DNA of 64,000 nt from Flavobacterium sp. CFS9 (GTDB lineage: Bacteria; Bacteroidota; Bacteroidia; Flavobacteriales; Flavobacteriaceae). A program made the position numbers and the translations under genes. Of this stretch, positions 1 through 64,000 are shown piece after piece. The notes under the pieces were generated by a model, which did not search any database, had not been told where the DNA came from, and worked only from the letters and a program-made list of their open reading frames with translations. Position 1 is the stretch's first letter. Each line of letters begins with the position of its first letter. Location: contig NZ_AP031573.1 in NCBI RefSeq assembly GCF_041154745.1, positions 310,001-374,000 on the forward strand, in the 5' to 3' direction.

Positions 1-1055
1 CAGAAGTTCAGCTTCTTTCTGAAAGTAAAAATGGGTGGTACAAAGTAAAATCCGACAATTTCTCTGAAGGTTATGTTCCTGAGCAATTTATTGCAACAAG
101 GTTAAACGCAAAAGATGTTAAAATAATTGACCCTGAAAATCCAATTATTGAAGGGAATGACAATTACTACGGCAGCAGCCATCTTTTTGTTTTAGTCGCC
201 GGTTTAAAAGCAAGAGCGCTCCCGGACAAAAACTCAAAAATCAGAGCTATTCTGTTCACCGGAGATCCTGTAGCGGTAAATTATTTCCCTAAAAATCCGG
301 ACGAATGGGTAAACATACAAGGTCACAGTGATCCCGAGTACGCACAATTTACACTTGGGAAATTCCTTGGAAAAAGACCCGATTTTAATTCTTTACTCAA
401 AGATTTTGATAAGCTGAATGTCAATGCGGTTGCAGAACGCAAAACAATTGGCGAACGAATTGTAGAATTGGCCTGGAACAGTGAAAATACAAAACTGGCG
501 CCTGCTTATCAAAGATATTATGAAGTTGTAAAACAATTAAACGACCCAAAACTTCTGGCCGATACGGAACTGAATATCGCTATTGCCAAAGGATTAGCTA
601 AAACCAAAAAACCAGAAGAAATTATAGCTTTCAGTAAAAAAGCGGAATTTGTTTTAAAAGGAATTAAAACCAAATCACTCTTTTTTTCGCAAAAAGATTT
701 AGTCAAAAGCTTTGGGAAACCTCCTAAAAAAGCAACAGTAAGCGACGAATGCGGCATTTACCTCAGTGAGCTCTTTTACTACTATCCGGATTTTGAAGTA
801 TCAGTAGACGAAAAGAAAAATCAGGCCGAAATAACAAAGGTTTTTATCAACGAAAACAACAAACTTGTTTTCAGCCCGACAGCTTCTCTGGATCATACTC
901 TGACCGAAAAAGCATTTATTGAAAAATACGGAACTTATATCGGTGCTTCCATGAAACACCCACATCTATACGCTATACAACTGGAAGACAGCGAATTTAG
1001 AATAGAATTCAGAGACGAAAAATTATTTACGATTGAAATAATCTTCTATTGCTGA
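1..1055 (+). CDS. SH3-domain protein, C-terminal part (5' end outside window)
   Basis: The reading frame is open from base 3 to the stop at 1053-1055, so the gene begins before the window. The internal TTG at 468 is not a start, because the frame continues upstream without a break. The first about 35 visible residues ([15 protein letters not shown]...GYVPEQFI) look like a bacterial SH3 domain, and a second SH3-like stretch follows ([15 protein letters not shown]...EWVNIQGH). The rest, rich in Lys and Glu, matches nothing I recognise. Bacterial SH3 domains usually bind peptidoglycan or other envelope ligands, so an envelope role is likely but unproven. The gene ends 50 bp before panB and on the same strand. 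Confidence 0.6.
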
Positions 1056-1105
1056 TTTCAATCTATAATTATTCAATACTTTTACACATTCAAAAAAACT
1101 CAAAA

Positions 1106-1924
1106 ATGTCAGTAGCAAAAAAAGATTATAAAAAAATCACCACAAAGTCATTAATCGAAATGAAAAGCAATGGAGAAAAAATCTCAATGCTTACAGCTTA
1201 CGATTTTACAATGGCAAAAATTGTTGATACCGCAGGAATCGATGTCATTCTGGTAGGCGACTCTGCATCAAACGTTATGGCAGGTCACGAAACGACATTG
1301 CCTATTACTTTAGATCAAATGATTTACCATGCCTCGTCTGTAGTTCGCGCTGTAGACAGAGCCTTAGTAGTGGTGGATTTACCTTTCGGAAGTTACCAGT
1401 CAGATCCAAAAGAAGCTTTGCGTTCTGCGATCAGAATCATGAAAGAAAGCGGCGGACATGCTGTAAAACTTGAAGGAGGAAAAGAAATTAAAGAATCTAT
1501 CAAAAAAATATTAAACGCAGGAATTCCGGTAATGGGGCATTTAGGTTTAACACCTCAATCGATCTATAAATTCGGAACCTACAGCGTTCGCGCAAAAGAA
1601 GATGAAGAAGCTGAAAAATTAATTGAAGATGCTAAACTTCTGGAAAAAATTGGTTGTTTTGGTATTGTTTTAGAAAAAATACCGGCACATTTAGCCGAAC
1701 AGGTAGCCAAAAGCATTTCTATTCCGGTAATCGGAATCGGAGCCGGTGGCGGTGTAGACGGACAAGTTCTGGTAATTCATGATATGTTAGGAATGAACAA
1801 TGAATTCAGTCCTCGTTTCTTACGTCGTTATTTAAACTTATACGAAGAAATGACACAAGCCATCAGTCAATATGCTGCCGATGTAAAATCAAAGGATTTT
1901 CCAAATTCAGGGGAACAATATTAA
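1106..1924 (+). CDS. panB: 3-methyl-2-oxobutanoate hydroxymethyltransferase
   Basis: Ketopantoate hydroxymethyltransferase transfers a hydroxymethyl group from methylene-tetrahydrofolate to 2-oxoisovalerate, the first committed step of pantothenate and CoA synthesis in the cytoplasm. The 272-residue protein has the family landmarks: [13 protein letters not shown] near the start, [12 protein letters not shown], the [10 protein letters not shown] segment, [15 protein letters not shown] and a late IPVIGIGAG motif. The frame is open from 1049, but the ATG at 1106 ([12 protein letters not shown]) gives the normal family N-terminus. Length is normal for PanB. An AGTCTAA-rich spacer and a four-helix-bundle gene separate it from the downstream pseudouridine synthase. 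Confidence 0.96.
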
Positions 1925-2061
1925 TTTAGACTTACTTAGACTGCTTAGATTTTTAGACCGGCTTAGACGCTAGACTTCTTAGAATCTGTGTATTTAAATA
2001 TTAAAAAAAAGCAAATCTAAAAATCTAAGCTTGTCTTATAAAACATTATTAACAATAAAGT
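1925..2061. repeat. Degenerate AGTCTAA/TTAGACT heptamer repeats
   Basis: The spacer after panB is built from short variants of TTAGACT followed by the reverse form AAATCTAAG. The same heptamers return at 2424-2474, after the next gene, so the four-helix-bundle gene is bracketed by them. The two orientations can pair and could act as a transcript end, but I see no clear rho-independent terminator. Confidence 0.55.
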
Positions 2062-2412
2062 ATGCATCAATTTAAAGAACTTCTAATATGGAAGAAAAGC
2101 AGGCTCTTCTGTTCAAAAATTTATAATGCAACTGCTAATTTTCCAAGTGAAGAGAAATTTGGGATAACAAATCAATTACGAAGGGCTTCTGTTTCGATTG
2201 CTTCAAATATAGCTGAAGGTTCTTCAAGAAATTCCAATAAAGAATTCGCACAATTTTTAGAAATCGCAATTGGTTCAGCATACGAAGTAGAAACACAACT
2301 TCTTATTTCATCCGATTTAGGTTTTATAAATGAAGAAGACATAACTGAATTAATCCCACTTTTAGAAGAAATAATTAAAATGACATCAAGATTCAGGACA
2401 ACCTTATTGTGA
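2062..2412 (+). CDS. Four-helix bundle protein (S23 / rRNA intervening-sequence family)
   Basis: The 116-residue protein matches the four-helix-bundle family first noted as an ORF in 23S rRNA intervening sequences. It starts with MHQFKELLIWKKSRLFCSKIY. The central FGITNQLRRASVSIASNIAEGSSR block is typical, followed by EFAQFLEIAIGSAYEVETQL. The molecular function of the family is unknown; a pentameric helical bundle is known for one member. It lies between panB and an rRNA/tRNA-type pseudouridine synthase and is flanked on both sides by AGTCTAA repeats, which suggests it was inserted as a unit with its repeats. That last point is inference. Confidence 0.9.
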   Translation: MHQFKELLIWKKSRLFCSKIYNATANFPSEEKFGITNQLRRASVSIASNIAEGSSRNSNKEFAQFLEIAIGSAYEVETQLLISSDLGFINEEDITELIPLLEEIIKMTSRFRTTLL

Positions 2413-2476
2413 AGTTCAAAAGTATCCAAGCAAATCTAAGCAAGTCTAAAATCTAAGAAGTCTAAGAGAGTCTAAA
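2413..2476. repeat. AGTCTAA repeat block, second flank
   Basis: Between the four-helix-bundle gene and the pseudouridine synthase, AAATCTAAG and AGTCTAA units occur about six times in about 50 bp, all in one orientation, directly up to the next start codon. It is the partner of the block at 1925-2061. Confidence 0.55.
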
Positions 2477-3166
2477 ATGAAAATCGTTTCTAATAAAAAC
2501 AACCTCCAAATCCTTCACGAAGACAATCACATCATTGTGGTCAACAAACGTGTGGGTGATATTGTACAAGGAGATAAAACAGGGGATAAACCTTTATCTG
2601 ATATTGTAAAAGAATATATTAAGGACAAATACAATAAACCCGGAGACGTTTTTCTGGGGGTGATTCATCGTCTGGACAGGCCTACAACGGGAATTGTTGT
2701 TTTTGCCAGAACCAGTAAAGCATTGTCACGTATGAACGAAATGTTCAGTAATCGTGAAACTCAAAAGACGTATTGGGCTGTTGTTAAAAATAAACCGCAG
2801 CAAAGCTCTGCGAAACTCGTTCATTATCTCAAAAGAAATGAGAAAAACAATACTTCAAAAGCACATTTAAAGGAAGTTCCGGACAGTAAACTGGCCAGTC
2901 TGGATTATACTGTTTTCAAAGAGCTTCAAAATTATGTGGCACTTGAAATCAATTTACATACCGGCCGTCATCATCAGATTCGTGCCCAGTTGGCTGCGAT
3001 TGGCTCTCCTATAAAAGGTGATTTAAAATATGGTTTTGATCGAAGTAATCCTGACGGAGGAATACATCTTCATGCCCGAAAATTAGTTTTTATACATCCC
3101 GTTTCTAAAGAAAATATCACGATAATCGCTCCTGTTCCCGACGAGACCATTTGGAATGCGATATGA
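2477..3166 (+). CDS. RluA-family RNA pseudouridine synthase
   Basis: This 229-residue protein isomerises uridine to pseudouridine in rRNA or tRNA. It has the RluA catalytic motif GVIHRLDRPTTGIVVFAR with the catalytic Asp at residue 67, the downstream KTYWAVV strand, and the HTGRHHQIRAQLAAIG motif near residue 165. There is no N-terminal S4 domain, so it resembles the short RluA/RluC-like members; the exact target base cannot be told from sequence. Length is usual for S4-less members. The start ATG at 2477 directly follows the repeat block, and no better start is visible. Confidence 0.9.
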   Translation: MKIVSNKNNLQILHEDNHIIVVNKRVGDIVQGDKTGDKPLSDIVKEYIKDKYNKPGDVFLGVIHRLDRPTTGIVVFARTSKALSRMNEMFSNRETQKTYWAVVKNKPQQSSAKLVHYLKRNEKNNTSKAHLKEVPDSKLASLDYTVFKELQNYVALEINLHTGRHHQIRAQLAAIGSPIKGDLKYGFDRSNPDGGIHLHARKLVFIHPVSKENITIIAPVPDETIWNAI

Positions 3167-3243
3167 TTTTATGATTTAATTGTTAAAATTTCAAGTTTTA
3201 TCGATTAACTTGCAGAAGCAAAAAATCAATCGGATTATACACT

Positions 3244-4572
3244 ATGGACTATAAAAACAACATTGCCTACAGGAAAGAAACGTTAAAGAAATTGTTGTAC
3301 AACATTCAGAAAAGCGAGGATTTGATTGTAAAAGCTTTGTACGATGATTTTAAAAAGCCTGAATTTGAAGCTGTTTTAACCGAAACCAACTATGTAATTT
3401 CGGATCTAAAGGATACCATTAAAAACATTAATAAATGGGCAAAACCAAAACGTGTTTTGCCTTCTCTGCTCAATTTTCCTTCTACCGATTATATTTTTAA
3501 AGAACCTTATGGAAATGTTTTGGTAATTGCTCCGTGGAATTACCCGTTTCAATTGGCTTTATGTCCTTTAATTTCAGCTGTAGCCGCCGGAAACAGAGTT
3601 GTTTTGAAACCTTCAGAACTGACGCCTCATACCTCAGCAGTAATTGCTAAAATTATTGAGAAGACCTTTCATGTCAAACATGTGGAAGTTATTGAAGGCG
3701 GTGTTGAAGTTTCTAACAAACTACTGGCACAGCGCTGGGATTATATTTTCTTCACCGGAAGTGTTGCTGTTGGAAAAATTGTAGCCAAAGCTGCTGCCGA
3801 AAATTTAACTCCCGTAACTTTAGAACTAGGTGGAAAAAACCCATGTATCATTGACGAAACTGCCAATTTAAAACTGGCCGCAAAACGAATCGTATGGGGA
3901 AAATTCATGAATGCCGGACAAACCTGTATTGCACCGGACTATATCCTGGTTCAGAAAAACATGAAAGTCAATTTTATTTCTTTTCTAATAGAAGAAATTC
4001 TAAAAGCCTACGGTAAAAAAATAGACAAATCTCCTGATTTTGCCCGCATCATCAATACCAAAAACTGGGTACGCCTAGACAGTATGATCGAACGTGAAAA
4101 GGTTATTTTTGGAGGAGAAACAGCTGCTGAAAAAAACTATATCTCCCCTACTTTAATTGAAGAACCCGCTTTGGACAGTCCGGTCATGAAAGAAGAAATA
4201 TTTGGCCCTATCCTTCCTATTCTGACTTACGAAACAGAAGCTGATATTCACAACGTGATCAGTCGTTATGAAAAACCTCTTGCCTTTTATGTCTTCAGTG
4301 AAAATAAAAATTTTGCTAAAAAACTAATTACTTCCCATTCCTTTGGAGGAGGCTGTATCAATGATACTGTGGTTCATTTCTCAAACAAAAGATTACCATT
4401 CGGAGGAGTTGGTCATAGTGGTATTGGTGCTTATCATGGTCAATTGAGCTTTGATATTTTTTCGCATCACAAAGCTGTCGTTAAAAAAGCAAACTGGCTC
4501 GATTTACCAATGCGTTACGCCCCCTACAAAGACAAACTGATATCCCTAAAACGTTTATTGAACTGGTTGTAA
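3244..4572 (+). CDS. NAD(P)-dependent aldehyde dehydrogenase (ALDH3-like)
   Basis: This enzyme oxidises aldehydes to acids. The 442-residue protein shows the ALDH hallmarks: VIAPWNYPFQL, the coenzyme-binding FFTGSVAVGK, VTLELGGKNP with the general base Glu194, and GQTC with the nucleophile Cys228. EEIFGPILPI and LPFGGVGHSGIG follow. It lacks the first about 30 residues of class 1/2 ALDHs and ends in an Arg/Lys-rich, partly hydrophobic tail, as in the ALDH3/fatty-aldehyde type. Medium- or long-chain aldehydes are a reasonable guess for the substrate. It stands alone, 77 bp after the pseudouridine synthase. Confidence 0.93.
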   Translation: MDYKNNIAYRKETLKKLLYNIQKSEDLIVKALYDDFKKPEFEAVLTETNYVISDLKDTIKNINKWAKPKRVLPSLLNFPSTDYIFKEPYGNVLVIAPWNYPFQLALCPLISAVAAGNRVVLKPSELTPHTSAVIAKIIEKTFHVKHVEVIEGGVEVSNKLLAQRWDYIFFTGSVAVGKIVAKAAAENLTPVTLELGGKNPCIIDETANLKLAAKRIVWGKFMNAGQTCIAPDYILVQKNMKVNFISFLIEEILKAYGKKIDKSPDFARIINTKNWVRLDSMIEREKVIFGGETAAEKNYISPTLIEEPALDSPVMKEEIFGPILPILTYETEADIHNVISRYEKPLAFYVFSENKNFAKKLITSHSFGGGCINDTVVHFSNKRLPFGGVGHSGIGAYHGQLSFDIFSHHKAVVKKANWLDLPMRYAPYKDKLISLKRLLNWL

Positions 4573-4698
4573 TGTCTAAAAAAAACAATTTCGCATTGTT
4601 TTCCAGATTTTCATATCAAATTGATTAAAAATATTATATTTACGGCGCATTAATTATTTAAAATTTCGTCGATATAAAATAATTCTACTCAACTGAAA

Positions 4699-5487
4699 AT
4701 GAAATCTACATCCGATCAGATCAAAGACATTAAAAATCATGGTTATACCTTAGATTTTTCAACTGTTTTCAATCATGCTTTTGAAAATTATAAAAAAATA
4801 GCCGTCTACGCGGGATTAATACTTTTAGTTTTTTCTGTATTCTTTGGACTTGTCGCTTATCTTGTAGTAGATGCTATTTTTAGCGTTGATAAATTGACAA
4901 AATTATACCTGCTTAACTTTCAGCCTCAAAATCTGTCTCAGATCAACATAATCATTTATGTTATGGCAACAGCCTTAGTATCGGCAATTATGAGCCCTTT
5001 TACAGCCGGATTTTTAAAAATGGCTGATTGTGCAGAAAAAGATCAGGAGTTCAATGTTTCTACGATCTTTTCGTATTACAAAAGCCGTCATTTTTCACAG
5101 ATTTTCCTCGCTACATTTTTAATTTCATTGTTTAGCGTTATCGTTACTACCTTTTTAGAAATTCAAAAATTAAATTCATTAGGATTAGTTTTTTCACTGG
5201 TGTTATCCTTTTTTACCTTTTTAACCATTCCGCTTATCGTATTTGGGAACTTAAAAGCAGTTGATGCCATTTCATCAAGTTTCCTCCTAATAAGTAGGCA
5301 GCCATTGATGTTTATAGCACTGATGATTACTATAGCTGGAGCTATGCTGGTTGGTCTTTGTGCATTTTGTATTGGGATAATCTTCACCATTCCTTTTAGC
5401 TACTCCATGACTTATGCCATATATTGCGCTATTATAAAAACGGATAAAGAAGATCCTATTGACGCTATCGGTCAGTCTGATTTTTAA
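4699..5487 (+). CDS. Multi-pass membrane protein of unknown function
   Basis: The 262-residue protein has a short polar N-terminus (MKSTSDQIKDIKNHGYTLDFSTVFNHAFENYKK is broken by no hydrophobic segment) followed by five or six hydrophobic helices. These lie near residues 35-60, 95-120, 140-160, 168-190, 205-230 and 230-245. This is the layout of the DUF975/glycerophosphodiesterase-membrane-domain type of integral protein common in Bacteroidota. I see no catalytic motif. It lies about 100 bp before the large hybrid kinase and on the same strand. Confidence 0.7.
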   Translation: MKSTSDQIKDIKNHGYTLDFSTVFNHAFENYKKIAVYAGLILLVFSVFFGLVAYLVVDAIFSVDKLTKLYLLNFQPQNLSQINIIIYVMATALVSAIMSPFTAGFLKMADCAEKDQEFNVSTIFSYYKSRHFSQIFLATFLISLFSVIVTTFLEIQKLNSLGLVFSLVLSFFTFLTIPLIVFGNLKAVDAISSSFLLISRQPLMFIALMITIAGAMLVGLCAFCIGIIFTIPFSYSMTYAIYCAIIKTDKEDPIDAIGQSDF

Positions 5488-5582
5488 AAAAATATAAAAT
5501 TTCAACTAAAAAAGAGTCTAACCTGCTCTGTTGAAATTTTCAAAATAAAAGATTTACTAAACCAAACATACCCCCGAATTCT

Positions 5583-8500
5583 ATGGTAGCGAACTATAGT
5601 CTTTTCAATTCGTTGATCCCAGGAGTTGCCATACTTGGTAATGCCCTGAAATCAATTATTACGAAGTGGTATGTCATCAATTCAGATATCATATTTTACA
5701 ACAACCCTAAGCTTATTATGTTAGGATTGTCGATGATTGCTTTTCTGACCCTTCTCGTATACCAATTCTTCCGGATCAAGACCAGAATTGGCTACTTCAT
5801 CGAAAGAAAACCGGAAACAGAGACCGTAAACAAAGAGTATCATCTCTATATTTTGTTCTTTGGTATTGCATTAATTGTAATCGAAATCATCAACGAAATT
5901 TTTAAAATCAGGCCAAAAAGTCTACTTTTAGTAAATGTAAGCATAGGTTTCTCAATGCTTTTATTTTATTTCATAATTGGCAAAATTGAGTTTTTAAGAG
6001 AGCGGGTTCAGTCGATATTTATTCTATCCTTCTTTGTTTATCTCTTTTATATCGGATACAATATCATCTATCGCACCAACGATATTATTCCTATAATTGC
6101 TTTTCTAATCTTCTTCTACTTCTCCTACAGCATCTTAAAACCCATAAAATTATACTGGTTCTTTGTCGGATTAGTTTTTACCTTTCTGATTACAACGGTT
6201 GTTTATCAATTAATTCCCGTAAAATCATCCATTATCTTAATCAACTACTGCGTTCTGATCTTCATTCTTAACCAGGTTAAATATGCTGTACTGTTAAACA
6301 ACAGCGATAATTTCCGATTCACTAATGAAATTGTACACAAAGGAAATTCGCTTACCATTGCCACGAACGAAAAAAACGAAGTCTTATTTTGCAGCGAAAC
6401 CATCACTTCTATTCTGGGATATTTACCGGAAGAAGTTATGGGAGCTAAATTTTGGAAGTTAACAAATGAGACCGATTATTCTGAAAACCTCAGCACTATA
6501 ACTCATGAAGAAGACAAGCTCTACATCAGGAAATTAAGAAGCAAAAACGGGGAATACAAATACATACAGTGGAAAGACAAAAGATTTTCCCAAGGTTTAA
6601 TTATTAGTATCGGTCAGGATGTTACAGAACAAATTACCGTACGCGATCAATACAAAAACCTGATTCAAACCGCTACAGATATCATTTTTGAAATTGATTC
6701 TGATGGCTATTTTACTTTTATCAATGACTTTGGATTTTCGATATTAGGATATTCTGAGAACGAAATTATCTCGCAGCATTATTCTAATTTCATTCATGAA
6801 AACTATCAGCGTAATGCCGTAGATTTCTATGAAAATTTGGAATTGAATGAAAATAATTTCCCCACCATTGAGATTCCTATTCTGAAGAAGAATGGGAAAA
6901 AACTTTGGATTTCGCAAAAAATTATTGTTCGAAAAAATGACCTTGGGCAAACAATTGGTTTTGCCGGAATAGCCCGCGATATTACCGAAATTAGAAATAT
7001 TGAGAACGACAAAAGAAAACGTCTGAAAAAAATCGAGTCGTATAACAATTCGATTAATAAACTCTCGACTACCGATTTTAGTCAATACGACAATTTAAAT
7101 ACGGTTATCGATTATATCATAAAAGAAGCAGCAATTGTAACCAAAACCAATCGGGTGAGCTTCTGGAAATGTCATAAAGACTTAATCAGCTGCAAGAATC
7201 TTTTCAGCATTGACAAACAGCATCTTAATGACAAAAATATATTGGACAAACAATCTTATCCAATTTATTTTGAAACACTTAAAAGCAAAGCAATCATCAA
7301 TGCTCCGGATGTTTTCAATAAGCTCGAGACATCCGAATTTCAAAAATTATACTTTACCAAAAACCACATCAAATCGATGCTGGATGTACCTATATTTTTA
7401 AACGGACAGCTTGTAGGAGTGGTTTGTTTTGAAAGTACCGAAGAAAAAAGAAACTGGGACAATGAGGATATCAATTACGCCCGTACCATTTCGGATGTAA
7501 TCTCATTGGCCATCTCCTCACAAATGCGTTTGGAAGCCGAAAAAAAATTAGAATTCAAAAGTCAGCTATTGTCAGCACTTTCCCTATGTACCGAGAAATT
7601 TCTGATGAGTAAATCTACTCAGGAAATGTTTCAGGAGACCTACAATTTAATTGGAAAAGCTGCCAAAGTAGATCATATGTACTACTACGAAAAAGATTTC
7701 ACAACAAATACTGTAAGTCAGAAATACAAATGGTCCAGACAAGGTATTGAGCATCAGATCACAAAATTACAACGATTAACAAAAGACCAGTTACACGAAA
7801 TTTACGAAGCTGCTCAGAACAAAAAAATCGTCAATACGCTTACCCGTAAACTAGACGATACTTTTTTCAAACAGCTGCTGATTGCCAATGAAATCAAATC
7901 GATTCTGATATTACCGCTGTACATCAACGATATTTTTACAGGATTCATAGGCTTTGACGATTGTACCAAAGAACGAAAATGGTCTGAAGAAGAAATTTAT
8001 ATCTTTCAGGTCCTGGCCAATAACATCTCATCGGCACTGGAAAGAAACCGAAACGAAACCAGGATTCTCGAAAGTGAGGAAAAATTCAAATTAATTGCCA
8101 ACAATATTCCCGGCACGGTATACTTGTCAAAATTTGATGCTTTCTCTACCAAAATATTCCTCAATGATGAAATTTTAAACCTTACCGGTTATTCCAAATC
8201 AGAGTTTATTGAAAACAATTTATCGTTTCTATCTCTTATTCACCCTGATGACAAAGATGAAGTGGTCAACAACCAAATTGACAATCTACAGAGCGGAATG
8301 CCGTTGCACAACGTCTATCGCATACGGCGGAAAACAGGTGAATTTATTTGGGTAGAGGAATTTGGAGACGTGATTAAAAAAGGGGATGAAATTGAATTTG
8401 TGGGTGGAATTTATTTCGACATTACCAACAAAAAAGAAAGCGAAGATGCTATAAAAGCCAAGCAGCTGGCCGAAGCAGCCAATAAATCCAAGTCTGATTT

Positions 8501-9635
8501 TCTGGCCAATATGTCGCATGAAATCAGGACTCCTTTGAATGGTATCATTGGTTTCACTCATTTACTGATGAATACCGGCCTTGAAGAAATTCAGGAAAAA
8601 TACATGACCACGATCAACCAGTCAGCACATTCGCTGTTGGATATCATAAACGATATTCTTGATTTCTCGAAAATCGAAGCAGGAAAACTGGAACTTTTTA
8701 TCGATTTATACGACATTAAAAAAGTACTCGGACAGGTTTTTGATCTAATCGTATACGAATCCAATCAAAAAAATCTGCAGTTAGAATTGAATGTTGCTCC
8801 CGATGTGCCCAAATACATCTGGACCGATATTGTGCGAATCAAACAAATCTTAATCAATCTGCTTTCAAACGCAGTTAAGTTTACCAACGAAGGTTCTATC
8901 AAACTCAATGTTTCTGTTTTAGAAAAAAGCGACAACAACAATTGCACTATCCGATTCTCAGTAGTGGATACCGGAATTGGAATTCTCGAAAAAAATCAGA
9001 AGAAAATCTTCAAAGCCTTTTCTCAGGAAGACAGCTCTACGACGAGAAAATTTGGAGGTACGGGATTAGGACTGACTATTTCAAATCAATTACTCGCTTT
9101 AATGGAAAGCCGTTTACAGCTGGAAAGTAAAATCGACAAAGGAAGTAATTTTTATTTTGACCTGAACTTAAAAACAAGCAATCAAAGCATTAGCGAGAAA
9201 TACAATACCGAACTTCAAAATACCGGTCTCGAACTAAATTCTGAAGACCCGATTTCAGATCAAAAAAATATTACTTTTCTGATTGTGGAAGACAATAAGG
9301 TTAACATGCTGCTTTTAAAAACCATCATCAAAAATCTGTACAGCGGCGCCTACATACACGAATGCGAAAATGGCTACGAAGCCGTAAGTCAATTTGAAAA
9401 CATCAATCCTGATTTGGTTTTTATGGATATTCAGATGCCTATTATGAACGGTTACGAAACTACAAGAGCCATCAGAAATACCATTATAGGAAAAGACATC
9501 CCAATCATTGCCGTAACAGCCGGTGCTGAAAAAGAGGAACGCAACAAATGTCTTTCTGCAGGAATGAATGACTACATCTCTAAACCCATCATGAAAGGCA
9601 GTGTCGAAGAAGCTTTGGTAAAATGGCTAAAATAA
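5583..9635 (+). CDS. Membrane hybrid sensor histidine kinase with PAS, GAF and REC domains
   Basis: This is a 1350-residue sensory kinase. About eight hydrophobic helices occupy residues 1-235. Two PAS regions follow (about 250-350 and 355-470; note DITEIRNIENDK), then two GAF domains (about 485-650 and 660-825) and a third PAS with its PAC (about 835-955). The HisKA box FLANMSHEIRTPLNGIIGF has the phospho-accepting His979. The HATPase_c domain has NLLSNAVKFTNEG, DTGIGI and GGTGLGLTIS motifs. The C-terminal receiver has acidic residues at VVEDNK-like IVEDNKVN and phospho-accepting Asp1282 in VFMDIQMP. No separate output regulator lies next to it. The signal is unknown; the GAF pair suggests small-molecule sensing in the cytoplasm. 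Confidence 0.93.
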   Translation: MVANYSLFNSLIPGVAILGNALKSIITKWYVINSDIIFYNNPKLIMLGLSMIAFLTLLVYQFFRIKTRIGYFIERKPETETVNKEYHLYILFFGIALIVIEIINEIFKIRPKSLLLVNVSIGFSMLLFYFIIGKIEFLRERVQSIFILSFFVYLFYIGYNIIYRTNDIIPIIAFLIFFYFSYSILKPIKLYWFFVGLVFTFLITTVVYQLIPVKSSIILINYCVLIFILNQVKYAVLLNNSDNFRFTNEIVHKGNSLTIATNEKNEVLFCSETITSILGYLPEEVMGAKFWKLTNETDYSENLSTITHEEDKLYIRKLRSKNGEYKYIQWKDKRFSQGLIISIGQDVTEQITVRDQYKNLIQTATDIIFEIDSDGYFTFINDFGFSILGYSENEIISQHYSNFIHENYQRNAVDFYENLELNENNFPTIEIPILKKNGKKLWISQKIIVRKNDLGQTIGFAGIARDITEIRNIENDKRKRLKKIESYNNSINKLSTTDFSQYDNLNTVIDYIIKEAAIVTKTNRVSFWKCHKDLISCKNLFSIDKQHLNDKNILDKQSYPIYFETLKSKAIINAPDVFNKLETSEFQKLYFTKNHIKSMLDVPIFLNGQLVGVVCFESTEEKRNWDNEDINYARTISDVISLAISSQMRLEAEKKLEFKSQLLSALSLCTEKFLMSKSTQEMFQETYNLIGKAAKVDHMYYYEKDFTTNTVSQKYKWSRQGIEHQITKLQRLTKDQLHEIYEAAQNKKIVNTLTRKLDDTFFKQLLIANEIKSILILPLYINDIFTGFIGFDDCTKERKWSEEEIYIFQVLANNISSALERNRNETRILESEEKFKLIANNIPGTVYLSKFDAFSTKIFLNDEILNLTGYSKSEFIENNLSFLSLIHPDDKDEVVNNQIDNLQSGMPLHNVYRIRRKTGEFIWVEEFGDVIKKGDEIEFVGGIYFDITNKKESEDAIKAKQLAEAANKSKSDFLANMSHEIRTPLNGIIGFTHLLMNTGLEEIQEKYMTTINQSAHSLLDIINDILDFSKIEAGKLELFIDLYDIKKVLGQVFDLIVYESNQKNLQLELNVAPDVPKYIWTDIVRIKQILINLLSNAVKFTNEGSIKLNVSVLEKSDNNNCTIRFSVVDTGIGILEKNQKKIFKAFSQEDSSTTRKFGGTGLGLTISNQLLALMESRLQLESKIDKGSNFYFDLNLKTSNQSISEKYNTELQNTGLELNSEDPISDQKNITFLIVEDNKVNMLLLKTIIKNLYSGAYIHECENGYEAVSQFENINPDLVFMDIQMPIMNGYETTRAIRNTIIGKDIPIIAVTAGAEKEERNKCLSAGMNDYISKPIMKGSVEEALVKWLK

Positions 9636-9727
9636 TACAAAACTAAATTCGGCTATTACGTCATTATTCCTAAAAAAAATATAAATTAGTACAACACAAA
9701 CCTTTACGAACTAAAATTCAAATTACT

Positions 9728-10576
9728 ATGAAATGGAAAGGAACAAGAGAAAGCGACAACGTTGAAGACCGAAGATCAATCTCTGGCGGTAAAGTTGCCA
9801 TTGGCGGTGGCGTTATTGGTATTATCATTTTATTATTGAATGTTTTTGGCGGAGAAACCGGCCAAACGGTAGGTAATGTATTGGAGCAAATGCAAGGCGG
9901 ACAACAAGCCACTGAGACTGCTGCCCCATTGAGTAAAGAAGATGAAGAAATGGGACATTTCGTAAGATCTGTTTTAGCTAAAACCGAAGACACCTGGGAG
10001 AAAAAATTCGCAGCAGAAGGACTTACCTATGAAAAACCAAAATTAGTACTTTTCAGAGGATCCGTAAACACAGCCTGTGGAGGTGCATCATCAGCGTCAG
10101 GACCATTTTATTGCCCGGGAGACCAAAAGGTATATATGGATTTAGGCTTCTTTGAAGAACTAAAAACTAAATTTGGTGCCCAAGGTGGGGATTTTGCTAT
10201 TGCGTACGTTATAGCGCACGAAATAGGCCATCATATACAAACACTGTTGGGGACCTCGGCAAAAATGCGAGAAGCACAGGAAGGAAAAAGTGAAGCCGAA
10301 GCGAATAAGCTATCTGTAGCACTGGAACTACAAGCAGACTTTTATGCCGGTGTATGGGCTCATGACAACCAACAATATATAGAAGCTGGCGATATTGAAG
10401 AGGCCCTGAGTGCTGCCAATGCCGTTGGTGACGATGCCATCCAAAGTAAAATGCAGGGACAGGTAGTTCCGGATTCCTTTACTCATGGTACATCCGCACA
10501 AAGAATGTTCTGGTTCAAAAAAGGTTTCCAAACCGGAGACATTAAACAAGGGAATACCTTTGATGAAATAAGATAG
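9728..10576 (+). CDS. YpfJ-type neutral zinc metallopeptidase
   Basis: The 282-residue protein belongs to the putative neutral zinc metallopeptidase family (YpfJ). It opens with MKWKGTRESDNVEDRR, followed by one transmembrane helix (about 25-43, Gly/Ile/Leu-rich) and a linker rich in Gln and Ala. The zinc site is AHEIGHHIQ with His164, Glu165 and His168, and LELQADFYAGVWAH further on supplies the third ligand region. It is probably anchored in the inner membrane with the catalytic domain outside, but the physiological substrate is unknown for the family. A strong terminator follows. Confidence 0.92.
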   Translation: MKWKGTRESDNVEDRRSISGGKVAIGGGVIGIIILLLNVFGGETGQTVGNVLEQMQGGQQATETAAPLSKEDEEMGHFVRSVLAKTEDTWEKKFAAEGLTYEKPKLVLFRGSVNTACGGASSASGPFYCPGDQKVYMDLGFFEELKTKFGAQGGDFAIAYVIAHEIGHHIQTLLGTSAKMREAQEGKSEAEANKLSVALELQADFYAGVWAHDNQQYIEAGDIEEALSAANAVGDDAIQSKMQGQVVPDSFTHGTSAQRMFWFKKGFQTGDIKQGNTFDEIR

Positions 10577-10606
10577 TTCACAAACTAAATTGTAATAAAC
10601 AAAAAA

Positions 10607-10635
10607 GCATGATTTTTTTAGAATCATGCTTTTTC
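10607..10635 (+). terminator. Rho-independent terminator after the metallopeptidase gene
   Basis: An 8-bp stem, GCATGATT (10607-10614) pairing with AATCATGC (10622-10629), has a T-rich 7-nt loop and is followed by TTTTTCG. It lies 30 bp past the stop codon. The A-run on the other side would also make it work in reverse. Confidence 0.85.
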
Positions 10636-11020
10636 GTTTCTTTCCCTTACCAATTCACTAAATGCAATAAAAAAAAACTTTAAGAATCCTCTTAAGTGCT
10701 GTAAGTTTCATTTCTGATTATTTTATAACCAACCTTTTTAAATTAAAAACTCCTGAATCGAAATTGTCCTTTGGATTTTTTTTGTAATTATTGGGGTTTA
10801 TTACAAACTATTCAAATTCCAAATTTTACATTCGACTCAGGAGAAATACTAGGATCAACCTTACAGTGCTACCATTTTTACTTTATTTGACCATACTCTT
10901 ATAGGTTAAGTATTTTATTTTTTACATTGTAAAGGTAGCATTGAATTTCAATCCGTTACATGATTAAAATCATAGAAATTATCTTTTTTATTTGATAATA
11001 AGAATCTGCAGCTAATCTGC

Positions 11021-11138
11021 TTTTGCCCCTTCAGGGCGATACTCCACTAATGAATCAAATCATAGTGCTTCGCACTATGCTGCTGCTTAAGCTCTTTCAG
11101 AGCAACTGCATATGGTATTAACTCCTGAAACTTGAAAG
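11021..11138. repeat. Interspersed palindromic repeat, copy A
   Basis: In the about 1-kb gene-free spacer 10640-11587, a unit with CCCTTCAGGG, then CATAGTGC-TTC-GCACTATG, then CTCTTTCAGAG, then CTGAAACTTGAAA recurs at 11375-11500 in the same order. Each piece is itself a small inverted repeat, as in REP-type elements. I see no transposase nearby. The remainder of the spacer is AT-rich and shows no ORF with coding character. Confidence 0.75.
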
Positions 11139-11238
11139 TTAAACCCAGAAATTAGAAACCAATTTTTTTTACCCTCAATATGGATCAAGAACAAAAATTG
11201 AAGAAAAAAGGGCTGAAAACCCGAAAAGCAACAACATC

Positions 11239-11290
11239 GTGCGCAATATTAAGGCATAAAAATTGCCCTGAAGGGGCAAAAGCAAACTTA
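11239..11290. repeat. Partial inverted copy of the palindromic repeat (copy C)
   Basis: TTGCCCTGAAGGGGCAAAAGCA (split here as TTGCCCTGAAG and GGGCAAAAGCA) is the reverse complement of the opening of copy A at 11021. Only the CCCTTCAGGG palindrome and its flank are kept. Confidence 0.6.
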
Positions 11291-11374
11291 TACCTTTATA
11301 ATCTTAAATAAAGAACAAACCACTCTTTTAGAAAATATAACTCAAAATGGTATAAATCCAACTTTTGCGTATAA

Positions 11375-11500
11375 GCTTCTGCCCTTTCAGGGCGAAAACG
11401 ATAATTACCGTCATCATTCATAGTGCTACGCACTATGCTGTTGCTAAAACTCTTTCAGAGCTGCTTACTGTATTAGCTTCCGGAATTAGAAACTTGAAAC
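11375..11500. repeat. Interspersed palindromic repeat, copy B
   Basis: This is the second full copy of the unit described at 11021-11138: GCCCTTTCAGGGC, CATAGTGC-TAC-GCACTATG, CTCTTTCAGAG and GAAACTTGAAAC in the same order. The loop of the middle hairpin differs (TAC instead of TTC) while the stem is kept, so the stem seems to matter more than the loop. Confidence 0.75.
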
Positions 11501-11587
11501 TTGGAATTCGGAATTTAGAAATAATAAAGATTCATTTTTGTACAAAAACAAAAAAAGCCTTGAATTTCTTCAAGGCTTTAATTTCTG

Positions 11588-11662
11588 GGTGGCTGACCGG
11601 GTTCGAACCGGCGACCCGCGGCACCACAAACCGCTACTCTAACCAGCTGAGCTACAACCACC
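11588..11662 (-). tRNA. tRNA-His (anticodon GTG)
   Basis: Read on the minus strand, the sequence folds into a full cloverleaf. The acceptor stem is GTGGTTG/CAGCCAC, with the extra 5' G(-1) opposite a C discriminator, as expected for tRNA-His. The D-arm GCTC...GAGC is present. The anticodon stem GCGGT/GCCGC has loop TTGTGGT, giving anticodon GTG. The T-arm has loop TTCGAAC. CCA is not encoded. It is a single tRNA, between the repeat-rich spacer and bshB1. Confidence 0.96.
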
Positions 11663-11729
11663 ATTTTTCTGCTTAGCGAGTGCAAATATATAACTAATGT
11701 TGAGTTCTACAAAGAAAAAAATGAAAAAT

Positions 11730-12446
11730 TTACAATAAATTTTCTAAGCTATTGACTGCCAAACACCTTTCAACAGTAAAACCTTCGGCAAAATCTTTCC
11801 CAACAAGTCTTCCTAAGTCCTGCGCACGATAATTTAAGCTTTCAAAGAAGTTTTTACTCGTAATTGGCGTAGCAGGTTCTTTTGAATTCGGATCATAAAA
11901 CTGAGTTTTATATGCTGAAACCGCTTCAACCTTTTTCTTTTCAAAACCTGTGATATCCACAACGAAATCTGGCTGGATGTTTTTCCATTGAATATAATGA
12001 TATACTACCTTTGGTCGCCAGGCTTCCTGGGGCTCTCCGTCTATTGAGGTTTCGATCTTTACCAGTCCGGACAAAAAGCAGGCATCCGAAACTAATTTAC
12101 TTCCTTTCCCATGATCAATATGACGATCGTCAATTGCATTACACAATACAATCTCCGGTTTGTACTTTCGAAGCATTTTGATGACCTCCAGCTGATGTTT
12201 TTCATCATTCGTAAAAAAACCATCACGCATGCCAAGATTTTCACGAACCAGAACTCCTAATATCTTTGCTGCTTCTTTTGCTTCTTCATCTCTGATTTCC
12301 GCCGTACCACGCGTTCCTAATTCTCCGCGCGTCAAATCGACAATACCCACTTTTTTACCCAGTGATACTTCCTTTAAAATTGTTCCTGCACAACCCAATT
12401 CCACATCATCAGGATGTGCACCAAATGCTAATATGTCTAATTTCAT
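11730..12446 (-). CDS. bshB1: Bacillithiol biosynthesis deacetylase BshB1
   Basis: BshB1 removes the acetyl group from N-acetylglucosaminyl-malate in bacillithiol synthesis. The 238-residue protein has the LmbE/PIG-L fold motif GAHPDDVELGCAG, with zinc-binding His11 and Asp14, and the later IDDRHIDHGKGS, where the catalytic and third metal histidines lie. It also has the family-specific GELGTRGTAEIRDEEA block. Length is normal. It is followed upstream by a repeat and then menF on the same strand, which may be read together. Confidence 0.93.
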   Translation of the reverse strand: MKLDILAFGAHPDDVELGCAGTILKEVSLGKKVGIVDLTRGELGTRGTAEIRDEEAKEAAKILGVLVRENLGMRDGFFTNDEKHQLEVIKMLRKYKPEIVLCNAIDDRHIDHGKGSKLVSDACFLSGLVKIETSIDGEPQEAWRPKVVYHYIQWKNIQPDFVVDITGFEKKKVEAVSAYKTQFYDPNSKEPATPITSKNFFESLNYRAQDLGRLVGKDFAEGFTVERCLAVNSLENLL

Positions 12447-12481
12447 CTTTTTTTGTTTTTTTGCTTTTTGTTTTTTTAGTT

Positions 12482-12600
12482 TCAGGTTTCAGGTTTTCAG
12501 TCGCAGTCCCGGTCCCAGTCCCAGTCTCAGTTTTCTTGTCAGTAGACTGAAAACTGAGACTGCGACTGATAACTCATAACTCATAACTCATAACTCTCAA
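12482..12600. repeat. Tandem CCCAGT and ATAACTC repeats with a 13-bp inverted repeat
   Basis: The bshB1-menF spacer holds CCCAGT-type repeats, then AGTCTCAGTTTTC and its exact complement GAAAACTGAGACT separated by 13 nt, then four ATAACTC units. The last units overlap the 3' end of menF and supply its final residues (VMSYEL) and stop codon. The 13-bp stem may end or attenuate transcription towards bshB1. Confidence 0.65.
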
Positions 12601-13653
12601 CACTCTTTTCATTGTCATCGACTTGTTCACGCTTTCCTCCCATTCCTTTTCCGGAACACTTTCTTTTGTGATACCACAGCCCATGTACAAAATTGCCGTA
12701 TTGTCCTGAATTCGCATGCTGCGTAAATTTACATAGAAATCAGAGCTGATCTCATCGTTAGCAAAACTGCTGTTTAACTCACCCAGAAATCCCGTGTAAA
12801 AAGTTCTGTCGTAATTTTCATTTTCAATAATAAAGGCTTTTGCTTTTTTCTTTGGCAGACCGCAAACAGCAGGTGTTGGGTGCAGTGTATCGATAACTTC
12901 TTCAAGCGTCGAATTATCATTCAATACTCCTGAAATATCCGTTTTGATGTGCCAGATCGATCCTGCTTTCACACTATAAGGTTCTGTGACATTAACAGCA
13001 GAAGCTACTTCACGTAATCTTTTTACAATAAAATCTGTTACATATTGCTGCTCGTCTTTTTCCTTTTGCTGCCACAAAATATCCGTTTCCAGGGTTGCTT
13101 TTTGTGTTCCGGCCAAAGCCACAGTTTCAAAAACATTTCCATTGGCTTTCAGCAATCGTTCCGGTGTAGCTCCCATCCACAAACCAATTTTTGGATGAAA
13201 AAAAACATATGAAAAAGTCGTAGGATACAATTGAATCAGGTGCTGAAAAGTAGATACAAAATCAAACTCGCTTAAAGTTACTTTTTCGCTTCTGGACAAT
13301 ACTACTTTTTTGAATTCGTCATTCTTAATCGCCTGAATTCCTTTTAAAACCAATGCTTCATAGTGTAATCTGGCTTCATTATCATTAATCGAATCTTCAA
13401 TTTCAGCGGTTTCAAAAGCAATTTCTTCCTGCTCTGTGGCTAAAATTTCAGATTCATTCTCCGGAATCAATATCAGTTGTTTTTCATCAAAAGAAGCAAA
13501 AACAAAACCCTTCTCTTTATAATCGGAGATTTTATATAACGTATCATTTTGCTGTAAAAGTGCAAAAATAGTAGTAGAATTTGGTTTAGAATACATTACA
13601 AAAGGCAAACCCTTTTCGTACTGCACTCTAATTTTAGAAAAAAAATCATCCAT
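12574..13653 (-). CDS. menF: Isochorismate synthase
   Basis: This chorismate-binding enzyme converts chorismate to isochorismate, the entry to menaquinone synthesis, the main respiratory quinone in Flavobacteria. The 359-residue protein shows the family motifs KVVLSRSEKV, GATPERLLK, ETVALAGT, WHIKTDISG, the LHPTPAVCGLPK block and YDRTFYTGFLGE, ending with MRIQDNTAILYMGCGI. It lacks a glutaminase domain. The C-terminal few residues come from the ATAACTC repeat. It lies 3 bp after the thioesterase gene on the same strand. A salicylate or siderophore role is possible but less likely given its neighbour. Confidence 0.9.
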   Translation of the reverse strand: MDDFFSKIRVQYEKGLPFVMYSKPNSTTIFALLQQNDTLYKISDYKEKGFVFASFDEKQLILIPENESEILATEQEEIAFETAEIEDSINDNEARLHYEALVLKGIQAIKNDEFKKVVLSRSEKVTLSEFDFVSTFQHLIQLYPTTFSYVFFHPKIGLWMGATPERLLKANGNVFETVALAGTQKATLETDILWQQKEKDEQQYVTDFIVKRLREVASAVNVTEPYSVKAGSIWHIKTDISGVLNDNSTLEEVIDTLHPTPAVCGLPKKKAKAFIIENENYDRTFYTGFLGELNSSFANDEISSDFYVNLRSMRIQDNTAILYMGCGITKESVPEKEWEESVNKSMTMKRVLRVMSYEL

Positions 13654-13656
13654 ACT

Positions 13657-14088
13657 CTATACTGTTTTCTTTTTTTCCAAAACCATATTAGTCAGTTTGC
13701 AAAGTGAAATCAGATTTCCTTCTTCATCAGTAATCTTAATTTCCCACAAGTGGATACTTCTTCCTTTGTGAATGATTCTTGCTGTTCCAAAAACCCAGCC
13801 TTCCCGAATACTTTTCAAATGATTTGCTGAAATTTCGATTCCGCGTACTTCCTGTTCCTTCATATCGATAAAAAAGAAGGAGGCTGCACTGCCTACACTT
13901 TCTGCAAGAGCTACTGAAGCTCCGCCGTGTAACAAGCCCATGGGCTGATGAACAGAAGGATTTACAGGCATTTTTGCAGTTAAAAAATCAGGCCCTGCAT
14001 CGATATATTCGATTTTTAGCGTTTCCATTAACGTGTTTTTCGAAAACTCATTGCAGCGCGCTAAAATCTGCTCTTTTGTATAATTCAT
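13657..14088 (-). CDS. menI: Hotdog thioesterase, probable DHNA-CoA thioesterase (MenI-like)
   Basis: The 143-residue hotdog protein has HQPMGLLHGGASVALAESVGS, with the catalytic Glu63 of the YdiI/MenI type and the HGG motif before it. YdiI/MenI-type enzymes hydrolyse 1,4-dihydroxy-2-naphthoyl-CoA. Its stop is 3 bp before the menF start, so the two are cotranscribed, which favours the menaquinone assignment over a PaaI-type phenylacetyl-CoA role. Length is normal for the family. Confidence 0.82.
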   Translation of the reverse strand: MNYTKEQILARCNEFSKNTLMETLKIEYIDAGPDFLTAKMPVNPSVHQPMGLLHGGASVALAESVGSAASFFFIDMKEQEVRGIEISANHLKSIREGWVFGTARIIHKGRSIHLWEIKITDEEGNLISLCKLTNMVLEKKKTV

Positions 14089-14336
14089 TAAAATAGTCTT
14101 TAAAAACGTAAAATTAAAGAAAAGATGAGATACAAATTTGAAAATCCTTTTCTAAAATTAAAAATCAACTTCAAACGTGTAAGTTTTTTGCTATTTTTAC
14201 AAAAACATTAATTATTGATCTGTCGCAGAGAAGTTTTTTCGCCACAGATTCCATAGATTTTTACAGGTTAAATATTTTTTCAAAACAGAAAAATCATTCT
14301 AATCCTCTTAATCAGTGGCAAAAAAAACTCATTCAA

Positions 14337-15854
14337 ATGCGTCAATACTTTATACTCTTCATTTTTGGAATAATTCTGGCTTTTAGTTCCTGCCGAACTG
14401 ATTTTGATACCGTTGCCAGCTCCGGAGATTTAAAGTTTTCTAAAGACACCGTTTATTTAGACACTGTTTTCAAGAATATTGGCTCCGCTACCTATCAACT
14501 TAAAGTGTACAATCGAAGCAAAAATGATATCTCGATTCCGGTTATTCAGCTCAAAAACGGCTTAAATTCAAAATACCGAATGACGGTTGACGGCATGAGT
14601 GGAAACAATGGTAAAATTTTCAAAGATGTAACACTTTTATCTAAAGACAGTTTATACATTTTTATAGAAACCACTGCAGATATCACCGATGCAAACCCAA
14701 CCGATTTTTTATATACTGATCAGATTCAATTTGACAGTGGCGCCAATCTTCAGCAAGTCGCTTTGGTTACACTGATTCAGGATGCTGTTTTTCTTTATCC
14801 ACAACAAAATCCTGACGGAACAAAAGAGAAAATCAAAATTGAAGGCAAAGATGTAGATGGCTTCTACTTGGATGATAACGATCCTGTCAATGGAAACGAA
14901 CTGCTTTTCACCAAACAAAAACCTTATGTTATTTACGGATTTGCCGGTGTTCCAAAAAACAAAATAGTCACTTTTGAAGCGGGTTCACGCGTCTACTTTC
15001 ATGCCAATTCAGGCCTTTTTGTCGACGATAAAGCTTCTTTACAGATTAACGGAACTGATTCTGCAACTCCAAAATTAGAAAACGAAGTTATTTTTGAAGG
15101 CGATCGTCTGGAATCACTTTACGATAATATTCCGGGACAATGGAACTCCGTCATTTTTGCTAACGGAAGTACCAACCACTCCATCAATCATCTTACCCTG
15201 AAAAATGCCGTCATTGGTTTAAATTTCAAGAATCCGAATCCTGCTTCGGCTATTCAAATCAAAAACACCCAGATTTACAACACTGTCGAATATGGAATAC
15301 TGGCACAAAATGCCCGCATCAATGGAGAAAACATTGTGATCAATTATGCCGGTATAGCCAGTTTGTCTTGTGTATATGGGGGAGATTACAAATTCACACA
15401 TTGTACTTTTAACAACAGCTGGTCCAATAATTCTCAATTTGCGGTGAACCTCAGCAACAGTCTGGCCAATGCTGTTCCGGAAACAAATCCGCTTACTCAG
15501 GCGACTTTTAACAACTGTATCATTTACGGATCAGGGACCAACGAGTTCAATTTAAACAAAAAGACCACGGCCGCCTTTGTGTATCAACTCAATAATTGTT
15601 TGCTAAAATTCAGCAGTTCTTCCACCAATCCGGATTATCAGTTCAAAACAGATCCTGCACACTACAACCAGATCATTCTGAACGAAAATCCGAAATTCTT
15701 TAATGTTGCTAAAAACCTGTTCAACATTGACAATACTTCTTCCGCTTTCGCGAAAGGAAATCAGGCCTACAATATTCCTTTAGATATTATGGGAAAAACG
15801 AGAACTTCCCCACCGGATTTAGGAGCTTATCAGAGTGCCGGTTTTCCTAAGTAA
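14337..15854 (+). CDS. Surface lipoprotein with predicted right-handed beta-helix
   Basis: The 505-residue protein begins with a lipoprotein signal (MRQYFILFIFGIILAFSSC, Cys19). After it lies a beta-rich domain (LDTVFKNIGSATYQLKVYNRS), then a repetitive Asn/Thr-rich region (NSVIFANGSTNHSINHLTL ... NAVIGLNFKNPNP ... INGENIVINYAGIAS). The spacing there suggests stacked strands, as in a right-handed parallel beta-helix. The ending GAYQSAGFPK is typical of Bacteroidota proteins with this fold. I see no catalytic motif. It is probably exported to the outer membrane. Confidence 0.7.
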   Translation: MRQYFILFIFGIILAFSSCRTDFDTVASSGDLKFSKDTVYLDTVFKNIGSATYQLKVYNRSKNDISIPVIQLKNGLNSKYRMTVDGMSGNNGKIFKDVTLLSKDSLYIFIETTADITDANPTDFLYTDQIQFDSGANLQQVALVTLIQDAVFLYPQQNPDGTKEKIKIEGKDVDGFYLDDNDPVNGNELLFTKQKPYVIYGFAGVPKNKIVTFEAGSRVYFHANSGLFVDDKASLQINGTDSATPKLENEVIFEGDRLESLYDNIPGQWNSVIFANGSTNHSINHLTLKNAVIGLNFKNPNPASAIQIKNTQIYNTVEYGILAQNARINGENIVINYAGIASLSCVYGGDYKFTHCTFNNSWSNNSQFAVNLSNSLANAVPETNPLTQATFNNCIIYGSGTNEFNLNKKTTAAFVYQLNNCLLKFSSSSTNPDYQFKTDPAHYNQIILNENPKFFNVAKNLFNIDNTSSAFAKGNQAYNIPLDIMGKTRTSPPDLGAYQSAGFPK

Positions 15855-15888
15855 TTTTATATCCTCTAAAATTTAAGTTCAACGATTT

Positions 15889-16023
15889 TTTGTCATTTCG
15901 AGGAACGAGAAATCACAAACAGAATTCGACAAAGATTGGCGACAATTGGGACGCAGTTTCGCATGTGATTTGCTTCGCCAATTCGCTATCGCTCGAGTCT
16001 CCCTTCGGTCGAAAATGACAAAC
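15889..16023. repeat. GTCATTTCGA interspersed repeat, copy 1
   Basis: The element is bounded by TTGTCATTTCGAGG and TCGAAAATGACAAA, so its ends are inverted. Inside are GAGAAATC, then TTTGCTTCGCCAATTCGCTA and TCGCTCGAGTCTCC. The same long unit recurs at 52551-52681 and, reversed, at 55047-55183, with a fragment at 52734-52793. It is an interspersed MITE-like palindrome without coding capacity. Confidence 0.8.
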
Positions 16024-16217
16024 TGAATTAAATTCACGCCCCCGTACTCCCTCTATTCTCTACCCAAAAAGCACTCGTAAGAAAATATATCCAAAATTAA
16101 ACATCACTTAACTTATGTAATTCATAAAAATAGTAGATTTGTTAAAACTGATTTTCAATATTCTAAAATTCAGTGCTTTAAAAACAAAAAAACAACCAAA
16201 TCTTAAAACTATTGATT

Positions 16218-18071
16218 ATGAAAAAAAACTACTTTTTACTGTTATTGATGTTTGCCGCGACGGCATTTGCGCAAATTCCCACCGGCTATTACAACACCGC
16301 AACAGGAACAGGTTATACGTTGAAAACACAATTGTACAACATTATTAAAGGTCATACCGATAACGGATATGCGGGATTGTACACCACTTATCAAACCTCT
16401 GATGTTGACAATTTTTTCGAAAATGACGGGACTGTTTTAGACATGTATTCTGAAAATCCTTCCGGAACGGATCCCTATAATTACAGCACAGGAACCGCCC
16501 AAAGATGTGGTAATTATGTAGCAGAAGGCGATTGCTACAACCGAGAACACATCATTCCGCAATCGGTTTTTAATGAGCAATCACCAATGGTATCCGATGC
16601 CCATTTTATTACTCCAACGGATGGAAAAGTAAACGGAATCAGATCTAATTACCCTCACGGAACGGTTAGCACGGCCACTTATACTTCTCAAAATGGCGGG
16701 AAATTAGGTTCAAGCTCAGAATCCGGATACTCAGGAACTGTTTTCGAACCTATAAACGAATTCAAAGGTGATATTGCCAGAATGTACTTTTACTTTGCTA
16801 CCCGTTACGAAAATACTGTTGCAGGCTACTCTTACTCAATGTTCGACGGTTCCGCCAACAAAGTATTTACTACCGCATTTTTGACTACACTTCTCGCGTG
16901 GCACGCACAAGATCCGGTAAGCGCAAGGGAAATTGCCCGCAACAATGCTATTTATGCCCGCCAGAACAACAGAAACCCTTACATCGATCATCCGGAATAT
17001 GTCAATCAAATTTGGGGAGGCGCACCTTCTTCAGACACTCAGGCTCCAACCGCACCGACAAGTTTAGCTTCGACTTCAAAAACAGCAGCTTCCATTACAC
17101 TTTCCTGGACTGCTTCTACCGATAATGTGGCTGTTACCGCTTATGATGTTTATGCAAACAGTGCTTTAAAAACTACTGTTTCCGGTGCAACTGCAACCAT
17201 TACAGGTTTAACTGCCGCAACAGCTTATTCTATTTATGTAAAAGCAAAAGATGCCGCAGGAAATGTTTCTGCTTCAAGCAATACCATTTCGGTTACAACC
17301 GACAGTGGCGGAACCGGAACTACAACCGATCTCCTTTTCTCTGAATATGTCGAAGGGTCCGGAAACAATAAAGCAATTGAAATTGCCAATAACACGGGAA
17401 GTTCTGTGAGTTTAGCTTCATACTCGATCAAAAAACAAACTAACGGCTCAGGTTCCTGGAGTACAGGCTTGGCTTTGAGCGGAACTTTAGCCTCCGGAAG
17501 TAAATTTGTCATCGTAAACAGCTCCATAGCTTCAAGCTGTTATTCGACCAGTGCTGCTAACATCTCGACAACAGCTACAGAAATGGCCTATAACGGAAAT
17601 GATCCAATCGGTTTATTCAAAAATGGCGTTTTAATCGACATCATCGGAACTTTCAATGGCGGAACTGCTAACTTTGGAGCTGATGTTACTTTAAGAAGAA
17701 AATCGACTGTTACTTCACCAAGTACTACTTTTAATCTAAGTGCGCAATGGGATTCGTTTTCACAAGATACCTGCTCTAATTTAGGCAGCAAAAAAGTACA
17801 GTCTACTGTAGCTGAAGCAAAAGAAAACATTGCAGATTATAACGGAATCATCGTTTATCCAAATCCATCTGACGGGAATTTTAATATCGGTCTAAACGAA
17901 TCTGATTCTCCTTACTCCCTGGAAATCATTTCTTTCTCAGGCCAGAAAGTTTTTGAAAAACAAAATACAACAGAGAACACTTTTTCAGTAAGCCATTTAC
18001 CAAGTGGTACTTATATTTTAAAAATCGTTAAAGATTCAAAAACTACCATCAGGAAAATAATCATTAACTAA
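16218..18071 (+). CDS. Secreted endonuclease I with Fn3, lamin-tail and T9SS sorting domains
   Basis: This is a 617-residue secreted nuclease. The ATG at 16218 (MKKNYFLLLLMFAATAFAQ) gives a clean signal peptide; the frame is open 6 bp further upstream, but only from a TTG. Residues about 25-270 are an endonuclease I domain (YNREHIIPQS, with the metal-binding His region, and SDAHFITPTDGKVNGIRSN). A fibronectin type III domain follows (about 275-360), then a lamin-tail-like domain (TDLLFSEYVEGSGNNKAIEI, about 370-510). A C-terminal type IX secretion signal ends it (IVYPNPSDGNFNI ... SGTYILKI). It probably degrades extracellular DNA or RNA for nutrition. Confidence 0.92.
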   Translation: MKKNYFLLLLMFAATAFAQIPTGYYNTATGTGYTLKTQLYNIIKGHTDNGYAGLYTTYQTSDVDNFFENDGTVLDMYSENPSGTDPYNYSTGTAQRCGNYVAEGDCYNREHIIPQSVFNEQSPMVSDAHFITPTDGKVNGIRSNYPHGTVSTATYTSQNGGKLGSSSESGYSGTVFEPINEFKGDIARMYFYFATRYENTVAGYSYSMFDGSANKVFTTAFLTTLLAWHAQDPVSAREIARNNAIYARQNNRNPYIDHPEYVNQIWGGAPSSDTQAPTAPTSLASTSKTAASITLSWTASTDNVAVTAYDVYANSALKTTVSGATATITGLTAATAYSIYVKAKDAAGNVSASSNTISVTTDSGGTGTTTDLLFSEYVEGSGNNKAIEIANNTGSSVSLASYSIKKQTNGSGSWSTGLALSGTLASGSKFVIVNSSIASSCYSTSAANISTTATEMAYNGNDPIGLFKNGVLIDIIGTFNGGTANFGADVTLRRKSTVTSPSTTFNLSAQWDSFSQDTCSNLGSKKVQSTVAEAKENIADYNGIIVYPNPSDGNFNIGLNESDSPYSLEIISFSGQKVFEKQNTTENTFSVSHLPSGTYILKIVKDSKTTIRKIIIN

Positions 18072-18077
18072 TTTTTT

Positions 18078-18175
18078 TTTTCACGCAGATTTGGCAGTTT
18101 TTTTTTGCCAGATCTACAGACAAAAGAGTTTCAACATTTTTGAATCTGCTAAATCTGCTAAATCTGCGTGAAATT
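18078..18175. repeat. CACGCAGATTT inverted repeat
   Basis: TTTCACGCAGATTT is matched by AAATCTGCGTGAAA about 75 bp later, a perfect 14-bp inverted repeat with AATCTGCT tandem units inside. It follows the nuclease stop directly and could fold as a long-loop terminator. Confidence 0.6.
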
Positions 18176-18257
18176 AAAAGCTTTCTGTCGCAATCATCTC
18201 CCGCGACAAACACCTTTCAAATCTGCATCATATTTTTTAAAAGAGTTTGTTTTCAAA

Positions 18258-18289
18258 TTTGCGCTTGCTAGATATTTAAACTAAATTTG
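18258..18289 (+). promoter_or_regulatory. Predicted purL promoter (Bacteroidota sigma type)
   Basis: TTTG at 18258-18261 and TAAATTTG at 18282-18289 are 20 bp apart, which fits the -33 TTTG / -7 TAnnTTTG pattern of Flavobacterium promoters. The start codon is 29 bp downstream. Confidence 0.6.
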
Positions 18290-18318
18290 CACTTCAATAC
18301 AACAAACTACACATCACA

Positions 18319-21300
18319 ATGATCCATTTCTTTGAAAACCAAAGCAAAACTGTTTTTGCAGTACAGACGCAAAACGAAATTTCGGCTCAAGACATTTCAA
18401 AATTAAACTGGCTTTTTGCCGACTCCAATAAGATCGAAAAATCCGCACTGACGGATTTTTTTGTTGGTCCGCGTGCCACTATGATCACTCCATGGAGTAC
18501 AAATGCTGTAGAAATCACTCAAAACATGGGTATTACAGGCATTATCAGAATTGAAGAATTTCATCCGGCAACAGCTGATTTTTCAGATTTTGACCCAATG
18601 TTATTTCAGAAATTCAGCCAATTAGATCAGGAAATTTTCACGATCAATGTGCAGCCGGAACCTATTCTGGAAATTGATGATATTGCCGCTTACAATACAA
18701 CAGAAGGACTAGCTTTAAGCGAAGAAGAAGTTGATTACTTAAACAATCTTTCTGCTAAATTAGGAAGAAAACTAACTGACTCAGAGATTTTTGCTTTCTC
18801 ACAGGCAAACTCAGAGCACTGCCGTCACAAAATCTTCAACGGAACATTTGTAATTGACGGAGAAGAAAAAGAAACTTCTTTATTCAAATTAATCAAAAAA
18901 ACATCACAGGAAAATCCTAACGACATTGTTTCTGCTTACAAAGACAATGTTGCTTTTGTAAAAGGACCAAAAGTGCAGCAGTTTGCACCAAAAACAGCTG
19001 ATAAACCTGATTTTTACGAAATTAAAGAGTTCGATTCTGTTATTTCGCTAAAAGCCGAAACACATAATTTTCCAACCACTGTAGAGCCTTTCAACGGGGC
19101 TGCAACCGGATCCGGAGGAGAAATTCGTGACCGTTTAGCCGGTGGCCAGGGTTCATTGCCATTAGCAGGAACTGCGGTTTATATGACTTCTTATTCTCGT
19201 TTGAATGACGATAGAAAATGGGAAAATGCTGTTGAAGAAAGAAAATGGTTGTATCAAACTCCGATGGACATTTTAATCAAAGCTTCCAACGGAGCTTCTG
19301 ATTTTGGAAATAAATTCGGTCAGCCGCTAATTACGGGTTCTGTTTTAACTTTCGAGCACGAAGAAAACAACCGTAAAATTGGTTACGACAAAGTAATCAT
19401 GCAGGCAGGTGGAATTGGTTATGGAAAACTAAACCAGTCGATCAAACAAAAACCACAGGAAGGCGATAAAATCGTTATTCTTGGAGGAGAAAATTATAGA
19501 ATCGGAATGGGTGGAGCTGCAGTTTCATCTGCAGACACAGGAGCTTTTGGTTCAGGAATTGAGTTAAACGCCATTCAGCGTTCGAATCCTGAAATGCAAA
19601 AACGTGCTGCCAATGCGATTCGTGGATTAGTCGAAAGCGACAATAATCCAATTGTTTCGATTCACGATCACGGAGCGGGAGGACACTTAAACTGTCTTTC
19701 TGAATTGGTGGAAGAAACAGGAGGATTAATCGACTTAGACAAACTACCGGTTGGAGACCCTACTCTTTCTGCAAAAGAAATTATCGGTAACGAATCTCAG
19801 GAAAGAATGGGATTGGTTATTGGTCAAAAAGATATCGATACTTTGCAAAGAATTGCCGACAGAGAGCGCTCTCCAATGTATCAGGTTGGAGATGTAACGG
19901 GCGATCACCGTTTTACATTCGAATCTAAAACAAATGGTTCAAAACCGATGGATTATGCATTGGAAGATTTCTTCGGAAGCTCTCCAAAAACGGTTATGAC
20001 CGATAAAACTATCGACAGAAAATATGCTGACGTTGCTTACAATGCAGCAGATTTCGAAAGTTATTTAAAAGACGTTTTGCGTTTAGAGGCCGTAGCTTCA
20101 AAAGACTGGTTAACGAACAAAGTGGATCGTTGTGTGGGCGGAAAAGTAGCCAAACAGCAAAATGCAGGACCGTTACAATTGCCTTTGAATAATGTTGGAG
20201 TAATGGCTCTGGATTATTTAGGAAAAGAAGGAATTGCTACTTCTATCGGGCATGCTCCTATTGCAGCTTTGATCGACCCGGTTGCAGGATCCAGAAACGC
20301 TATTGCCGAGTCGTTATCAAACATTATCTGGGCACCAATTAAAGATCAGTTAAAAGGAATTTCACTATCTGCCAACTGGATGTGGGCTTGTAAAAACGAA
20401 GGTGAAGATGCTCGTTTATATGCTGCCGTAGAAGGCTGTTCTGAATTTGCAATCGAATTAGGAATCAATATTCCAACCGGAAAAGATTCCCTTTCGATGA
20501 AACAAAAATATCCAAACGACGAAGTAATCGCGCCGGGAACGGTTATTATTTCAGCAGCAGGAAACTGTACCGATATTAGAAAAGTAGTAGAACCTGTTTT
20601 ACAAAGAAACGGAGATTCAATCTATTATATCAATCTGTCTCAGGATGATTTCAAATTAGGAGGTTCTTCTTTTGCACAAATCAGAAATACAATCGGAAAA
20701 GAAACTTCTACGATTAAAAATGCTTCTTTCTTCAAAAATGCTTTTAACACCATTCAGGATTTAATTGCTGACAACCAAATTTTAGCAGGACACGATATCG
20801 GAAGTGGTGGTCTAATTACTACTTTATTAGAATTGTGTTTTGCAGATGTAAACCTTGGTGCTAAAATTGACTTCTCGGCTTTCGCAGAAAAAGACGTATT
20901 GAAAATCCTTTTCGCAGAAAACATCGGAATCGTTTTCCAGGCGAAATCAGATGCCGCTGTTGAAGCTAAATTAAATGCGAACAACATTGAATTCTTTAAA
21001 ATTGGTTCCGTTCAGGAAACAGCAAATTTAGATCTTGGAATTTGGAATTTGGATATTGAAACTTATAGAGATATCTGGTTTGAAACTTCTTATTTATTAG
21101 ATCAAAAGCAATCTAAAAACGGAAGAGCGCAGGCTCGTTTCGAAAACTATAAAAATCAGGTTTTAAATTATACTTTCCCTGCACACTTCACAGGCAAAAA
21201 ACCGGAAATTGACAATTCTAAACCACGACCAAAAGCGGCTATTATTCGTGAAAAAGGAAGTAATTCTGAACGTGAAATGGCAAATGCTATGTACTTAGCC

Positions 21301-21972
21301 GGTTTTGATGTAAAAGACGTTCACATGACTGATTTGATTTCAGGCCGCGAAACACTGGAAGACATTCAGTTTATTGGAGCTGTTGGAGGTTTCTCAAATT
21401 CGGATGTTTTAGGTTCTGCTAAAGGTTGGGCCGGAGCTTTCTTGTACAACGAAAAAGCAAAAACCGCTCTCGATAATTTCTTTAAAAGAGAAGATACTCT
21501 ATCTGTTGGAATTTGTAACGGATGTCAATTGTTCATGGAATTAGAAGTGATCAATCCGGAGCATGAAGTTCACGGAAAAATGCTCCACAACGAAAGCCAG
21601 AAACACGAAAGTATCTTTACCTCTGTAAAAATACAGGAAAACAACTCGGTAATGCTATCTACATTAGCCGGAAGCACTTTAGGAGTATGGGTTTCTCACG
21701 GAGAAGGTAAATTCAAATTGCCTTTAGCTGAAGAAAACTACAACATTGTTTCTAAATATGCTTACGAAGGTTATCCTGCCAACCCTAACGGATCTGATTA
21801 CAACACAGCAATGTTATGTGACAAAACCGGAAGACATTTAGTGATGATGCCACACATTGAGCGTTCTACTTTCCAATGGAACTGGGCACATTATCCAAAA
21901 GACAGAAACGACGAGGTTTCACCTTGGCACGAAGCTTTTGTTAATGCCAGAAAATGGATTGAGAAAAACTAA
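18319..21972 (+). CDS. purL: Phosphoribosylformylglycinamidine synthase (large, single-chain)
   Basis: FGAM synthase uses ATP and glutamine to convert FGAR to FGAM, the fourth step of purine synthesis. The 1217-residue protein is the long single-chain form: an N-terminal linker region, then two AIR-synthase-like halves (KAETHNFPTTVEPFNGAATGSGGEIRD and SIHDHGAGGHLNCLSELVEE; later GHAPIAALIDPVAGSRN and NIPTGKDSLSMKQ). A class-I glutamine amidotransferase domain closes it, with nucleophile Cys1066 in GICNGCQ and the His/Glu end near MMPHIERS. A promoter precedes it and a strong terminator follows. A decayed copy of its last about 100 bp lies at 23744-23859. Confidence 0.97.
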   Translation: MIHFFENQSKTVFAVQTQNEISAQDISKLNWLFADSNKIEKSALTDFFVGPRATMITPWSTNAVEITQNMGITGIIRIEEFHPATADFSDFDPMLFQKFSQLDQEIFTINVQPEPILEIDDIAAYNTTEGLALSEEEVDYLNNLSAKLGRKLTDSEIFAFSQANSEHCRHKIFNGTFVIDGEEKETSLFKLIKKTSQENPNDIVSAYKDNVAFVKGPKVQQFAPKTADKPDFYEIKEFDSVISLKAETHNFPTTVEPFNGAATGSGGEIRDRLAGGQGSLPLAGTAVYMTSYSRLNDDRKWENAVEERKWLYQTPMDILIKASNGASDFGNKFGQPLITGSVLTFEHEENNRKIGYDKVIMQAGGIGYGKLNQSIKQKPQEGDKIVILGGENYRIGMGGAAVSSADTGAFGSGIELNAIQRSNPEMQKRAANAIRGLVESDNNPIVSIHDHGAGGHLNCLSELVEETGGLIDLDKLPVGDPTLSAKEIIGNESQERMGLVIGQKDIDTLQRIADRERSPMYQVGDVTGDHRFTFESKTNGSKPMDYALEDFFGSSPKTVMTDKTIDRKYADVAYNAADFESYLKDVLRLEAVASKDWLTNKVDRCVGGKVAKQQNAGPLQLPLNNVGVMALDYLGKEGIATSIGHAPIAALIDPVAGSRNAIAESLSNIIWAPIKDQLKGISLSANWMWACKNEGEDARLYAAVEGCSEFAIELGINIPTGKDSLSMKQKYPNDEVIAPGTVIISAAGNCTDIRKVVEPVLQRNGDSIYYINLSQDDFKLGGSSFAQIRNTIGKETSTIKNASFFKNAFNTIQDLIADNQILAGHDIGSGGLITTLLELCFADVNLGAKIDFSAFAEKDVLKILFAENIGIVFQAKSDAAVEAKLNANNIEFFKIGSVQETANLDLGIWNLDIETYRDIWFETSYLLDQKQSKNGRAQARFENYKNQVLNYTFPAHFTGKKPEIDNSKPRPKAAIIREKGSNSEREMANAMYLAGFDVKDVHMTDLISGRETLEDIQFIGAVGGFSNSDVLGSAKGWAGAFLYNEKAKTALDNFFKREDTLSVGICNGCQLFMELEVINPEHEVHGKMLHNESQKHESIFTSVKIQENNSVMLSTLAGSTLGVWVSHGEGKFKLPLAEENYNIVSKYAYEGYPANPNGSDYNTAMLCDKTGRHLVMMPHIERSTFQWNWAHYPKDRNDEVSPWHEAFVNARKWIEKN

Positions 21973-21990
21973 AAATATATTTCTATAAAA

Positions 21991-22018
21991 AACGCCCGAT
22001 AAATTTGGGCGTTTTTTT
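21991..22018 (+). terminator. Rho-independent terminator of purL
   Basis: AACGCCC (21991-21997) pairs with GGGCGTT (22007-22013) across a 9-nt loop, followed by a run of T. It starts 19 bp after the purL stop codon. Confidence 0.9.
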
Positions 22019-22095
22019 GTTTTAAAAAAAGAGTACAACTCAAATTAACCGATCATCAAGCTTTTTCAAAACTCTTAAAACTATTTTTATCTGTA

Positions 22096-23511
22096 TTAAT
22101 TAATCCCTACCAAATTGACGCGAAGCTTGTTTGGGGCAGAGCCTTCAGACATAAAAACCAAATACTTTCCGTCATTTGTCTTTCTGATAATTTGAGAAGA
22201 CTGTACTAAGCGGGAATTATCATTCTTTCCATTAGGTAAAGAGACATCTTTGGTTGTAAGTACATTTGCATCATAATCTACGATCGCAAGTGAAGATTTT
22301 AAAACTTTACTAGTGTTGGACATATCAAATACATTCCAGGCTACAAATATTTTACCCTGTGAATAATGTGCCATCTGTGCTCCCCAGCCAGCCGTTTCTG
22401 TAGCTTTATAACTGGTCAGCCAAACATCCTTAACTTTGACTGCACTTCCCATTCCGGCACCTACGCTGGAAAATATAGACAAGCGAAGATCACGACGCAG
22501 ATCATTAGCAGTAAACTCATGTTGTGTAGTATAAAGAACAGCAATATTTCCATTAGGCAATTCTAATATATCACCGGTAGCTGTATTGGTAATATTATCA
22601 TTTGAAGTTGCAGAATTGGGAAGCGGAAAAACATTTGACCATGTACGATTAAAAGGATCATCATTAAATTTCCAGGTTTCTATTAAAAGACCTCTTGAGG
22701 GCAACGCATCTGCGTGGGCAGAGGCAAGATAACGTCCATCATTCAAAGGCAATAATCGCTGGTCGAAGTTATGGGAGATATACCAGGGACGTATAAAAGT
22801 TGATTTACCTGTAGCTGCTTCATGAAAGCTAAGCCAGGCTGCCTGATGCTCGCCCATTCCTCTGCGAGCTAAATATATACCAAAATTATCCAGTTTCTTA
22901 TTGTAAACAATAATACCCTGTCCGGATCTTCCTGCTGCATGAGTATCAGAGGGATTAGGAGGAGCCTGCCATAAATCTATTGAATACTTTACGTTGCCTG
23001 AACCGTCAAAACAATAATACACAGGTCTCTTTCTTGCAATGTCATCTGAGTTCACTTCCGATGCTCCCATCATGTAACGATTATTACCAAAATACTCGTA
23101 ACCCAGGAAAGTCGTATTACCCAAATTTAGTTCTTTAGGAAAGGAAATTTCGGAAACAATAGATTTAGTACTGAGTGAGATTCTGCTTAAATGGCGGTGT
23201 CCGTCAGCGGTAGGTGCCAATTCTCCTTCCCAATAAGTATCCAGATTACCATCTTCGTTAACAGAAAAACGAATGCTTGGCTTTACGGCATAAATAGCGT
23301 AAGCCTCGTCAGTTAACGACCGAAGATTTTCAGGCAGGTTTACTTCAAAAGTGGAATAGTTGAGCCCTGTACTTACATCACTGTCTTCTTTATCACCCGT
23401 ACTTCCTGTAGTATCAGCCACCGGATCCTCTACATTTTTACTGCATGCTCCTAACGACAATAAGGCAACAACTAATAAGACGTAAATTTTGCTTTGAGAA
23501 ATGTGTTTCAT
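22096..23511 (-). CDS. Lipoprotein of unknown function
   Basis: The 471-residue protein is exported: MKHISQSKIYVLLVVALLSL is followed by a GAC lipobox, and then an Asp/Thr/Ser-rich linker. The frame stays open 11 codons upstream, but the ATG at 23511 gives the proper signal peptide. The body is beta-rich with several Trp and Gly residues (WLSFHEAATGKSTFI, IFVAWNVFDMSN), suggesting a beta-propeller-like fold; I do not recognise the family. It points against the neighbouring purL and lies between the intact purL 3' end and a decayed copy of it, which suggests it arrived by insertion. Confidence 0.65.
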   Translation of the reverse strand: MKHISQSKIYVLLVVALLSLGACSKNVEDPVADTTGSTGDKEDSDVSTGLNYSTFEVNLPENLRSLTDEAYAIYAVKPSIRFSVNEDGNLDTYWEGELAPTADGHRHLSRISLSTKSIVSEISFPKELNLGNTTFLGYEYFGNNRYMMGASEVNSDDIARKRPVYYCFDGSGNVKYSIDLWQAPPNPSDTHAAGRSGQGIIVYNKKLDNFGIYLARRGMGEHQAAWLSFHEAATGKSTFIRPWYISHNFDQRLLPLNDGRYLASAHADALPSRGLLIETWKFNDDPFNRTWSNVFPLPNSATSNDNITNTATGDILELPNGNIAVLYTTQHEFTANDLRRDLRLSIFSSVGAGMGSAVKVKDVWLTSYKATETAGWGAQMAHYSQGKIFVAWNVFDMSNTSKVLKSSLAIVDYDANVLTTKDVSLPNGKNDNSRLVQSSQIIRKTNDGKYLVFMSEGSAPNKLRVNLVGIN

Positions 23512-23743
23512 TAAATTTATTTTAGTTTTATAATAGTAATTCATTTTTTAGCCATCATTTGACGATTTACAACACCCCTTAAGAAGTGTTCCACCTCTTT
23601 AAATTCAAACCAAAGTTATAACACCTGTTTTTTATGCATTTTATACTTGTATCAAATGGTATTATTCCTGCAACAAACAGTATTATTCACAAAACTTCTG
23701 AATAAAATTCACAGGAAAATACCTTCCGATGAGAATCAGAAAT

Positions 23744-23859
23744 ACAAAAGACAGGAACAACAGCATTTCACGCTTTTATAAATGCCGGAAAAAGAATTGA
23801 GAAAAGCTAAAAAATATATTTCAATTAAGAACGTCCGAATTTATCGGCTGCTTTTTTTA
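23744..23859 (+). pseudogene. Decayed duplicate of the purL 3' end and terminator
   Basis: Starting at AAAAGACAGGAACAACAG, this stretch follows the end of purL (AAAAGACAGAAACGACGAG at 21896) almost base for base. It keeps ATGCCGGAAAAAGAATTGAG against ATGCCAGAAAATGGATTGAG and the TATATTTC spacer, and the terminator region survives in mutated form (AACGTCCG...CGGCTGC then T-run). About 11 bases around TTGGCACGAA are missing. There is no start and no function. It marks the far edge of the segment that carries the lipoprotein gene. Confidence 0.75.
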
Positions 23860-23990
23860 ACCATTCATTTTTTAAATCTCACATCTCACCTTTTCAAAAA
23901 ACTTCCATTTAAAAAGACTCTAAGACTAATTTAATACTATCTTAAGCCAGCTTACACTTGTGTTTTTACTGCTATAAATATCTTTGTTTC

Positions 23991-26393
23991 ATGAAAAAAT
24001 GGACATTAAATTTATCGCTTTTACTCCTCTTATTTATTATAAGCCAAGTCACGTTTGCCCAAAATTCTTCTGTAAAAGGAACGGTTTCTGACGGGAAACT
24101 GGCCATCGAATTTGTCGATGTGGTTTTAAAAAACACTGCCGATTCTACAAAAGTTGCCGGATATGCCGTTACAGATGCTTCCGGGAATTTTTCTTTAGAT
24201 CATGTAGCTGCAGGTGAATATCAACTTCAATTCAAATTAATCGGTTTTAAAACCCTTACTCAAAAAGTAAAATTTACAGGAACTCCAATTTCTATTGGAA
24301 CCATAACTTTAAAAACGGACACTAATCTGTTAAATACTGTTGTCGTAAATTCTCATAAAAAGCAAATTCAAAAAACCAACGAAGGCTTCATTTTTAATGC
24401 CGTTTCCAATCTGACGCAAACGGGCGGAACTGCTACTGATATGCTTAAAAACATCCCTACAGTTGCTGTGGATGCTGACGGCGGGATTACCTTAAGAGGA
24501 AAATCTCCAATGATTTTGATTAATGGAAAAAACTCCGCCATTACCAATATGGATCAGATTGCAGCGAGCAGTATTGAAAGTATCGAGGTAATCAGTAATC
24601 CTACAGCGAAATACGATGCCAATGCAGAAAGCGGTATTATCAATATCAGACTCAAAAAAAACAACCAAAGCGGCATGAATGGTGCGGTAGTTTTAGGAAG
24701 CGGATTTGGAGCCAAAGGCAGATTAAACAGCTCTGTGCTCCTGAATCATAAAACCGATAAATGGAATTTCGGACTGGCGTACGACAACCGTTTTGCCGGA
24801 AGAACTAAAAAAATCAAAGGCGAAAGAATCAATTATCTGATTGATGATGAACATTATATCAATCAAAACAGAAGCGATCAACGCACGGAAGGTCTGCAAA
24901 ATTTAAAATTCAACATTGATTTTTCACCCAACGAAAACAACAGTTTCTCTTTCGAAGCCTTAGGGAATTTGGAAAGTCAGGACAATGACGAAACTTTATA
25001 CACACAGGTGAACAACAGTGCCAACCAATTTTTCTCGAACAATAAAAGACATTCTCTGGAACTCGAACGATCTAAGGTAGGCGAGCTTGCTTTTAGCTAC
25101 GACCGAAAATTTGCCGATGACCGAAAAAGCCTGAATACTAGTATTACCTCCTCTTTTAACAAACACAGAGAAAATACCGACATCGACACCTATCAATTCG
25201 ATCAATACTACAACCTGATTGGTGATGCCGCATGGCAAAGAACACACAATTACGAGCACGAAAATATCTCAAACGCTATTGTAAATTATGCCCTTCCGGT
25301 TTCTGAAAGAACAATTTTAGAGACGGGTTACAAAGGAACCTTTCGATTCTTCGACTCCGATTTTCAAAGTGCTGATCAAACGAATGGAGAGTACGTTGTA
25401 AATCCTCTGGCCAGCAACGGCTTCAAATTCAATGAGCAAATCAATGCGGTTTACGGAATGCTGAATTCTTATATGGGTACTAAAGAAACTCCGAAATGGA
25501 AATACAATGTAGGATTGCGTGCCGAACAGGTTTCAAACAACGGAAAAACGCAAAACAACAGTGATAACTTTTCAAATCATTATGTAAAACTTTTCCCTTC
25601 TGCCTCACTACAGCTTAATTTAGCATCCGACGAATTTCTAAAAATGGGTTACAGCAAACGTATCAATCGTCCTGATTTAGACAACTTAAATCCATTTATT
25701 GATATTACCGATGCCTTGAATCCACATGGAGGAAATCCGTATTTGAAACCGGAAATCATTCATATTATTGAGACAGGCTATTCTAAAGAATGGTCCAAAT
25801 ATTCCCTTTCGACCAATGCTTTTTACAGAAACGCAACCAATACGATCAGACAATACGCTGAATTACAAGACAACGGAGTGGTTTTGCAACAGCCCAGAAA
25901 TATTGGAAGCACCATTACTTATGGTCTTGAAACTATTTTCAGCTTAAAACCTATTGGATTCTACGATGCCAATATCAGTATTACTGCTTTTCAGCAAAAT
26001 ATAAACGCCTCCAATCTGGCACAGAACGTAGTCAACAATGCCTTCAGCTGGTACGGAAAGATCATCAATAATTTTGTTCCCTGGAAAGGTGGAAAACTGC
26101 AAATTATCGGTAATTACAATTCGGCGCTCGCTACTGCACAGGGAAAAAGGATTCCGATCTATAATGTAGACATGGGATTTCAGCAAAAACTGGGTAAAGG
26201 CAATGCTCGTTTAGGTTTAGTCGTTACGGATATGCTCAACACACTTGAAAGCGGTTTTAAAAACAATACGGCTTTGTTCAGTAACTATCGTACTTCGAAA
26301 TCAGATACACGTGCTTTCATGATTACCTTTGCTTATACTTTTAAATCTGATTTTAAAGAAAAATTACTGGAAAATCAGTTTTCCGCAGAGTAG
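23991..26393 (+). CDS. Outer-membrane beta-barrel protein, TonB-receptor-like
   Basis: The 800-residue protein has a signal peptide (MKKWTLNLSLLLLLFIISQV..FAQ), a carboxypeptidase-regulatory-like domain (about 25-110, SVKGTVSDGKLAIEFVDVVL), a plug-like domain (about 120-215; TGGTATDMLKNIP, LRGKSPMILINGK, IEVISNPTAKYDANAESGIINI) and a long beta-barrel to the C-terminus, ending in aromatic residues. It matches the outer-membrane-barrel family common in Bacteroidota. No SusD partner is adjacent, so the substrate is unknown. The ATG at 23991 is preferred over the in-frame start at 23958 because it begins the signal peptide. TATCTTTG lies 5 bp upstream, a -7-like motif. Confidence 0.87.
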   Translation: MKKWTLNLSLLLLLFIISQVTFAQNSSVKGTVSDGKLAIEFVDVVLKNTADSTKVAGYAVTDASGNFSLDHVAAGEYQLQFKLIGFKTLTQKVKFTGTPISIGTITLKTDTNLLNTVVVNSHKKQIQKTNEGFIFNAVSNLTQTGGTATDMLKNIPTVAVDADGGITLRGKSPMILINGKNSAITNMDQIAASSIESIEVISNPTAKYDANAESGIINIRLKKNNQSGMNGAVVLGSGFGAKGRLNSSVLLNHKTDKWNFGLAYDNRFAGRTKKIKGERINYLIDDEHYINQNRSDQRTEGLQNLKFNIDFSPNENNSFSFEALGNLESQDNDETLYTQVNNSANQFFSNNKRHSLELERSKVGELAFSYDRKFADDRKSLNTSITSSFNKHRENTDIDTYQFDQYYNLIGDAAWQRTHNYEHENISNAIVNYALPVSERTILETGYKGTFRFFDSDFQSADQTNGEYVVNPLASNGFKFNEQINAVYGMLNSYMGTKETPKWKYNVGLRAEQVSNNGKTQNNSDNFSNHYVKLFPSASLQLNLASDEFLKMGYSKRINRPDLDNLNPFIDITDALNPHGGNPYLKPEIIHIIETGYSKEWSKYSLSTNAFYRNATNTIRQYAELQDNGVVLQQPRNIGSTITYGLETIFSLKPIGFYDANISITAFQQNINASNLAQNVVNNAFSWYGKIINNFVPWKGGKLQIIGNYNSALATAQGKRIPIYNVDMGFQQKLGKGNARLGLVVTDMLNTLESGFKNNTALFSNYRTSKSDTRAFMITFAYTFKSDFKEKLLENQFSAE

Positions 26394-26464
26394 CATCGCA
26401 TTAAAATAAAAACAGCATTCTTGTAATCGGGATTCCTTTTTCTAGAGAAAATTGAACTATATTC

Positions 26465-26495
26465 GCCAAAAAATTCGTGCCCCGAATTTTTTGGC
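26465..26495. other. Perfect 13-bp hairpin in the leader of the next gene
   Basis: GCCAAAAAATTCG at 26465-26477 pairs with CGAATTTTTTGGC at 26483-26495 around a 5-nt loop. No T-run follows directly. It lies 30 bp before the ATG at 26525, so it could shape or block the leader of that mRNA or be the end of the upstream transcript. Confidence 0.6.
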
Positions 26496-26524
26496 AGCTC
26501 CAAGAACCCTTAAACCTACATAGA

Positions 26525-26956
26525 ATGAAAACCCTGCAAGTATTTCTTTTTACTTTATTATTTAGTGCCGTAAAATTACATTCTCAAATTCACGTAGACA
26601 AAATCACTTATAAAGTCCGTGATCATTTTATTACCACTACGATTGGTTATCCCGTACCCGGAACTTTTTTACCCGCTGGAAAAAAAGAACCCTCTACCAT
26701 TTTAAATCCGGATGGAACAGGAATTATTCAATATGAAGATCTAAGCAAGAAAAAGATCAACTGGGGAATTGAATGTACCGAAGAAGGTATTCCGGTTTTT
26801 AAAGAAGGCTTCAACAGTGCCTCCTATACTTTCTGGTACCGTACCAATGACAGTGAAGAGTGGAATTACACACAATTTTCTATACATTTCGCCAAGAAAA
26901 GAATGTTTCTGATGGGCGAAAGAGTAAAAGAGTATGTAGATTATAATGTACAATAA
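26525..26956 (+). CDS. Small secreted protein of unknown function
   Basis: The 143-residue protein starts with a signal peptide (MKTLQVFLFTLLFSAVKLHS, cleaved near QIHVD). The body is rich in aromatic and charged residues and appears beta-structured (GIIQYEDLSKKKINWGIECTEEG). No known family is recognised. The frame is open upstream from 26477, but the ATG at 26525 gives the signal peptide. It lies behind a 13-bp hairpin and stands alone. Confidence 0.6.
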   Translation: MKTLQVFLFTLLFSAVKLHSQIHVDKITYKVRDHFITTTIGYPVPGTFLPAGKKEPSTILNPDGTGIIQYEDLSKKKINWGIECTEEGIPVFKEGFNSASYTFWYRTNDSEEWNYTQFSIHFAKKRMFLMGERVKEYVDYNVQ

Positions 26957-27123
26957 ATACTACATATTAGTCAATTTTTCTTGATTATATCGTATTTTAC
27001 TACAAAAAAGAAAACGTTTTCGCAGATTTTTTAAAGTACTTATAATTTTTCCCATAAATTTCGATAAATATAAAAATTATACCTAATTTTTATTTAATTT
27101 GCGATAAAATTCAATATACTAAC

Positions 27124-28902
27124 ATGGTTTCAATCACACGCCTTTTTGATTTTCCCTATTATCAACAAGAAACTTATAACCTTCAGGTTGCACTAGCAAC
27201 TAAAAAAAACGGAGTCTGGGAAAAGACATCTAGCCAGGAATATATTGCAAAAGCAAATGCTATTTCGAGAGCATTATTGCGTATGGGTGTTCAAAAAGAG
27301 GACAAAATTGCATTAATCACTTCTAACAATCGTACGGAGTGGAATATTATGGATATTGGTATCCTGCAAACCGGTGCTCAAAACGTACCTATTTACCCAA
27401 CTATTGCCGAAGAAGATTACGAATATATATTAAATCACAGTGGAAGTATTTTCTGTTTTGTATCGGATACAGAAGTACTTGACAAAGTAAACGCGATCAA
27501 AGCAAACGTTCCTACTTTAAAAGAAGTCTATTCTTTTAACGAAATTGAAGGCTGTAAACACTGGTCTGAATTGCTAACTCTTGGAGAAGATGACAGCAAT
27601 CAAAGTGAAGTTGAAGCCAGAAAAGACAGCATCAAACCAGAAGATTTAGCTACTATTATCTATACTTCCGGAACAACAGGAAGACCAAAAGGAGTTATGC
27701 TGTCTCACCATAACATTGTCTCTAATGTTTTAGACAGTGCGCCAAGAATCCCGTTTGATCCGGGGAAAAGTTCGGCTTTGAGCTTCCTTCCTATTTGTCA
27801 TATTTTTGAAAGAATGATTTTGTACATCTATCAATATTATGGTATTTCGGTTTATTTTGGTGAATCGATTGATAAAATCAGTGATAACCTGAAAGAAGTA
27901 CGACCAAATGTAATTACAGCTGTTCCAAGACTTTTGGAAAAAGTGTACGATAAAATCTACGCAAAAGGTGCTGAATTAACCGGTATTAAGAAAAAACTAT
28001 TTTTCTGGGCCATTGATTTAGGACTAAGATACCAGCCTTATGGAGCTAACGGTGCCTGGTACGAATTTCAGTTAAAAATAGCCCGCAAACTTATTTTCAG
28101 TAAATGGAAAGAAGGTTTGGGAGGAAACTTAGATTTAATGGTTTCAGGAAGTGCTGCACTACAGCCACGTTTAGCGAGAGTTTTTGCTGCTGCTGAAATT
28201 CCCGTTATGGAAGGTTACGGTTTATCTGAAACTTCACCGGTAATTGCTGTAAACGACCAAAGAAACAGAGGTTTTAAAATTGGAACTGTTGGAAAACCAA
28301 TTCGCAATGTAGAAGTTAAAATTGCCGAAGACGGTGAAATCCTTTGTAAAGGACCAAATATAATGATGGGATACTATAAAGATCCTGAAAAAACAGCCGA
28401 AGCTTTACAAGACGGTTATTTCCACACCGGAGATATCGGAGAAATTGACAGCGAAGGTTTCCTTAAAATTACAGACCGTAAAAAGGAAATGTTCAAAACT
28501 TCGGGAGGAAAATACATTGCTCCTCAGTTGATCGAAAATGCCATGAAACAATCTCGTTTTATCGAGCAGATTATGGTGATTGGTGAAGGAGAAAAAATGC
28601 CGGCTGCCTTCATTCAGCCTAACTTTGAATTTGTAAAAGAATGGGCTAAAATTCACAAAATAACTTTAGGAAACAGCGAAAAAGACATCAGTACGAACGC
28701 ACAGGTTATCAAACGTATTGATGAAGAAGTAGAAACTATTAACGAGAAATTCGGACACTGGGAAAAAATCAAACGTTTTGAACTTACTCCGGACGTTTGG
28801 TCGATTGATGGCGGGCAGCTTACTCCTACCCTAAAATTAAAACGTAAAATCATTAAAGAAATTTACAAAGATCTTTACGCTAAAATATACGGACAAAATT
28901 AA
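27124..28902 (+). CDS. Long-chain acyl-CoA synthetase (AMP-forming)
   Basis: The 592-residue enzyme activates fatty acids to acyl-CoA with ATP, feeding beta-oxidation or lipid synthesis. Motifs: TIIYTSGTTGRPKGVMLSH (P-loop-like A3), SFLPICHIFERM, MEGYGLSETSPV (A5), HTGDIGEIDSEGFLKITDRKKEMFKTSGGKYIAPQ (split here at A7/A8), and the C-terminal LTPTLKLKRKII with the catalytic Lys. The form resembles the eukaryote-like long-chain ligases common in Bacteroidota. A terminator follows. Confidence 0.93.
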   Translation: MVSITRLFDFPYYQQETYNLQVALATKKNGVWEKTSSQEYIAKANAISRALLRMGVQKEDKIALITSNNRTEWNIMDIGILQTGAQNVPIYPTIAEEDYEYILNHSGSIFCFVSDTEVLDKVNAIKANVPTLKEVYSFNEIEGCKHWSELLTLGEDDSNQSEVEARKDSIKPEDLATIIYTSGTTGRPKGVMLSHHNIVSNVLDSAPRIPFDPGKSSALSFLPICHIFERMILYIYQYYGISVYFGESIDKISDNLKEVRPNVITAVPRLLEKVYDKIYAKGAELTGIKKKLFFWAIDLGLRYQPYGANGAWYEFQLKIARKLIFSKWKEGLGGNLDLMVSGSAALQPRLARVFAAAEIPVMEGYGLSETSPVIAVNDQRNRGFKIGTVGKPIRNVEVKIAEDGEILCKGPNIMMGYYKDPEKTAEALQDGYFHTGDIGEIDSEGFLKITDRKKEMFKTSGGKYIAPQLIENAMKQSRFIEQIMVIGEGEKMPAAFIQPNFEFVKEWAKIHKITLGNSEKDISTNAQVIKRIDEEVETINEKFGHWEKIKRFELTPDVWSIDGGQLTPTLKLKRKIIKEIYKDLYAKIYGQN

Positions 28903-28930
28903 TAAACCAACATAATACTAACCAACGAAA

Positions 28931-28963
28931 AACGGCTATCTCATAAGGATAGCCGTTTTTTAA
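28931..28963 (+). terminator. Rho-independent terminator of the acyl-CoA synthetase gene
   Basis: AACGGCTATC (28931-28940) pairs with GATAGCCGTT (28948-28957) over a 7-nt loop and is followed by TTTTT. It lies 28 bp past the stop. Confidence 0.9.
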
Positions 28964-29034
28964 TAATACAAACATCACTTTAAATACGGAACAACAGTTG
29001 TGAGTTCTATACCAAGCGGACTTACGTTTTAAGG

Positions 29035-29187
29035 TCATGGTCGAATTAAAAACCCATTATTTTGGGCAATCTTACCACTTTTCGCTTCTAAAACAGCCAA
29101 TCTAAATCCGATAATTGTACATTCCTGTTCTTCAGCAACAGTGTGCTTCCAATACTTTTGTTCTAAATAAATACTAATTTTATCCAT
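29035..29187 (-). CDS. Small ORF, 50 residues
   Basis: ATG at 29187 opens MDKISIYLEQKYWKHTVAEE and reads to TGA at 29035, continuing QECTIIGFRLAVLEAKSGK. Charge balance and the lack of rare residues make it look coding, but no family is recognised. It lies 53 bp beyond the larger unknown gene at 29241 on the same strand and may share its transcript. Confidence 0.4.
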   Translation of the reverse strand: MDKISIYLEQKYWKHTVAEEQECTIIGFRLAVLEAKSGKIAQNNGFLIRP

Positions 29188-29240
29188 AATTTTTACTTTT
29201 TAATAATTGTGTTTAAATCTTTAACTCACGATTCTGCTCT

Positions 29241-29744
29241 CTAGAAAAACATACTTTTAAAATCCAGAAAGAAATTTCTTTTCTTCGATTTCTTTTCAGG
29301 TTTCTCCTTTTTAGCAGCATTCTTCTTTTCGAAAACTTCTTTCGCTTTCTCAATTCTCCTGATTGGTTTTGCTTCTTCCTTTTTAGAATTTTCGTAAAAC
29401 TTTTTAAGAGGACGAGGATGAAAATCAACCAAAATTGCAGCCATATTGATGACATCCATACTGGACGGATCTGTTTCCCCTTTAAAAAAGGTTTCAATAG
29501 GTCTGAACTTATCTTTCTTCTCCTTAAACTTATTCTTTTGAGTATGATCGAAATCTAATCCCAAGAGATTACTAAAAACATTCAAGTCCTCTTTTGTTGG
29601 GTTGTTTTCGAAAATGAGCCAGCACAAATCACGAAGTTTTGCACGAGAAGGTTTGTACAAATAATCAAAGTATTGCCCTTCTTTTTCGATCTCGTATTTT
29701 TTTCTAATTGCTCTTTTGTATTTTTCTAATGTATTGTTTTGCAT
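29241..29744 (-). CDS. Protein of unknown function with a basic C-terminal tail
   Basis: The 167-residue protein has a mainly helical first half (MQNNTLEKYKRAIRKKYEIE, LRDLCWLIFENNPTKEDLNVF) and a strongly Lys/Glu-rich tail from about residue 125 that ends FLDFKSMFF. I do not recognise a family. The tail would suit nucleic-acid binding, but that is only inference from charge. Confidence 0.55.
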   Translation of the reverse strand: MQNNTLEKYKRAIRKKYEIEKEGQYFDYLYKPSRAKLRDLCWLIFENNPTKEDLNVFSNLLGLDFDHTQKNKFKEKKDKFRPIETFFKGETDPSSMDVINMAAILVDFHPRPLKKFYENSKKEEAKPIRRIEKAKEVFEKKNAAKKEKPEKKSKKRNFFLDFKSMFF

Positions 29745-29838
29745 GATCTTTTTCTTTTTTGTAATTCTTGAGAATCTCAGGAAATCGAAGGTTTTTCAGG
29801 GAAATCCAATATCACAAAAGTTTAAAAGCGCCCTTGCT

Positions 29839-30015
29839 CTACCAGAGAAATATCTCCAAATGATATATAAGATTCCTAAAATTTACCTTTTCATTCCCGC
29901 GTTTAATGAGCTTCAAATTCCTCTTTTGAATTGAGGCAAATGACGACTCATCAAACTCCGTTGTATCCGTTTGACCAGCACTATGGTCCAACGCGAATCC
30001 TGTTCCTTGATTCAT
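29839..30015 (-). CDS. Possible small ORF, 58 residues
   Basis: ATG at 30015 gives MNQGTGFALDHSAGQTDTTE, then DESSFASIQKRNLKLIKRGN and a stop at 29839. The first half is Thr/Asp-rich and the second basic. No family or regulatory signal supports it, so it may be chance. It is the only plausible coding stretch between 29750 and 30100. Confidence 0.3.
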   Translation of the reverse strand: MNQGTGFALDHSAGQTDTTEFDESSFASIQKRNLKLIKRGNEKVNFRNLIYHLEIFLW

Positions 30016-30117
30016 CTTTATTTTTTTATTGTTAAACTAAAACTATCAACAGCTGCTATTGATAGTCACTCCTTTTTACTTCACGGCAATTTTTTAATAA
30101 ACCAATAGTACAATCGC

Positions 30118-30133
30118 ACTGCGCAATTATTTT
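30118..30133 (+). repeat. ACTGCGCAATTATTTT motif, copy 1
   Basis: First of five copies of ACTGCGCARTTATTTT in the window, all in plus orientation (others at about 45090, 54326, 54938 and 57986). Here only the left half of the palindrome is kept. Confidence 0.55.
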
Positions 30134-30207
30134 ACACCCTTCTTCAAAATTCTAAGAGCCAAAGTTTACTAACCTTTGCTCCTCTGAGCCTCTGTCACTT
30201 TGAACCG

Positions 30208-30345
30208 TAAAAAAAAGCACCCGATTAAAGGTGCTTTATTACAAATACGATAATTATCATATTGCCTGTAATGATGCACCTGCATGTAAGTCCCTTCAAG
30301 GGCCGAACTTGCGTCTACTAGTTTTGTGTTATATGTATTAAAAAT
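30208..30345 (-). ncRNA. Candidate small RNA or short mRNA ending in a terminator
   Basis: On the minus strand a terminator, AAAGCACC (30230-30237 in plus) pairing with GGTGCTTT (30214-30221) followed by eight T, ends a short unit. Upstream of it are the palindromes CCCTTGAAGGG (30293 region) and TGCAGGTGCA. An open frame runs through but passes the terminator, so the message is more likely untranslated. No promoter was found. The rest of 30016-30700 is AT-rich with no gene seen. Confidence 0.4.
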
Positions 30346-30710
30346 GAAATTCATTTTATATTGTTTTATATTTTTTAAATCTATTATTATCTGAAACTCA
30401 ATGTCCCGATATTGTTCGGCAAAGATAATGTTAAAAAAATCATACTTCCAAATCATTTTAACATGTAATTTATTGATTTACAAATAACTAACCATTTGAG
30501 TCAAGCCATAGAAATCCCTGTCCGCTTATAGAAGCGGCTCTCCTTTCAGACCAAATAACTGTTGTTCACCGAATTACTTTTCAAGGCTTTATTTTGCTTT
30601 TTTTAGTAATCATTAAACATTTGATTCATTATTTTTTTAATTATTTTCTTGTCCATACTGATTTGTACTTATTTTCTGTTATTTTTTACCCTGCTGAATT
30701 GTCTCAAAAA

Positions 30711-30739
30711 CAAAAAAAGCGCCCTTAAATGAGGACGCT
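30711..30739 (-). terminator. Rho-independent terminator behind a 40-residue ORF
   Basis: AGCGTCC (30733-30739 read on minus) pairs with GGGCGCT (30718-30724) over an 8-nt loop, followed by seven T on the minus strand. It lies 28 bp after the stop of the small ORF at 30768-30890. Confidence 0.8.
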
Positions 30740-30767
30740 TTATATATTTATTTTGGGTTTGCAATTA

Positions 30768-30890
30768 CTAGCTACCATACAATTCATAAAAATACAGATC
30801 ACGTCCTGAGCACTTAACAGGGGCAAATCCTGCTAAACGATCACTATATAGTCCTACTGACAGATTAATATTTTTATTTTTCATTTCCAT
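30768..30890 (-). CDS. Possible 40-residue peptide
   Basis: ATG at 30890 encodes MEMKNKNINLSVGLYSDRLA then GFAPVKCSGRDLYFYELYGS and a TAG. A proper terminator follows 28 bp later, which supports a real short transcript. Function is unknown. It lies 80 bp downstream of the SWIM gene on the same strand, so it could also be read through from it. Confidence 0.45.
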   Translation of the reverse strand: MEMKNKNINLSVGLYSDRLAGFAPVKCSGRDLYFYELYGS

Positions 30891-30969
30891 TTCAGGTACA
30901 AATATAGCATTTTTAGAAATTAATTTAACTTTATTTTAAGATTTGTAGAGCATGTCTTTAATTTTCAGC

Positions 30970-32298
30970 TTAAGAAAGTATCATTTTCACCGCCAAAATA
31001 TGCTTGCAGATTCCTCTCTTTCCCTGATAAGCTGTAAACCAGTCGCAGGTACATTTTTGAGAAGCAGTATCAATGATCACTTTATGTACCACACTGGAAC
31101 CTTTTACTTTAGCTTCTATATAATCGGCTCTGCGTTCTGTGATTTCAACTTCTTCCTTATCGATTAGTTTTTTCGCATTTTTCAATCTAGGGTTTAAAGA
31201 TAAAATACGCTCCGTTTTAAAAGGAAGACGACGGTAAAAATGAGCCTTTTCGCTTAAATCATAGCCTAATAATCCCATGGAAGATAAATTGGACGTTAGA
31301 TTATCCATCGTACCAAAATCGATATCATTTTCAATAGAAAGCATGGTGGGGTCAAACATCTCATTCGATTTTAACAAACTGTTTAATCCATACACCCATT
31401 CCATCGGTAAATTTTCTGTCATGGTTTCCAGAACATTTCCTTCGCCCGAAAAACCGCGATAAGAATCGGGAGAAAAAGCCATCAACAACTGCATTTTACC
31501 AAATTCGCATACAACGGCACAAGTCTGCTTATCATCAGATTCGTAAACAAAAATCTTATCTACAATTGCCAGAATTCCTTCTAATAAACGCAGTCTTTGA
31601 ACGCCACCAATTCTAACACTGTCAGAAGTTGCCAAAGTCGAAAACATAAATTTCCCGGCTCTTTTGGTGATAAAAAAATCACCTTTTACACTTCCTTTCG
31701 GCAGGCTTTGGAAAAGCTGAATGGTTTGTATTTTATTGAGTTCAAACTTCAGATACATATCAGCCAAATAAAGCTGAACACTGGTTAAACCTTTTATCCA
31801 TCGCATGGGCAAAGTCACTTTTTTCTCTACCACTTTTGCTTTGCTGGTAATCATCTGAACGTCTTGCTGACCAACGGCAAGGGTCACTTTTTCGTTTTTC
31901 TGAATCGCATTTAGCGCATTCAGCATGGGGTCATTAAAATCGACATTAGTCGTTCCATTTGCAATAAATTCGCCGTCGACAGCTTCGGGTTTCATGTCCA
32001 GTCTTACATAAACGCCATTGCAGGACGAAAATCCTTCAAAACGAAGTCTTTCTGAACCTGCAGAAACAATTGGATCGCGAAGGCTGGGCGGAATTGGTCC
32101 AAAACTCGAACGCACTACTTTGGCAATCGTGCTCCAGCATTTTGCCGTAACATAAGGATCTGTTAAACTTCCCCAGAAAAAACACGGAATATTATTGACT
32201 TCCTCAATTTCGGTTTGATGGGCCAAAACCAAATTATTGATTCCCTTTGATTTACTGTAGGTTGAAATTCCTTTATAATTATATTCTAAATCTGTCAT
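30970..32298 (-). CDS. SWIM zinc-finger protein (YehQ-like)
   Basis: The 442-residue protein ends with a SWIM zinc motif, KCTCDWFTAYQGKRGICKHI (CxC...CxH), which binds zinc and typically nucleic acid or protein partners. The N-terminus (MTDLEYNYKGISTYSKSKGI) and middle (CFFWGSLTDPYVTAKCW) resemble the E. coli YehQ group. Its start is 5 bp after the stop of the WGR gene at 32304, so the two are one operon. In E. coli, SWIM and WGR genes sit with an AAA ATPase and a vWA protein; neither is visible here. Function unknown. Confidence 0.8.
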   Translation of the reverse strand: MTDLEYNYKGISTYSKSKGINNLVLAHQTEIEEVNNIPCFFWGSLTDPYVTAKCWSTIAKVVRSSFGPIPPSLRDPIVSAGSERLRFEGFSSCNGVYVRLDMKPEAVDGEFIANGTTNVDFNDPMLNALNAIQKNEKVTLAVGQQDVQMITSKAKVVEKKVTLPMRWIKGLTSVQLYLADMYLKFELNKIQTIQLFQSLPKGSVKGDFFITKRAGKFMFSTLATSDSVRIGGVQRLRLLEGILAIVDKIFVYESDDKQTCAVVCEFGKMQLLMAFSPDSYRGFSGEGNVLETMTENLPMEWVYGLNSLLKSNEMFDPTMLSIENDIDFGTMDNLTSNLSSMGLLGYDLSEKAHFYRRLPFKTERILSLNPRLKNAKKLIDKEEVEITERRADYIEAKVKGSSVVHKVIIDTASQKCTCDWFTAYQGKRGICKHILAVKMILS

Positions 32299-32303
32299 TT
32301 TCT

Positions 32304-35300
32304 TTATTTTAAAATTTGCTTAATCAAAGATTTAAGCGAAGCATTATCTTTCCACTGTTCAAAAAACGCAATAGCCTTTTCTGATGGTTTCTGATTGGTT
32401 TTGATTAAAACATCAACATAATTTTCGACCATTTTCTTAAAATTCGTCGGCAGCTTATCGTTCACTTCTAAACGAGCAAAAAAGGTGTTGAAGAACTGCA
32501 GCAATGCGCTGTTACATAAAGGTGAAATATCTTTTAAGGCAATTATTCCATCCGTTAATCTCGAAAAAGCACCATACTTGCCTGTTGCTGTAAAAGCCGC
32601 TTTCTCTGCAAACTTTTCTATATCGATTACTTGCTTCTCAATCAGGTTCATTAAAGTTTCGGAAGCCAGTAAGCGTAAATCTTTCTTTTCCTGGAAGAAA
32701 CAAAGCGCGAATAAAAATAAAACATGATCCGAGAACCTCATTTCAGGTCGGTTTAAAACCTCCAGAAAGCCTTTTAATTCTGGTTTTGAACCGTCCGGAA
32801 CTGTACAGTTACTTAATAAAGTCATCGCTAAAGCATCCGGATTTTGTGGCGTCAAACTGTGCCAGTAATAGGTATTTCCGCTATAGTTTATATTGTAATC
32901 CCAACTGTTCGATCTTTTGTAAATATCAAGACTGTACAATAAATAATTAGGCGTTTTGATGTATTGCGGCAGCTCAAAACGAAGTTCGTACCACGAAGGC
33001 GATCTTTCTTTTTCGTGTGTTTTATAATTGTTCCACTCGTTCCATTTTTCCTTAAAGGAGAATTCAGTCTGAAATGGCGAAACCACAAATGGAACTTGTT
33101 TTAAATAGGTATTTTCAAATTCGTTAAAAGTATGGTCCGGATAAAATGTTCTGGCTGCAACGGCCCATAGAGATAGTATTCCACTTTCTTTGGTGGTTTT
33201 GCCTAATGTTGCCAAAAGTTTTGAAACTAATGAACCCGAATCAATCGTCAGTTTATCTTCTGCTCCCAAACAGTAAGACAATAAGGCTTTTAGTTCACCC
33301 TCAATCTCATTCAATAAAGGAAGTGCTTCATGGGTGTTTTCTCGCGGCATTCGCGCAATGGCAATCGCCAAATCAAGAGAATCAATCTCTTCGTTTGCTT
33401 TTTGATAAGCAATTACACGCTCCAGCAAAACTTTAGGAGCGACCCAATACGGTTTATGACTTGGGAAAGAAAGCAGTGGCAGTTTTGAATTGGACTCAAT
33501 TTTCTGCTGTACTTTTTCTAATAATGGTCGGATTAAAACCAGTGTATTTATTTTTAAATAATGGCCATCTTTTGTACTTAACTTATTGTTGATGTTTTCA
33601 ATTTTCTGAAACAAAAACAATTTCATATAGTTCTTATGAACACTTTCAAAATAGAATTTGTTCAATTGTTTTTGATAAGGCTGTAACTGCACGCTGTAAT
33701 CGGCGGGAAACAAATCTCTTTGCTGAATATAAGTATTCATCAGGATTTCAGTGTCCAGAACTTCTTCAGAAGCAATGAAGTTTCCGAACTGGAATAAAAT
33801 TTCGTTCCAATCCTTTGGCAGTTGCACTTCTTCGGTTAATACCAGTTCTTTTTGAGGTTGAAATTGATATTCTTCAAATCCCGCATCGTCTGCCATCAAA
33901 GCATCTTCATCTAAAAACTGACTTAAACCTGATTTGATATTTCCCTGCATCAAAGTAACATAAGTACTCAGTTTTTCTTTCAGTACTTTATCTTTTGAGG
34001 AACCGATTTTCAGAATAATTTTAGACACTTTTTCCTGTAAAGTCAAATCAGAAATCACATAGACGTCTGCCAGAATCGCGGCAATCTGATTGTTCAGTTT
34101 CGGATTGGCTTTGCTTATTTTTTCTAAAACCGGAAGCGCACTTTTTATGGCTGCCTTGCAGTCGCCACGCATCATCAAAGGTTCAAGCCATTCCAGAAAT
34201 GATTTGGCTTTGAATTTCGGATGCGCATAAATTTTCTTCACCAGTTCAATTCCGTAGCTTGTAATGGGCGGATAGGCATTGTGCAAGAACGAAAATATAT
34301 TTTCCTGATAAACAATCAGTTCTTCTTCAGTCGCATTAAATTCTTCGATTCTTTTTCTGAAAAACGATTTCAGATTGTTGTTCCATTCTTTGGTTTGAAT
34401 CTGGATGGCATTTTCAATAAAGAAACTGCGATCCATTTTTTTACTTTCTAATAAAGATTTGTAAATGATGCTCCAGGTTTGAAATTCATCGTGTTTTTGT
34501 TTGTCATTATCTCTAAAGTAATTATTATGAAGCGTTGTTTCATAATTAAACAACTCCGGAATATCTCTTTGATAAGTGGTTTTATCTTCAAGGATTTTAG
34601 CAATAAAAACTCGGGCCTTTGTTTTGCTGCGCCATTCGTTTGTATCGGCCAGACATGAAGCATACAATTCGGGATTGAATGCTATTAGTCCTGAATTTTC
34701 TAATCGTTGAAGGTTTTCATAATTAAAACTTCTCCAATCCTGTCTTTTTACTTTTTCGAGAATAAAAGCTTCAATCCAGTTTGGTTTTGCCCACAATAAA
34801 GTTTCGAATACATACGGTTTCTCGTTGATTTCGTCAAGTAAAAGGAAAGCTTCATCCCACGGATTAATGTCGGTTTTGTCAAACAAGGCAATCGCACTGA
34901 GTGTAATAATCTCGCTTTGAGTACGGTCGCCACGAGTTCCCCAGCCATAATCGTGTTTGCCTTTTTTTACATAGTCGGGATCTTTTGTTAAATCAGTATA
35001 CGTCATCCAGTAACGTTTACATTTTTTAATGTGCTTTTTTAAGGCTTCGATATTCCCTTTTGCTTTTTCTTTTAGCAGAGGCAGCATCAAACTGATGTTC
35101 TTAGATTTTAGAATTGCATCATATTCTTCTAAAACTTCATCTGAATTTTTACTCTTAGCTGATTTTGGTTTAGCAGCAACAGCAACTTCTCCGTTTTCAG
35201 AATATCCTTTTTTTATTTTTTCGGCAAGTATTTTCTCTGCCATTTTCAAACATTCCTCATCTGTCGCGAAGCTTTTTGTCTGAGAAGTTCCTGAGGTTCC

Positions 35301-35396
35301 ATTTTTTCCGTAAGTTACAGTGTAATCTAATCCGGTAACTTCGATATCCCAGAATTTATCGGAGTTTCCATCAATGTATTTGAGACTTTTTTTCAT
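32304..35396 (-). CDS. WGR-domain protein with large helical repeat region (DUF6493-like)
   Basis: The 1030-residue protein begins with a WGR domain (MKKSLKYIDGNSDKFWDIEV, TVTYGKNGTSGTSQTKSFAT). WGR domains are known from PARP and E. coli YehI/MolR. From about residue 85 to the end it is mostly alpha-helical, probably HEAT-like, and includes the APKVLLERVIAYQK block that recalls DUF6493. No enzyme motif is seen. It is translated first in a two-gene operon with the SWIM protein. Roles in nucleic-acid damage response have been suggested for this kind of gene set, but not shown. Confidence 0.78.
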   Translation of the reverse strand: MKKSLKYIDGNSDKFWDIEVTGLDYTVTYGKNGTSGTSQTKSFATDEECLKMAEKILAEKIKKGYSENGEVAVAAKPKSAKSKNSDEVLEEYDAILKSKNISLMLPLLKEKAKGNIEALKKHIKKCKRYWMTYTDLTKDPDYVKKGKHDYGWGTRGDRTQSEIITLSAIALFDKTDINPWDEAFLLLDEINEKPYVFETLLWAKPNWIEAFILEKVKRQDWRSFNYENLQRLENSGLIAFNPELYASCLADTNEWRSKTKARVFIAKILEDKTTYQRDIPELFNYETTLHNNYFRDNDKQKHDEFQTWSIIYKSLLESKKMDRSFFIENAIQIQTKEWNNNLKSFFRKRIEEFNATEEELIVYQENIFSFLHNAYPPITSYGIELVKKIYAHPKFKAKSFLEWLEPLMMRGDCKAAIKSALPVLEKISKANPKLNNQIAAILADVYVISDLTLQEKVSKIILKIGSSKDKVLKEKLSTYVTLMQGNIKSGLSQFLDEDALMADDAGFEEYQFQPQKELVLTEEVQLPKDWNEILFQFGNFIASEEVLDTEILMNTYIQQRDLFPADYSVQLQPYQKQLNKFYFESVHKNYMKLFLFQKIENINNKLSTKDGHYLKINTLVLIRPLLEKVQQKIESNSKLPLLSFPSHKPYWVAPKVLLERVIAYQKANEEIDSLDLAIAIARMPRENTHEALPLLNEIEGELKALLSYCLGAEDKLTIDSGSLVSKLLATLGKTTKESGILSLWAVAARTFYPDHTFNEFENTYLKQVPFVVSPFQTEFSFKEKWNEWNNYKTHEKERSPSWYELRFELPQYIKTPNYLLYSLDIYKRSNSWDYNINYSGNTYYWHSLTPQNPDALAMTLLSNCTVPDGSKPELKGFLEVLNRPEMRFSDHVLFLFALCFFQEKKDLRLLASETLMNLIEKQVIDIEKFAEKAAFTATGKYGAFSRLTDGIIALKDISPLCNSALLQFFNTFFARLEVNDKLPTNFKKMVENYVDVLIKTNQKPSEKAIAFFEQWKDNASLKSLIKQILK

Positions 35397-35661
35397 TCGT
35401 AATCGTATAAAACAAGCGTTATTTCTAAATGTATACTATAAATTGGGTAATGTAATTAAATGTCTTTGTAATGAAAATCGTCGTTTTTTTACTGAAGAAG
35501 CTCTCTTTTGTAAGCCTAAATCCTGAACTGGCGTGCTTCTATTCCTCTTTATCGACTTTTATTTTCAACCCGTAAAATAAGAATTTTACAGCAAGATTCC
35601 CTTAAAAGAATATCTTTTAAATGTTAAAAAATCTTACGAATTAAAAGTGGTATTTGATTTC

Positions 35662-35694
35662 AAAAAAATACCCTGCAAATCAGTATTTGCAGGG
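35662..35694 (-). terminator. Terminator of the tyrosinase operon
   Basis: CCCTGCAAAT and ATTTGCAGGG form a perfect 10-bp stem around CAGT/ACTG, with seven T following on the minus strand. It lies 46 bp after the tyrosinase stop codon. Confidence 0.9.
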
Positions 35695-35739
35695 TTTGGA
35701 TTATGGTTGAGATGTCGTTTTCAGAACATCAAAAAAGAC

Positions 35740-37203
35740 TTAATTTGCCTTTGTCACTCTAATTTTTTCCAGAGTAACTTTAGCATCTCCGCCTCCGGTT
35801 TTTTTGACAATAATATCATAGTTAGAGTCTGAATTGATTAAGTCATCTGAAATGTAATAAGAGTAACTCAATTTTACACCATCCGATCCAATTTCGTGGT
35901 TCTCTCCCGTTCCGTGGTCATGAGCTACTCCAAAGAAAGTCATTGTACCTACATACTGATCTTTTTTCCCCGGATAACGCAAATAAACCGTGTAATAATC
36001 TTTTGGTTCTTTGTAAACCACTACATCAAGATTTAGTATGATTCTGGAATTGGCAGTTTTAAAAACTCTATTGGTGTTTTTCGCAAAAGTATTGCTTACT
36101 TTATGCGTAAAAGCAGAAGTTCCTAATACTTTACCCACTTTTTGTTCCCAGATCACTTCTTCTTTTGAATCCTGAAACGAAATTTTAGCTTTTGCTGCCT
36201 GATTAGCCGCTACAACAGGAATTTTAGATCCGTAAAGCAAATCATCGTATTTATAATCTAAGTTGTAAACGGTGTTGTATACTTCTTCCATCGTATAAGT
36301 CACACGACTTCCGTCGGGATTTATAAACTGATATTGCCAAGGGTTTTCTTTTAGTTGCTCTAAGGTAGGGCGCTGTCCATAAATCGAAACGTCCCAGGAA
36401 TCCCAGATACGGTCAACCATACTATGATGCAGCCAGAAAACAGGGTCAAATCCTGCCGAAGGAACATTTGCCATCAAACCGGAATATTCTTTTTGGTAGA
36501 TTTCGTTATAATACGTTTCACTAGGCTGTGCATATCCGCCTCCGATAAGATTGTGCATATAACCATGAGGGGCGCCCTCAAGGCTTCTGCTAAATCCCGC
36601 GTCGCCGGTAAAAGAAGGATTTGTTTTTAATTCTTCCAAAGACAGCTGAATCTGATTGACCTGATCCGGCAAAATTGGTTTTCCATTGTTCAAAATGCTG
36701 TATCGCGCCGCAGTATAAAGAGAACCGGACTGTACTCTTAAAGGTTCTGCCATAACATTTTGAGACACTGCTTTACTGCCATAATTCCAGTACGGAAGCG
36801 CAAAATCTGCTTTTCCGGACAGTTCACGGATAATTTTTTCTAAATGCCAGATGTAAAATCTGTGCCATAATAAGAAATGCAGTTTCGCATTTTCTGTTCC
36901 GTTATGCGTACAATCGGCCCATGCCCATAACTTATCATTGATGGTCTGATATTGCGGACAAAGCTGGTTTTTACCGTTTATCACACTCGGAATACTGTGT
37001 ATCGCTCCCTGATAATACCACGCCAGACCATTATCACAGCCCATTTCGCGCATTTTCTTAAAAGCCACATTCATGGCTTCCAGATTCGCTAATCCCTGAG
37101 GCGTATTAACGTTCCATCGAATGTATTTCGCATTATTTCTATTCTGACCATAGGACAACCCCGCAGTCAAAATAATACAGATTAAAATGGTAATTTTTTT
37201 CAT
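35740..37203 (-). CDS. Secreted tyrosinase (dicopper monooxygenase)
   Basis: Tyrosinase oxidises phenols to o-quinones with a pair of copper ions. The 487-residue protein has a signal peptide (ATG at 37203, MKKITILICIILTAGLSYGQ), the CuA site with CTHNGTEN and LHFLLWHRFYIWHLE, and the CuB site with HGYMHNLIGG and DPVFWLHHSMVDRIW. A beta-rich C-terminal region (about 330-487) follows, as in long tyrosinases. The frame is open 20 codons further up without a signal sequence. It is last in an operon with two small exported proteins, probably making melanin-like pigment. Confidence 0.93.
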   Translation of the reverse strand: MKKITILICIILTAGLSYGQNRNNAKYIRWNVNTPQGLANLEAMNVAFKKMREMGCDNGLAWYYQGAIHSIPSVINGKNQLCPQYQTINDKLWAWADCTHNGTENAKLHFLLWHRFYIWHLEKIIRELSGKADFALPYWNYGSKAVSQNVMAEPLRVQSGSLYTAARYSILNNGKPILPDQVNQIQLSLEELKTNPSFTGDAGFSRSLEGAPHGYMHNLIGGGYAQPSETYYNEIYQKEYSGLMANVPSAGFDPVFWLHHSMVDRIWDSWDVSIYGQRPTLEQLKENPWQYQFINPDGSRVTYTMEEVYNTVYNLDYKYDDLLYGSKIPVVAANQAAKAKISFQDSKEEVIWEQKVGKVLGTSAFTHKVSNTFAKNTNRVFKTANSRIILNLDVVVYKEPKDYYTVYLRYPGKKDQYVGTMTFFGVAHDHGTGENHEIGSDGVKLSYSYYISDDLINSDSNYDIIVKKTGGGDAKVTLEKIRVTKAN

Positions 37204-37243
37204 TTTTTTTGTTTTTGGGTTATTAATAAATTGGTAGTTCACA

Positions 37244-37672
37244 TTAAAGCACTTCGACTTCAAAAGTTAAAATCTGAGCATACTTGGGGTTTGCTTTGTC
37301 GTAGATTTTAAATTTCACCGTTCCGTTGCCTATTTTATTCGCTGGGATTACATGTATGGCAATAAATCCCTGCTGATCCGGATTAAGTTTATTAAAAGAA
37401 GATCCTTTTGGAATCCCAATCTGGCAGGCACCGTGCTGGCACATCGAGCAATCCCACTCCTTTGGAAATGTATTCGATACGGTTTCCCAAACCAGATAAA
37501 TGGGTTTATTTGAAATATTTTCGACCTTGATTTTCGAAATGTCAAGCCGTTTGTTTTTCAGTACACTTTCTTTATTGACCGCAGTTCCTACTACCGAAAA
37601 TGTAGGTTTGTTTTGCGCAAATGAAATAGAAACCGAAAAAAGGAGTATCCAATAAAAGTACAGTTGTTTCAT
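37244..37672 (-). CDS. Exported protein of the tyrosinase operon
   Basis: The 142-residue protein has a signal peptide (MKQLYFYWILLFSVSISFAQ) and a small beta-rich domain with CSMCQHGAC near residue 75-83. That Cys/His cluster could bind copper, which would suit a copper chaperone for the adjacent tyrosinase; this is inference. It lies between the tyrosinase gene (40 bp) and the cupredoxin-like gene (17 bp). No known family is recognised. Confidence 0.65.
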   Translation of the reverse strand: MKQLYFYWILLFSVSISFAQNKPTFSVVGTAVNKESVLKNKRLDISKIKVENISNKPIYLVWETVSNTFPKEWDCSMCQHGACQIGIPKGSSFNKLNPDQQGFIAIHVIPANKIGNGTVKFKIYDKANPKYAQILTFEVEVL

Positions 37673-37689
37673 GGTCGTTGATTTTAATT

Positions 37690-38631
37690 TTAATGAAAAA
37701 CAGCAATAGCCGTTTCGTAAACTTTCTTTTTTGAAATAGGATCAGTAAAACAGTAAATCAATTGTTCCCCATCTCCTACATTTTCCAGGAAAACAAGTAT
37801 TTCCAGACTTTCTCCCTCATGAAGTGCAACTTTACACCCGTTAGCCGATTCTGTTAGAGCAGTCTCACTTCCAAACCTCAACTTCAGTTTTGCATTAGGC
37901 GGAAATACAATTTCATGAAGATATAATCCCGAATTGACCAATCGAAGCAGCACCGTTTCGTGTTTACGGTCTAACGATTGTAAACCTTTGGTATCGGAAG
38001 CAACTTTGCCATTAATCAGGAAATAATTGGGTTTGTAGGGAGGAAGAACAATAGGTTTATTTCGGGGATCGTATTCGGTACCCATGATGGCATCGGCGTG
38101 CCATTTTGTATCCATTTCGTTGCTGCACCAAAGCATTTCACGCAAGGGCTCAGGCGCCAGAAGATCTTTTTCTTTCGGTTCAATAATGATGAGACCAAAC
38201 ATTCCCGCCTGAAGGTTGAACGGGTAATTTTCGGGACTGTAATACAAATAGGTACCCGGTTCTTCGGCTATAAAAGAATAAAACCCATGCTCCATATGAT
38301 GAATGGCCTCTTTTTTCTTCATCACCTTATTGTTTTTGTCCCATTGAACAAAATCAATTGCCTTGCAAAATAAAGAGACCGGATTTCCCTGCGAAATGCT
38401 CCAAAAATCAACCCGAACAGTATCGCCAACCTTTGCCTTTATCTCCGATCCCGGCAAAGTAACCTGCCCCGAAAGAGAGTTCGTAAAACCAAAAGTCCGG
38501 ACAGAGACGTTATTTTTAAGCAGTAGTTTTCCTGTTGTTCTCCCGATCACTAAATGTTCGTTTTGAGAGAACAAAAACAAATTGCTTAGTAAAAAGCAAA
38601 AGAGCACTATGGATTTGGGGCATCCTTTCAT
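37690..38631 (-). CDS. Cupredoxin / multicopper-oxidase-like protein lacking copper ligands
   Basis: The 313-residue exported protein (MKGCPKSIVLFCFLLSNLFL signal) resembles multicopper oxidases: VTLPGSEIKAKVGDTVRVDF, EEPGTYLYYSP, and AGMFGLIIIEP. But the family HSH copper motif after GTYWY is YSP here, and no full set of His ligands is visible, so it is unlikely to be an active oxidase. It is the first gene of the tyrosinase operon. The frame opens at 38670, but the ATG at 38631 begins the signal peptide; CAAATTTA at 38678-38685 on plus is a TAAATTTG -7 motif on minus. Confidence 0.7.
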   Translation of the reverse strand: MKGCPKSIVLFCFLLSNLFLFSQNEHLVIGRTTGKLLLKNNVSVRTFGFTNSLSGQVTLPGSEIKAKVGDTVRVDFWSISQGNPVSLFCKAIDFVQWDKNNKVMKKKEAIHHMEHGFYSFIAEEPGTYLYYSPENYPFNLQAGMFGLIIIEPKEKDLLAPEPLREMLWCSNEMDTKWHADAIMGTEYDPRNKPIVLPPYKPNYFLINGKVASDTKGLQSLDRKHETVLLRLVNSGLYLHEIVFPPNAKLKLRFGSETALTESANGCKVALHEGESLEILVFLENVGDGEQLIYCFTDPISKKKVYETAIAVFH

Positions 38632-38677
38632 TTCTAAACTTAAATCATTCATTGCCAATACATTCAGCAATGCAATT

Positions 38678-38685
38678 CAAATTTA
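38678..38685 (-). promoter_or_regulatory. Likely -7 element of the tyrosinase operon
   Basis: TAAATTTG on the minus strand matches the Bacteroidota -7 consensus TAnnTTTG. It lies about 47 bp before the preferred start at 38631 and directly before the upstream ATG, which argues against that ATG. No clear -33 TTTG is seen. Confidence 0.4.
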
Positions 38686-38802
38686 AAATTAATGTCGGTT
38701 TTGAGACCCCGTAGAAATACCTGATTTTGTAGTAAAAATCTGCCTTGAGTTTTATTTTTTAAGAATACAATTCTTCTTTGATGCGAATCGGGGTTTAAAG
38801 GA

Positions 38803-39429
38803 TCAAGGTTCGTAGAAGTTTGGTGTGAGGTAAAAAACGGTATCGATAAAGAACAGATTCCCTTGAAACGTCAAAACATTTTCATCATGCAAATCTTCAA
38901 GAATAATACCCAATTCAGAGTTAAAATAATCATTGTTTCTAGTGTTAACAAAACCATTTGAAGTCAAAAAAACTTTTACATTTTCTAATTCCGTATCACT
39001 ATTAGAATCTACGAATCTTTGTTCTACAACTGCATATAATATAGTATCCTGTTCAGAAAATCCATTTAATTGATAGGCAGTATCCCAAAAAAAATAATTA
39101 TGCAGCAACAAATTATTCAAATAATCTTCCCAAGTTTCATAATAGATACTATCATTCAATTTGATCACTTTATGCTTATTTTGAAGATACACTTTTTGCT
39201 CAGCCCCCGAAGATATGAAAGCGTTGATATTAATTCCGGTAATCCAAAAAGAATTTCTGTCGCAGAATTCTTTTATTAACGCTGTTTCTTCACTTTTGAT
39301 TTGCTTGCCAGACTTAAGCGCTCTGCCTGTGCTCGTGCCTTTTCTAAGGTAACGGGAGATTGTTTGGATAGTATCTCCATGCCTAACCTGGCTCTTTCCT
39401 GAAATGATATTTTGTAGTTCATTTTTCAT
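38803..39429 (-). CDS. Protein-kinase-like protein (polyvalent-kinase type)
   Basis: The 208-residue protein has features of a small kinase fold: KVIKLND after a short AEQKVYL strand in the middle, and EDLHDENVLTFQGNLFFIDT near the end. The latter resembles the catalytic DxHxxN...D segment, as in the polyvalent-protein serine/threonine kinase family seen in phage and mobile-element contexts. The N-terminal basic part contains TGRALKSGKQIKSEETAL. It is divergent from the XRE regulator 184 bp away. A TATATTTG motif lies 14 bp before its start. Confidence 0.55.
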   Translation of the reverse strand: MKNELQNIISGKSQVRHGDTIQTISRYLRKGTSTGRALKSGKQIKSEETALIKEFCDRNSFWITGININAFISSGAEQKVYLQNKHKVIKLNDSIYYETWEDYLNNLLLHNYFFWDTAYQLNGFSEQDTILYAVVEQRFVDSNSDTELENVKVFLTSNGFVNTRNNDYFNSELGIILEDLHDENVLTFQGNLFFIDTVFYLTPNFYEP

Positions 39430-39442
39430 GAAGTTTATAATG

Positions 39443-39450
39443 CAAATATA
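39443..39450 (-). promoter_or_regulatory. Likely -7 element of the kinase-like gene
   Basis: TATATTTG on the minus strand, 13 bp before the ATG at 39429, fits TAnnTTTG. No TTTG is found at the right distance, so this is a partial match. Confidence 0.35.
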
Positions 39451-39613
39451 AATATTTTAAAATTACTACTTATCTGCCAAAATAAGACATCATAAAAGTA
39501 AGAAAAAGAATATATTTACAACAAATAAAAAAACACCCGAAAGTACATTACCAAATTAGCCTTGTATTTTACGGATCGCTGTTTTTATCAAAAAAAATAA
39601 ATATCTTTGAATT

Positions 39614-40015
39614 ATGAGCACAGAAACCAGACCCAGAAATATTGGCCGAAATATCAGCCGTATCAGAGAACTTCGCGGAATGAAACAAGAGATTCTTGCT
39701 GAAGCTATTGGAGTAAGCCAGCAATCTGTTTCGAATATTGAAGCCAGCGAAAATATTGACAAAGAAAAACTAGTACTAATTGCAAAAGCACTTGGCGTGA
39801 CGGTAGAAGCGATCGAAAATTTTACAGAAGAATCTGTTTTTAATTATTTCAATACCTTTTATGATAATAGTACTGCTGGGTCTGCATCATTTAACAATCA
39901 TCCAAATCATTGCACCTTCAACCCTCTTGATAAAGTGGTCGAGCTTTACGAACGTTTGGTTCAGGCCGAAAAAGAAAAGGTCGAATACTTAGAAAAATTA
40001 ATGAAATTGAAATAA
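39614..40015 (+). CDS. XRE-family transcriptional regulator
   Basis: The 133-residue protein has an N-terminal Cro/C1-type helix-turn-helix (about residues 10-68: IRELRGMKQEILAEAIGVSQ, QSVSNIEASENI) and a charged, helical C-terminus (VVELYERLVQAEKEKVEYLE) suited to oligomer formation. It is divergent from the kinase-like gene and may control it. TATCTTTG lies 5 bp before the ATG, a -7-like motif that would give a very short leader. A terminator follows 30 bp downstream. Confidence 0.9.
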   Translation: MSTETRPRNIGRNISRIRELRGMKQEILAEAIGVSQQSVSNIEASENIDKEKLVLIAKALGVTVEAIENFTEESVFNYFNTFYDNSTAGSASFNNHPNHCTFNPLDKVVELYERLVQAEKEKVEYLEKLMKLK

Positions 40016-40044
40016 CAGTCTCACCAAGAGAACTTTCTGATAAC

Positions 40045-40086
40045 AAAATGCGCAAATCATCCTTTTGATTTTGCGCATTTTTTTTG
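40045..40086 (+). terminator. Terminator of the XRE gene
   Basis: ATGCGCAAATCA (40048-40059) pairs with TGATTTTGCGCAT (one bulged T) over TCCTTT and is followed by eight T. Confidence 0.85.
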
Positions 40087-40105
40087 TTGTCCTTTCTTTT
40101 TTAAA

Positions 40106-40322
40106 GTTGTGTCAAAATTTAAAAAAATAAAAACTTTGACACAGAAATTTTGTCACGGAAGTTGTGACAAAACAAAAATAAAAATCAATTTTGACACAAC
40201 TTTTGTGGCAAAATGAAAATTAAAAATGTTTTTGCCACAGTTTTGTGGCAAAAACAAAAAACACAAAAAAATTGCCACAGAAGTTGTGGCAAAACAAAAA
40301 TAAAAATCAAATTTGCCACAAC
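40106..40322. repeat. Ladder of five TGTGnCAAAA / TTTTGnCACA inverted repeats
   Basis: Five pairs of arms, TTGTG(T/A/G)CAAAA and TTTTG(C/A)CACAA, alternate over 216 bp. Each pair surrounds about 20 nt made almost only of A and T (AACAAAAATAAAAATCAA type). The first arms read TGTGTC/GACACA and the later ones TGTGGC/GCCACA, so base changes in one arm are generally matched in the other. It lies between the convergent XRE and helicase genes and is bounded by terminators on both sides. No ORF is present. Function unknown. Confidence 0.8.
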
Positions 40323-40450
40323 TTTTTGTTGATGAAGGAAATTTTATTTTCTTGAGGTATTACTTAACATTAGGCACCAAGTCAAGACGATTTGAAAATG
40401 AGTTCAGGCTGAAAGGGAAATAGAGGTTTTCTTTTTTTTTATATAAAATT

Positions 40451-40488
40451 GAAAAAACGCAAACTTTTGAGGGTTTGCGCGTTTTTTG
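40451..40488 (-). terminator. Terminator of the Gabija operon
   Basis: AACG-CAAAC and GTTTG-CG-CGTT pair over TTTTGAGG, with T-runs on both strands. It lies 22 bp past the helicase stop. Confidence 0.75.
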
Positions 40489-40509
40489 TTAGAATTTTAT
40501 TTTAAACTA

Positions 40510-42660
40510 TCATAATTTATCAGCATCAATTAAATTATCTCCGAACCATTCTTTAGCAGTTTCAAATATTAAAGCATTCTCCGTTTCATTTATACCATGA
40601 TAGTAAATCGCTAACTCTTCTTTTGCTCTCGTACAGCATACATAAAATATTTTTTGTGTTCTTTCTAAAACACTTTGACTTCCATTCTTTTCAAAAAGAT
40701 ATTTGAAATTGTAGTCATTCCATTTACCATTATCAAGTACGACTAATACATTGTCAAACTCGTCACCTTTAGTTTTGTGCTGAGTCGAAAACGGTGTTTT
40801 ACCTTCTAAATAATTATACAAGTTTATGAACTCTGCAAAACTTACTTCTTTGACTTTATCATAGAGATATTTTTTTTCATCTTTAAATCTATTAAATCTA
40901 TCATCTCTATTGCTATTTAAAAATCCTGATTCATTAACAAAAGATAGTATATCCTCTATTTTTTCATTTGACTTTGATTTTAAATCGTCAATGATCTTTT
41001 TCAATCTATTTTTAAAAGTTAGAATACCTTCTCCTTCATTTTTCTTTAGATCAATTGTTTGTAAAAATTCGTTGAATTTATTCTGCTCATAAAGATCTAC
41101 ACAAAATTGAATTTTATACAAAAACTTAATTAGTACGTCTCTGTTTGAACCTTTTTTACTTTCATCTTCCTCATTCTGTTTTTTATCATCTATTAAGTTA
41201 TCTTTATCAAAAAAAAGAGATTTTACTTTTTCATACTTTTCTTCTTTTATTGTATCATATAAATGAGTATGCTTTCCATCAATCCCTTTATCTATCTCTT
41301 TCATTACTTTAATTACATAAATAAAATCAATCTCTGTAATTCCAGTTTCTTCCCTAAATTCACGAATTAATACTTTATGTTCTTCTTTAATTGTATTGTC
41401 ATCAATTGGTTTAATTTTCTCTAATAAAGTAATTACTTCAGATTCATTTGAAGCATATGTGTTTTTTAAATTTTCTATAAATTTTAATACAGTAAAAGAA
41501 CTTAAACCTAAACTTTCTATTTTAGTTTTTATCTCTAACTTTAATGTACTAATTAAATCTTTAACTACAATATTTTTATCATAAGAGAAATTTGTAAGAC
41601 GTATATATTTTCTAATCGCTTGTAGATGTTTTACAATTGGATCTTTATCATATATCTCAATAAGACTAGGAAAACCAGCTTTTTTCGCTATTAAATTATG
41701 AGTAAGATTTAGTTCTTTTGTTTCTCTAGTATTTGTAAAATCCCAAGAATATGTATTTAACAAATCTTGTTTAACAACTTCATTCTTTTCATCTTGGCTA
41801 TAATAAAAAATTATGCTTCCTTTTTTTACTTGTCCAGAATTTTTATCCATGTTTGGTGCACTCTGATCATCTGAATGACTTTGTTTTAAGCCATCAGTTC
41901 GCAATTCATTTGCTAAATCATAAATTTGTTTAGGATTTCTTCTATTTTGAGTTTTTTGTACTTCCCTTACCTTATCTCCTTCTCCAATATATCCATCTAA
42001 ATTCCCAATTCCACCTTCATAAATAGATTGCATTGCATCTCCAAAAAATCCTACAACAGATTTTTTTTTACTATTTTTTAGATGATTTAAAAATATTTCT
42101 ATTACTTCTTTTTGAGTATCTTGATACTCATCAATAAAAATAAAGGGAAATTTATCTTTTATTACGGAACATAATTTTACAGAGTGTTTAAACATCTTTT
42201 CCGCCAATAAAATAACTTCGTCATGTGAAATTATTCCATCAGCGATTCTTAGAAAATTATCATATTTAATTTTTTCTACTTTGTCATAATAATCGATCCC
42301 AACTTTCTGATTATTTACTGTATTAATTTTTGAATTAGGATCGTTTATCAATTCAATTAAATATCTTTTCAAATCGGTTTGATAATTACTTATACAATCC
42401 CACAGGAAATCATGAATAGTTGTTACATTTAAGTTTTTATGATTAACCCTTTCTTCTATCTCTTTTACCGCAGAATTTGTATAAGTCATACAAGCAACTT
42501 TAACAAACGGATTCTCTTCTATAACTTGTCTTATTACCTGAACTAAGGAATATGTCTTACCACTTCCAGCACCACCACTCAACAAAAAATTATTCCCGTT
42601 ATCAATGTGTTCAAATATTTTTCGAACCTCTAACTCTAAATTTACTCTTTTCGTAACCAT
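40510..42660 (-). CDS. gajB: UvrD/Rep-type helicase of a Gabija-like defence system
   Basis: The 716-residue protein is a superfamily-1 helicase: Walker A LLSGGAGSGKTYS (residues about 27-38), MTYTNSAVKEI, DEYQDTQKE (Walker B), QKTQNRRNPKQI, HKTKGDEFDNVLVV and YVCCTRAKEELAIY. The ATG at 42660 is preferred; it overlaps the end of the OLD gene by 19 bp, which indicates translational coupling. In Gabija, GajB works with the GajA nuclease to block phage. This member is longer than the described GajB of about 500 residues; the extra length lies in the middle (about 300-560). Base composition is more AT-rich than the neighbouring core genes. Confidence 0.85.
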   Translation of the reverse strand: MVTKRVNLELEVRKIFEHIDNGNNFLLSGGAGSGKTYSLVQVIRQVIEENPFVKVACMTYTNSAVKEIEERVNHKNLNVTTIHDFLWDCISNYQTDLKRYLIELINDPNSKINTVNNQKVGIDYYDKVEKIKYDNFLRIADGIISHDEVILLAEKMFKHSVKLCSVIKDKFPFIFIDEYQDTQKEVIEIFLNHLKNSKKKSVVGFFGDAMQSIYEGGIGNLDGYIGEGDKVREVQKTQNRRNPKQIYDLANELRTDGLKQSHSDDQSAPNMDKNSGQVKKGSIIFYYSQDEKNEVVKQDLLNTYSWDFTNTRETKELNLTHNLIAKKAGFPSLIEIYDKDPIVKHLQAIRKYIRLTNFSYDKNIVVKDLISTLKLEIKTKIESLGLSSFTVLKFIENLKNTYASNESEVITLLEKIKPIDDNTIKEEHKVLIREFREETGITEIDFIYVIKVMKEIDKGIDGKHTHLYDTIKEEKYEKVKSLFFDKDNLIDDKKQNEEDESKKGSNRDVLIKFLYKIQFCVDLYEQNKFNEFLQTIDLKKNEGEGILTFKNRLKKIIDDLKSKSNEKIEDILSFVNESGFLNSNRDDRFNRFKDEKKYLYDKVKEVSFAEFINLYNYLEGKTPFSTQHKTKGDEFDNVLVVLDNGKWNDYNFKYLFEKNGSQSVLERTQKIFYVCCTRAKEELAIYYHGINETENALIFETAKEWFGDNLIDADKL

Positions 42661-44837
42661 AATAACCCTTGTTTTATATATGCAGGAATTTTCCATTCGC
42701 TGTAATCTTCATCACTATTCAGGAGAATATCTAGAGCAAAAGAGCCTTTACTTTCAATACATTTTTCACCCAAATCATATGCGTCCTTTGTAGCATCATA
42801 AAATAATGCCATATTTTTTAATCCATTGAATTTACTTCTATTATTTTTTATGAAAGTGATGTTTTCATCTATATTAAAAAAAGCATCTTCAAAACTTCTA
42901 GGGCAATAATTCTTAACATCTTTTATTTGAAAAGCTATCTGCAAAAAACCGTCCTTACTATTAATCCAATTTGAATCTTTTAAAAATCTTTTTTCTTCTT
43001 CAGATTTGGACAGTAATTCAGAAAAATGCAAACCTGGGAAAAAGAAATTTAAAGTTGGATTTGTTGTTTTTTGCCCTTCTATAACTCTACAACTAAAATC
43101 AGCTTGTCTATCGTTACCTTTTGACGTTTTTTTTATCTCTCCTTTATCATTTCTAATAAAATCTTTTTTTACAGAATCTAAATCAGTAACAATCAAACTT
43201 TTTACTCCTATAAAATTTATAAATCTTTCGAAGATGTTTGCATAATTTCCTACCTCTACTATTGATATATTTTGTGAAAGCAATTCTAATTCATTTTCAA
43301 GTAATGATTCCTCTAAATCTATTTTTTTCATCATTGCAGGCAAAAGTATTCTCTCTGTATCACCTTCAATAAAAATTGCTTTATCAGCAAAAAATAGTTC
43401 AGACCTATTGAGGGTTAAATATTGTTTCAAAAATCTAAAATTCTGCTCCTGTCCTGCTTCAGAATATTCATTTTCTAAATCTTTTAGATTTTTTGATTTT
43501 ATACTATTTTGATTTTCTTTTTTTAGATATTTTATTGAATTAAAATCTTTACAATTTGAAACGATATGTGATGAATGCGTCGATATTACATATTGAAGCT
43601 TCTTATCTACACATCCATTTTTTACAATTCCCTCTTCTAGAAGTGATTTAATATTAGTGATAAAAACATACTGCATTTGTGGATGAGTATGAGCCTCCGG
43701 TTCTTCAATAAACAACAAATTAATATCTGCTGGCTTTTCATCCTTACTTCTCTTAAATTCTTGAAGTAATATTTCAATTTCAAAAATCATACTTATAAGA
43801 TTCATGTAACCTAAACCATTATAAAATTCAGGCAAAGAGCTGGACTCATCATGCTCGTAAATAACTGTGGTGTTACCTTTGAGTAGTTCTCTTCTCTCCA
43901 AAGATGAAATAATCTTTATAACGGATTCTCCTTTTTTAATACCTCCAAATCGTTCAACTTTCTTTACAATTCTTCCAAAAAGTGAAGCATAAACATTTGT
44001 AAGTGTTTCGTCTGTTTCACTTAATGTTTCCTTAAATTCTTCTATACTTTTACTATCTTCTTCATTCTTTTCACTTCTTTCATAAATTTGTGATGTTTGG
44101 GAAGAAAGAGTTTTATCCGCTTCTTTATTAGTAACATTTCTTCTGGCACTTATATATTTGAAATTTATAACATTCTTTAAATTTACTTTAGTTGAATTAT
44201 TATCTAAATCAATAAATTGATCTTCAAATAAAACTTTATTTTTATAATCGTATGCTATAGATTTCTTTCTATGATGAAAATATTTATCTTGATATAACTT
44301 AAAAAAAATGTCAAAACCTTTCTGTTTGTATAATTTTCTTTCATTTTTAAGCTTACCTTTTTCTTTTTTTATAGATTCATCTAATTTTCTTTTCTCTTCA
44401 ATTTTAAAAGTCTTAAAGTCAGACCTAAACAGCTTGTAATCATTAAAATGCAAAGAATAATCATATCCTAAAATCAAATAATTATTATCAGGGTCTAAAT
44501 CCATCATTAATTTTGAAATGTTTTCAAAGTCATCTTCGTCGGTATAAGAAACTACCAATCTTAAAATAATTCCATGAATATTGTCATTATAATCTTTTTC
44601 AGTTAATTCATTGGGAGATTCAATTAACTTCCTAATCTCTTCCTTATACGATATGTTGAAATCATCCGATGAAATTTTTTTATTCTCAGATTGATTAATA
44701 AATTTATCTAAGGCGCTCAATATTGAGGTCTTTCCTGAATTATTTTTTCCCAAGAGTAGAGATAAATCATTCTCCAAATCTAATTTTAAATCTTTTAGAA
44801 GTCTAAAATTTCTAATTAATACAGATTCTATTATCAT
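42642..44837 (-). CDS. gajA: OLD-family ATPase/TOPRIM nuclease of a Gabija-like defence system
   Basis: The 731-residue protein has an SMC/ABC-type ATPase half (Walker A LLGKNNSGKTS, residues about 29-39; signature near GLGYMNLISM; Walker B LLFIEEPEAHTHP; H-loop VISTHSSHIV) and a C-terminal TOPRIM nuclease half with Glu491 in IEGDTE and Asp552/Asp554 in VTDLDS. This is the OLD layout. Next to a UvrD-like helicase it fits Gabija GajA, which nicks DNA when nucleotides are depleted. It is longer than typical GajA (about 580), with an added Lys/Glu-rich insert around residues 140-270. Codon use is strongly AT-biased, consistent with acquisition by transfer. Confidence 0.88.
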   Translation of the reverse strand: MIIESVLIRNFRLLKDLKLDLENDLSLLLGKNNSGKTSILSALDKFINQSENKKISSDDFNISYKEEIRKLIESPNELTEKDYNDNIHGIILRLVVSYTDEDDFENISKLMMDLDPDNNYLILGYDYSLHFNDYKLFRSDFKTFKIEEKRKLDESIKKEKGKLKNERKLYKQKGFDIFFKLYQDKYFHHRKKSIAYDYKNKVLFEDQFIDLDNNSTKVNLKNVINFKYISARRNVTNKEADKTLSSQTSQIYERSEKNEEDSKSIEEFKETLSETDETLTNVYASLFGRIVKKVERFGGIKKGESVIKIISSLERRELLKGNTTVIYEHDESSSLPEFYNGLGYMNLISMIFEIEILLQEFKRSKDEKPADINLLFIEEPEAHTHPQMQYVFITNIKSLLEEGIVKNGCVDKKLQYVISTHSSHIVSNCKDFNSIKYLKKENQNSIKSKNLKDLENEYSEAGQEQNFRFLKQYLTLNRSELFFADKAIFIEGDTERILLPAMMKKIDLEESLLENELELLSQNISIVEVGNYANIFERFINFIGVKSLIVTDLDSVKKDFIRNDKGEIKKTSKGNDRQADFSCRVIEGQKTTNPTLNFFFPGLHFSELLSKSEEEKRFLKDSNWINSKDGFLQIAFQIKDVKNYCPRSFEDAFFNIDENITFIKNNRSKFNGLKNMALFYDATKDAYDLGEKCIESKGSFALDILLNSDEDYSEWKIPAYIKQGLLWLRKE

Positions 44838-45004
44838 ATTTTTATTTTATTTCTTTTTAAACTTAACAGCTATTTTCTCCTAAACTTAATCTAAATGAAT
44901 AGATTGAATTATATCAGATAAAATCGATCAAATATGCAGAAGATTTCTATAGCTTTTTTACGGTTTTCCATAATCAATATAATTTTTGAATTATTGTTTG
45001 TTTT

Positions 45005-45033
45005 CAAATATATACAAACAAAAAGCCTTCAAA
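45005..45033 (-). promoter_or_regulatory. Possible promoter of the Gabija operon
   Basis: On the minus strand TTTG (45030-45033) and TATATTTG (45005-45012) are 17 bp apart, near the Bacteroidota pattern. The leader to the ATG at 44837 would be about 160 nt, so a nearer start site is possible. Confidence 0.35.
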
Positions 45034-45084
45034 CCAAGTACAAACCCCTGATTTAACCAAGAGCTTTTCTTAAGTTCCAAAATA

Positions 45085-45123
45085 AAAACACTGCTGCACA
45101 ATTATTTTGCGCAGCAGTGTTTT
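45085..45123. terminator. Long bidirectional terminator (carries the TGCGCA palindrome)
   Basis: AAAACACTGCTGCACAA (45085-45101) pairs with TTGCGCAGCAGTGTTTT (45107-45123) with one mismatch. It ends the leftward gene at 45146 and separates it from the Gabija operon. It contains one of the five ACTGCGCARTTATTTT-like copies. Confidence 0.85.
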
Positions 45124-45145
45124 ACTCAATGAAAAACTATACCAT

Positions 45146-46306
45146 TTATTTATTATTTTTTTTATTATTTAAGACGAGTTCTTCTTTGTCCTCTTTTCCA
45201 AAATTATAAGTAATATTCAAAAACCCAAGAAAGTTAGATTTCTCAATATCATACTTGATCGTTAAAGGAATCCAAATATCTTTAGTTACACGAATTCTGA
45301 AATCGGAACTCGCTAAAAAAGTATTCTTTTTTTCATCAGCTAATTTATTTTTCAAAATCGAATTATACTCCATATATAATTTTATTTCAAATACACTTTG
45401 GTCATTTCTTTTAAACATTTTATAGTTAAGACCAGCAGAATTTCTCAATTCTAATCTTTGAACACTCTTCTCTATTAAAGTGTCGGAGTAAATTAAATTT
45501 GATCTAATATCTAATTCCAGGTTTTTAAAACCTTGCAAAAAAACAGTCCCGAAAGTAAGTTTCTTATTATTCCCCTTATCGTTAGTAGTTCCATTTAAAG
45601 AAACCGTCCATAATGCTTTTTTTTCAAGATTGGAATATTCTTTTTCTCTTAATTCATGAATTTTCTCGATAAAATCTTTCAATTTTATCGATTTGTTTCG
45701 GTTTTCAAACTCAGTAATGATTTTATCAAAATAAATATTTGAATCATCTATTTTATCAAATTCTTTATTTGTCAGTATAGAGGCTGCTATATTTATAGCT
45801 TCCATTTTTTCACTAAACTTCTTGTCACCTGTTTTATCTAATTCACTAACAAGTTTATCTTGTATTTCAGATAATTTGCTAGTCCAAAATTTATATTCAA
45901 GTTCAAGTGCAGTTTTTGCAAAATTGGCAACGTCTTTGTCTCTCTGATTAATCAAAGCGTAAGTAATTCCGCCGGAAAATCCTTTGTAATTAAACTGTTC
46001 ATCGAAATTAAGCTTCGTATTGAACTCTAAATTTCTTGAAAATTTCTGTTTAGCAAAAACTGTATCTGTTGTGATATTATCCCAAAAAATAGATTTAATA
46101 CCGTATAAGGTAGAATTAAATTCGACACTTTTGTTTGGCCCCGTTAAATTACTAGTTCCTAATTGAAATAAATTAGACAAAACTTCTTTGTAATTTCCTG
46201 ATTTTGAATCATCCGTAGCTTCTCTGAATTTTTGTACTTTTTCATCTTGCGCTAACACAACATGAGCAGACGTTAAAAGTAGCAAGCTTATAAAATATTT
46301 TTTCAT
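45146..46306 (-). CDS. Exported beta-barrel-like protein of unknown function
   Basis: The 386-residue protein starts with a signal peptide (MKKYFISLLLLTSAHVVLAQ). Residues about 100-230 look helical and charged (LEYKFWTSKLSEIQDKLVSE); the last third alternates hydrophobic and polar residues and ends in NITYNFGKEDKEEL, as in an outer-membrane barrel. No family is recognised. The start is 11 bp after the small gene at 46318 on the same strand. The pair lies divergent from a response-regulator operon with a shared operator-like inverted repeat. Confidence 0.65.
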   Translation of the reverse strand: MKKYFISLLLLTSAHVVLAQDEKVQKFREATDDSKSGNYKEVLSNLFQLGTSNLTGPNKSVEFNSTLYGIKSIFWDNITTDTVFAKQKFSRNLEFNTKLNFDEQFNYKGFSGGITYALINQRDKDVANFAKTALELEYKFWTSKLSEIQDKLVSELDKTGDKKFSEKMEAINIAASILTNKEFDKIDDSNIYFDKIITEFENRNKSIKLKDFIEKIHELREKEYSNLEKKALWTVSLNGTTNDKGNNKKLTFGTVFLQGFKNLELDIRSNLIYSDTLIEKSVQRLELRNSAGLNYKMFKRNDQSVFEIKLYMEYNSILKNKLADEKKNTFLASSDFRIRVTKDIWIPLTIKYDIEKSNFLGFLNITYNFGKEDKEELVLNNKKNNK

Positions 46307-46317
46307 GATCTGTTTAT

Positions 46318-46614
46318 TTAAATTTCGAAATAAAATAATTCAGTAATGAATGGCTTCGTTGTCACTCTTTTAGCATTATGAAATGGTCCTCTGATAAAAC
46401 TACCCAATACTTCTATTTCTGTTTTTCCATTTATAGCGTTCATTCCAAATAGTTTAAGGGTATAGCGACCGCTTTCTATATTAAAATCTTGATTAAAAGA
46501 AGTTGCAGATTCATACTCAATTTCTTTACGAGTATCCATGTTTTTGATTTCAACTCTAATTGAATCGGGTGCTGATCCGTTACTAATTCTAACTTTTACC
46601 TTAATTGTTTTCAT
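46318..46614 (-). CDS. Small beta-rich protein of unknown function
   Basis: The 98-residue protein (ATG at 46614, MKTIKVKVRISNGSAPDSIR) looks like a single beta-sandwich (FNIESGRYTLKLFGMNAING). Without a signal peptide it may be cytoplasmic. The longer frame from 46668 begins in the inverted-repeat region and is less likely. It is the first gene of a two-gene unit with the exported protein at 45146. Confidence 0.55.
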   Translation of the reverse strand: MKTIKVKVRISNGSAPDSIRVEIKNMDTRKEIEYESATSFNQDFNIESGRYTLKLFGMNAINGKTEIEVLGSFIRGPFHNAKRVTTKPFITELFYFEI

Positions 46615-46670
46615 GATTTCTATGTTTTTAGTTAACATCTCAAAAGTATCCTGATAACAGTATATCAATC

Positions 46671-46791
46671 AATTACCCTTTTGTGTGATATTTTATTTTT
46701 TACAATTCTCACTTTATTTTTTGTAAGTTTATTCTATGAATACCATTTGTCTTTTTTGAGTTAATTTCTAATATCACCCAAAAGGGTAATT
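46671..46791. promoter_or_regulatory. 21-bp inverted repeat pair between divergent operons (probable operator)
   Basis: AATTACCCTTTTGTGTGATAT at 46671-46691 (shown split: AATTACCCTTTT and GTGTGATAT) faces ATATCACCC-AAAAGGGTAATT at 46771-46791. The arms match at 20 of 21 positions and are separated by 79 bp. The arms lie 57 bp and 49 bp from the two start codons, nearly symmetric. A regulator binding both arms could control both transcripts; the adjacent response regulator is the obvious candidate. Confidence 0.7.
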
Positions 46792-46839
46792 GCGGTCAAT
46801 GAACTTATTGTACAACTTTGTAAAAGAAAATGTAACGCC

Positions 46840-47469
46840 ATGAAGATACAAGTAGCCATAGTAGAGGATGATAAGAATTACAATCAGGCCTTAAAAAATA
46901 TCATCGATTTCCAGCAGGATATGGAATGTGTGGCTCAGTTTTTTAACGGTAAAAATGCTTTGCAAAAACTGGAAGCCTTAGAGCCAGACGTGGTTTTAAT
47001 GGATATTCAGCTGCAGGATTTATCAGGTATTGATCTTGTTTTTAAATTAACAGATGTAATGCCAGGCACAACCTTCGTAATGTGCACCAGTTTTGAAAAT
47101 GACGAAAAAATATTTTCGGCATTACGTGCAGGTGCAAGCGGTTATCTGGTAAAAGGAGATCCGCTGGACAAGATCATTCAGGCGATTCAGGAAGCTCACA
47201 AAGGCGGTGCCCCTATGAGTTTTGCGATTGCGAAGCGCGTTTTACAACATTTTCAGGAAACAAAAGTACAAGTACAAACCTTATCGTTACTGACTGTAAC
47301 CGAAAAAGAAGTTCTTGACTTGCTGGCGCAGGGACTTCTCTACAAAGAAATTGCCGATAAAAAAAATGTCACCATCGACACCATTAAAAAACACATTGGC
47401 AATATCTACCGAAAACTACAAGTAAGTAACAAAATTGAAGCAATTAACAAGTTTAACACCAAAAACTAG
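46840..47469 (+). CDS. NarL/LuxR-family response regulator
   Basis: The 209-residue protein has a receiver domain (acidic pair at VEDD, residues 8-11; phospho-accepting Asp55 in LMDIQLQD; Thr/Lys near CTSF and LVKGDP) and a LuxR-type helix-turn-helix (about 147-200, TEKEVLDLLAQGLLYKEIAD, KKHIGNIYRKLQVSNKIEAI). It is the first gene of an operon ending in a matching histidine kinase at 48831, with two uncharacterised genes between. It probably binds the inverted repeats upstream of its own gene. Confidence 0.93.
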   Translation: MKIQVAIVEDDKNYNQALKNIIDFQQDMECVAQFFNGKNALQKLEALEPDVVLMDIQLQDLSGIDLVFKLTDVMPGTTFVMCTSFENDEKIFSALRAGASGYLVKGDPLDKIIQAIQEAHKGGAPMSFAIAKRVLQHFQETKVQVQTLSLLTVTEKEVLDLLAQGLLYKEIADKKNVTIDTIKKHIGNIYRKLQVSNKIEAINKFNTKN

Positions 47470-47474
47470 AAATT

Positions 47475-48182
47475 ATGGACACTCTAAAACTACAAGAAAA
47501 AGTTACTGAAAAAACAATCTCAAAAAATTATGAAACATTCGCACCAATAGTTCTTAAAATTATGCCGGATGTAGAGGTTGATTCAAGAAATGAAGCTTTA
47601 AGAAAACTAGCAATCGATAATATGATTTATGATTTCTCTATCGATTCAGAAAATTTCATTTCTGAAATATTTAATTCTTATGATAATGCCCCCATAGAAG
47701 AAAAGAAGGTACTAGATTACTTTAAAATATACTTCATACAAGATGATAATGATCAATTTTCAATTTGTTTTTCTATATCTTCTGTAGAAACCGAAAAAAT
47801 TGGAGATAAAGATTTCTTTTTCAAAATTAATACTCACAAAATAGAAAAAATTGAGAAAGAAGCCTTTATAAAATATAGTACCAATTATAAAAATAAATTA
47901 CTTCAAACAATTAATTCAAAAACCTGGATAGGTGGTCTTCAGATCAATAATACGGAAGCAGTTAGTTATAAACTTAAAGACCTCTATTTTTATATTCTAA
48001 AGCATTTTTTAATTAATTCCACACCCGAATCTAGTTACTCAGAATTGTTTTTTGAAATGATTAAATTTGAAGAAACTGCTCAAGAGTCTATAAATCAAAA
48101 TAAATTGAGTGTAGTCGTTCGTGCACAAAGTGTTTCAAAAGGCAGAGCTCAGGCATACGACTTTGGAAGAGTTTATCCTTAA
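47475..48182 (+). CDS. Uncharacterised cytoplasmic protein within a two-component operon
   Basis: The 235-residue protein is charged, without signal peptide or membrane segment. Alternating regions (IYFIQDDNDQFSICFSISSV) suggest mixed alpha/beta. The C-terminus reads VVVRAQSVSKGRAQAYDFGR. No family is recognised. It begins 5 bp after the response regulator and ends 4 bp before the membrane protein, so it is surely cotranscribed and may take part in the signal path. Its base use is more AT-rich than the regulator. Confidence 0.65.
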   Translation: MDTLKLQEKVTEKTISKNYETFAPIVLKIMPDVEVDSRNEALRKLAIDNMIYDFSIDSENFISEIFNSYDNAPIEEKKVLDYFKIYFIQDDNDQFSICFSISSVETEKIGDKDFFFKINTHKIEKIEKEAFIKYSTNYKNKLLQTINSKTWIGGLQINNTEAVSYKLKDLYFYILKHFLINSTPESSYSELFFEMIKFEETAQESINQNKLSVVVRAQSVSKGRAQAYDFGRVYP

Positions 48183-48186
48183 CTAA

Positions 48187-48834
48187 ATGGAAGTATTACA
48201 AATTGTTTACATAAGTTGTTTAAGCATAACAGCACTAAAAGCAATAGTTTTGGGCTGGAAATATACATTTCCGGCTCAAAACTATTTAGGTATTTATCTA
48301 ATTGGGACTTTAAGTTTAGAAGTCTTTGGAGAAATTAAAGCCTACTTAAATCAATTTGACTTTGCCGTTTATTATAATATATATGCAGTATTCTGCATTT
48401 TATTTTTTGGAATCTACTTTTCAAAGATCTTTATCGGAAATTTTAAGCGAATGGGGTTATTCGTTTCATTCGTCCTTTTATCTTACTGTTTCATTTTTAT
48501 TGATATTCTAAGCACAAAGTTTTTACCACAACTAGGAATATTGGTCGCTTTATTCTACATTTTTAATTCCATTTTGTGGTTTTATCAGAAACTTCAAATT
48601 CCGGTTGAAGGTAAGATCACCGACGATCAGAATTTCTGGATTTCAACCGCTTTACTTTTCTGGAGTACTTACATCATTTTTAGGTTTACACCTATGTATT
48701 TATTCGAAAAAGAAGATCTGTTTTTCTTAGAAATTCTAAGAAAAATTAGCTCTGTAGTCAATTTTATCATGTATGCTTTATTTTATTATGCCCTTATAAA
48801 ATATGAGCGAATCACAAAAACCTCAACTAAATGA
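48187..48834 (+). CDS. Integral membrane protein within a two-component operon
   Basis: The 215-residue protein has six or seven hydrophobic helices (near 5-22, 32-48, 60-80, 88-108, 112-130, 145-165 and 180-205) and short loops. It resembles small seven-helix sensory proteins of Bacteroidota. It overlaps the histidine kinase gene by 4 bp (ATGA), so it may be the sensor or a membrane partner of that kinase; this is inference. Confidence 0.7.
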   Translation: MEVLQIVYISCLSITALKAIVLGWKYTFPAQNYLGIYLIGTLSLEVFGEIKAYLNQFDFAVYYNIYAVFCILFFGIYFSKIFIGNFKRMGLFVSFVLLSYCFIFIDILSTKFLPQLGILVALFYIFNSILWFYQKLQIPVEGKITDDQNFWISTALLFWSTYIIFRFTPMYLFEKEDLFFLEILRKISSVVNFIMYALFYYALIKYERITKTSTK

Positions 48835-49658
48835 GCGAGCTGCCTCACGAAATAAAACTTACTTATATCATTGCCATCATGGTGATGCTGTTATTTGTTT
48901 GTTTTATAATTATGGTTGTATTTGTTTACAACAAAAAACAGCTTATTCAGCAGCAGGAAAACCAAATCAAAGAAAGCGAGTTTCAAAACCAATTACTCCA
49001 AAAAGAACTAGAGCGTCAAAAAGCGATTCAAGTAGAAAGAGAGCGAATTTCACAGGATATGCATGATGATCTTGGTGCCGGAATTTCGGCCATAAAACTT
49101 CAGGCAGAATTTTTAAAATATAAAATGCCTGAAGAAAGTTTTTCGGAAGATCTGGAAGTCATTATATCAACTTCAGAAGAGATGAATTTAGCCATGAGAG
49201 AAATTCTCTGGAGTCTGAATTCTCAAAATGATACTATTGGTAATTTTATAGAATATGTAAGTCTCTATGTCAAACGTTTTTTAGACAAGACTACTATAAC
49301 ATTTCAGCTAGATTCGAATATTATTGAAAAAGAAACCAATTTATCTGTAAAAGCCAGAAGAAATCTTTTTCTGGTAGTAAAAGAAGCCGTACATAATGTC
49401 TACAAGCACAGTCAGGCAACTACTCTACAAATTCAATTTGAACAGACTGAGGATGATCTTAAAATTACGATTAATGATAACGGAGTTGGATTTTCTGATA
49501 CGATTCAAAAAGGAAATGGTATGAACAATATGTCACTTCGAATGGAAGCCATAAATGGCACTTTTAAAATTGTTCCTGCTCAAAAAGGGACACATTTATT
49601 GTTTGTGTGCCCCTTAGAAGATCAAATTTTAGAACAGTACAGCAAAGAATCTTTTTAA
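48831..49658 (+). CDS. Sensor histidine kinase (HisKA_3 / NarX-like)
   Basis: The 275-residue kinase has one transmembrane helix (about 10-33), a coiled-coil linker (about 35-72), a HisKA_3 box with His78 in RISQDMHDDLGAG, and an HATPase domain (VVKEAVHNVYKHSQA, INDNGVGFSD, GMNNMSLRMEAI). There is no large periplasmic domain, so sensing is likely by the neighbouring membrane protein or within the membrane. It is the last gene of the operon with the response regulator at 46840. Confidence 0.92.
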   Translation: MSELPHEIKLTYIIAIMVMLLFVCFIIMVVFVYNKKQLIQQQENQIKESEFQNQLLQKELERQKAIQVERERISQDMHDDLGAGISAIKLQAEFLKYKMPEESFSEDLEVIISTSEEMNLAMREILWSLNSQNDTIGNFIEYVSLYVKRFLDKTTITFQLDSNIIEKETNLSVKARRNLFLVVKEAVHNVYKHSQATTLQIQFEQTEDDLKITINDNGVGFSDTIQKGNGMNNMSLRMEAINGTFKIVPAQKGTHLLFVCPLEDQILEQYSKESF

Positions 49659-49680
49659 AACATCAAAAGCAGGCCTTTCC

Positions 49681-50739
49681 TTATTTATACAATTCTTCTC
49701 TAATTTTGATTATGGTTTGAACGGCCTTTTCTTCATCAGGTTTGTCAGGAAGATTTGAAGTTACGTAATGACTTTCTATTGAAGCAATTAATTGATCGGC
49801 CATTTCCAGTAAATCATCGTATTCTTTGTTTCCTGCTTTTATATCTAATAATTCATCCCGATTAGAAACTCTGATATTTAATTTTCCAGTGGACAAAATT
49901 TGCTCAGCAGTTTGTAAAAGCCTGATGGTGTGCATCATGTTTTTACTGTCATAATTCTTTCCGTGTTGTTGGTTCGTATTGTAACGATCTTCGTTACGCT
50001 TCTCAATCCAGTTCCAGTATTCAGTATATTCTTTGCAATACTTTGAATAGCCATCCTGATTACAAGACAAGTAACCCATTAGCTTTTCATCTTTTGGAAT
50101 TGATGAAAGCGAAACTTCATTGGAGGTTTCTTTCTGAATAATTCCTTTATAGCCTAAAGTTTTATTTTCGTCATAAAACATCGCAAACATTCCTTTTGAA
50201 TTAGGAAGATTTACCAAACCAATTTGTTCCTGATTCCAGTTATTCTCTTTTAAAAATGCCAATAAAGAAACTGTTTCGTATCCATTTAAAACATAACAAA
50301 AGTCCAAAAGGTTTTTCTTTTCCTTTGGCATTGGATTTACAATTTTCTTGTTTAAACCTCTCGCCTTTTTAATCTGAGTTACGGCATAACCTGCAAAAGA
50401 ATCTTTGCAAAGTTTCGACAGAAAATCTTCTATTTTCAAGTACTCCATTAAGGGATGTTTGTACAAAATACAATCTTCCGGAGAAGCCAAAATTTCAAGT
50501 ATATTGGGGTTGTTTTTAAGCAATAACTCTACAAAACGACCAATTTCGTAATACACTTCATCATTCGTTTCATTACTAACTTGCGGAATATAATCTAATC
50601 CAAAGAATCTTTCTTTAGGCAGATAATAAACCCCCTTAATATCGGTGTCAGATGTTGGAGTATTCAATCCAAAAGATTTACTCCCTGAAATGACTTCGAA
50701 AAGGATAAGGTTTTGAGATTTTAGGTTTTGGATGGTCAT
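49681..50739 (-). CDS. RlaP-type nucleotidyltransferase (RNA-repair polymerase-beta family), paralog 1
   Basis: The 352-residue protein opens with a minimal nucleotidyltransferase core: GSKSFGLNTPTSDTDIKGVY, with GS and the two metal-binding Asp. A helical second half follows (IRLLQTAEQILSTGKLNIR). It fits the DNA-polymerase-beta-superfamily group (RlaP) that recurs in RNA-repair gene clusters with RtcB; it probably adds nucleotides to RNA ends. Its start overlaps the stop of the next paralog by 4 bp (ATGA), so the two are coupled. The unique C-terminal half may hold the specificity. Confidence 0.85.
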   Translation of the reverse strand: MTIQNLKSQNLILFEVISGSKSFGLNTPTSDTDIKGVYYLPKERFFGLDYIPQVSNETNDEVYYEIGRFVELLLKNNPNILEILASPEDCILYKHPLMEYLKIEDFLSKLCKDSFAGYAVTQIKKARGLNKKIVNPMPKEKKNLLDFCYVLNGYETVSLLAFLKENNWNQEQIGLVNLPNSKGMFAMFYDENKTLGYKGIIQKETSNEVSLSSIPKDEKLMGYLSCNQDGYSKYCKEYTEYWNWIEKRNEDRYNTNQQHGKNYDSKNMMHTIRLLQTAEQILSTGKLNIRVSNRDELLDIKAGNKEYDDLLEMADQLIASIESHYVTSNLPDKPDEEKAVQTIIKIREELYK

Positions 50740-51497
50740 TTTACTAATTCTTGTTTTATAGTTATTTTAAAAAACAATTCCAGCTCTTCACTCAATCTTT
50801 TCCCACTTCCTAACTTACTCGCATTCTCTTGATTAAATTGTATCGTTTCCAATAAAAAATCGGTTATTAAAGTTTCTTTAGTGTGCAAATATTTTTCATC
50901 CTGATCGGCTTTTATATTTTGCAGCTCTATTATTTTCTCTTGTATATTCTGTGGTGCAATTGGCAATAAATCGGCAAAAGCAACGGGAGGAAAAGTATTC
51001 TTTTCTATAATCCATTTTCCTGCTAAAGCCGTTCTTAAAGCATAGAAATAACTTTTTAGTTTTACTTCTTCCATTTCGCAGACTTCCATGAAATTTTTCG
51101 TTGTTCCTAGATAGTGGTGTAAAACCGCTATTGGTGAAAAACATTCGACAGCTAGATCCTGCATTTGTTTTACAAAAGCATCATTCTGAAAATACACAAC
51201 TGGCGAAAACAACCACTCCATCAAAGCGGTATTAGATTTTGCTAATAACTTTACGGATTTGCGTAAATCCCAGCCAGAACCATCAAGATCATCTTCGGTC
51301 ATAAATTCGATCACATCGGATTTTTCCCAAAGTGACAAATAGTAATCTGGTTTGTGTTTGTATATAAAACGAATATCGTAATCGCTATCCGGAGAAGCAA
51401 ATCCCCAGGCACGACTTCCTGATTCTACTGCAAAAAGTATCTCTACATCCTTCTGCTTTTCTATTTCTTTTAATTTTTCTAGTATTTTTTCTTTCAT
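50736..51497 (-). CDS. RlaP-type nucleotidyltransferase, paralog 2
   Basis: The 253-residue protein has the same core (ESGSRAWGFASPDSDYDIRF) with GS and DxD residues and a shorter helical tail. The ATG at 51497 is used; the frame is open 12 bp further up only from a TTG. It is translated before paralog 1 with a 4-bp overlap. Two different RlaP proteins side by side suggest that they act on different ends or form a heteromer; that is inference. Confidence 0.85.
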   Translation of the reverse strand: MKEKILEKLKEIEKQKDVEILFAVESGSRAWGFASPDSDYDIRFIYKHKPDYYLSLWEKSDVIEFMTEDDLDGSGWDLRKSVKLLAKSNTALMEWLFSPVVYFQNDAFVKQMQDLAVECFSPIAVLHHYLGTTKNFMEVCEMEEVKLKSYFYALRTALAGKWIIEKNTFPPVAFADLLPIAPQNIQEKIIELQNIKADQDEKYLHTKETLITDFLLETIQFNQENASKLGSGKRLSEELELFFKITIKQELVK

Positions 51498-51588
51498 GAT
51501 TGTTTTCAAATATTAAGTAAACAGGAAAGCTTTAAATCAAGTAATAACACATGATTTAAAAGCCAACAGATAATCTTTAGAATTAAAC

Positions 51589-52389
51589 CTAAATCCCAAA
51601 AAAGCTTTTAGCATTTCGAGTCGTTTCCTCTGCAACCTTATCTAAAGTAATTCCTTTAAACTGTGCAATGGTTCCGGCCACATACGGCAGAAAAGCAGGT
51701 TCGCAACGACGTTCGTGGTATTTCTTCAAGAGGCTGTTCGGGACATTTTTAGGAAGCATAAACGGCGCATCGGTTTCGATCATCAGGCGGTCGAGCGGTA
51801 CGTATTGAATCACTTCTTTTAAATGAGCGAAACGTTTAACATCTGAAATCGCTCCGGTAAAACCCAGGTAAAATCCGTGATCGAGATAGGTTTTGGCTTC
51901 CTGCAAGGTTCCCGTAAAACAATGCACCACGGCTTTGGGCAATTGCGGTAAATAGTCTTTGGTAATGTCCATAAACTTTGTAAAAGCAGCTCTTTCGTGC
52001 AAAAACAAAGGTTTCTGTACTTCAATCGCCAATTCGAGTTGGGCTTTATAGCAGGTTTCCTGTACATTTCGGGGCGAAAAATCACGATCAAAATCGAGTC
52101 CGCATTCGCCAACCGAAACTACCTGTTTTAGTTCTAATAGTTTTCGAAGTTTCGAAATACTCTGCGCATCGAAACTCTTCGCATCATGCGGGTGTATTCC
52201 TGCTGTCGCATACAGTACGCCCGGGTACTGTCTTGCCATCTTTGCAGATTCTTCGCTATTTCGTATGCTGGTACCTGTGAGTATCATCTGTGATACGTCG
52301 GCATCGAGCGCGTCTTGTACGACATCGTCTGTGTCGTTTTGGAATTGTTTATTGGTTAGGTTAATACCTATGTCTATGTATGTATTCAT
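51589..52389 (-). CDS. tatD: TatD-family metal-dependent nuclease
   Basis: TatD enzymes are 3'-5' exonucleases/deoxyribonucleases with a TIM-barrel metallohydrolase fold. The 266-residue protein has DIGINLT near the start, TAGIHPHD, GECGLDFDRD, PLFLHERAA, VHCFTGT and MIETDAPFM, with the metal ligands in the right places. It lies between the RlaP pair and rtcB on the same strand, 91 bp from the former, and could trim ends in the same RNA or DNA repair process; TatD genes are also common elsewhere. Confidence 0.93.
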   Translation of the reverse strand: MNTYIDIGINLTNKQFQNDTDDVVQDALDADVSQMILTGTSIRNSEESAKMARQYPGVLYATAGIHPHDAKSFDAQSISKLRKLLELKQVVSVGECGLDFDRDFSPRNVQETCYKAQLELAIEVQKPLFLHERAAFTKFMDITKDYLPQLPKAVVHCFTGTLQEAKTYLDHGFYLGFTGAISDVKRFAHLKEVIQYVPLDRLMIETDAPFMLPKNVPNSLLKKYHERRCEPAFLPYVAGTIAQFKGITLDKVAEETTRNAKSFFGI

Positions 52390-52550
52390 TTTTTTTTAAA
52401 AGTTTCTAAGGTTCTGAGAGACTAAGATGCTAAGCTTTTCCTCTTTGGAACCGATTATTTTTTTTTAAGTTGCAAAGACTCAAAGGGACAGAAGGACAAA
52501 GGTTTCTTCTCTTTGAGTCTTTGCTTAATTATTTTTTAAGCGTAATATTT

Positions 52551-52681
52551 GTCATTTCGACGGAGGAGAAATCTCCACAAGCAGCTCCGCAACGTGAGTC
52601 TAATCTTTGTAGAGTTTCTTGCTAAGATTTGCTTCGCCTATTCGCTATCGCTCGAGTCTCCTTACGTCGAAATGACAAAAA
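52551..52681. repeat. GTCATTTCGA interspersed repeat, copy 2
   Basis: A full copy of the unit described at 15889-16023: TTGTCATTTCGACGGAGG at one end and ACGTCGAAATGACAAA at the other, with TTTGCTTCGCCTATTCGCTA and TCGCTCGAGTCTCC inside. It lies in the 459-bp spacer between rtcB and tatD. The spacer also contains AGGTTCTGAGAGACT-like short repeats near 52400-52520. Confidence 0.8.
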
Positions 52682-52733
52682 TGCGGAAGAACCTTTGCGA
52701 GCCTTGCATAAATCCTAGCGTTCCTTGCGGTTA

Positions 52734-52793
52734 AAATTGCCAATCTTTGTCGAATCCTGCGTGTGATTTCTCCCTTCGATCGAAATGACATAA
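52734..52793. repeat. GTCATTTCGA repeat, truncated copy
   Basis: CAATCTTTGTCGAATCCTGC ... GATTTCTCCCTTCGATCGAA ATGACAT repeats one end of the long unit only, directly next to copy 2. Confidence 0.65.
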
Positions 52794-52848
52794 AATGAGA
52801 ATAATCACTGTGATGAGAAACCTTAGAACCTCAGCATCTCTAAAGAAA

Positions 52849-54270
52849 CTAATCCTCACGACTTCCATCATCCGCCATTCTCACCAGTTTCGGTGTAAAT
52901 TTAGCTACAACATCCACTAAATCCTGTTGTGCTTCCATGACCTGATGGATATCTTTATAAGCCATTGGCGCTTCGTCCAGACCTGCTCCGATAAGCGTAA
53001 CGCCATGATCGCTCAGGATCGATTTCATCTCGGTTGGCGTGATGTTTTTGATGGCCTGAGTTCGGCTCATTTGTCTTCCTGCTCCATGCGAAGCCGAATT
53101 AATAGCATTCTCCTCGCCTTTTCCTCTCACCAAAAACCCCGGTGCGGTCATACTTCCCGGAATGATTCCCATCACACCTTTTCCGGCTGGAGTTGCTCCT
53201 TTTCTATGCACGATCACCTCTTCTCCGTTCCAGATTTCTTTCCAGGCAAAATTATGATGGTTTTCAACTTTGGCTAAAATCGTTGCACCTAAAGCGCGTT
53301 CCATTTTGTTATGGATAACTTCATGGCATGCCGAAGCATAATCTCCCGCCAAATTCATCGCCAGCCAGTATTCCTGTCCCAATTGTGTGTTCATATCCAG
53401 ATACGCTAAGTTTTTAGCCACTTCCGGAAGTTTACAAACGTCTTTTGCAATTTTAGTATAATGTCCAGCGATTGTAGCTCCCATTCCACGTGAACCGGAA
53501 TGCGTTAACAAAGCGACATATTTCCCTTTCGGAATGTTCAAAACCGCATCGTCCTGAGCAAACTCCATGATTCCGAATTCCACAAAGTGATTCCCACCAC
53601 CCGAAGATCCTAATTGCGACCAGGCTTTATCCTTCAAATTCTTTACAAACGGATTCATATTGAACGTTTCGTTCTCCAAAACCGCATGCTCTGATTTGTA
53701 ATGACCGTGAAATCCGTGTCCCGCTCCAAAAATAGAATTCGCAATTAATTCTTTTTTGAATTTGGCTTCGTTTTCAAAGTAAAAAGCTTCCGGAATATCA
53801 TAAACCGACAACGCCATTCTACACCCGATATCAACACCAACACCATACGGGATAATGGCATTTTTGGTAGCCAGAACTCCGCCAATCGGTAATCCGTAAC
53901 CCTGATGTGCGTCGGGCATTAACGCTCCGGCAACGGTAACCGGTAATTTCATGGCTACTTCCATTTGTTTTCTGGCACCGTCTTCGATATGATCCAATCC
54001 GTAAGCCGAATACACATTCGGATTCTGATTTAAAGCAATAAAATCTTCCGGCTTTTCATTGGATTTTTCGATCAAAGCAACAGCCAGTTTGCTAAAGGTT
54101 TTATCGTCTATATAATTCTCCGGAGTTTCTAAGACGTTTTTGTAATGAGCAATCATTTCGTCTCTTGTAAATCCGTTTCTTTTGCTGTTTATTTTTAAGG
54201 CAATCCCGATTATTTTTCCTTCAGGGAATCCTAATTCTAATATTTCTGTACCGTTTATTTGTGTTTTCAT
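52849..54270 (-). CDS. rtcB: RNA ligase RtcB
   Basis: RtcB joins RNA 2',3'-cyclic phosphate (or 3'-phosphate) and 5'-OH ends using GTP and Mn2+, and is the tRNA-splicing ligase of archaea and animals. The 473-residue protein has GVGVDIGCRMAL with Mn ligands Asp147 and Cys150, SGGGNHFVEFG, LTHSGSRGMG, and SASHGAGR with the guanylate-accepting His395. The ATG at 54270 gives the normal start; the frame runs upstream only through spacer sequence. It sits in a cluster with RlaP genes, a HEPN-like gene and a split tRNA-like RNA, which makes a stress-linked repair role likely. Confidence 0.95.
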   Translation of the reverse strand: MKTQINGTEILELGFPEGKIIGIALKINSKRNGFTRDEMIAHYKNVLETPENYIDDKTFSKLAVALIEKSNEKPEDFIALNQNPNVYSAYGLDHIEDGARKQMEVAMKLPVTVAGALMPDAHQGYGLPIGGVLATKNAIIPYGVGVDIGCRMALSVYDIPEAFYFENEAKFKKELIANSIFGAGHGFHGHYKSEHAVLENETFNMNPFVKNLKDKAWSQLGSSGGGNHFVEFGIMEFAQDDAVLNIPKGKYVALLTHSGSRGMGATIAGHYTKIAKDVCKLPEVAKNLAYLDMNTQLGQEYWLAMNLAGDYASACHEVIHNKMERALGATILAKVENHHNFAWKEIWNGEEVIVHRKGATPAGKGVMGIIPGSMTAPGFLVRGKGEENAINSASHGAGRQMSRTQAIKNITPTEMKSILSDHGVTLIGAGLDEAPMAYKDIHQVMEAQQDLVDVVAKFTPKLVRMADDGSRED

Positions 54271-54325
54271 TGTTTTTCTTTTTAAGGGACAAAGGCCCGG
54301 AGGTTCATAGGTGCAAAGGTTATGC

Positions 54326-54345
54326 ACTGCTGCGCAGTTATTTTA
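54326..54345 (+). repeat. ACTGCGCAGTTATTTT motif, copy 3
   Basis: ACTGCTGCGCAGTTATTTT overlaps the stop codon of the HEPN-like gene. It is one of five copies of this motif, all plus-oriented; here the first part also forms ACTGC...GCAGT. Confidence 0.5.
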
Positions 54346-54903
54346 AAATCTCCCACGATTCTCTTTTTGCAGTAATAAAATTTGATGAATTCTTCTAATT
54401 TCATCTACTATTGGCTTTATTTTGTATTCTACATTGAGCATTTTAAAAACTTGCTTATCATAAAAATATGCTCTAAAAAATGTTCTATTATCATCTACAT
54501 AACTAAGTGGTCCAACGTATTTTTGCATCACTTTATATCTCTCGTTTTTTTGTAAAAAATCATCTAGTTTCTCATCAAAATGTTCCATAAGATTTCGCAT
54601 ATCTCTATTCTTTAAAATACTTGAATCACTTACATGATAAACCTCACGTAGCTTTTCTCCTCGTCTTTTATGATATACATCTTTGCTTGGAGGCCAAAAA
54701 AAACGAGAAATTCCTCCTACATTAAGAATAATATTTTGAAGTAAATCTAGAATCGCATTGTCATTTTTGCAATCATGATTTCCGTTTTTCCAAAATTTAT
54801 TTAATGACTCAACATCATTCAAAATTGAACGTGTTTTATTAAATAAAGATTCAACGTAGAAAGCTTCACTAAAAGGATGGATTTCAAATTCTAAATTTCT
54901 CAT
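54343..54903 (-). CDS. Possible HEPN-domain protein next to rtcB
   Basis: The 186-residue, mostly helical protein carries RNLMEH at residues 103-108, which fits the RNxxxH motif of HEPN ribonucleases, and polar residues fill the rest (HDCKNDNAILDLLQNII). No overall family is recognised. HEPN proteins often cleave tRNA or other RNA in defence and stress systems. The ATG at 54903 starts MRNLEFEIHP; an alternative start lies 33 bp upstream. It lies 72 bp before rtcB on the same strand, so a cleaver next to a ligase is plausible. Its codon use is more AT-rich than rtcB. Confidence 0.5.
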   Translation of the reverse strand: MRNLEFEIHPFSEAFYVESLFNKTRSILNDVESLNKFWKNGNHDCKNDNAILDLLQNIILNVGGISRFFWPPSKDVYHKRRGEKLREVYHVSDSSILKNRDMRNLMEHFDEKLDDFLQKNERYKVMQKYVGPLSYVDDNRTFFRAYFYDKQVFKMLNVEYKIKPIVDEIRRIHQILLLQKENRGRF

Positions 54904-54937
54904 AACTATTAATTTATTTTTCAAAGATTCAAACAAT

Positions 54938-54967
54938 ACTGCGCAGTTATTTTGCGTAGTTTTTTTA
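54938..54967 (+). terminator. TGCGCA palindrome copy 4, terminator-like on plus strand
   Basis: ACTGCGCA and TTGCGTAGT pair over GTTATT and are followed by seven T on the plus strand. It directly follows the start side of the HEPN-like gene, where no plus-strand gene ends, so its T-run may be chance and the palindrome may have another role. Confidence 0.45.
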
Positions 54968-55046
54968 TTTCTCGCAAAGTCGCGGAGTCGCTAAGGATTT
55001 GTTTTTTTAAGCCACAGATTATGAGAATTAAAAGATTTTCTTTATC

Positions 55047-55183
55047 ATTTTATGTCATTTCGACGTAAGGAGACTCGAGCGATAGCGAACAGGCGAAGCA
55101 AATCTTCGTAAGTAATTCCATAACGAAAGCCTAATCTTTGTCGAGCTTCTCGTGAAGATTTCTCCTTACGTCGAAATGACAAA
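55047..55183. repeat. GTCATTTCGA interspersed repeat, copy 3 (reverse)
   Basis: The full unit in the opposite orientation to copies 1 and 2: GTCATTTCGACGTAAGGAG, GACTCGAGCGATAGCGAA, AGGCGAAGCAAATCTTCG, ending CTTACGTCGAAATGACAAA. It lies in the 341-bp spacer between the HEPN-like and the zinc-motif gene. Confidence 0.8.
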
Positions 55184-55244
55184 TAGTGCCTGTAAACTAA
55201 ACCTTTGAGCCTTTGCCGCTCTGAACCTTTGTACCTCTAAAGCA

Positions 55245-57485
55245 TTAATCAACCAACAACTGCGTCACAACCGCAGGATTCATTGCCCATTGAGCTGTAT
55301 AAACCTCATCAGCATTTTCATCTTCGGTGATTGTTAATCCCTGAGCTTCCGCTTTAAGCTGTAACAAGCTTCCGATATTCAATTTGCTGTTCAATTTTGA
55401 CAATAGCGCCTGAACTCCTTTAAAATCCAAACCACCCACAACCTGACCTCCGAAAGTCATTTCCAACCAAACGATTTCTCTTTTGGCTACATCCAAAACT
55501 CCAAAGACCAAACCTTTCGCCACATTCTGCGTCACACTAACCTGGTGATCTACACATGACGGATCGTAGGCAACACCTGTTCTTTCCGAGATTTTCATCG
55601 GGTATTTACTGTTCATCCAACCTACTATCAAATTTGGTGTGATGCTTCCGTTGCTATACGCATTGCAGGTAAAAGTCACAAATTTAGCTTTGGCTTTTGC
55701 CAATTCGTCGATGTTGATGTTGATATATTCGGCAGTTCCAATTTTATTCGGAATACTTCTGATATCACCACTATGCTGGCAACCGGTTGTCGTCAATCGA
55801 CTGAAAGAGCAAATATCAGAACGATCTTCGTAAGCGATATGACAGCTTAAATCCATATCCAGATGTTGTGCCGGTAGATCTATACCCCACTGCATAAACA
55901 ATCGCACTTCGTTACCTTCAACCGGAAAACGGGTTCCCATTAAAGCAACTGGTAAATCCTGAACAGTATCACTTCGATCTCCTATCGAAACCGGAATGTT
56001 AAACAATTGCGGATCGATATAGATGGTTTTATTGGTGTTTTTAACCGCCGCGAATCTTTTTCTCATTGCCAAAAGACACAAATCCTCAATCTGACTTTTC
56101 ATCTCCTCTAACTGCAATTCATCATATAAATTCAACAATGCATTTGGATTCACTCTTTTATTGGTTCCTCCTAAAGGCTTTACACTTCTTTGTATGTTTT
56201 TATCAAAATAATTGGATGCATACATGTTCAGCGTAAAGATCAGTCTGGCCGGAACTTTATCGATAATTTCAGAAAAATGAGCAATCGTTTCGTCTGCTCC
56301 AAACCAAAGCATATTCGAAAATAAAGAACGGGCAAACAACCCCGGACGTTGCTTTAACAACGCAAATGTTTTATCGGCATCAAACTTTAACCTTAACGAA
56401 TTTACTTTTCCCTGCCAAACGTCATATACCTGATTGTAAAATACATCCATTAAAAAATTCAATTTCTCGAATCCTTTTCTTTTGCTGTATTCTGCCAAAC
56501 GCAAGGCACGGATAAAACGAACCCACATTCCTCTTTTTGGATGCATGGTTTCGCACATAGCCTCAACTTCCATATCCATATTATTCAACCAGTTGGCCAC
56601 CATCAAACATTCTTTTCGGGAATATTTCAATTTCAACTCTTTTTGAGACGCTATTCTCGCCTGAACGCTTGTATCCAGAGCACTGTAAAAATGCTGTCCA
56701 TTTTTAGCAGCTCTTTTAACAATCGTTTTTGGCTCGATAATCTGAAGCATTCCTGTATTCTTAAACCATAAATATCTTAAAATATCCGTTGGAGTTTTCA
56801 AAAATTGCGAAGCCTCGTCTTCTTTACCGTTTTCAATCAAAAGATCGATCACCAGCATTAAAGTTTCCTTCATTGCTACTTCTGTTTTTGTTAAAGGCAA
56901 GTACTGCATCACCATTTTTAAGCTGTCTATCTGAGTAGCGTCTAAAGCAGTTTTGGATTGCAATAACGAAATATAGAACTCATTTAAATCTTTTTCAGAC
57001 CACAATTCAAGCACTTTCAACTTGCTTCCTTGTCCTACTTTTTCGATTTTCCCAAATTCAAACGGAGTTCCACAGAATGGACAACCGTTGTATCTTTCTA
57101 ACGGAAAAGTATTATCTAGGATAATATGTCCGCATTGCAATGTAGTTCCGTTTTTAGTTTTGAAAACATTTCCGAAATATGTAATAATATGATCCAAAAC
57201 AGATTCTCCTGTTGGAACATTCCATTCTTTCACCAATGGTGTCCAGTTTTTATCGGTTCCTAAAACTTCTCTCAAAACTTCTAAAACCTCAACTTTATAA
57301 GTCGGATTCACATTGTTTAAAGCATGAAGCAAGGATTCTGAAAATGTAAATCCCAATTTTGAAACATTGGCTAACAAAACGGATGTTGTTCCTGATAAAT
57401 TTGTAACGTCATTCACAATCATTTCTGACGGAATGAAAATAGCGTTCTGACGTAAACTGATTTTTAATAATGCTTTTGTTTTCAT
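55245..57485 (-). CDS. RING-like zinc protein with TerD-like region (MXAN_6230/SCO0854-like)
   Basis: The 746-residue protein resembles the MXAN_6230/SCO0854 family. A zinc-type motif, QCGHII...NGCPFCGTPF, has ligands Cys118, His120, Cys135 and Cys138. Helical repeats fill about 160-480 (LMVIDLLIENGKEDEASQFL, ALLNLYDELQLEEMKSQIED). A beta-rich part (about 525-660; DLPAQHLDMDLSCHIAYEDR, GTAEYININIDELAKAKAKF) recalls TerD proteins. Its role is not known; this kind of protein has been noted with RNA-repair and stress genes. Its start lies directly behind the tRNA-like array, which would be in or just before its leader. Confidence 0.65.
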   Translation of the reverse strand: MKTKALLKISLRQNAIFIPSEMIVNDVTNLSGTTSVLLANVSKLGFTFSESLLHALNNVNPTYKVEVLEVLREVLGTDKNWTPLVKEWNVPTGESVLDHIITYFGNVFKTKNGTTLQCGHIILDNTFPLERYNGCPFCGTPFEFGKIEKVGQGSKLKVLELWSEKDLNEFYISLLQSKTALDATQIDSLKMVMQYLPLTKTEVAMKETLMLVIDLLIENGKEDEASQFLKTPTDILRYLWFKNTGMLQIIEPKTIVKRAAKNGQHFYSALDTSVQARIASQKELKLKYSRKECLMVANWLNNMDMEVEAMCETMHPKRGMWVRFIRALRLAEYSKRKGFEKLNFLMDVFYNQVYDVWQGKVNSLRLKFDADKTFALLKQRPGLFARSLFSNMLWFGADETIAHFSEIIDKVPARLIFTLNMYASNYFDKNIQRSVKPLGGTNKRVNPNALLNLYDELQLEEMKSQIEDLCLLAMRKRFAAVKNTNKTIYIDPQLFNIPVSIGDRSDTVQDLPVALMGTRFPVEGNEVRLFMQWGIDLPAQHLDMDLSCHIAYEDRSDICSFSRLTTTGCQHSGDIRSIPNKIGTAEYININIDELAKAKAKFVTFTCNAYSNGSITPNLIVGWMNSKYPMKISERTGVAYDPSCVDHQVSVTQNVAKGLVFGVLDVAKREIVWLEMTFGGQVVGGLDFKGVQALLSKLNSKLNIGSLLQLKAEAQGLTITEDENADEVYTAQWAMNPAVVTQLLVD

Positions 57486-57656
57486 TTTTTTTAATTTTTA
57501 AAATTTAGATAATGGTGCTTCTGATTCTACCTAAAAGATTTGAAGTAAGAAGCACTTGACCTGAAATTGGAGGATAATGGACTAACTAAGCTAAAATGGA
57601 GCGGGCGACCGCGAAAGAAGTAAGTTAATCTTGACCCTCGTTTATTAATGATAATT

Positions 57657-57710
57657 TTAAAACTTGCCGGATTCGAACCGGAAATGCCGATATTCTGAAG
57701 TAAGTTTTAA
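57657..57710 (-). ncRNA. T-arm minihelix closed by an 8-bp stem
   Basis: On minus, TTAAAACT (57710-57703) pairs with AGTTTTAA (57664-57657). Between them lies TCCGG-TTCGAAT-CCGGC, a T-arm with a canonical T-loop (one weak pair at its base), giving an acceptor/T-arm-like minihelix. D- and anticodon arms are absent. The outer stem is the N8/N8' stem of the array, so it serves as the acceptor helix. Confidence 0.65.
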
Positions 57711-57724
57711 TTGATCATCAATAG

Positions 57725-57842
57725 AGAAGCAGATGGGATTCGAACCCACGACCCGGACATTAAAAGTGTACGAAGTAAGTTTTGATTGACCTTTTACCGA
57801 TAATTTCAAAACTACCTGCTCTAACCGTTGAGCTACTGCCTC
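57725..57842 (-). tRNA. tRNA-Lys(UUU)-like gene split by a 45-nt insertion at position 26/27
   Basis: On minus, acceptor GAGGCAG (57842-57836) pairs with CTGCTTC (57732-57726, one G-U) with discriminator T at 57725. U8-A9, the D-arm GCTC-AACGGTTA-GAGC and A26 (57817) follow. After 45 nt (57816-57772), the anticodon arm GTACA-CTTTTAA-TGTCC (one mismatch; anticodon TTT at 57764-57762), variable loop GGGTC and T-arm GTGGG-TTCGAAT-CCCAT complete the fold. Without the insertion it is exactly 73 nt. The insertion itself holds an 8-bp hairpin, ATTATC, GGTCAA and TACTTC. A U73 and G1-C72 are unlike normal tRNA-Lys, so it may be a decoy rather than a translating tRNA. Confidence 0.75.
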
Positions 57843-57985
57843 TATTATGATTGAAAAATAAAAAGGTAATGGTGTAAGTGTGTACGTTGGAAAGTTTTCT
57901 GAAGTAACTCAAACTTGACCTGTTTTATTCTTTATTCTATTTCTATGAACGTTTGTTTTTATTTCTGAACAAAGATTTCAAAACC

Positions 57986-58008
57986 ACTACGCAATTATTT
58001 TGCGCAGT
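57986..58008 (+). repeat. ACTRCGCAATTATTTTGCGCAGT palindrome, copy 5
   Basis: ACTACGCAA (57986-57994) and TTGCGCAGT (58000-58008) form a 9-bp stem with one mismatch around TTATT, next to an A-run. On the minus strand it comes before the tRNA-like array and could be an upstream terminator or a regulator site. Confidence 0.6.
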
Positions 58009-58045
58009 AAAAAAAGAATTTTAAATTTGAGTAAATATTAATATT

Positions 58046-58220
58046 AAAAAGGGCGTAAGTCCCGGAGGGATGTTAGAACTATAGATACATTTGAAGAGCC
58101 CCGGCGGGGCGACATATTCGATCAATGAAAGGAAAGTAAAAGGTGCCACTCCGCCGGAGCTTTTTAATCATCGTCTATAAACTAGCTGTAAATATTTCGC
58201 TCCTCCAGAGCTTTTCATTA
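58046..58220. repeat. GC-rich REP-like repeat cluster (CCCGGAGGG / GCCCCGGCGGGGC)
   Basis: In an AT-rich spacer, AAGTCCCGGAGGGAT, GAGCCCCGGCGGGGCGACAT, ACTCCGCCGGAGCTTTT and CGCTCCTCCAGAGC follow one another. Each is a short GC-rich palindrome of the sort widespread in Bacteroidota. They separate the array from the HD gene. No coding sequence is seen. Confidence 0.65.
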
Positions 58221-58241
58221 GATTAAAATAAAAAATACCAT

Positions 58242-58856
58242 ATGGATTTAAAGGAAATTTATGCTGAATTACTCTCCGATATTGACTTTCCAGCAAATGA
58301 AATTCAGCAAAACTGGATGGATTTAGAAAAGGCCTATTCCAAAAAATCAAGGCATTATCACAATCTCACTCATTTAAAACAAATGATCGAGAGCTTTCAG
58401 GTCTATCGCGATAAACTTGAAAATCCGAATGAAGTATTATTTTCAATTTTTTATCATGATTATATTTATTCGGCTTCCAAAAAAGACAATGAACTTAAAA
58501 GTGCCGAGTTTGCTTTATCGATTCTTCCCGAAAATAGCCGCCTAAATAAGCAATTCATTTTTGATGCGATCTGTGCGACACAACAACATTTGCATAATAA
58601 CGATGAAGACATTAACTGGTTAATCGATTTTAATTTGAAGATTCTTGCTAAAGATTGGGAAGATTATAAAATCTATTTGGAACAAATTAGAAAAGAGTAC
58701 CGTATTTACCCTGATTTTCTCTACAAACCCGGACGTGCCAAAGCGCTGAAACATTTTCTGGAAAACGAGTTTATTTTTCAAACTAAGGAATTCAGGGATT
58801 TGTATGAGGAAAAAGCAAGATTAAATATTGAAAAAGAGATTTCATTATTAACGTAA
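58242..58856 (+). CDS. HD-type metal-dependent phosphohydrolase
   Basis: The 204-residue protein has the HD-like motifs of predicted metal-dependent phosphohydrolases (in databases sometimes misnamed as an NMDA receptor subunit): RHYHNLTHL near residue 37, then FYHDYIYSASKKDNE with the HD pair, and a later conserved YKPGRAKALKHFL. It probably cleaves a phosphoester or cyclic phosphate; near RtcB, processing of RNA 2',3'-cyclic ends would fit, but that is inference. It is divergent from the zinc-motif gene and precedes the WYL regulator by 102 bp. Confidence 0.8.
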   Translation: MDLKEIYAELLSDIDFPANEIQQNWMDLEKAYSKKSRHYHNLTHLKQMIESFQVYRDKLENPNEVLFSIFYHDYIYSASKKDNELKSAEFALSILPENSRLNKQFIFDAICATQQHLHNNDEDINWLIDFNLKILAKDWEDYKIYLEQIRKEYRIYPDFLYKPGRAKALKHFLENEFIFQTKEFRDLYEEKARLNIEKEISLLT

Positions 58857-58857
58857 A

Positions 58858-58948
58858 TACGCGTGAGGGATTGAGGCGGTATCCTTTTGTGAAGAGAAAC
58901 GGAACAAAAGATATAGCCGAAAGCCCGACCCGGAGGGGCACGCCCAAA
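58858..58948 (+). ncRNA. Structured RNA-like element before the WYL gene
   Basis: GCGTG near the start pairs with CACGC near the end. GGC-GTAT-CTTTTGT pairs with ACAAAAG-ATAT-GCC across a GAAGAGAAACGGA loop, and GCCC with GGGGC. The element ends 10 bp before the WYL start codon. Similar sequence (AAAGATATAGCCGAAAGCCCG) is familiar to me from many Flavobacterium spacers, so it may be a repeat family rather than a WYL-specific leader. Confidence 0.55.
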
Positions 58949-58958
58949 AAAACAAACC

Positions 58959-59996
58959 ATGTCACAAAACAAAAATGCCTTAATTCGGTACAAAACGATA
59001 GACAAATGCCTTCAAAATAAATACCGGCAATGGACTTTAGACGACTTAATCGAAGAATGCTCTGATGCTTTGTTTGAATACGAAGGCCGTGCTAACCCCA
59101 TCAGCAAACGAACCATTCAGATGGATATTCAGCTCATGCGAAGTGAGAAACTGGGGTACAATGCTCCAATTGTGGTATATGATAAAAAGTATTATAAATA
59201 CGAAGACGACGAATTTACGATAACCGATATCCCTTTAACCGAAACAGACATGAATGTGCTCACCGAAACTGTTTCGATGTTGAAGCAGTTTAAAGATTTC
59301 TCTCTTTTTAATGATGTATCGGACATTCTACAGCGTTTGGAGGATAAAATCTACGCCGAAAAATCGCATACCAAACCTGTTATCTATCTGGACAAAAATG
59401 AAAAGCTTAAAGGACTTCATTATCTGGACGAGATTTATCAGGCCATTATCAAAAAGGTAGTTTTGGTTATTACCTATAAATCGTTTAAATCTCAGGAAGA
59501 AACCAAATTTCACTTCCACCCTTTTATTTTAAAGGAATTCAATAACCGATGGTTTCTGGTGGGAAAGAAAAAAGGTTCACAGCCAATTACCAATTTGGCG
59601 CTTGACAGGATCATAGCCATAGATTACGATTTCAACATTCCCTATTTAGAAGAAAACTTTGATGCAGAGCTCTTTTATAAAAACGTAATTGGGGTAACCG
59701 TTAATACAGGTTTACAACCCAAAAAGATCGAACTTTGGATAGACGCAACCAACGCACCTTATGTGTTAACCAAACCTCTGCATCACACGCAGCGGCTCAT
59801 TAAAGAAAATGATGACAAAAGCATCATCGTTCATTTATTTATTTCTCCAAATTACGAAATGGAACGTATTCTTTTAGGGTTTGGTGACGGCATCGAAATT
59901 ATTAAACCCGAATACCTGAGAAATAGAGTAAAAACTATACTTCAAAAAGCAATTTCACGATATGATCCTGAAAATGCCATTGAATTAAAGCCATAA
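58959..59996 (+). CDS. WYL-domain transcriptional regulator
   Basis: The 345-residue protein has a helical DNA-binding N-terminus (IRYKTIDKCLQNKYRQWTLD) and a WYL domain (about 155-235; VVLVITYKSF, FHFHPFILKEFNNRWFLVGK) followed by the WCX-type C-terminal region. WYL domains sense nucleic-acid or nucleotide ligands in several defence and DNA-repair regulators. Beside rtcB and rlaP genes it is the obvious candidate to sense RNA ends and control the island. Confidence 0.88.
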   Translation: MSQNKNALIRYKTIDKCLQNKYRQWTLDDLIEECSDALFEYEGRANPISKRTIQMDIQLMRSEKLGYNAPIVVYDKKYYKYEDDEFTITDIPLTETDMNVLTETVSMLKQFKDFSLFNDVSDILQRLEDKIYAEKSHTKPVIYLDKNEKLKGLHYLDEIYQAIIKKVVLVITYKSFKSQEETKFHFHPFILKEFNNRWFLVGKKKGSQPITNLALDRIIAIDYDFNIPYLEENFDAELFYKNVIGVTVNTGLQPKKIELWIDATNAPYVLTKPLHHTQRLIKENDDKSIIVHLFISPNYEMERILLGFGDGIEIIKPEYLRNRVKTILQKAISRYDPENAIELKP

Positions 59997-60167
59997 TTTT
60001 TTACAAAATGCAGAATTTTATCTTATTATAAAACCATAAAACAATTTTTACAGCATAAATTTTGTTAAAACATCAAAAAAGAATAGTATATTTCAATTAA
60101 ATTTTAATCGTAAACCCCTATAAATCAAAGGGATTTTTTAACTAACCAAAAAATTATTAAAAAATTA

Positions 60168-60179
60168 TATGCATGCATA
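60168..60179. promoter_or_regulatory. Palindrome TATGCATGCATA upstream of marR-like gene
   Basis: A perfect 12-bp palindrome lies 39 bp before the regulator start and 12 bp upstream of a TATATTTG -7 motif, so it would cover the -33 region. This is where a MarR-type autorepressor would bind. Confidence 0.5.
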
Positions 60180-60191
60180 GTATTTTTTAAT

Positions 60192-60199
60192 TATATTTG
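60192..60199 (+). promoter_or_regulatory. Likely -7 element of the marR-fad operon
   Basis: TATATTTG matches TAnnTTTG and lies 19 bp before the ATG at 60218. No TTTG is found at the -33 position, where the TGCATGCA palindrome lies instead. Confidence 0.5.
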
Positions 60200-60217
60200 A
60201 AATCGATATAGTTACAT

Positions 60218-60676
60218 ATGAAAGAGAAAACAATAGATTATATTCTGCGTGCTACATGGCAAGCTGTATCAAGAATGTACAACGAAGAGGCTGCTAAGTA
60301 CGATGCCACAATGGCTACCGGGTTTGCCCTTTTGAGTATAGATAAGGAAGAAGGAACCCCATCGACAGCTTTGGGTCCCCGAATGGGCATGGAAGCCACA
60401 AGCCTTACCAGAACATTGAAATCTATGGAAGATAAAGGTTTGATTGTTCGCAAAAAAAACCCAACGGATGGTCGCGGTGTTTTGATTTACCTGACCGAAT
60501 TTGGAAAAGAAAAAAGAGATTTATCTAAAAATACAGTTCTGAAATTTAATGAAACGGTAAGAAAACATGTTTCTGATGAGAAACTAAACCATTTTATCGA
60601 GGTTTCTGAAATCATAAACGAATTAATTCAGGATAAGAACATATTCAATCAAACAGAAAAATCAGAAAATGAATAG
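60218..60676 (+). CDS. MarR-family transcriptional regulator
   Basis: The 152-residue winged-helix regulator has the MarR layout: helical N-terminus (IDYILRATWQAVSRMYNEEA), recognition region MGMEATSLTRTLKSMEDKGL, wing RKKNPTDGRGVLIYLT, and dimerising C-terminal helices. It is first in a fatty-acid oxidation operon, 50 bp before the fadB-like gene, and probably represses it until acyl-CoA or fatty acid binds. Confidence 0.92.
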   Translation: MKEKTIDYILRATWQAVSRMYNEEAAKYDATMATGFALLSIDKEEGTPSTALGPRMGMEATSLTRTLKSMEDKGLIVRKKNPTDGRGVLIYLTEFGKEKRDLSKNTVLKFNETVRKHVSDEKLNHFIEVSEIINELIQDKNIFNQTEKSENE

Positions 60677-60726
60677 CCTTAGTTTATAAGGAGTATTCAA
60701 ATCAAATAAAAAACAAAATATTAACT

Positions 60727-63117
60727 ATGAAACGCACAATTAAAAAAGTCGCTGTAATTGGATCCGGAATTATGGGTTCGGGAATAGCTTGCCATTTTGC
60801 CAATATTGGTGTTGAAGTTTTACTGCTTGACATCGTACCACGCGAGTTGACAGAAGCTGAAGCTAAAAAAGGATTAACGCTTGAAAGTAAAGCTGTTCGC
60901 AACCGAGTAGTAAATGAGCATCTGGCGAATTCATTAAAATCAAAACCATCTCCTATTTACAGTCAAAAATTCGCAAACCGAATCACCACTGGAAATACAA
61001 CAGATGATATGGCAAAAATTGCCAATGTGGATTGGATTATTGAAGTAGTTGTGGAGCGTCTGGATATTAAAAAACTGGTATTCGAACAAATCGAGCAGTT
61101 CCGTAAACCGGGAACTTTAGTTACTTCGAATACTTCCGGTATTCCAATTCACTTCATGAGTGAAGGAAGAAGCGAAGATTTCCAACAACACTTCTGCGGA
61201 ACTCACTTTTTTAACCCTGCGCGTTACTTAAAGTTATTTGAAATTATTCCTGGTCCAAAAACTTCAACTGAGGTATTGGATTTCTTAAACGAATACGGAT
61301 CTAAATTCTTAGGAAAAACTTCGGTTGTTGCTAAAGATACTCCGGCGTTTATTGGAAACAGAATTGGTATTTACGGAATTCAGAGTTTATTCCATTTAGT
61401 AAAAGAAATGGGATTAACGATTGAAGAAGTGGATAAATTAACCGGACCGGTAATTGGCCGTCCAAAATCGGCTACTTTCCGTACCGTTGACGTGGTTGGT
61501 TTAGATACTTTGGTACACGTTGCCAACGGTATTTACGAAAACTGCCCGAACGACGAACAACACGAATTGTTCAAACTTCCGGATTTCATCAACAAAATGA
61601 TGGAAAATAACTGGTTAGGAAGTAAAACCGGGCAAGGTTTCTACAAAAAAGTAGACAAGGATATTCTTTCTCTTGACTTAGAGACTTTAGAATACCGCGC
61701 TGCTAAAAAAGCAAATTTTGCGACTCTTGAACTGACTAAAACTATCGATAAACCGATCAATCGTTTTAAAGTTTTAGTAAAAGGAAAAGACAAAGCGGGA
61801 GAATTCTACCGTAAGAGTTTCGCCGGAATGTTTGCTTATGTATCCAACAGAATTCCTGAAATCTCAGACGAATTATATAAAATTGACGATGCCATGAAAG
61901 CTGGTTTTGGGTGGGAAAATGGTCCGTTCGAAATCTGGGACGCTATTGGTGTTGCCAACGGAATCGAAATCATGAAAGCCGAAGGTTTAGCACCTGCTGC
62001 CTGGGTTACTGAAATGTTAGCTTCCGGAAGTGACAGTTTCTATTCTGTAAAAGAAGGAGCAACTTTCTTCTATAATATTCCAACAAAATCACAAACTAAA
62101 GTTCCTGGACAAGATTCATTCATTATCCTGAACAACATCCGCGAAAGCAAAAAAGTCTGGAGCAACAGTGGAGCTATTATCGAAGATTTAGGAGACGGAA
62201 TCTTAAACTTAGAATTCCAGTCTAAAATGAATACCATTGGTGGAGATGTACTTCAGGCCATCAATAAAGCCATTGACTTATCTGAAAAAGAATACCAAGG
62301 TTTGGTTATTGGAAATCAGGCAGCGAATTTCTCTGTTGGAGCTAATATCGGAATGATTTTCATGATGGCAGTGGAACAGGAATATGACGAATTGAATATG
62401 GCGATCAAATTGTTCCAGGACACAATGATGCGCGTTCGTTATTCTTCGATTCCGGTTATCGTAGCACCTCACGGAATGACTTTTGGCGGTGGATGCGAAA
62501 TGAGTTTACACGCTGATAAAGTAGTAGCTGCTGCTGAGACTTACATGGGATTAGTGGAATTTGGTGTTGGTGTACTTCCTGGTGGTGGTGGATCTAAAGA
62601 AATGGCTTTAAGAGCTTCTGATTTATTCCGTAAAAACGACGTGGAATTAAACGTTCTTCAGGAGTATTTCCTGACTATCGCTATGGCTAAAGTTTCGACT
62701 TCCGGTTACGAAGCTTTTGATACCGGACTTTTACAACACGGAAAAGATATTATCGTAGTCAACAAAGACCGTCAGATTGCAGAAGCTAAGAAACACGCTT
62801 TGTTAATGGCAGAAGCGGGTTATACACAGCCTATCAGAAGAACGGACGTGAAAGTATTAGGAAAACAAGCTCTTGGAATGTTCTTAGTAGGAACGGATCA
62901 AATGCAAGCGGGTAAATACATTTCTGAGCACGATAGAAAAATCGCAAACAAACTGGCTTACGTCATGGCAGGTGGTGATTTATCTGAAGCTACTTTAGTA
63001 TCTGAACAATATTTATTAGATATCGAACGTGAAGCTTTCTTGAGTTTATGTACTGAAAGAAAAACTTTGGAGAGAATCCAATATATGTTAACTAAAGGAA
63101 AACCACTTAGAAATTAG
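60727..63117 (+). CDS. 3-hydroxyacyl-CoA dehydrogenase / enoyl-CoA hydratase fusion
   Basis: The 796-residue beta-oxidation enzyme has an N-terminal NAD-binding hydroxyacyl-CoA dehydrogenase (KVAVIGSGIMGSGIACHFAN, HFFNPARYLKLFEIIPG, GNRIG) and a C-terminal crotonase domain (about 490-790; GLVIGNQAANFSVGANIGMI, GMTFGGGCEMSLHADKV, MGLVEFGVGVLPGGGGSKEM). The order is the reverse of E. coli FadB, where the hydratase comes first, but this is the usual order in this family. It lies between the MarR regulator and a thiolase gene, completing the cycle. Confidence 0.94.
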   Translation: MKRTIKKVAVIGSGIMGSGIACHFANIGVEVLLLDIVPRELTEAEAKKGLTLESKAVRNRVVNEHLANSLKSKPSPIYSQKFANRITTGNTTDDMAKIANVDWIIEVVVERLDIKKLVFEQIEQFRKPGTLVTSNTSGIPIHFMSEGRSEDFQQHFCGTHFFNPARYLKLFEIIPGPKTSTEVLDFLNEYGSKFLGKTSVVAKDTPAFIGNRIGIYGIQSLFHLVKEMGLTIEEVDKLTGPVIGRPKSATFRTVDVVGLDTLVHVANGIYENCPNDEQHELFKLPDFINKMMENNWLGSKTGQGFYKKVDKDILSLDLETLEYRAAKKANFATLELTKTIDKPINRFKVLVKGKDKAGEFYRKSFAGMFAYVSNRIPEISDELYKIDDAMKAGFGWENGPFEIWDAIGVANGIEIMKAEGLAPAAWVTEMLASGSDSFYSVKEGATFFYNIPTKSQTKVPGQDSFIILNNIRESKKVWSNSGAIIEDLGDGILNLEFQSKMNTIGGDVLQAINKAIDLSEKEYQGLVIGNQAANFSVGANIGMIFMMAVEQEYDELNMAIKLFQDTMMRVRYSSIPVIVAPHGMTFGGGCEMSLHADKVVAAAETYMGLVEFGVGVLPGGGGSKEMALRASDLFRKNDVELNVLQEYFLTIAMAKVSTSGYEAFDTGLLQHGKDIIVVNKDRQIAEAKKHALLMAEAGYTQPIRRTDVKVLGKQALGMFLVGTDQMQAGKYISEHDRKIANKLAYVMAGGDLSEATLVSEQYLLDIEREAFLSLCTERKTLERIQYMLTKGKPLRN

Positions 63118-63210
63118 AAAATAGAACAAAGAGAATAGAATATAGATTTTAAGACTTAGTAAAGTCTATTTTCTATACTCTATCTTCTATACTCTTAAAA
63201 AACGAAACAA

Positions 63211-64000
63211 ATGAAAACAGCATATATAGTAAAAGCATATAGAACCGCAGTTGGAAAAGCTCCAAAAGGGGTTTTCAGATTCAAAAGACCTGATGAATTA
63301 GCGGCTGAAACCATTCAGTTTATGATGGATGAACTGCCTGATTTCGACAAAAAACGTATCGATGACGTTATGGTAGGAAATGCCATGCCGGAAGCAGAAC
63401 AAGGTCTTAACGTTGGACGTTTAATCTCTCTTATGGGATTAAAAGTAGAAGACGTTCCCGGAGTTACCGTAAACCGTTACTGTGCTTCAGGATTAGAAAC
63501 GATCGGAATGGCAACTGCTAAAATCCAGTCAGGAATGGCAGATTGTATCATCGCCGGTGGTGCAGAAAGTATGAGTTATATTCCGATGGGAGGTTACAAA
63601 CCAACTCCGGATTATAAAGTGGCTGCTGCAGGTCATGAGGATTACTATTGGGGAATGGGTTTAACAGCTGAAGCGGTTGCCAACCAATACAAAATCTCCA
63701 GAGAAGATCAGGATGAGTTTGCTTACAATTCTCATATGAAAGCCTTAAAAGCGCAGGCGGAAGGAAAATTCGACAAACAAATCGTTCCAATTACTGTTGA
63801 GCAGACTTTCATCAACGAAAATGGTAAAAAAGAAACCACATCATACGTTGTAAATAAAGACGAAGGCCCAAGAGCCGGAACAACTAAAGAAGCTTTAGCA
63901 GGTTTAAGAGCCGTTTTTGCTGCAGACGGAAGTGTAACTGCCGGAAACTCTTCTCAAATGAGTGATGGTGCGGCTTTCGTTTTGATCATGAGTGAAGAGA
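63211..64000 (+). CDS. Acetyl-CoA acyltransferase (thiolase), 3' end outside window
   Basis: Thiolase cleaves 3-ketoacyl-CoA in the last step of beta-oxidation. The first 263 codons are present: MKTAYIVKAYRTAVGKAPKG, nucleophile Cys91 in VNRYCASGLE, GGAESMSYIPMGG, and NSSQMSDGAA near the window end. The His and second Cys of the active site lie beyond the window. It follows the fadB-like gene by 93 bp; that spacer contains AATATAGA / TCTATACTC short inverted repeats. Confidence 0.94.
   Translation, partial: MKTAYIVKAYRTAVGKAPKGVFRFKRPDELAAETIQFMMDELPDFDKKRIDDVMVGNAMPEAEQGLNVGRLISLMGLKVEDVPGVTVNRYCASGLETIGMATAKIQSGMADCIIAGGAESMSYIPMGGYKPTPDYKVAAAGHEDYYWGMGLTAEAVANQYKISREDQDEFAYNSHMKALKAQAEGKFDKQIVPITVEQTFINENGKKETTSYVVNKDEGPRAGTTKEALAGLRAVFAADGSVTAGNSSQMSDGAAFVLIMSEE

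Follow-up and report, generated by a model that had tools for sequence, protein, structure and literature searches.

A probable Y-RNA-like tRNA mimic in ordinary tRNA order, within an array of stem modules ahead of a gene for a possibly Ro-like protein in Flavobacterium sp. CFS9

A Y RNA is a circularly permuted mimic of tRNA, and its stem holds Rsr (PMC11472068, PMC8394870). Where Y RNAs came from and what tRNA mimicry serves in RNA repair are open questions in the field. Here we describe an element in the genome of Flavobacterium sp. CFS9, found in a window of 64,000 nt (contig NZ_AP031573.1, positions 310,001 to 374,000; coordinates below count from the first letter of this window), which is the un-permuted form of the Y-RNA arrangement. 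The element (57725-57842, minus strand) consists of a tRNA-Lys-like body with a Y-type stem in its anticodon arm. We favor the interpretation, at a probability of roughly 0.8, that it is a Y-RNA-like tRNA mimic within an array that has a Ro-like protein as its likely partner and acts as a scaffold or bait for tRNA repair. On this reading the locus would be a new variant of the Ro/Y-RNA systems; among the papers listed by our literature searches there was none on a Y RNA with tRNA topology, on an array of Y RNAs, or on a Ro-like RING/TerD protein.

The element matches the Rfam tRNA model at 43.7 bits (gathering score 29; E = 5.5e-6 for the whole window), which is the second lowest score among the 71 Rfam tRNA matches of the genome, and ARAGORN makes no call on it. 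The acceptor stem (GAGGCAG/CTGCTTC), the D arm and the T arm are all intact. The 5' strand of the acceptor, the D arm and nucleotide 26 occupy 57817-57842, and the remainder of the anticodon arm (ACA-CTTTTAA-TGTCC), the variable loop, the T arm and the 3' strand of the acceptor occupy 57726-57769, both on the minus strand. Subtraction of the 45-nt insert from the 118 nt leaves 73 nt, and this length together with the Rfam score confirms the description in an earlier note on this DNA of an interrupted tRNA with the arms of a 73-nt tRNA and a CTTTTAA loop. The same note placed an exact break between nucleotides 26 and 27; excision does fit a tRNA arm, but the placement is not unique, and an insert after nucleotide 28 (57770-57814) gives the better arm (GGACA-CTTTTAA-TGTCC, five of five pairs, vs. 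four of five for GTACA/TGTCC). An unconstrained fold of the 118-nt RNA reaches -32.1 kcal/mol (z = -2.94, with 1 of 200 shuffled sequences equally good) and holds the acceptor, D and T stems, the 8-bp stem of the insert and an ACA/TGT hairpin; the two lower GG/CC pairs of the anticodon arm are missing from it, the flanks of the hairpin being paired otherwise. At least two ordinary tRNA-Lys(UUU) genes are present elsewhere in the genome, where ARAGORN named 49 tRNAs in short stretches around the Rfam matches. At gathering scores, the only known Rfam elements in the window are two tRNAs and Flavo-1, and a lax threshold yielded nothing convincing besides tRNA. The Flavo-1 sRNA match lies near the array (58855-58934, 42.8 bits), and a stronger one stands beside a TROVE gene at another locus (L213, 2435-2512, 72.8 bits).

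The locus holds an array of five copies of a module, four of them free-standing and the fifth being the insert. All lie on the minus strand. Scored with R1, a module model built from other species, the free-standing copies reach 41 to 67 bits: module 1, of the GTTACTTC type, at 57864-57921 (61.6 bits, E = 1.8e-15); module 3 at 57649-57717, with a T-arm mimic in its loop (CCGG-TTCGAAT-CCGG; 40.9 bits, E = 1.9e-9); module 4 at 57572-57637 (41.5 bits, E = 1.3e-9); and module 5 at 57507-57562 (67.4 bits, E = 3.7e-17), which ends 21 nt before the start codon of a gene for a 746-aa protein. A free-standing module runs GGUCAA, 8-bp stem, UACUUC, variable loop, stem, NAUUAYC, with a bulged C in its outer helix. 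In the insert the parts are permuted, in the order 3' strand of the 8-bp stem (57806-57813), AUUAUC (57799-57804), cap loop, GGUCAA (57786-57791), 5' strand (57778-57785) and UACUUC (57772-57777). The module is thus reversed, such that a short loop caps the outer end of the stem while the UACUUC end opens into the anticodon arm, and this permuted copy has no R1 match. The 8-bp hairpin and array motif ascribed to the insert in the earlier note are both present.

The stem of the module is conserved as a stem. Among 74 distinct free-standing modules 92.9% of positions pair, vs. 57.2% with swapped partners (maximum 62.7%), and among 26 distinct in-tRNA modules the values are 90.4% and 80.4% (maximum 84.6%); both sets were picked by flanking motifs and not by pairing, and leave out 6 of 65 in-tRNA modules as well as 38 free-standing ones that have no 3' motif in a 75-nt range. 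The covariation score of an alignment of 28 modules, preselected for at least seven of eight pairs, is 0.564, vs. 0.168 for shuffled alignments (0 of 500 reach the observed value) and at most 0.136 for slid ones. Some free-standing modules carry T-arm mimics. In the loci that we read, the first module of an array (57864-57921 in the window) usually has G (GTTACTTC) and later ones mostly C, and the loop of the first module often holds CUUUCCA or a variant of it. At four loci (L080, L081, L083 and L100) interrupted tRNAs have a second module nested in the cap loop of the first, some with a T-arm mimic of their own; the stretch from D to T arm then measures 176 nt in L080, 169 nt in L081 and 143 nt in L100, and its extent in L083 was cut short by the script.

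Relatives of the 746-aa gene were taken from 61 loci, 60 of them with upstream sequence, and in all 60 the motif lies upstream on the coding strand of the gene, in 1 to 7 copies. The window and the 60 upstream regions contain 68 tRNA 5' halves; a matching 3' half accompanies 65 of these, in 56 of 60 relatives that range from Flavobacterium to Chitinophaga and Saprospiraceae, and the divergent locus L091 has a 5' half without a 3' half. Excision produces a perfect 5-bp stem with U33 and a purine at 37 in 52 of the 65 elements (61 upstream regions), vs. a mean of 0.185 and a maximum of 2 in 200 runs with shuffled inserts; the 65 come mostly from one genus and include an ordinary tRNA (L083), an element without a module (L095) and a nested element with the wrong 3' half (L083). 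When distinct flank pairs are counted, 26 of 39 give a perfect arm, and swapped partners give a mean of 9.95 and a maximum of 16. The 52 perfect cases show UUU in 33, UCU in 10 and other anticodons in 9, and the window has UUU where L042 has UCU, although the 746-aa proteins of the two are 95% identical. When the break is placed where it fits best, 2 nt of the 5' strand remain in 44 of the 52, mostly from one genus, and 3 to 5 nt in the other 8; the spacing between TACTTC and the 3' part varies from 0 to 3 nt.

The array also follows the gene strictly when whole genomes are compared by an exact, and hence strict, pattern. Within 249 Flavobacterium genomes, 34 contain the pattern at least twice and all 34 have a gene of the 746-aa type, while the 35th gene match amounts to 28% identity over only 104 residues. 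A single pattern match occurs in 15 Flavobacterium genomes without the gene, and a control with the reversed pattern matches single genomes at least as often. All four exact matches in the genome of the window fall at this locus. A sample of 395 Bacteroidota genomes yields 29 with a match; those with three or more all belong to the same genus. A Hymenobacter plasmid carries a module (E = 1.2e-13) and an interrupted tRNA, and a Prevotella replicon carries one module (E = 3.6e-7). At L083 (4077-5323), L077 (4633-5116), L081 (214-819) and L096 (4380-4842), between 4 and 11 ordinary tRNA genes are clustered upstream of the array, an arrangement also seen in the tRNA arrays of phages.

We also compared the element with Y RNAs beside TROVE genes of the same phylum. 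TROVE genes are encoded in 27 of the 395 Bacteroidota genomes, at least one of which (G816) also has module matches. Matches to YrlA, all below the gathering score (E = 2e-5 to 0.05), occur in 14 of 18 TROVE stretches scanned, outside the gene and often behind it, and 16 distinct permuted tRNA domains were found in 15 of 30 such stretches. In 14 of the 16 domains TACTTC is found in the 75 nt that precede the T arm, where by eye it follows a stem like those of the array. The anticodon arm is divided and perfectly paired in 8 of the 16, two examples being GGCGA-CTTTTAA-TCGCC and CGTCG-CTTTTAA-CGACG (vs. a mean of 0.02 on shuffling, and a mean of 1.42 and a maximum of 4 with swapped partners). 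The parts of these Y RNAs are ordered Y stem, anticodon hairpin, T arm, capped acceptor, D arm, Y stem, which, read from the acceptor, is the order of the window element. Because the far end of the stem in the permuted form is the RNA's own 5' and 3' ends, there is nothing to excise, and a divided anticodon arm is therefore no proof of splicing. The basal stem with UACUUC that flanks the tRNA-like domain of a Y RNA has its equivalent in the 8-bp covarying stem and TACTTC of the window. Circular permutation of that domain, a mark of Y RNAs (PMC11472068), is absent, the window element being in ordinary tRNA order. YrlA (RF02553) has no match at E ≤ 5 in 57480-58020 of the window and none at E ≤ 1 in L053, L083, L089 or L077. 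In the other direction, R1 has three matches at E ≤ 5 across 23 TROVE loci, none of them a large Y RNA; the best (E = 0.0077; L200, 326-364) is a short stem that has UUACUUC, the motif of the array, and no tRNA domain.

The 746-aa protein encoded directly behind the array (55245-57485, minus strand) combines a weak RING-like zinc motif (residues 117-139), a helical middle (150-480) and a TerD domain (about 519-690). Its TerD fold is evident, and matches to TerD fill the top of a fold search with the whole protein, with no Ro60 among the best 50 matches. The best matches of the middle domain alone are Ro60-like, and the protein may resemble Ro60. At the level of sequence profiles no link of the family to TROVE was found (hhalign 0.2%), Pfam TROVE (PF05731) is not among the families listed at E ≤ 1 for 24 members, and no TROVE gene was found in the genome of the window. 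The protein matches the MXAN_6230/SCO0854 family of RING-domain proteins (NF041916) with E = 2.8e-35, best over residues 355-681; since it scores 121.8 bits vs. a cut-off of 600, it is a relative and not a member. The tRNA intron endonuclease family PF01974 appears in 1 of the 24 relatives, very weakly (E = 0.18), and we take this as chance. A homolog search with the family gave 4362 proteins at E ≤ 0.001 out of 7996 scored, and the family extends to phages and other bacteria. Three perfect 8-bp stems with TACTTC lie directly behind the gene in Rhodococcus phage Weasels2, one with a YrlA-like tRNA domain (E = 0.22), along with a fourth, weak module match (E = 0.49) and RtcB about 3 kb on; the stem finder returned six stray perfect stems in ten other loci read, so single matches of this kind mean little. 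Rhodobacter phage RcXuper has a YrlA match ahead of its gene (E = 1.6e-5, below gathering). The 800 nt ahead of the RING/TerD gene hold no array in Variovorax, Niallia, Vibrio, Deinococcus or a Salicola phage, and these loci and that of Streptomyces (L107) have no module match below E = 1 and no YrlA match at E ≤ 0.5; a fecal phage record (L231) likewise has no YrlA match at E ≤ 0.5. An rtcR gene adjoins the Variovorax copy, and an RNA ligase is near the Vibrio copy. Near the RING/TerD gene of two phage records there are tmRNA-like matches (L230, 999-1415; L231, 726-1108), some of them strong, to the model of alphaproteobacterial tmRNA and to that of permuted tmRNA.

The RNA-repair setting proposed in the earlier note holds. 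On the minus strand, about 3.4 kb downstream of the element, lies rtcB (52849-54327, start probably at 54270; PF01139, E = 5e-82), behind a gene for a 197-aa protein without a Pfam family (54343-54936), and farther on are the RNA-repair nucleotidyltransferase RlaP (50736-51509; PF10127, E = 4e-75) and a second RlaP-like nucleotidyltransferase (49681-50739; PF10127, E = 5e-24). A palindrome, TGCGCA-N7-TGCGTA, marks the likely promoter of the array (57988-58006) and recurs before the 197-aa gene and rtcB (54940-54958); it is a putative operator, and a WYL-domain regulator on the plus strand (58959-59996) is a candidate for its reader. TTTG, which we take to be the Bacteroidetes -7 box, starts 33 nt from the start of the palindrome, at about 57970-57973. 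In 49 of 61 regions the form TRCGCA-N7-TGCGYA precedes the first module by no more than 260 nt, and each time TTTG stands 32-33 nt from the palindrome's start. Of the 31 loci in which rtcB was located, 27 have the palindrome in the 750 nt before that gene, where about 4 would be expected; three of the 27 encode a distant RtcB (27-30% identity). For 29 of 60 relatives no RtcB was found in the stretch covered, which mostly reached 6 kb to each side. Among loci that lack a nearby rtcB, L054 has genes for a T4-type RNA ligase, Hen1 and a Pnkp-type ligase, the first two preceded by palindromes, and L083 has RadC and a DNA methylase instead; the ORFs scanned in L049 and L052 match no family. Over whole genomes, RtcB is encoded by all 34 tested that have an array vs. 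16 of 34 picked others, a difference that genome size may confound. The palindrome also occurs in pairs about 1.1 kb apart in L054 (9565 and 10650, ahead of the RNA ligase and Hen1), L056, L062 and L069. Across 44 loci (L042-L082, L092, L097, L098), a WYL regulator is near the array in 35, and a homolog of a 204-aa protein without a Pfam match (58242-58856 in the window) in 41.

The earlier note proposed a bacterial split tRNA, spliced or used as a decoy or sensor. If spliced, the insert would be an intron of a bacterial tRNA processed by proteins: an endonuclease would excise it and RtcB would join the halves into a working tRNA-Lys. The regular restoration of stem, U33 and purine 37, mostly at one point (k = 2), agrees with splicing, as do RtcB in every array genome, the palindrome common to rtcB and the array, and a minimum-energy fold of the uncut RNA that lacks the complete divided arm; the lone PF01974 match would also agree if it were not considered chance. 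We dropped splicing as our first choice because the Y RNAs at TROVE loci share the divided arm even though they contain nothing to excise. Moreover, the best break differs by lineage (k of 3 to 5 in 8 of 52, with 0 to 3 nt after TACTTC), the anticodon switches among close relatives, ordinary tRNA-Lys(UUU) genes exist, four of the window's five modules are outside tRNAs, no splicing endonuclease matched any of nine neighboring proteins scanned (two of them without a family), and nearly half of the relatives have no RtcB in the stretch covered. A spliced tRNA is not supported, and we regard it as very unlikely; splicing may occur, yet it is not needed to account for the divided arm. Harder still to credit is a decaying tRNA gene that acquired repeats by chance, which we reject outright because the element is conserved. 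The silence of ARAGORN, the low tRNA score and the unpaired 5' half of L091 would fit decay, but decayed tRNAs in relatives, the outcome that the earlier note set against its own proposal, are contradicted by the presence of the element in 56 of 60 relatives, which span Flavobacterium to Saprospiraceae, and by compensatory changes within the module.

Two further proposals concern the array as a whole. Its modules might be cis-acting leader sites through which the 746-aa protein controls itself, with the tRNA merely cutting the leader. All 60 relatives with upstream sequence do have the motif before the gene, in the same orientation, and the window's last module lies just before the start codon, but the stems of phage Weasels2 are behind the gene, the Y RNA matches at TROVE loci are outside the gene and often behind it, and the tRNA mimicry in the loops is left unexplained; we consider this improbable. 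Alternatively, the array may be a decoy or sensor, in which the tRNA body and module loops show anticodon hairpins and T/D-arm mimics to anticodon nucleases, and broken array RNA signals damage. The displayed parts differ and their anticodons are varied, repair enzymes lie behind the same palindrome, and 4 of 60 loci have at least four ordinary tRNA genes upstream. In Salmonella, RtcR senses tRNA halves, but YrlA fragments were not seen when tRNAs were cut, and the authors raise competitive inhibition (PMC7790460). A decoy or sensor role seems to us possible, if on the doubtful side, and it is compatible with the Y-RNA-like scaffold that we favor without being exclusive of it.

We propose, then, that the element is a Y-RNA-like tRNA mimic that has kept ordinary tRNA order, and that its 45-nt insert would be the counterpart of a Y RNA's basal, protein-binding stem, set as a side branch in the anticodon arm. 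The five-module array lies in the leader of the gene for the RING-like, Ro-like, TerD protein, which is its likely binding partner. Enzymes that process tRNA ends would probably cut the tRNA-type ends and release an RNA, about 118 nt long, that retains the stem, and the protein-bound array may then serve as a scaffold or bait for tRNA repair. The shared palindrome suggests that the array is made together with RtcB or, in one relative if not more, with Hen1 and ligases of the T4 and Pnkp types. Computation shows the structure and covariation of the module, its strict association with the gene, the palindrome common to array and repair genes, and the motif and divided arm that recur in Y RNAs at TROVE loci; binding, end processing, regulation and role are inferred from these. 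More speculatively, at somewhat less than even odds, this could be a second, TROVE-independent Ro/Y-RNA system, in which a ring protein binds an array of Y stems that each show a different piece of tRNA, one member being a true tRNA by topology. It would then supply the missing link in an origin of Y RNAs from tRNAs, by way of a capped acceptor stem and an opened anticodon stem, and act as a modular tRNA-damage sensor or scaffold that feeds interchangeable ligases. An element of this un-permuted kind, whose ends are of tRNA type and whose Y-type stem leaves the anticodon arm, shows how the one RNA could give rise to the other, and arrays under a palindrome common to RtcB and other RNA ligases link such RNAs to RNA repair in bacteria that are easily grown. 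The locus also cautions that a "split tRNA" near rtcB is not necessarily spliced.

Among known systems, the archaeal and animal tRNA introns joined by RtcB resemble the locus in a tRNA broken near the anticodon and RtcB in the cell. They differ in that the window insert belongs to a conserved type of stem module with copies outside tRNAs as well, that no endonuclease was found, and that the arrangement recurs in unspliceable Y RNAs. The Band-7/SPFH RNA-repair systems with tRNA-like RNA, which Burroughs and Aravind reportedly described in 2016, are similar in placing a scaffold protein and a tRNA-like RNA beside a ligase. Relative to YrlA with Rsr/Ro60, in rsr-yrlBA-rtcBA operons, the window element is in ordinary tRNA order and ends at the acceptor stem, its Y-type stem has a cap and sits as a branch on the anticodon arm, several modules are arrayed without an Rfam YrlA match, and the candidate partner is a RING-like, Ro-like, TerD protein without a TROVE match. 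What the two have in common is a UACUUC basal stem as in the Y RNAs of this phylum, a tRNA-like domain, a divided anticodon arm, and a Ro-like protein with RNA-repair genes adjoining.
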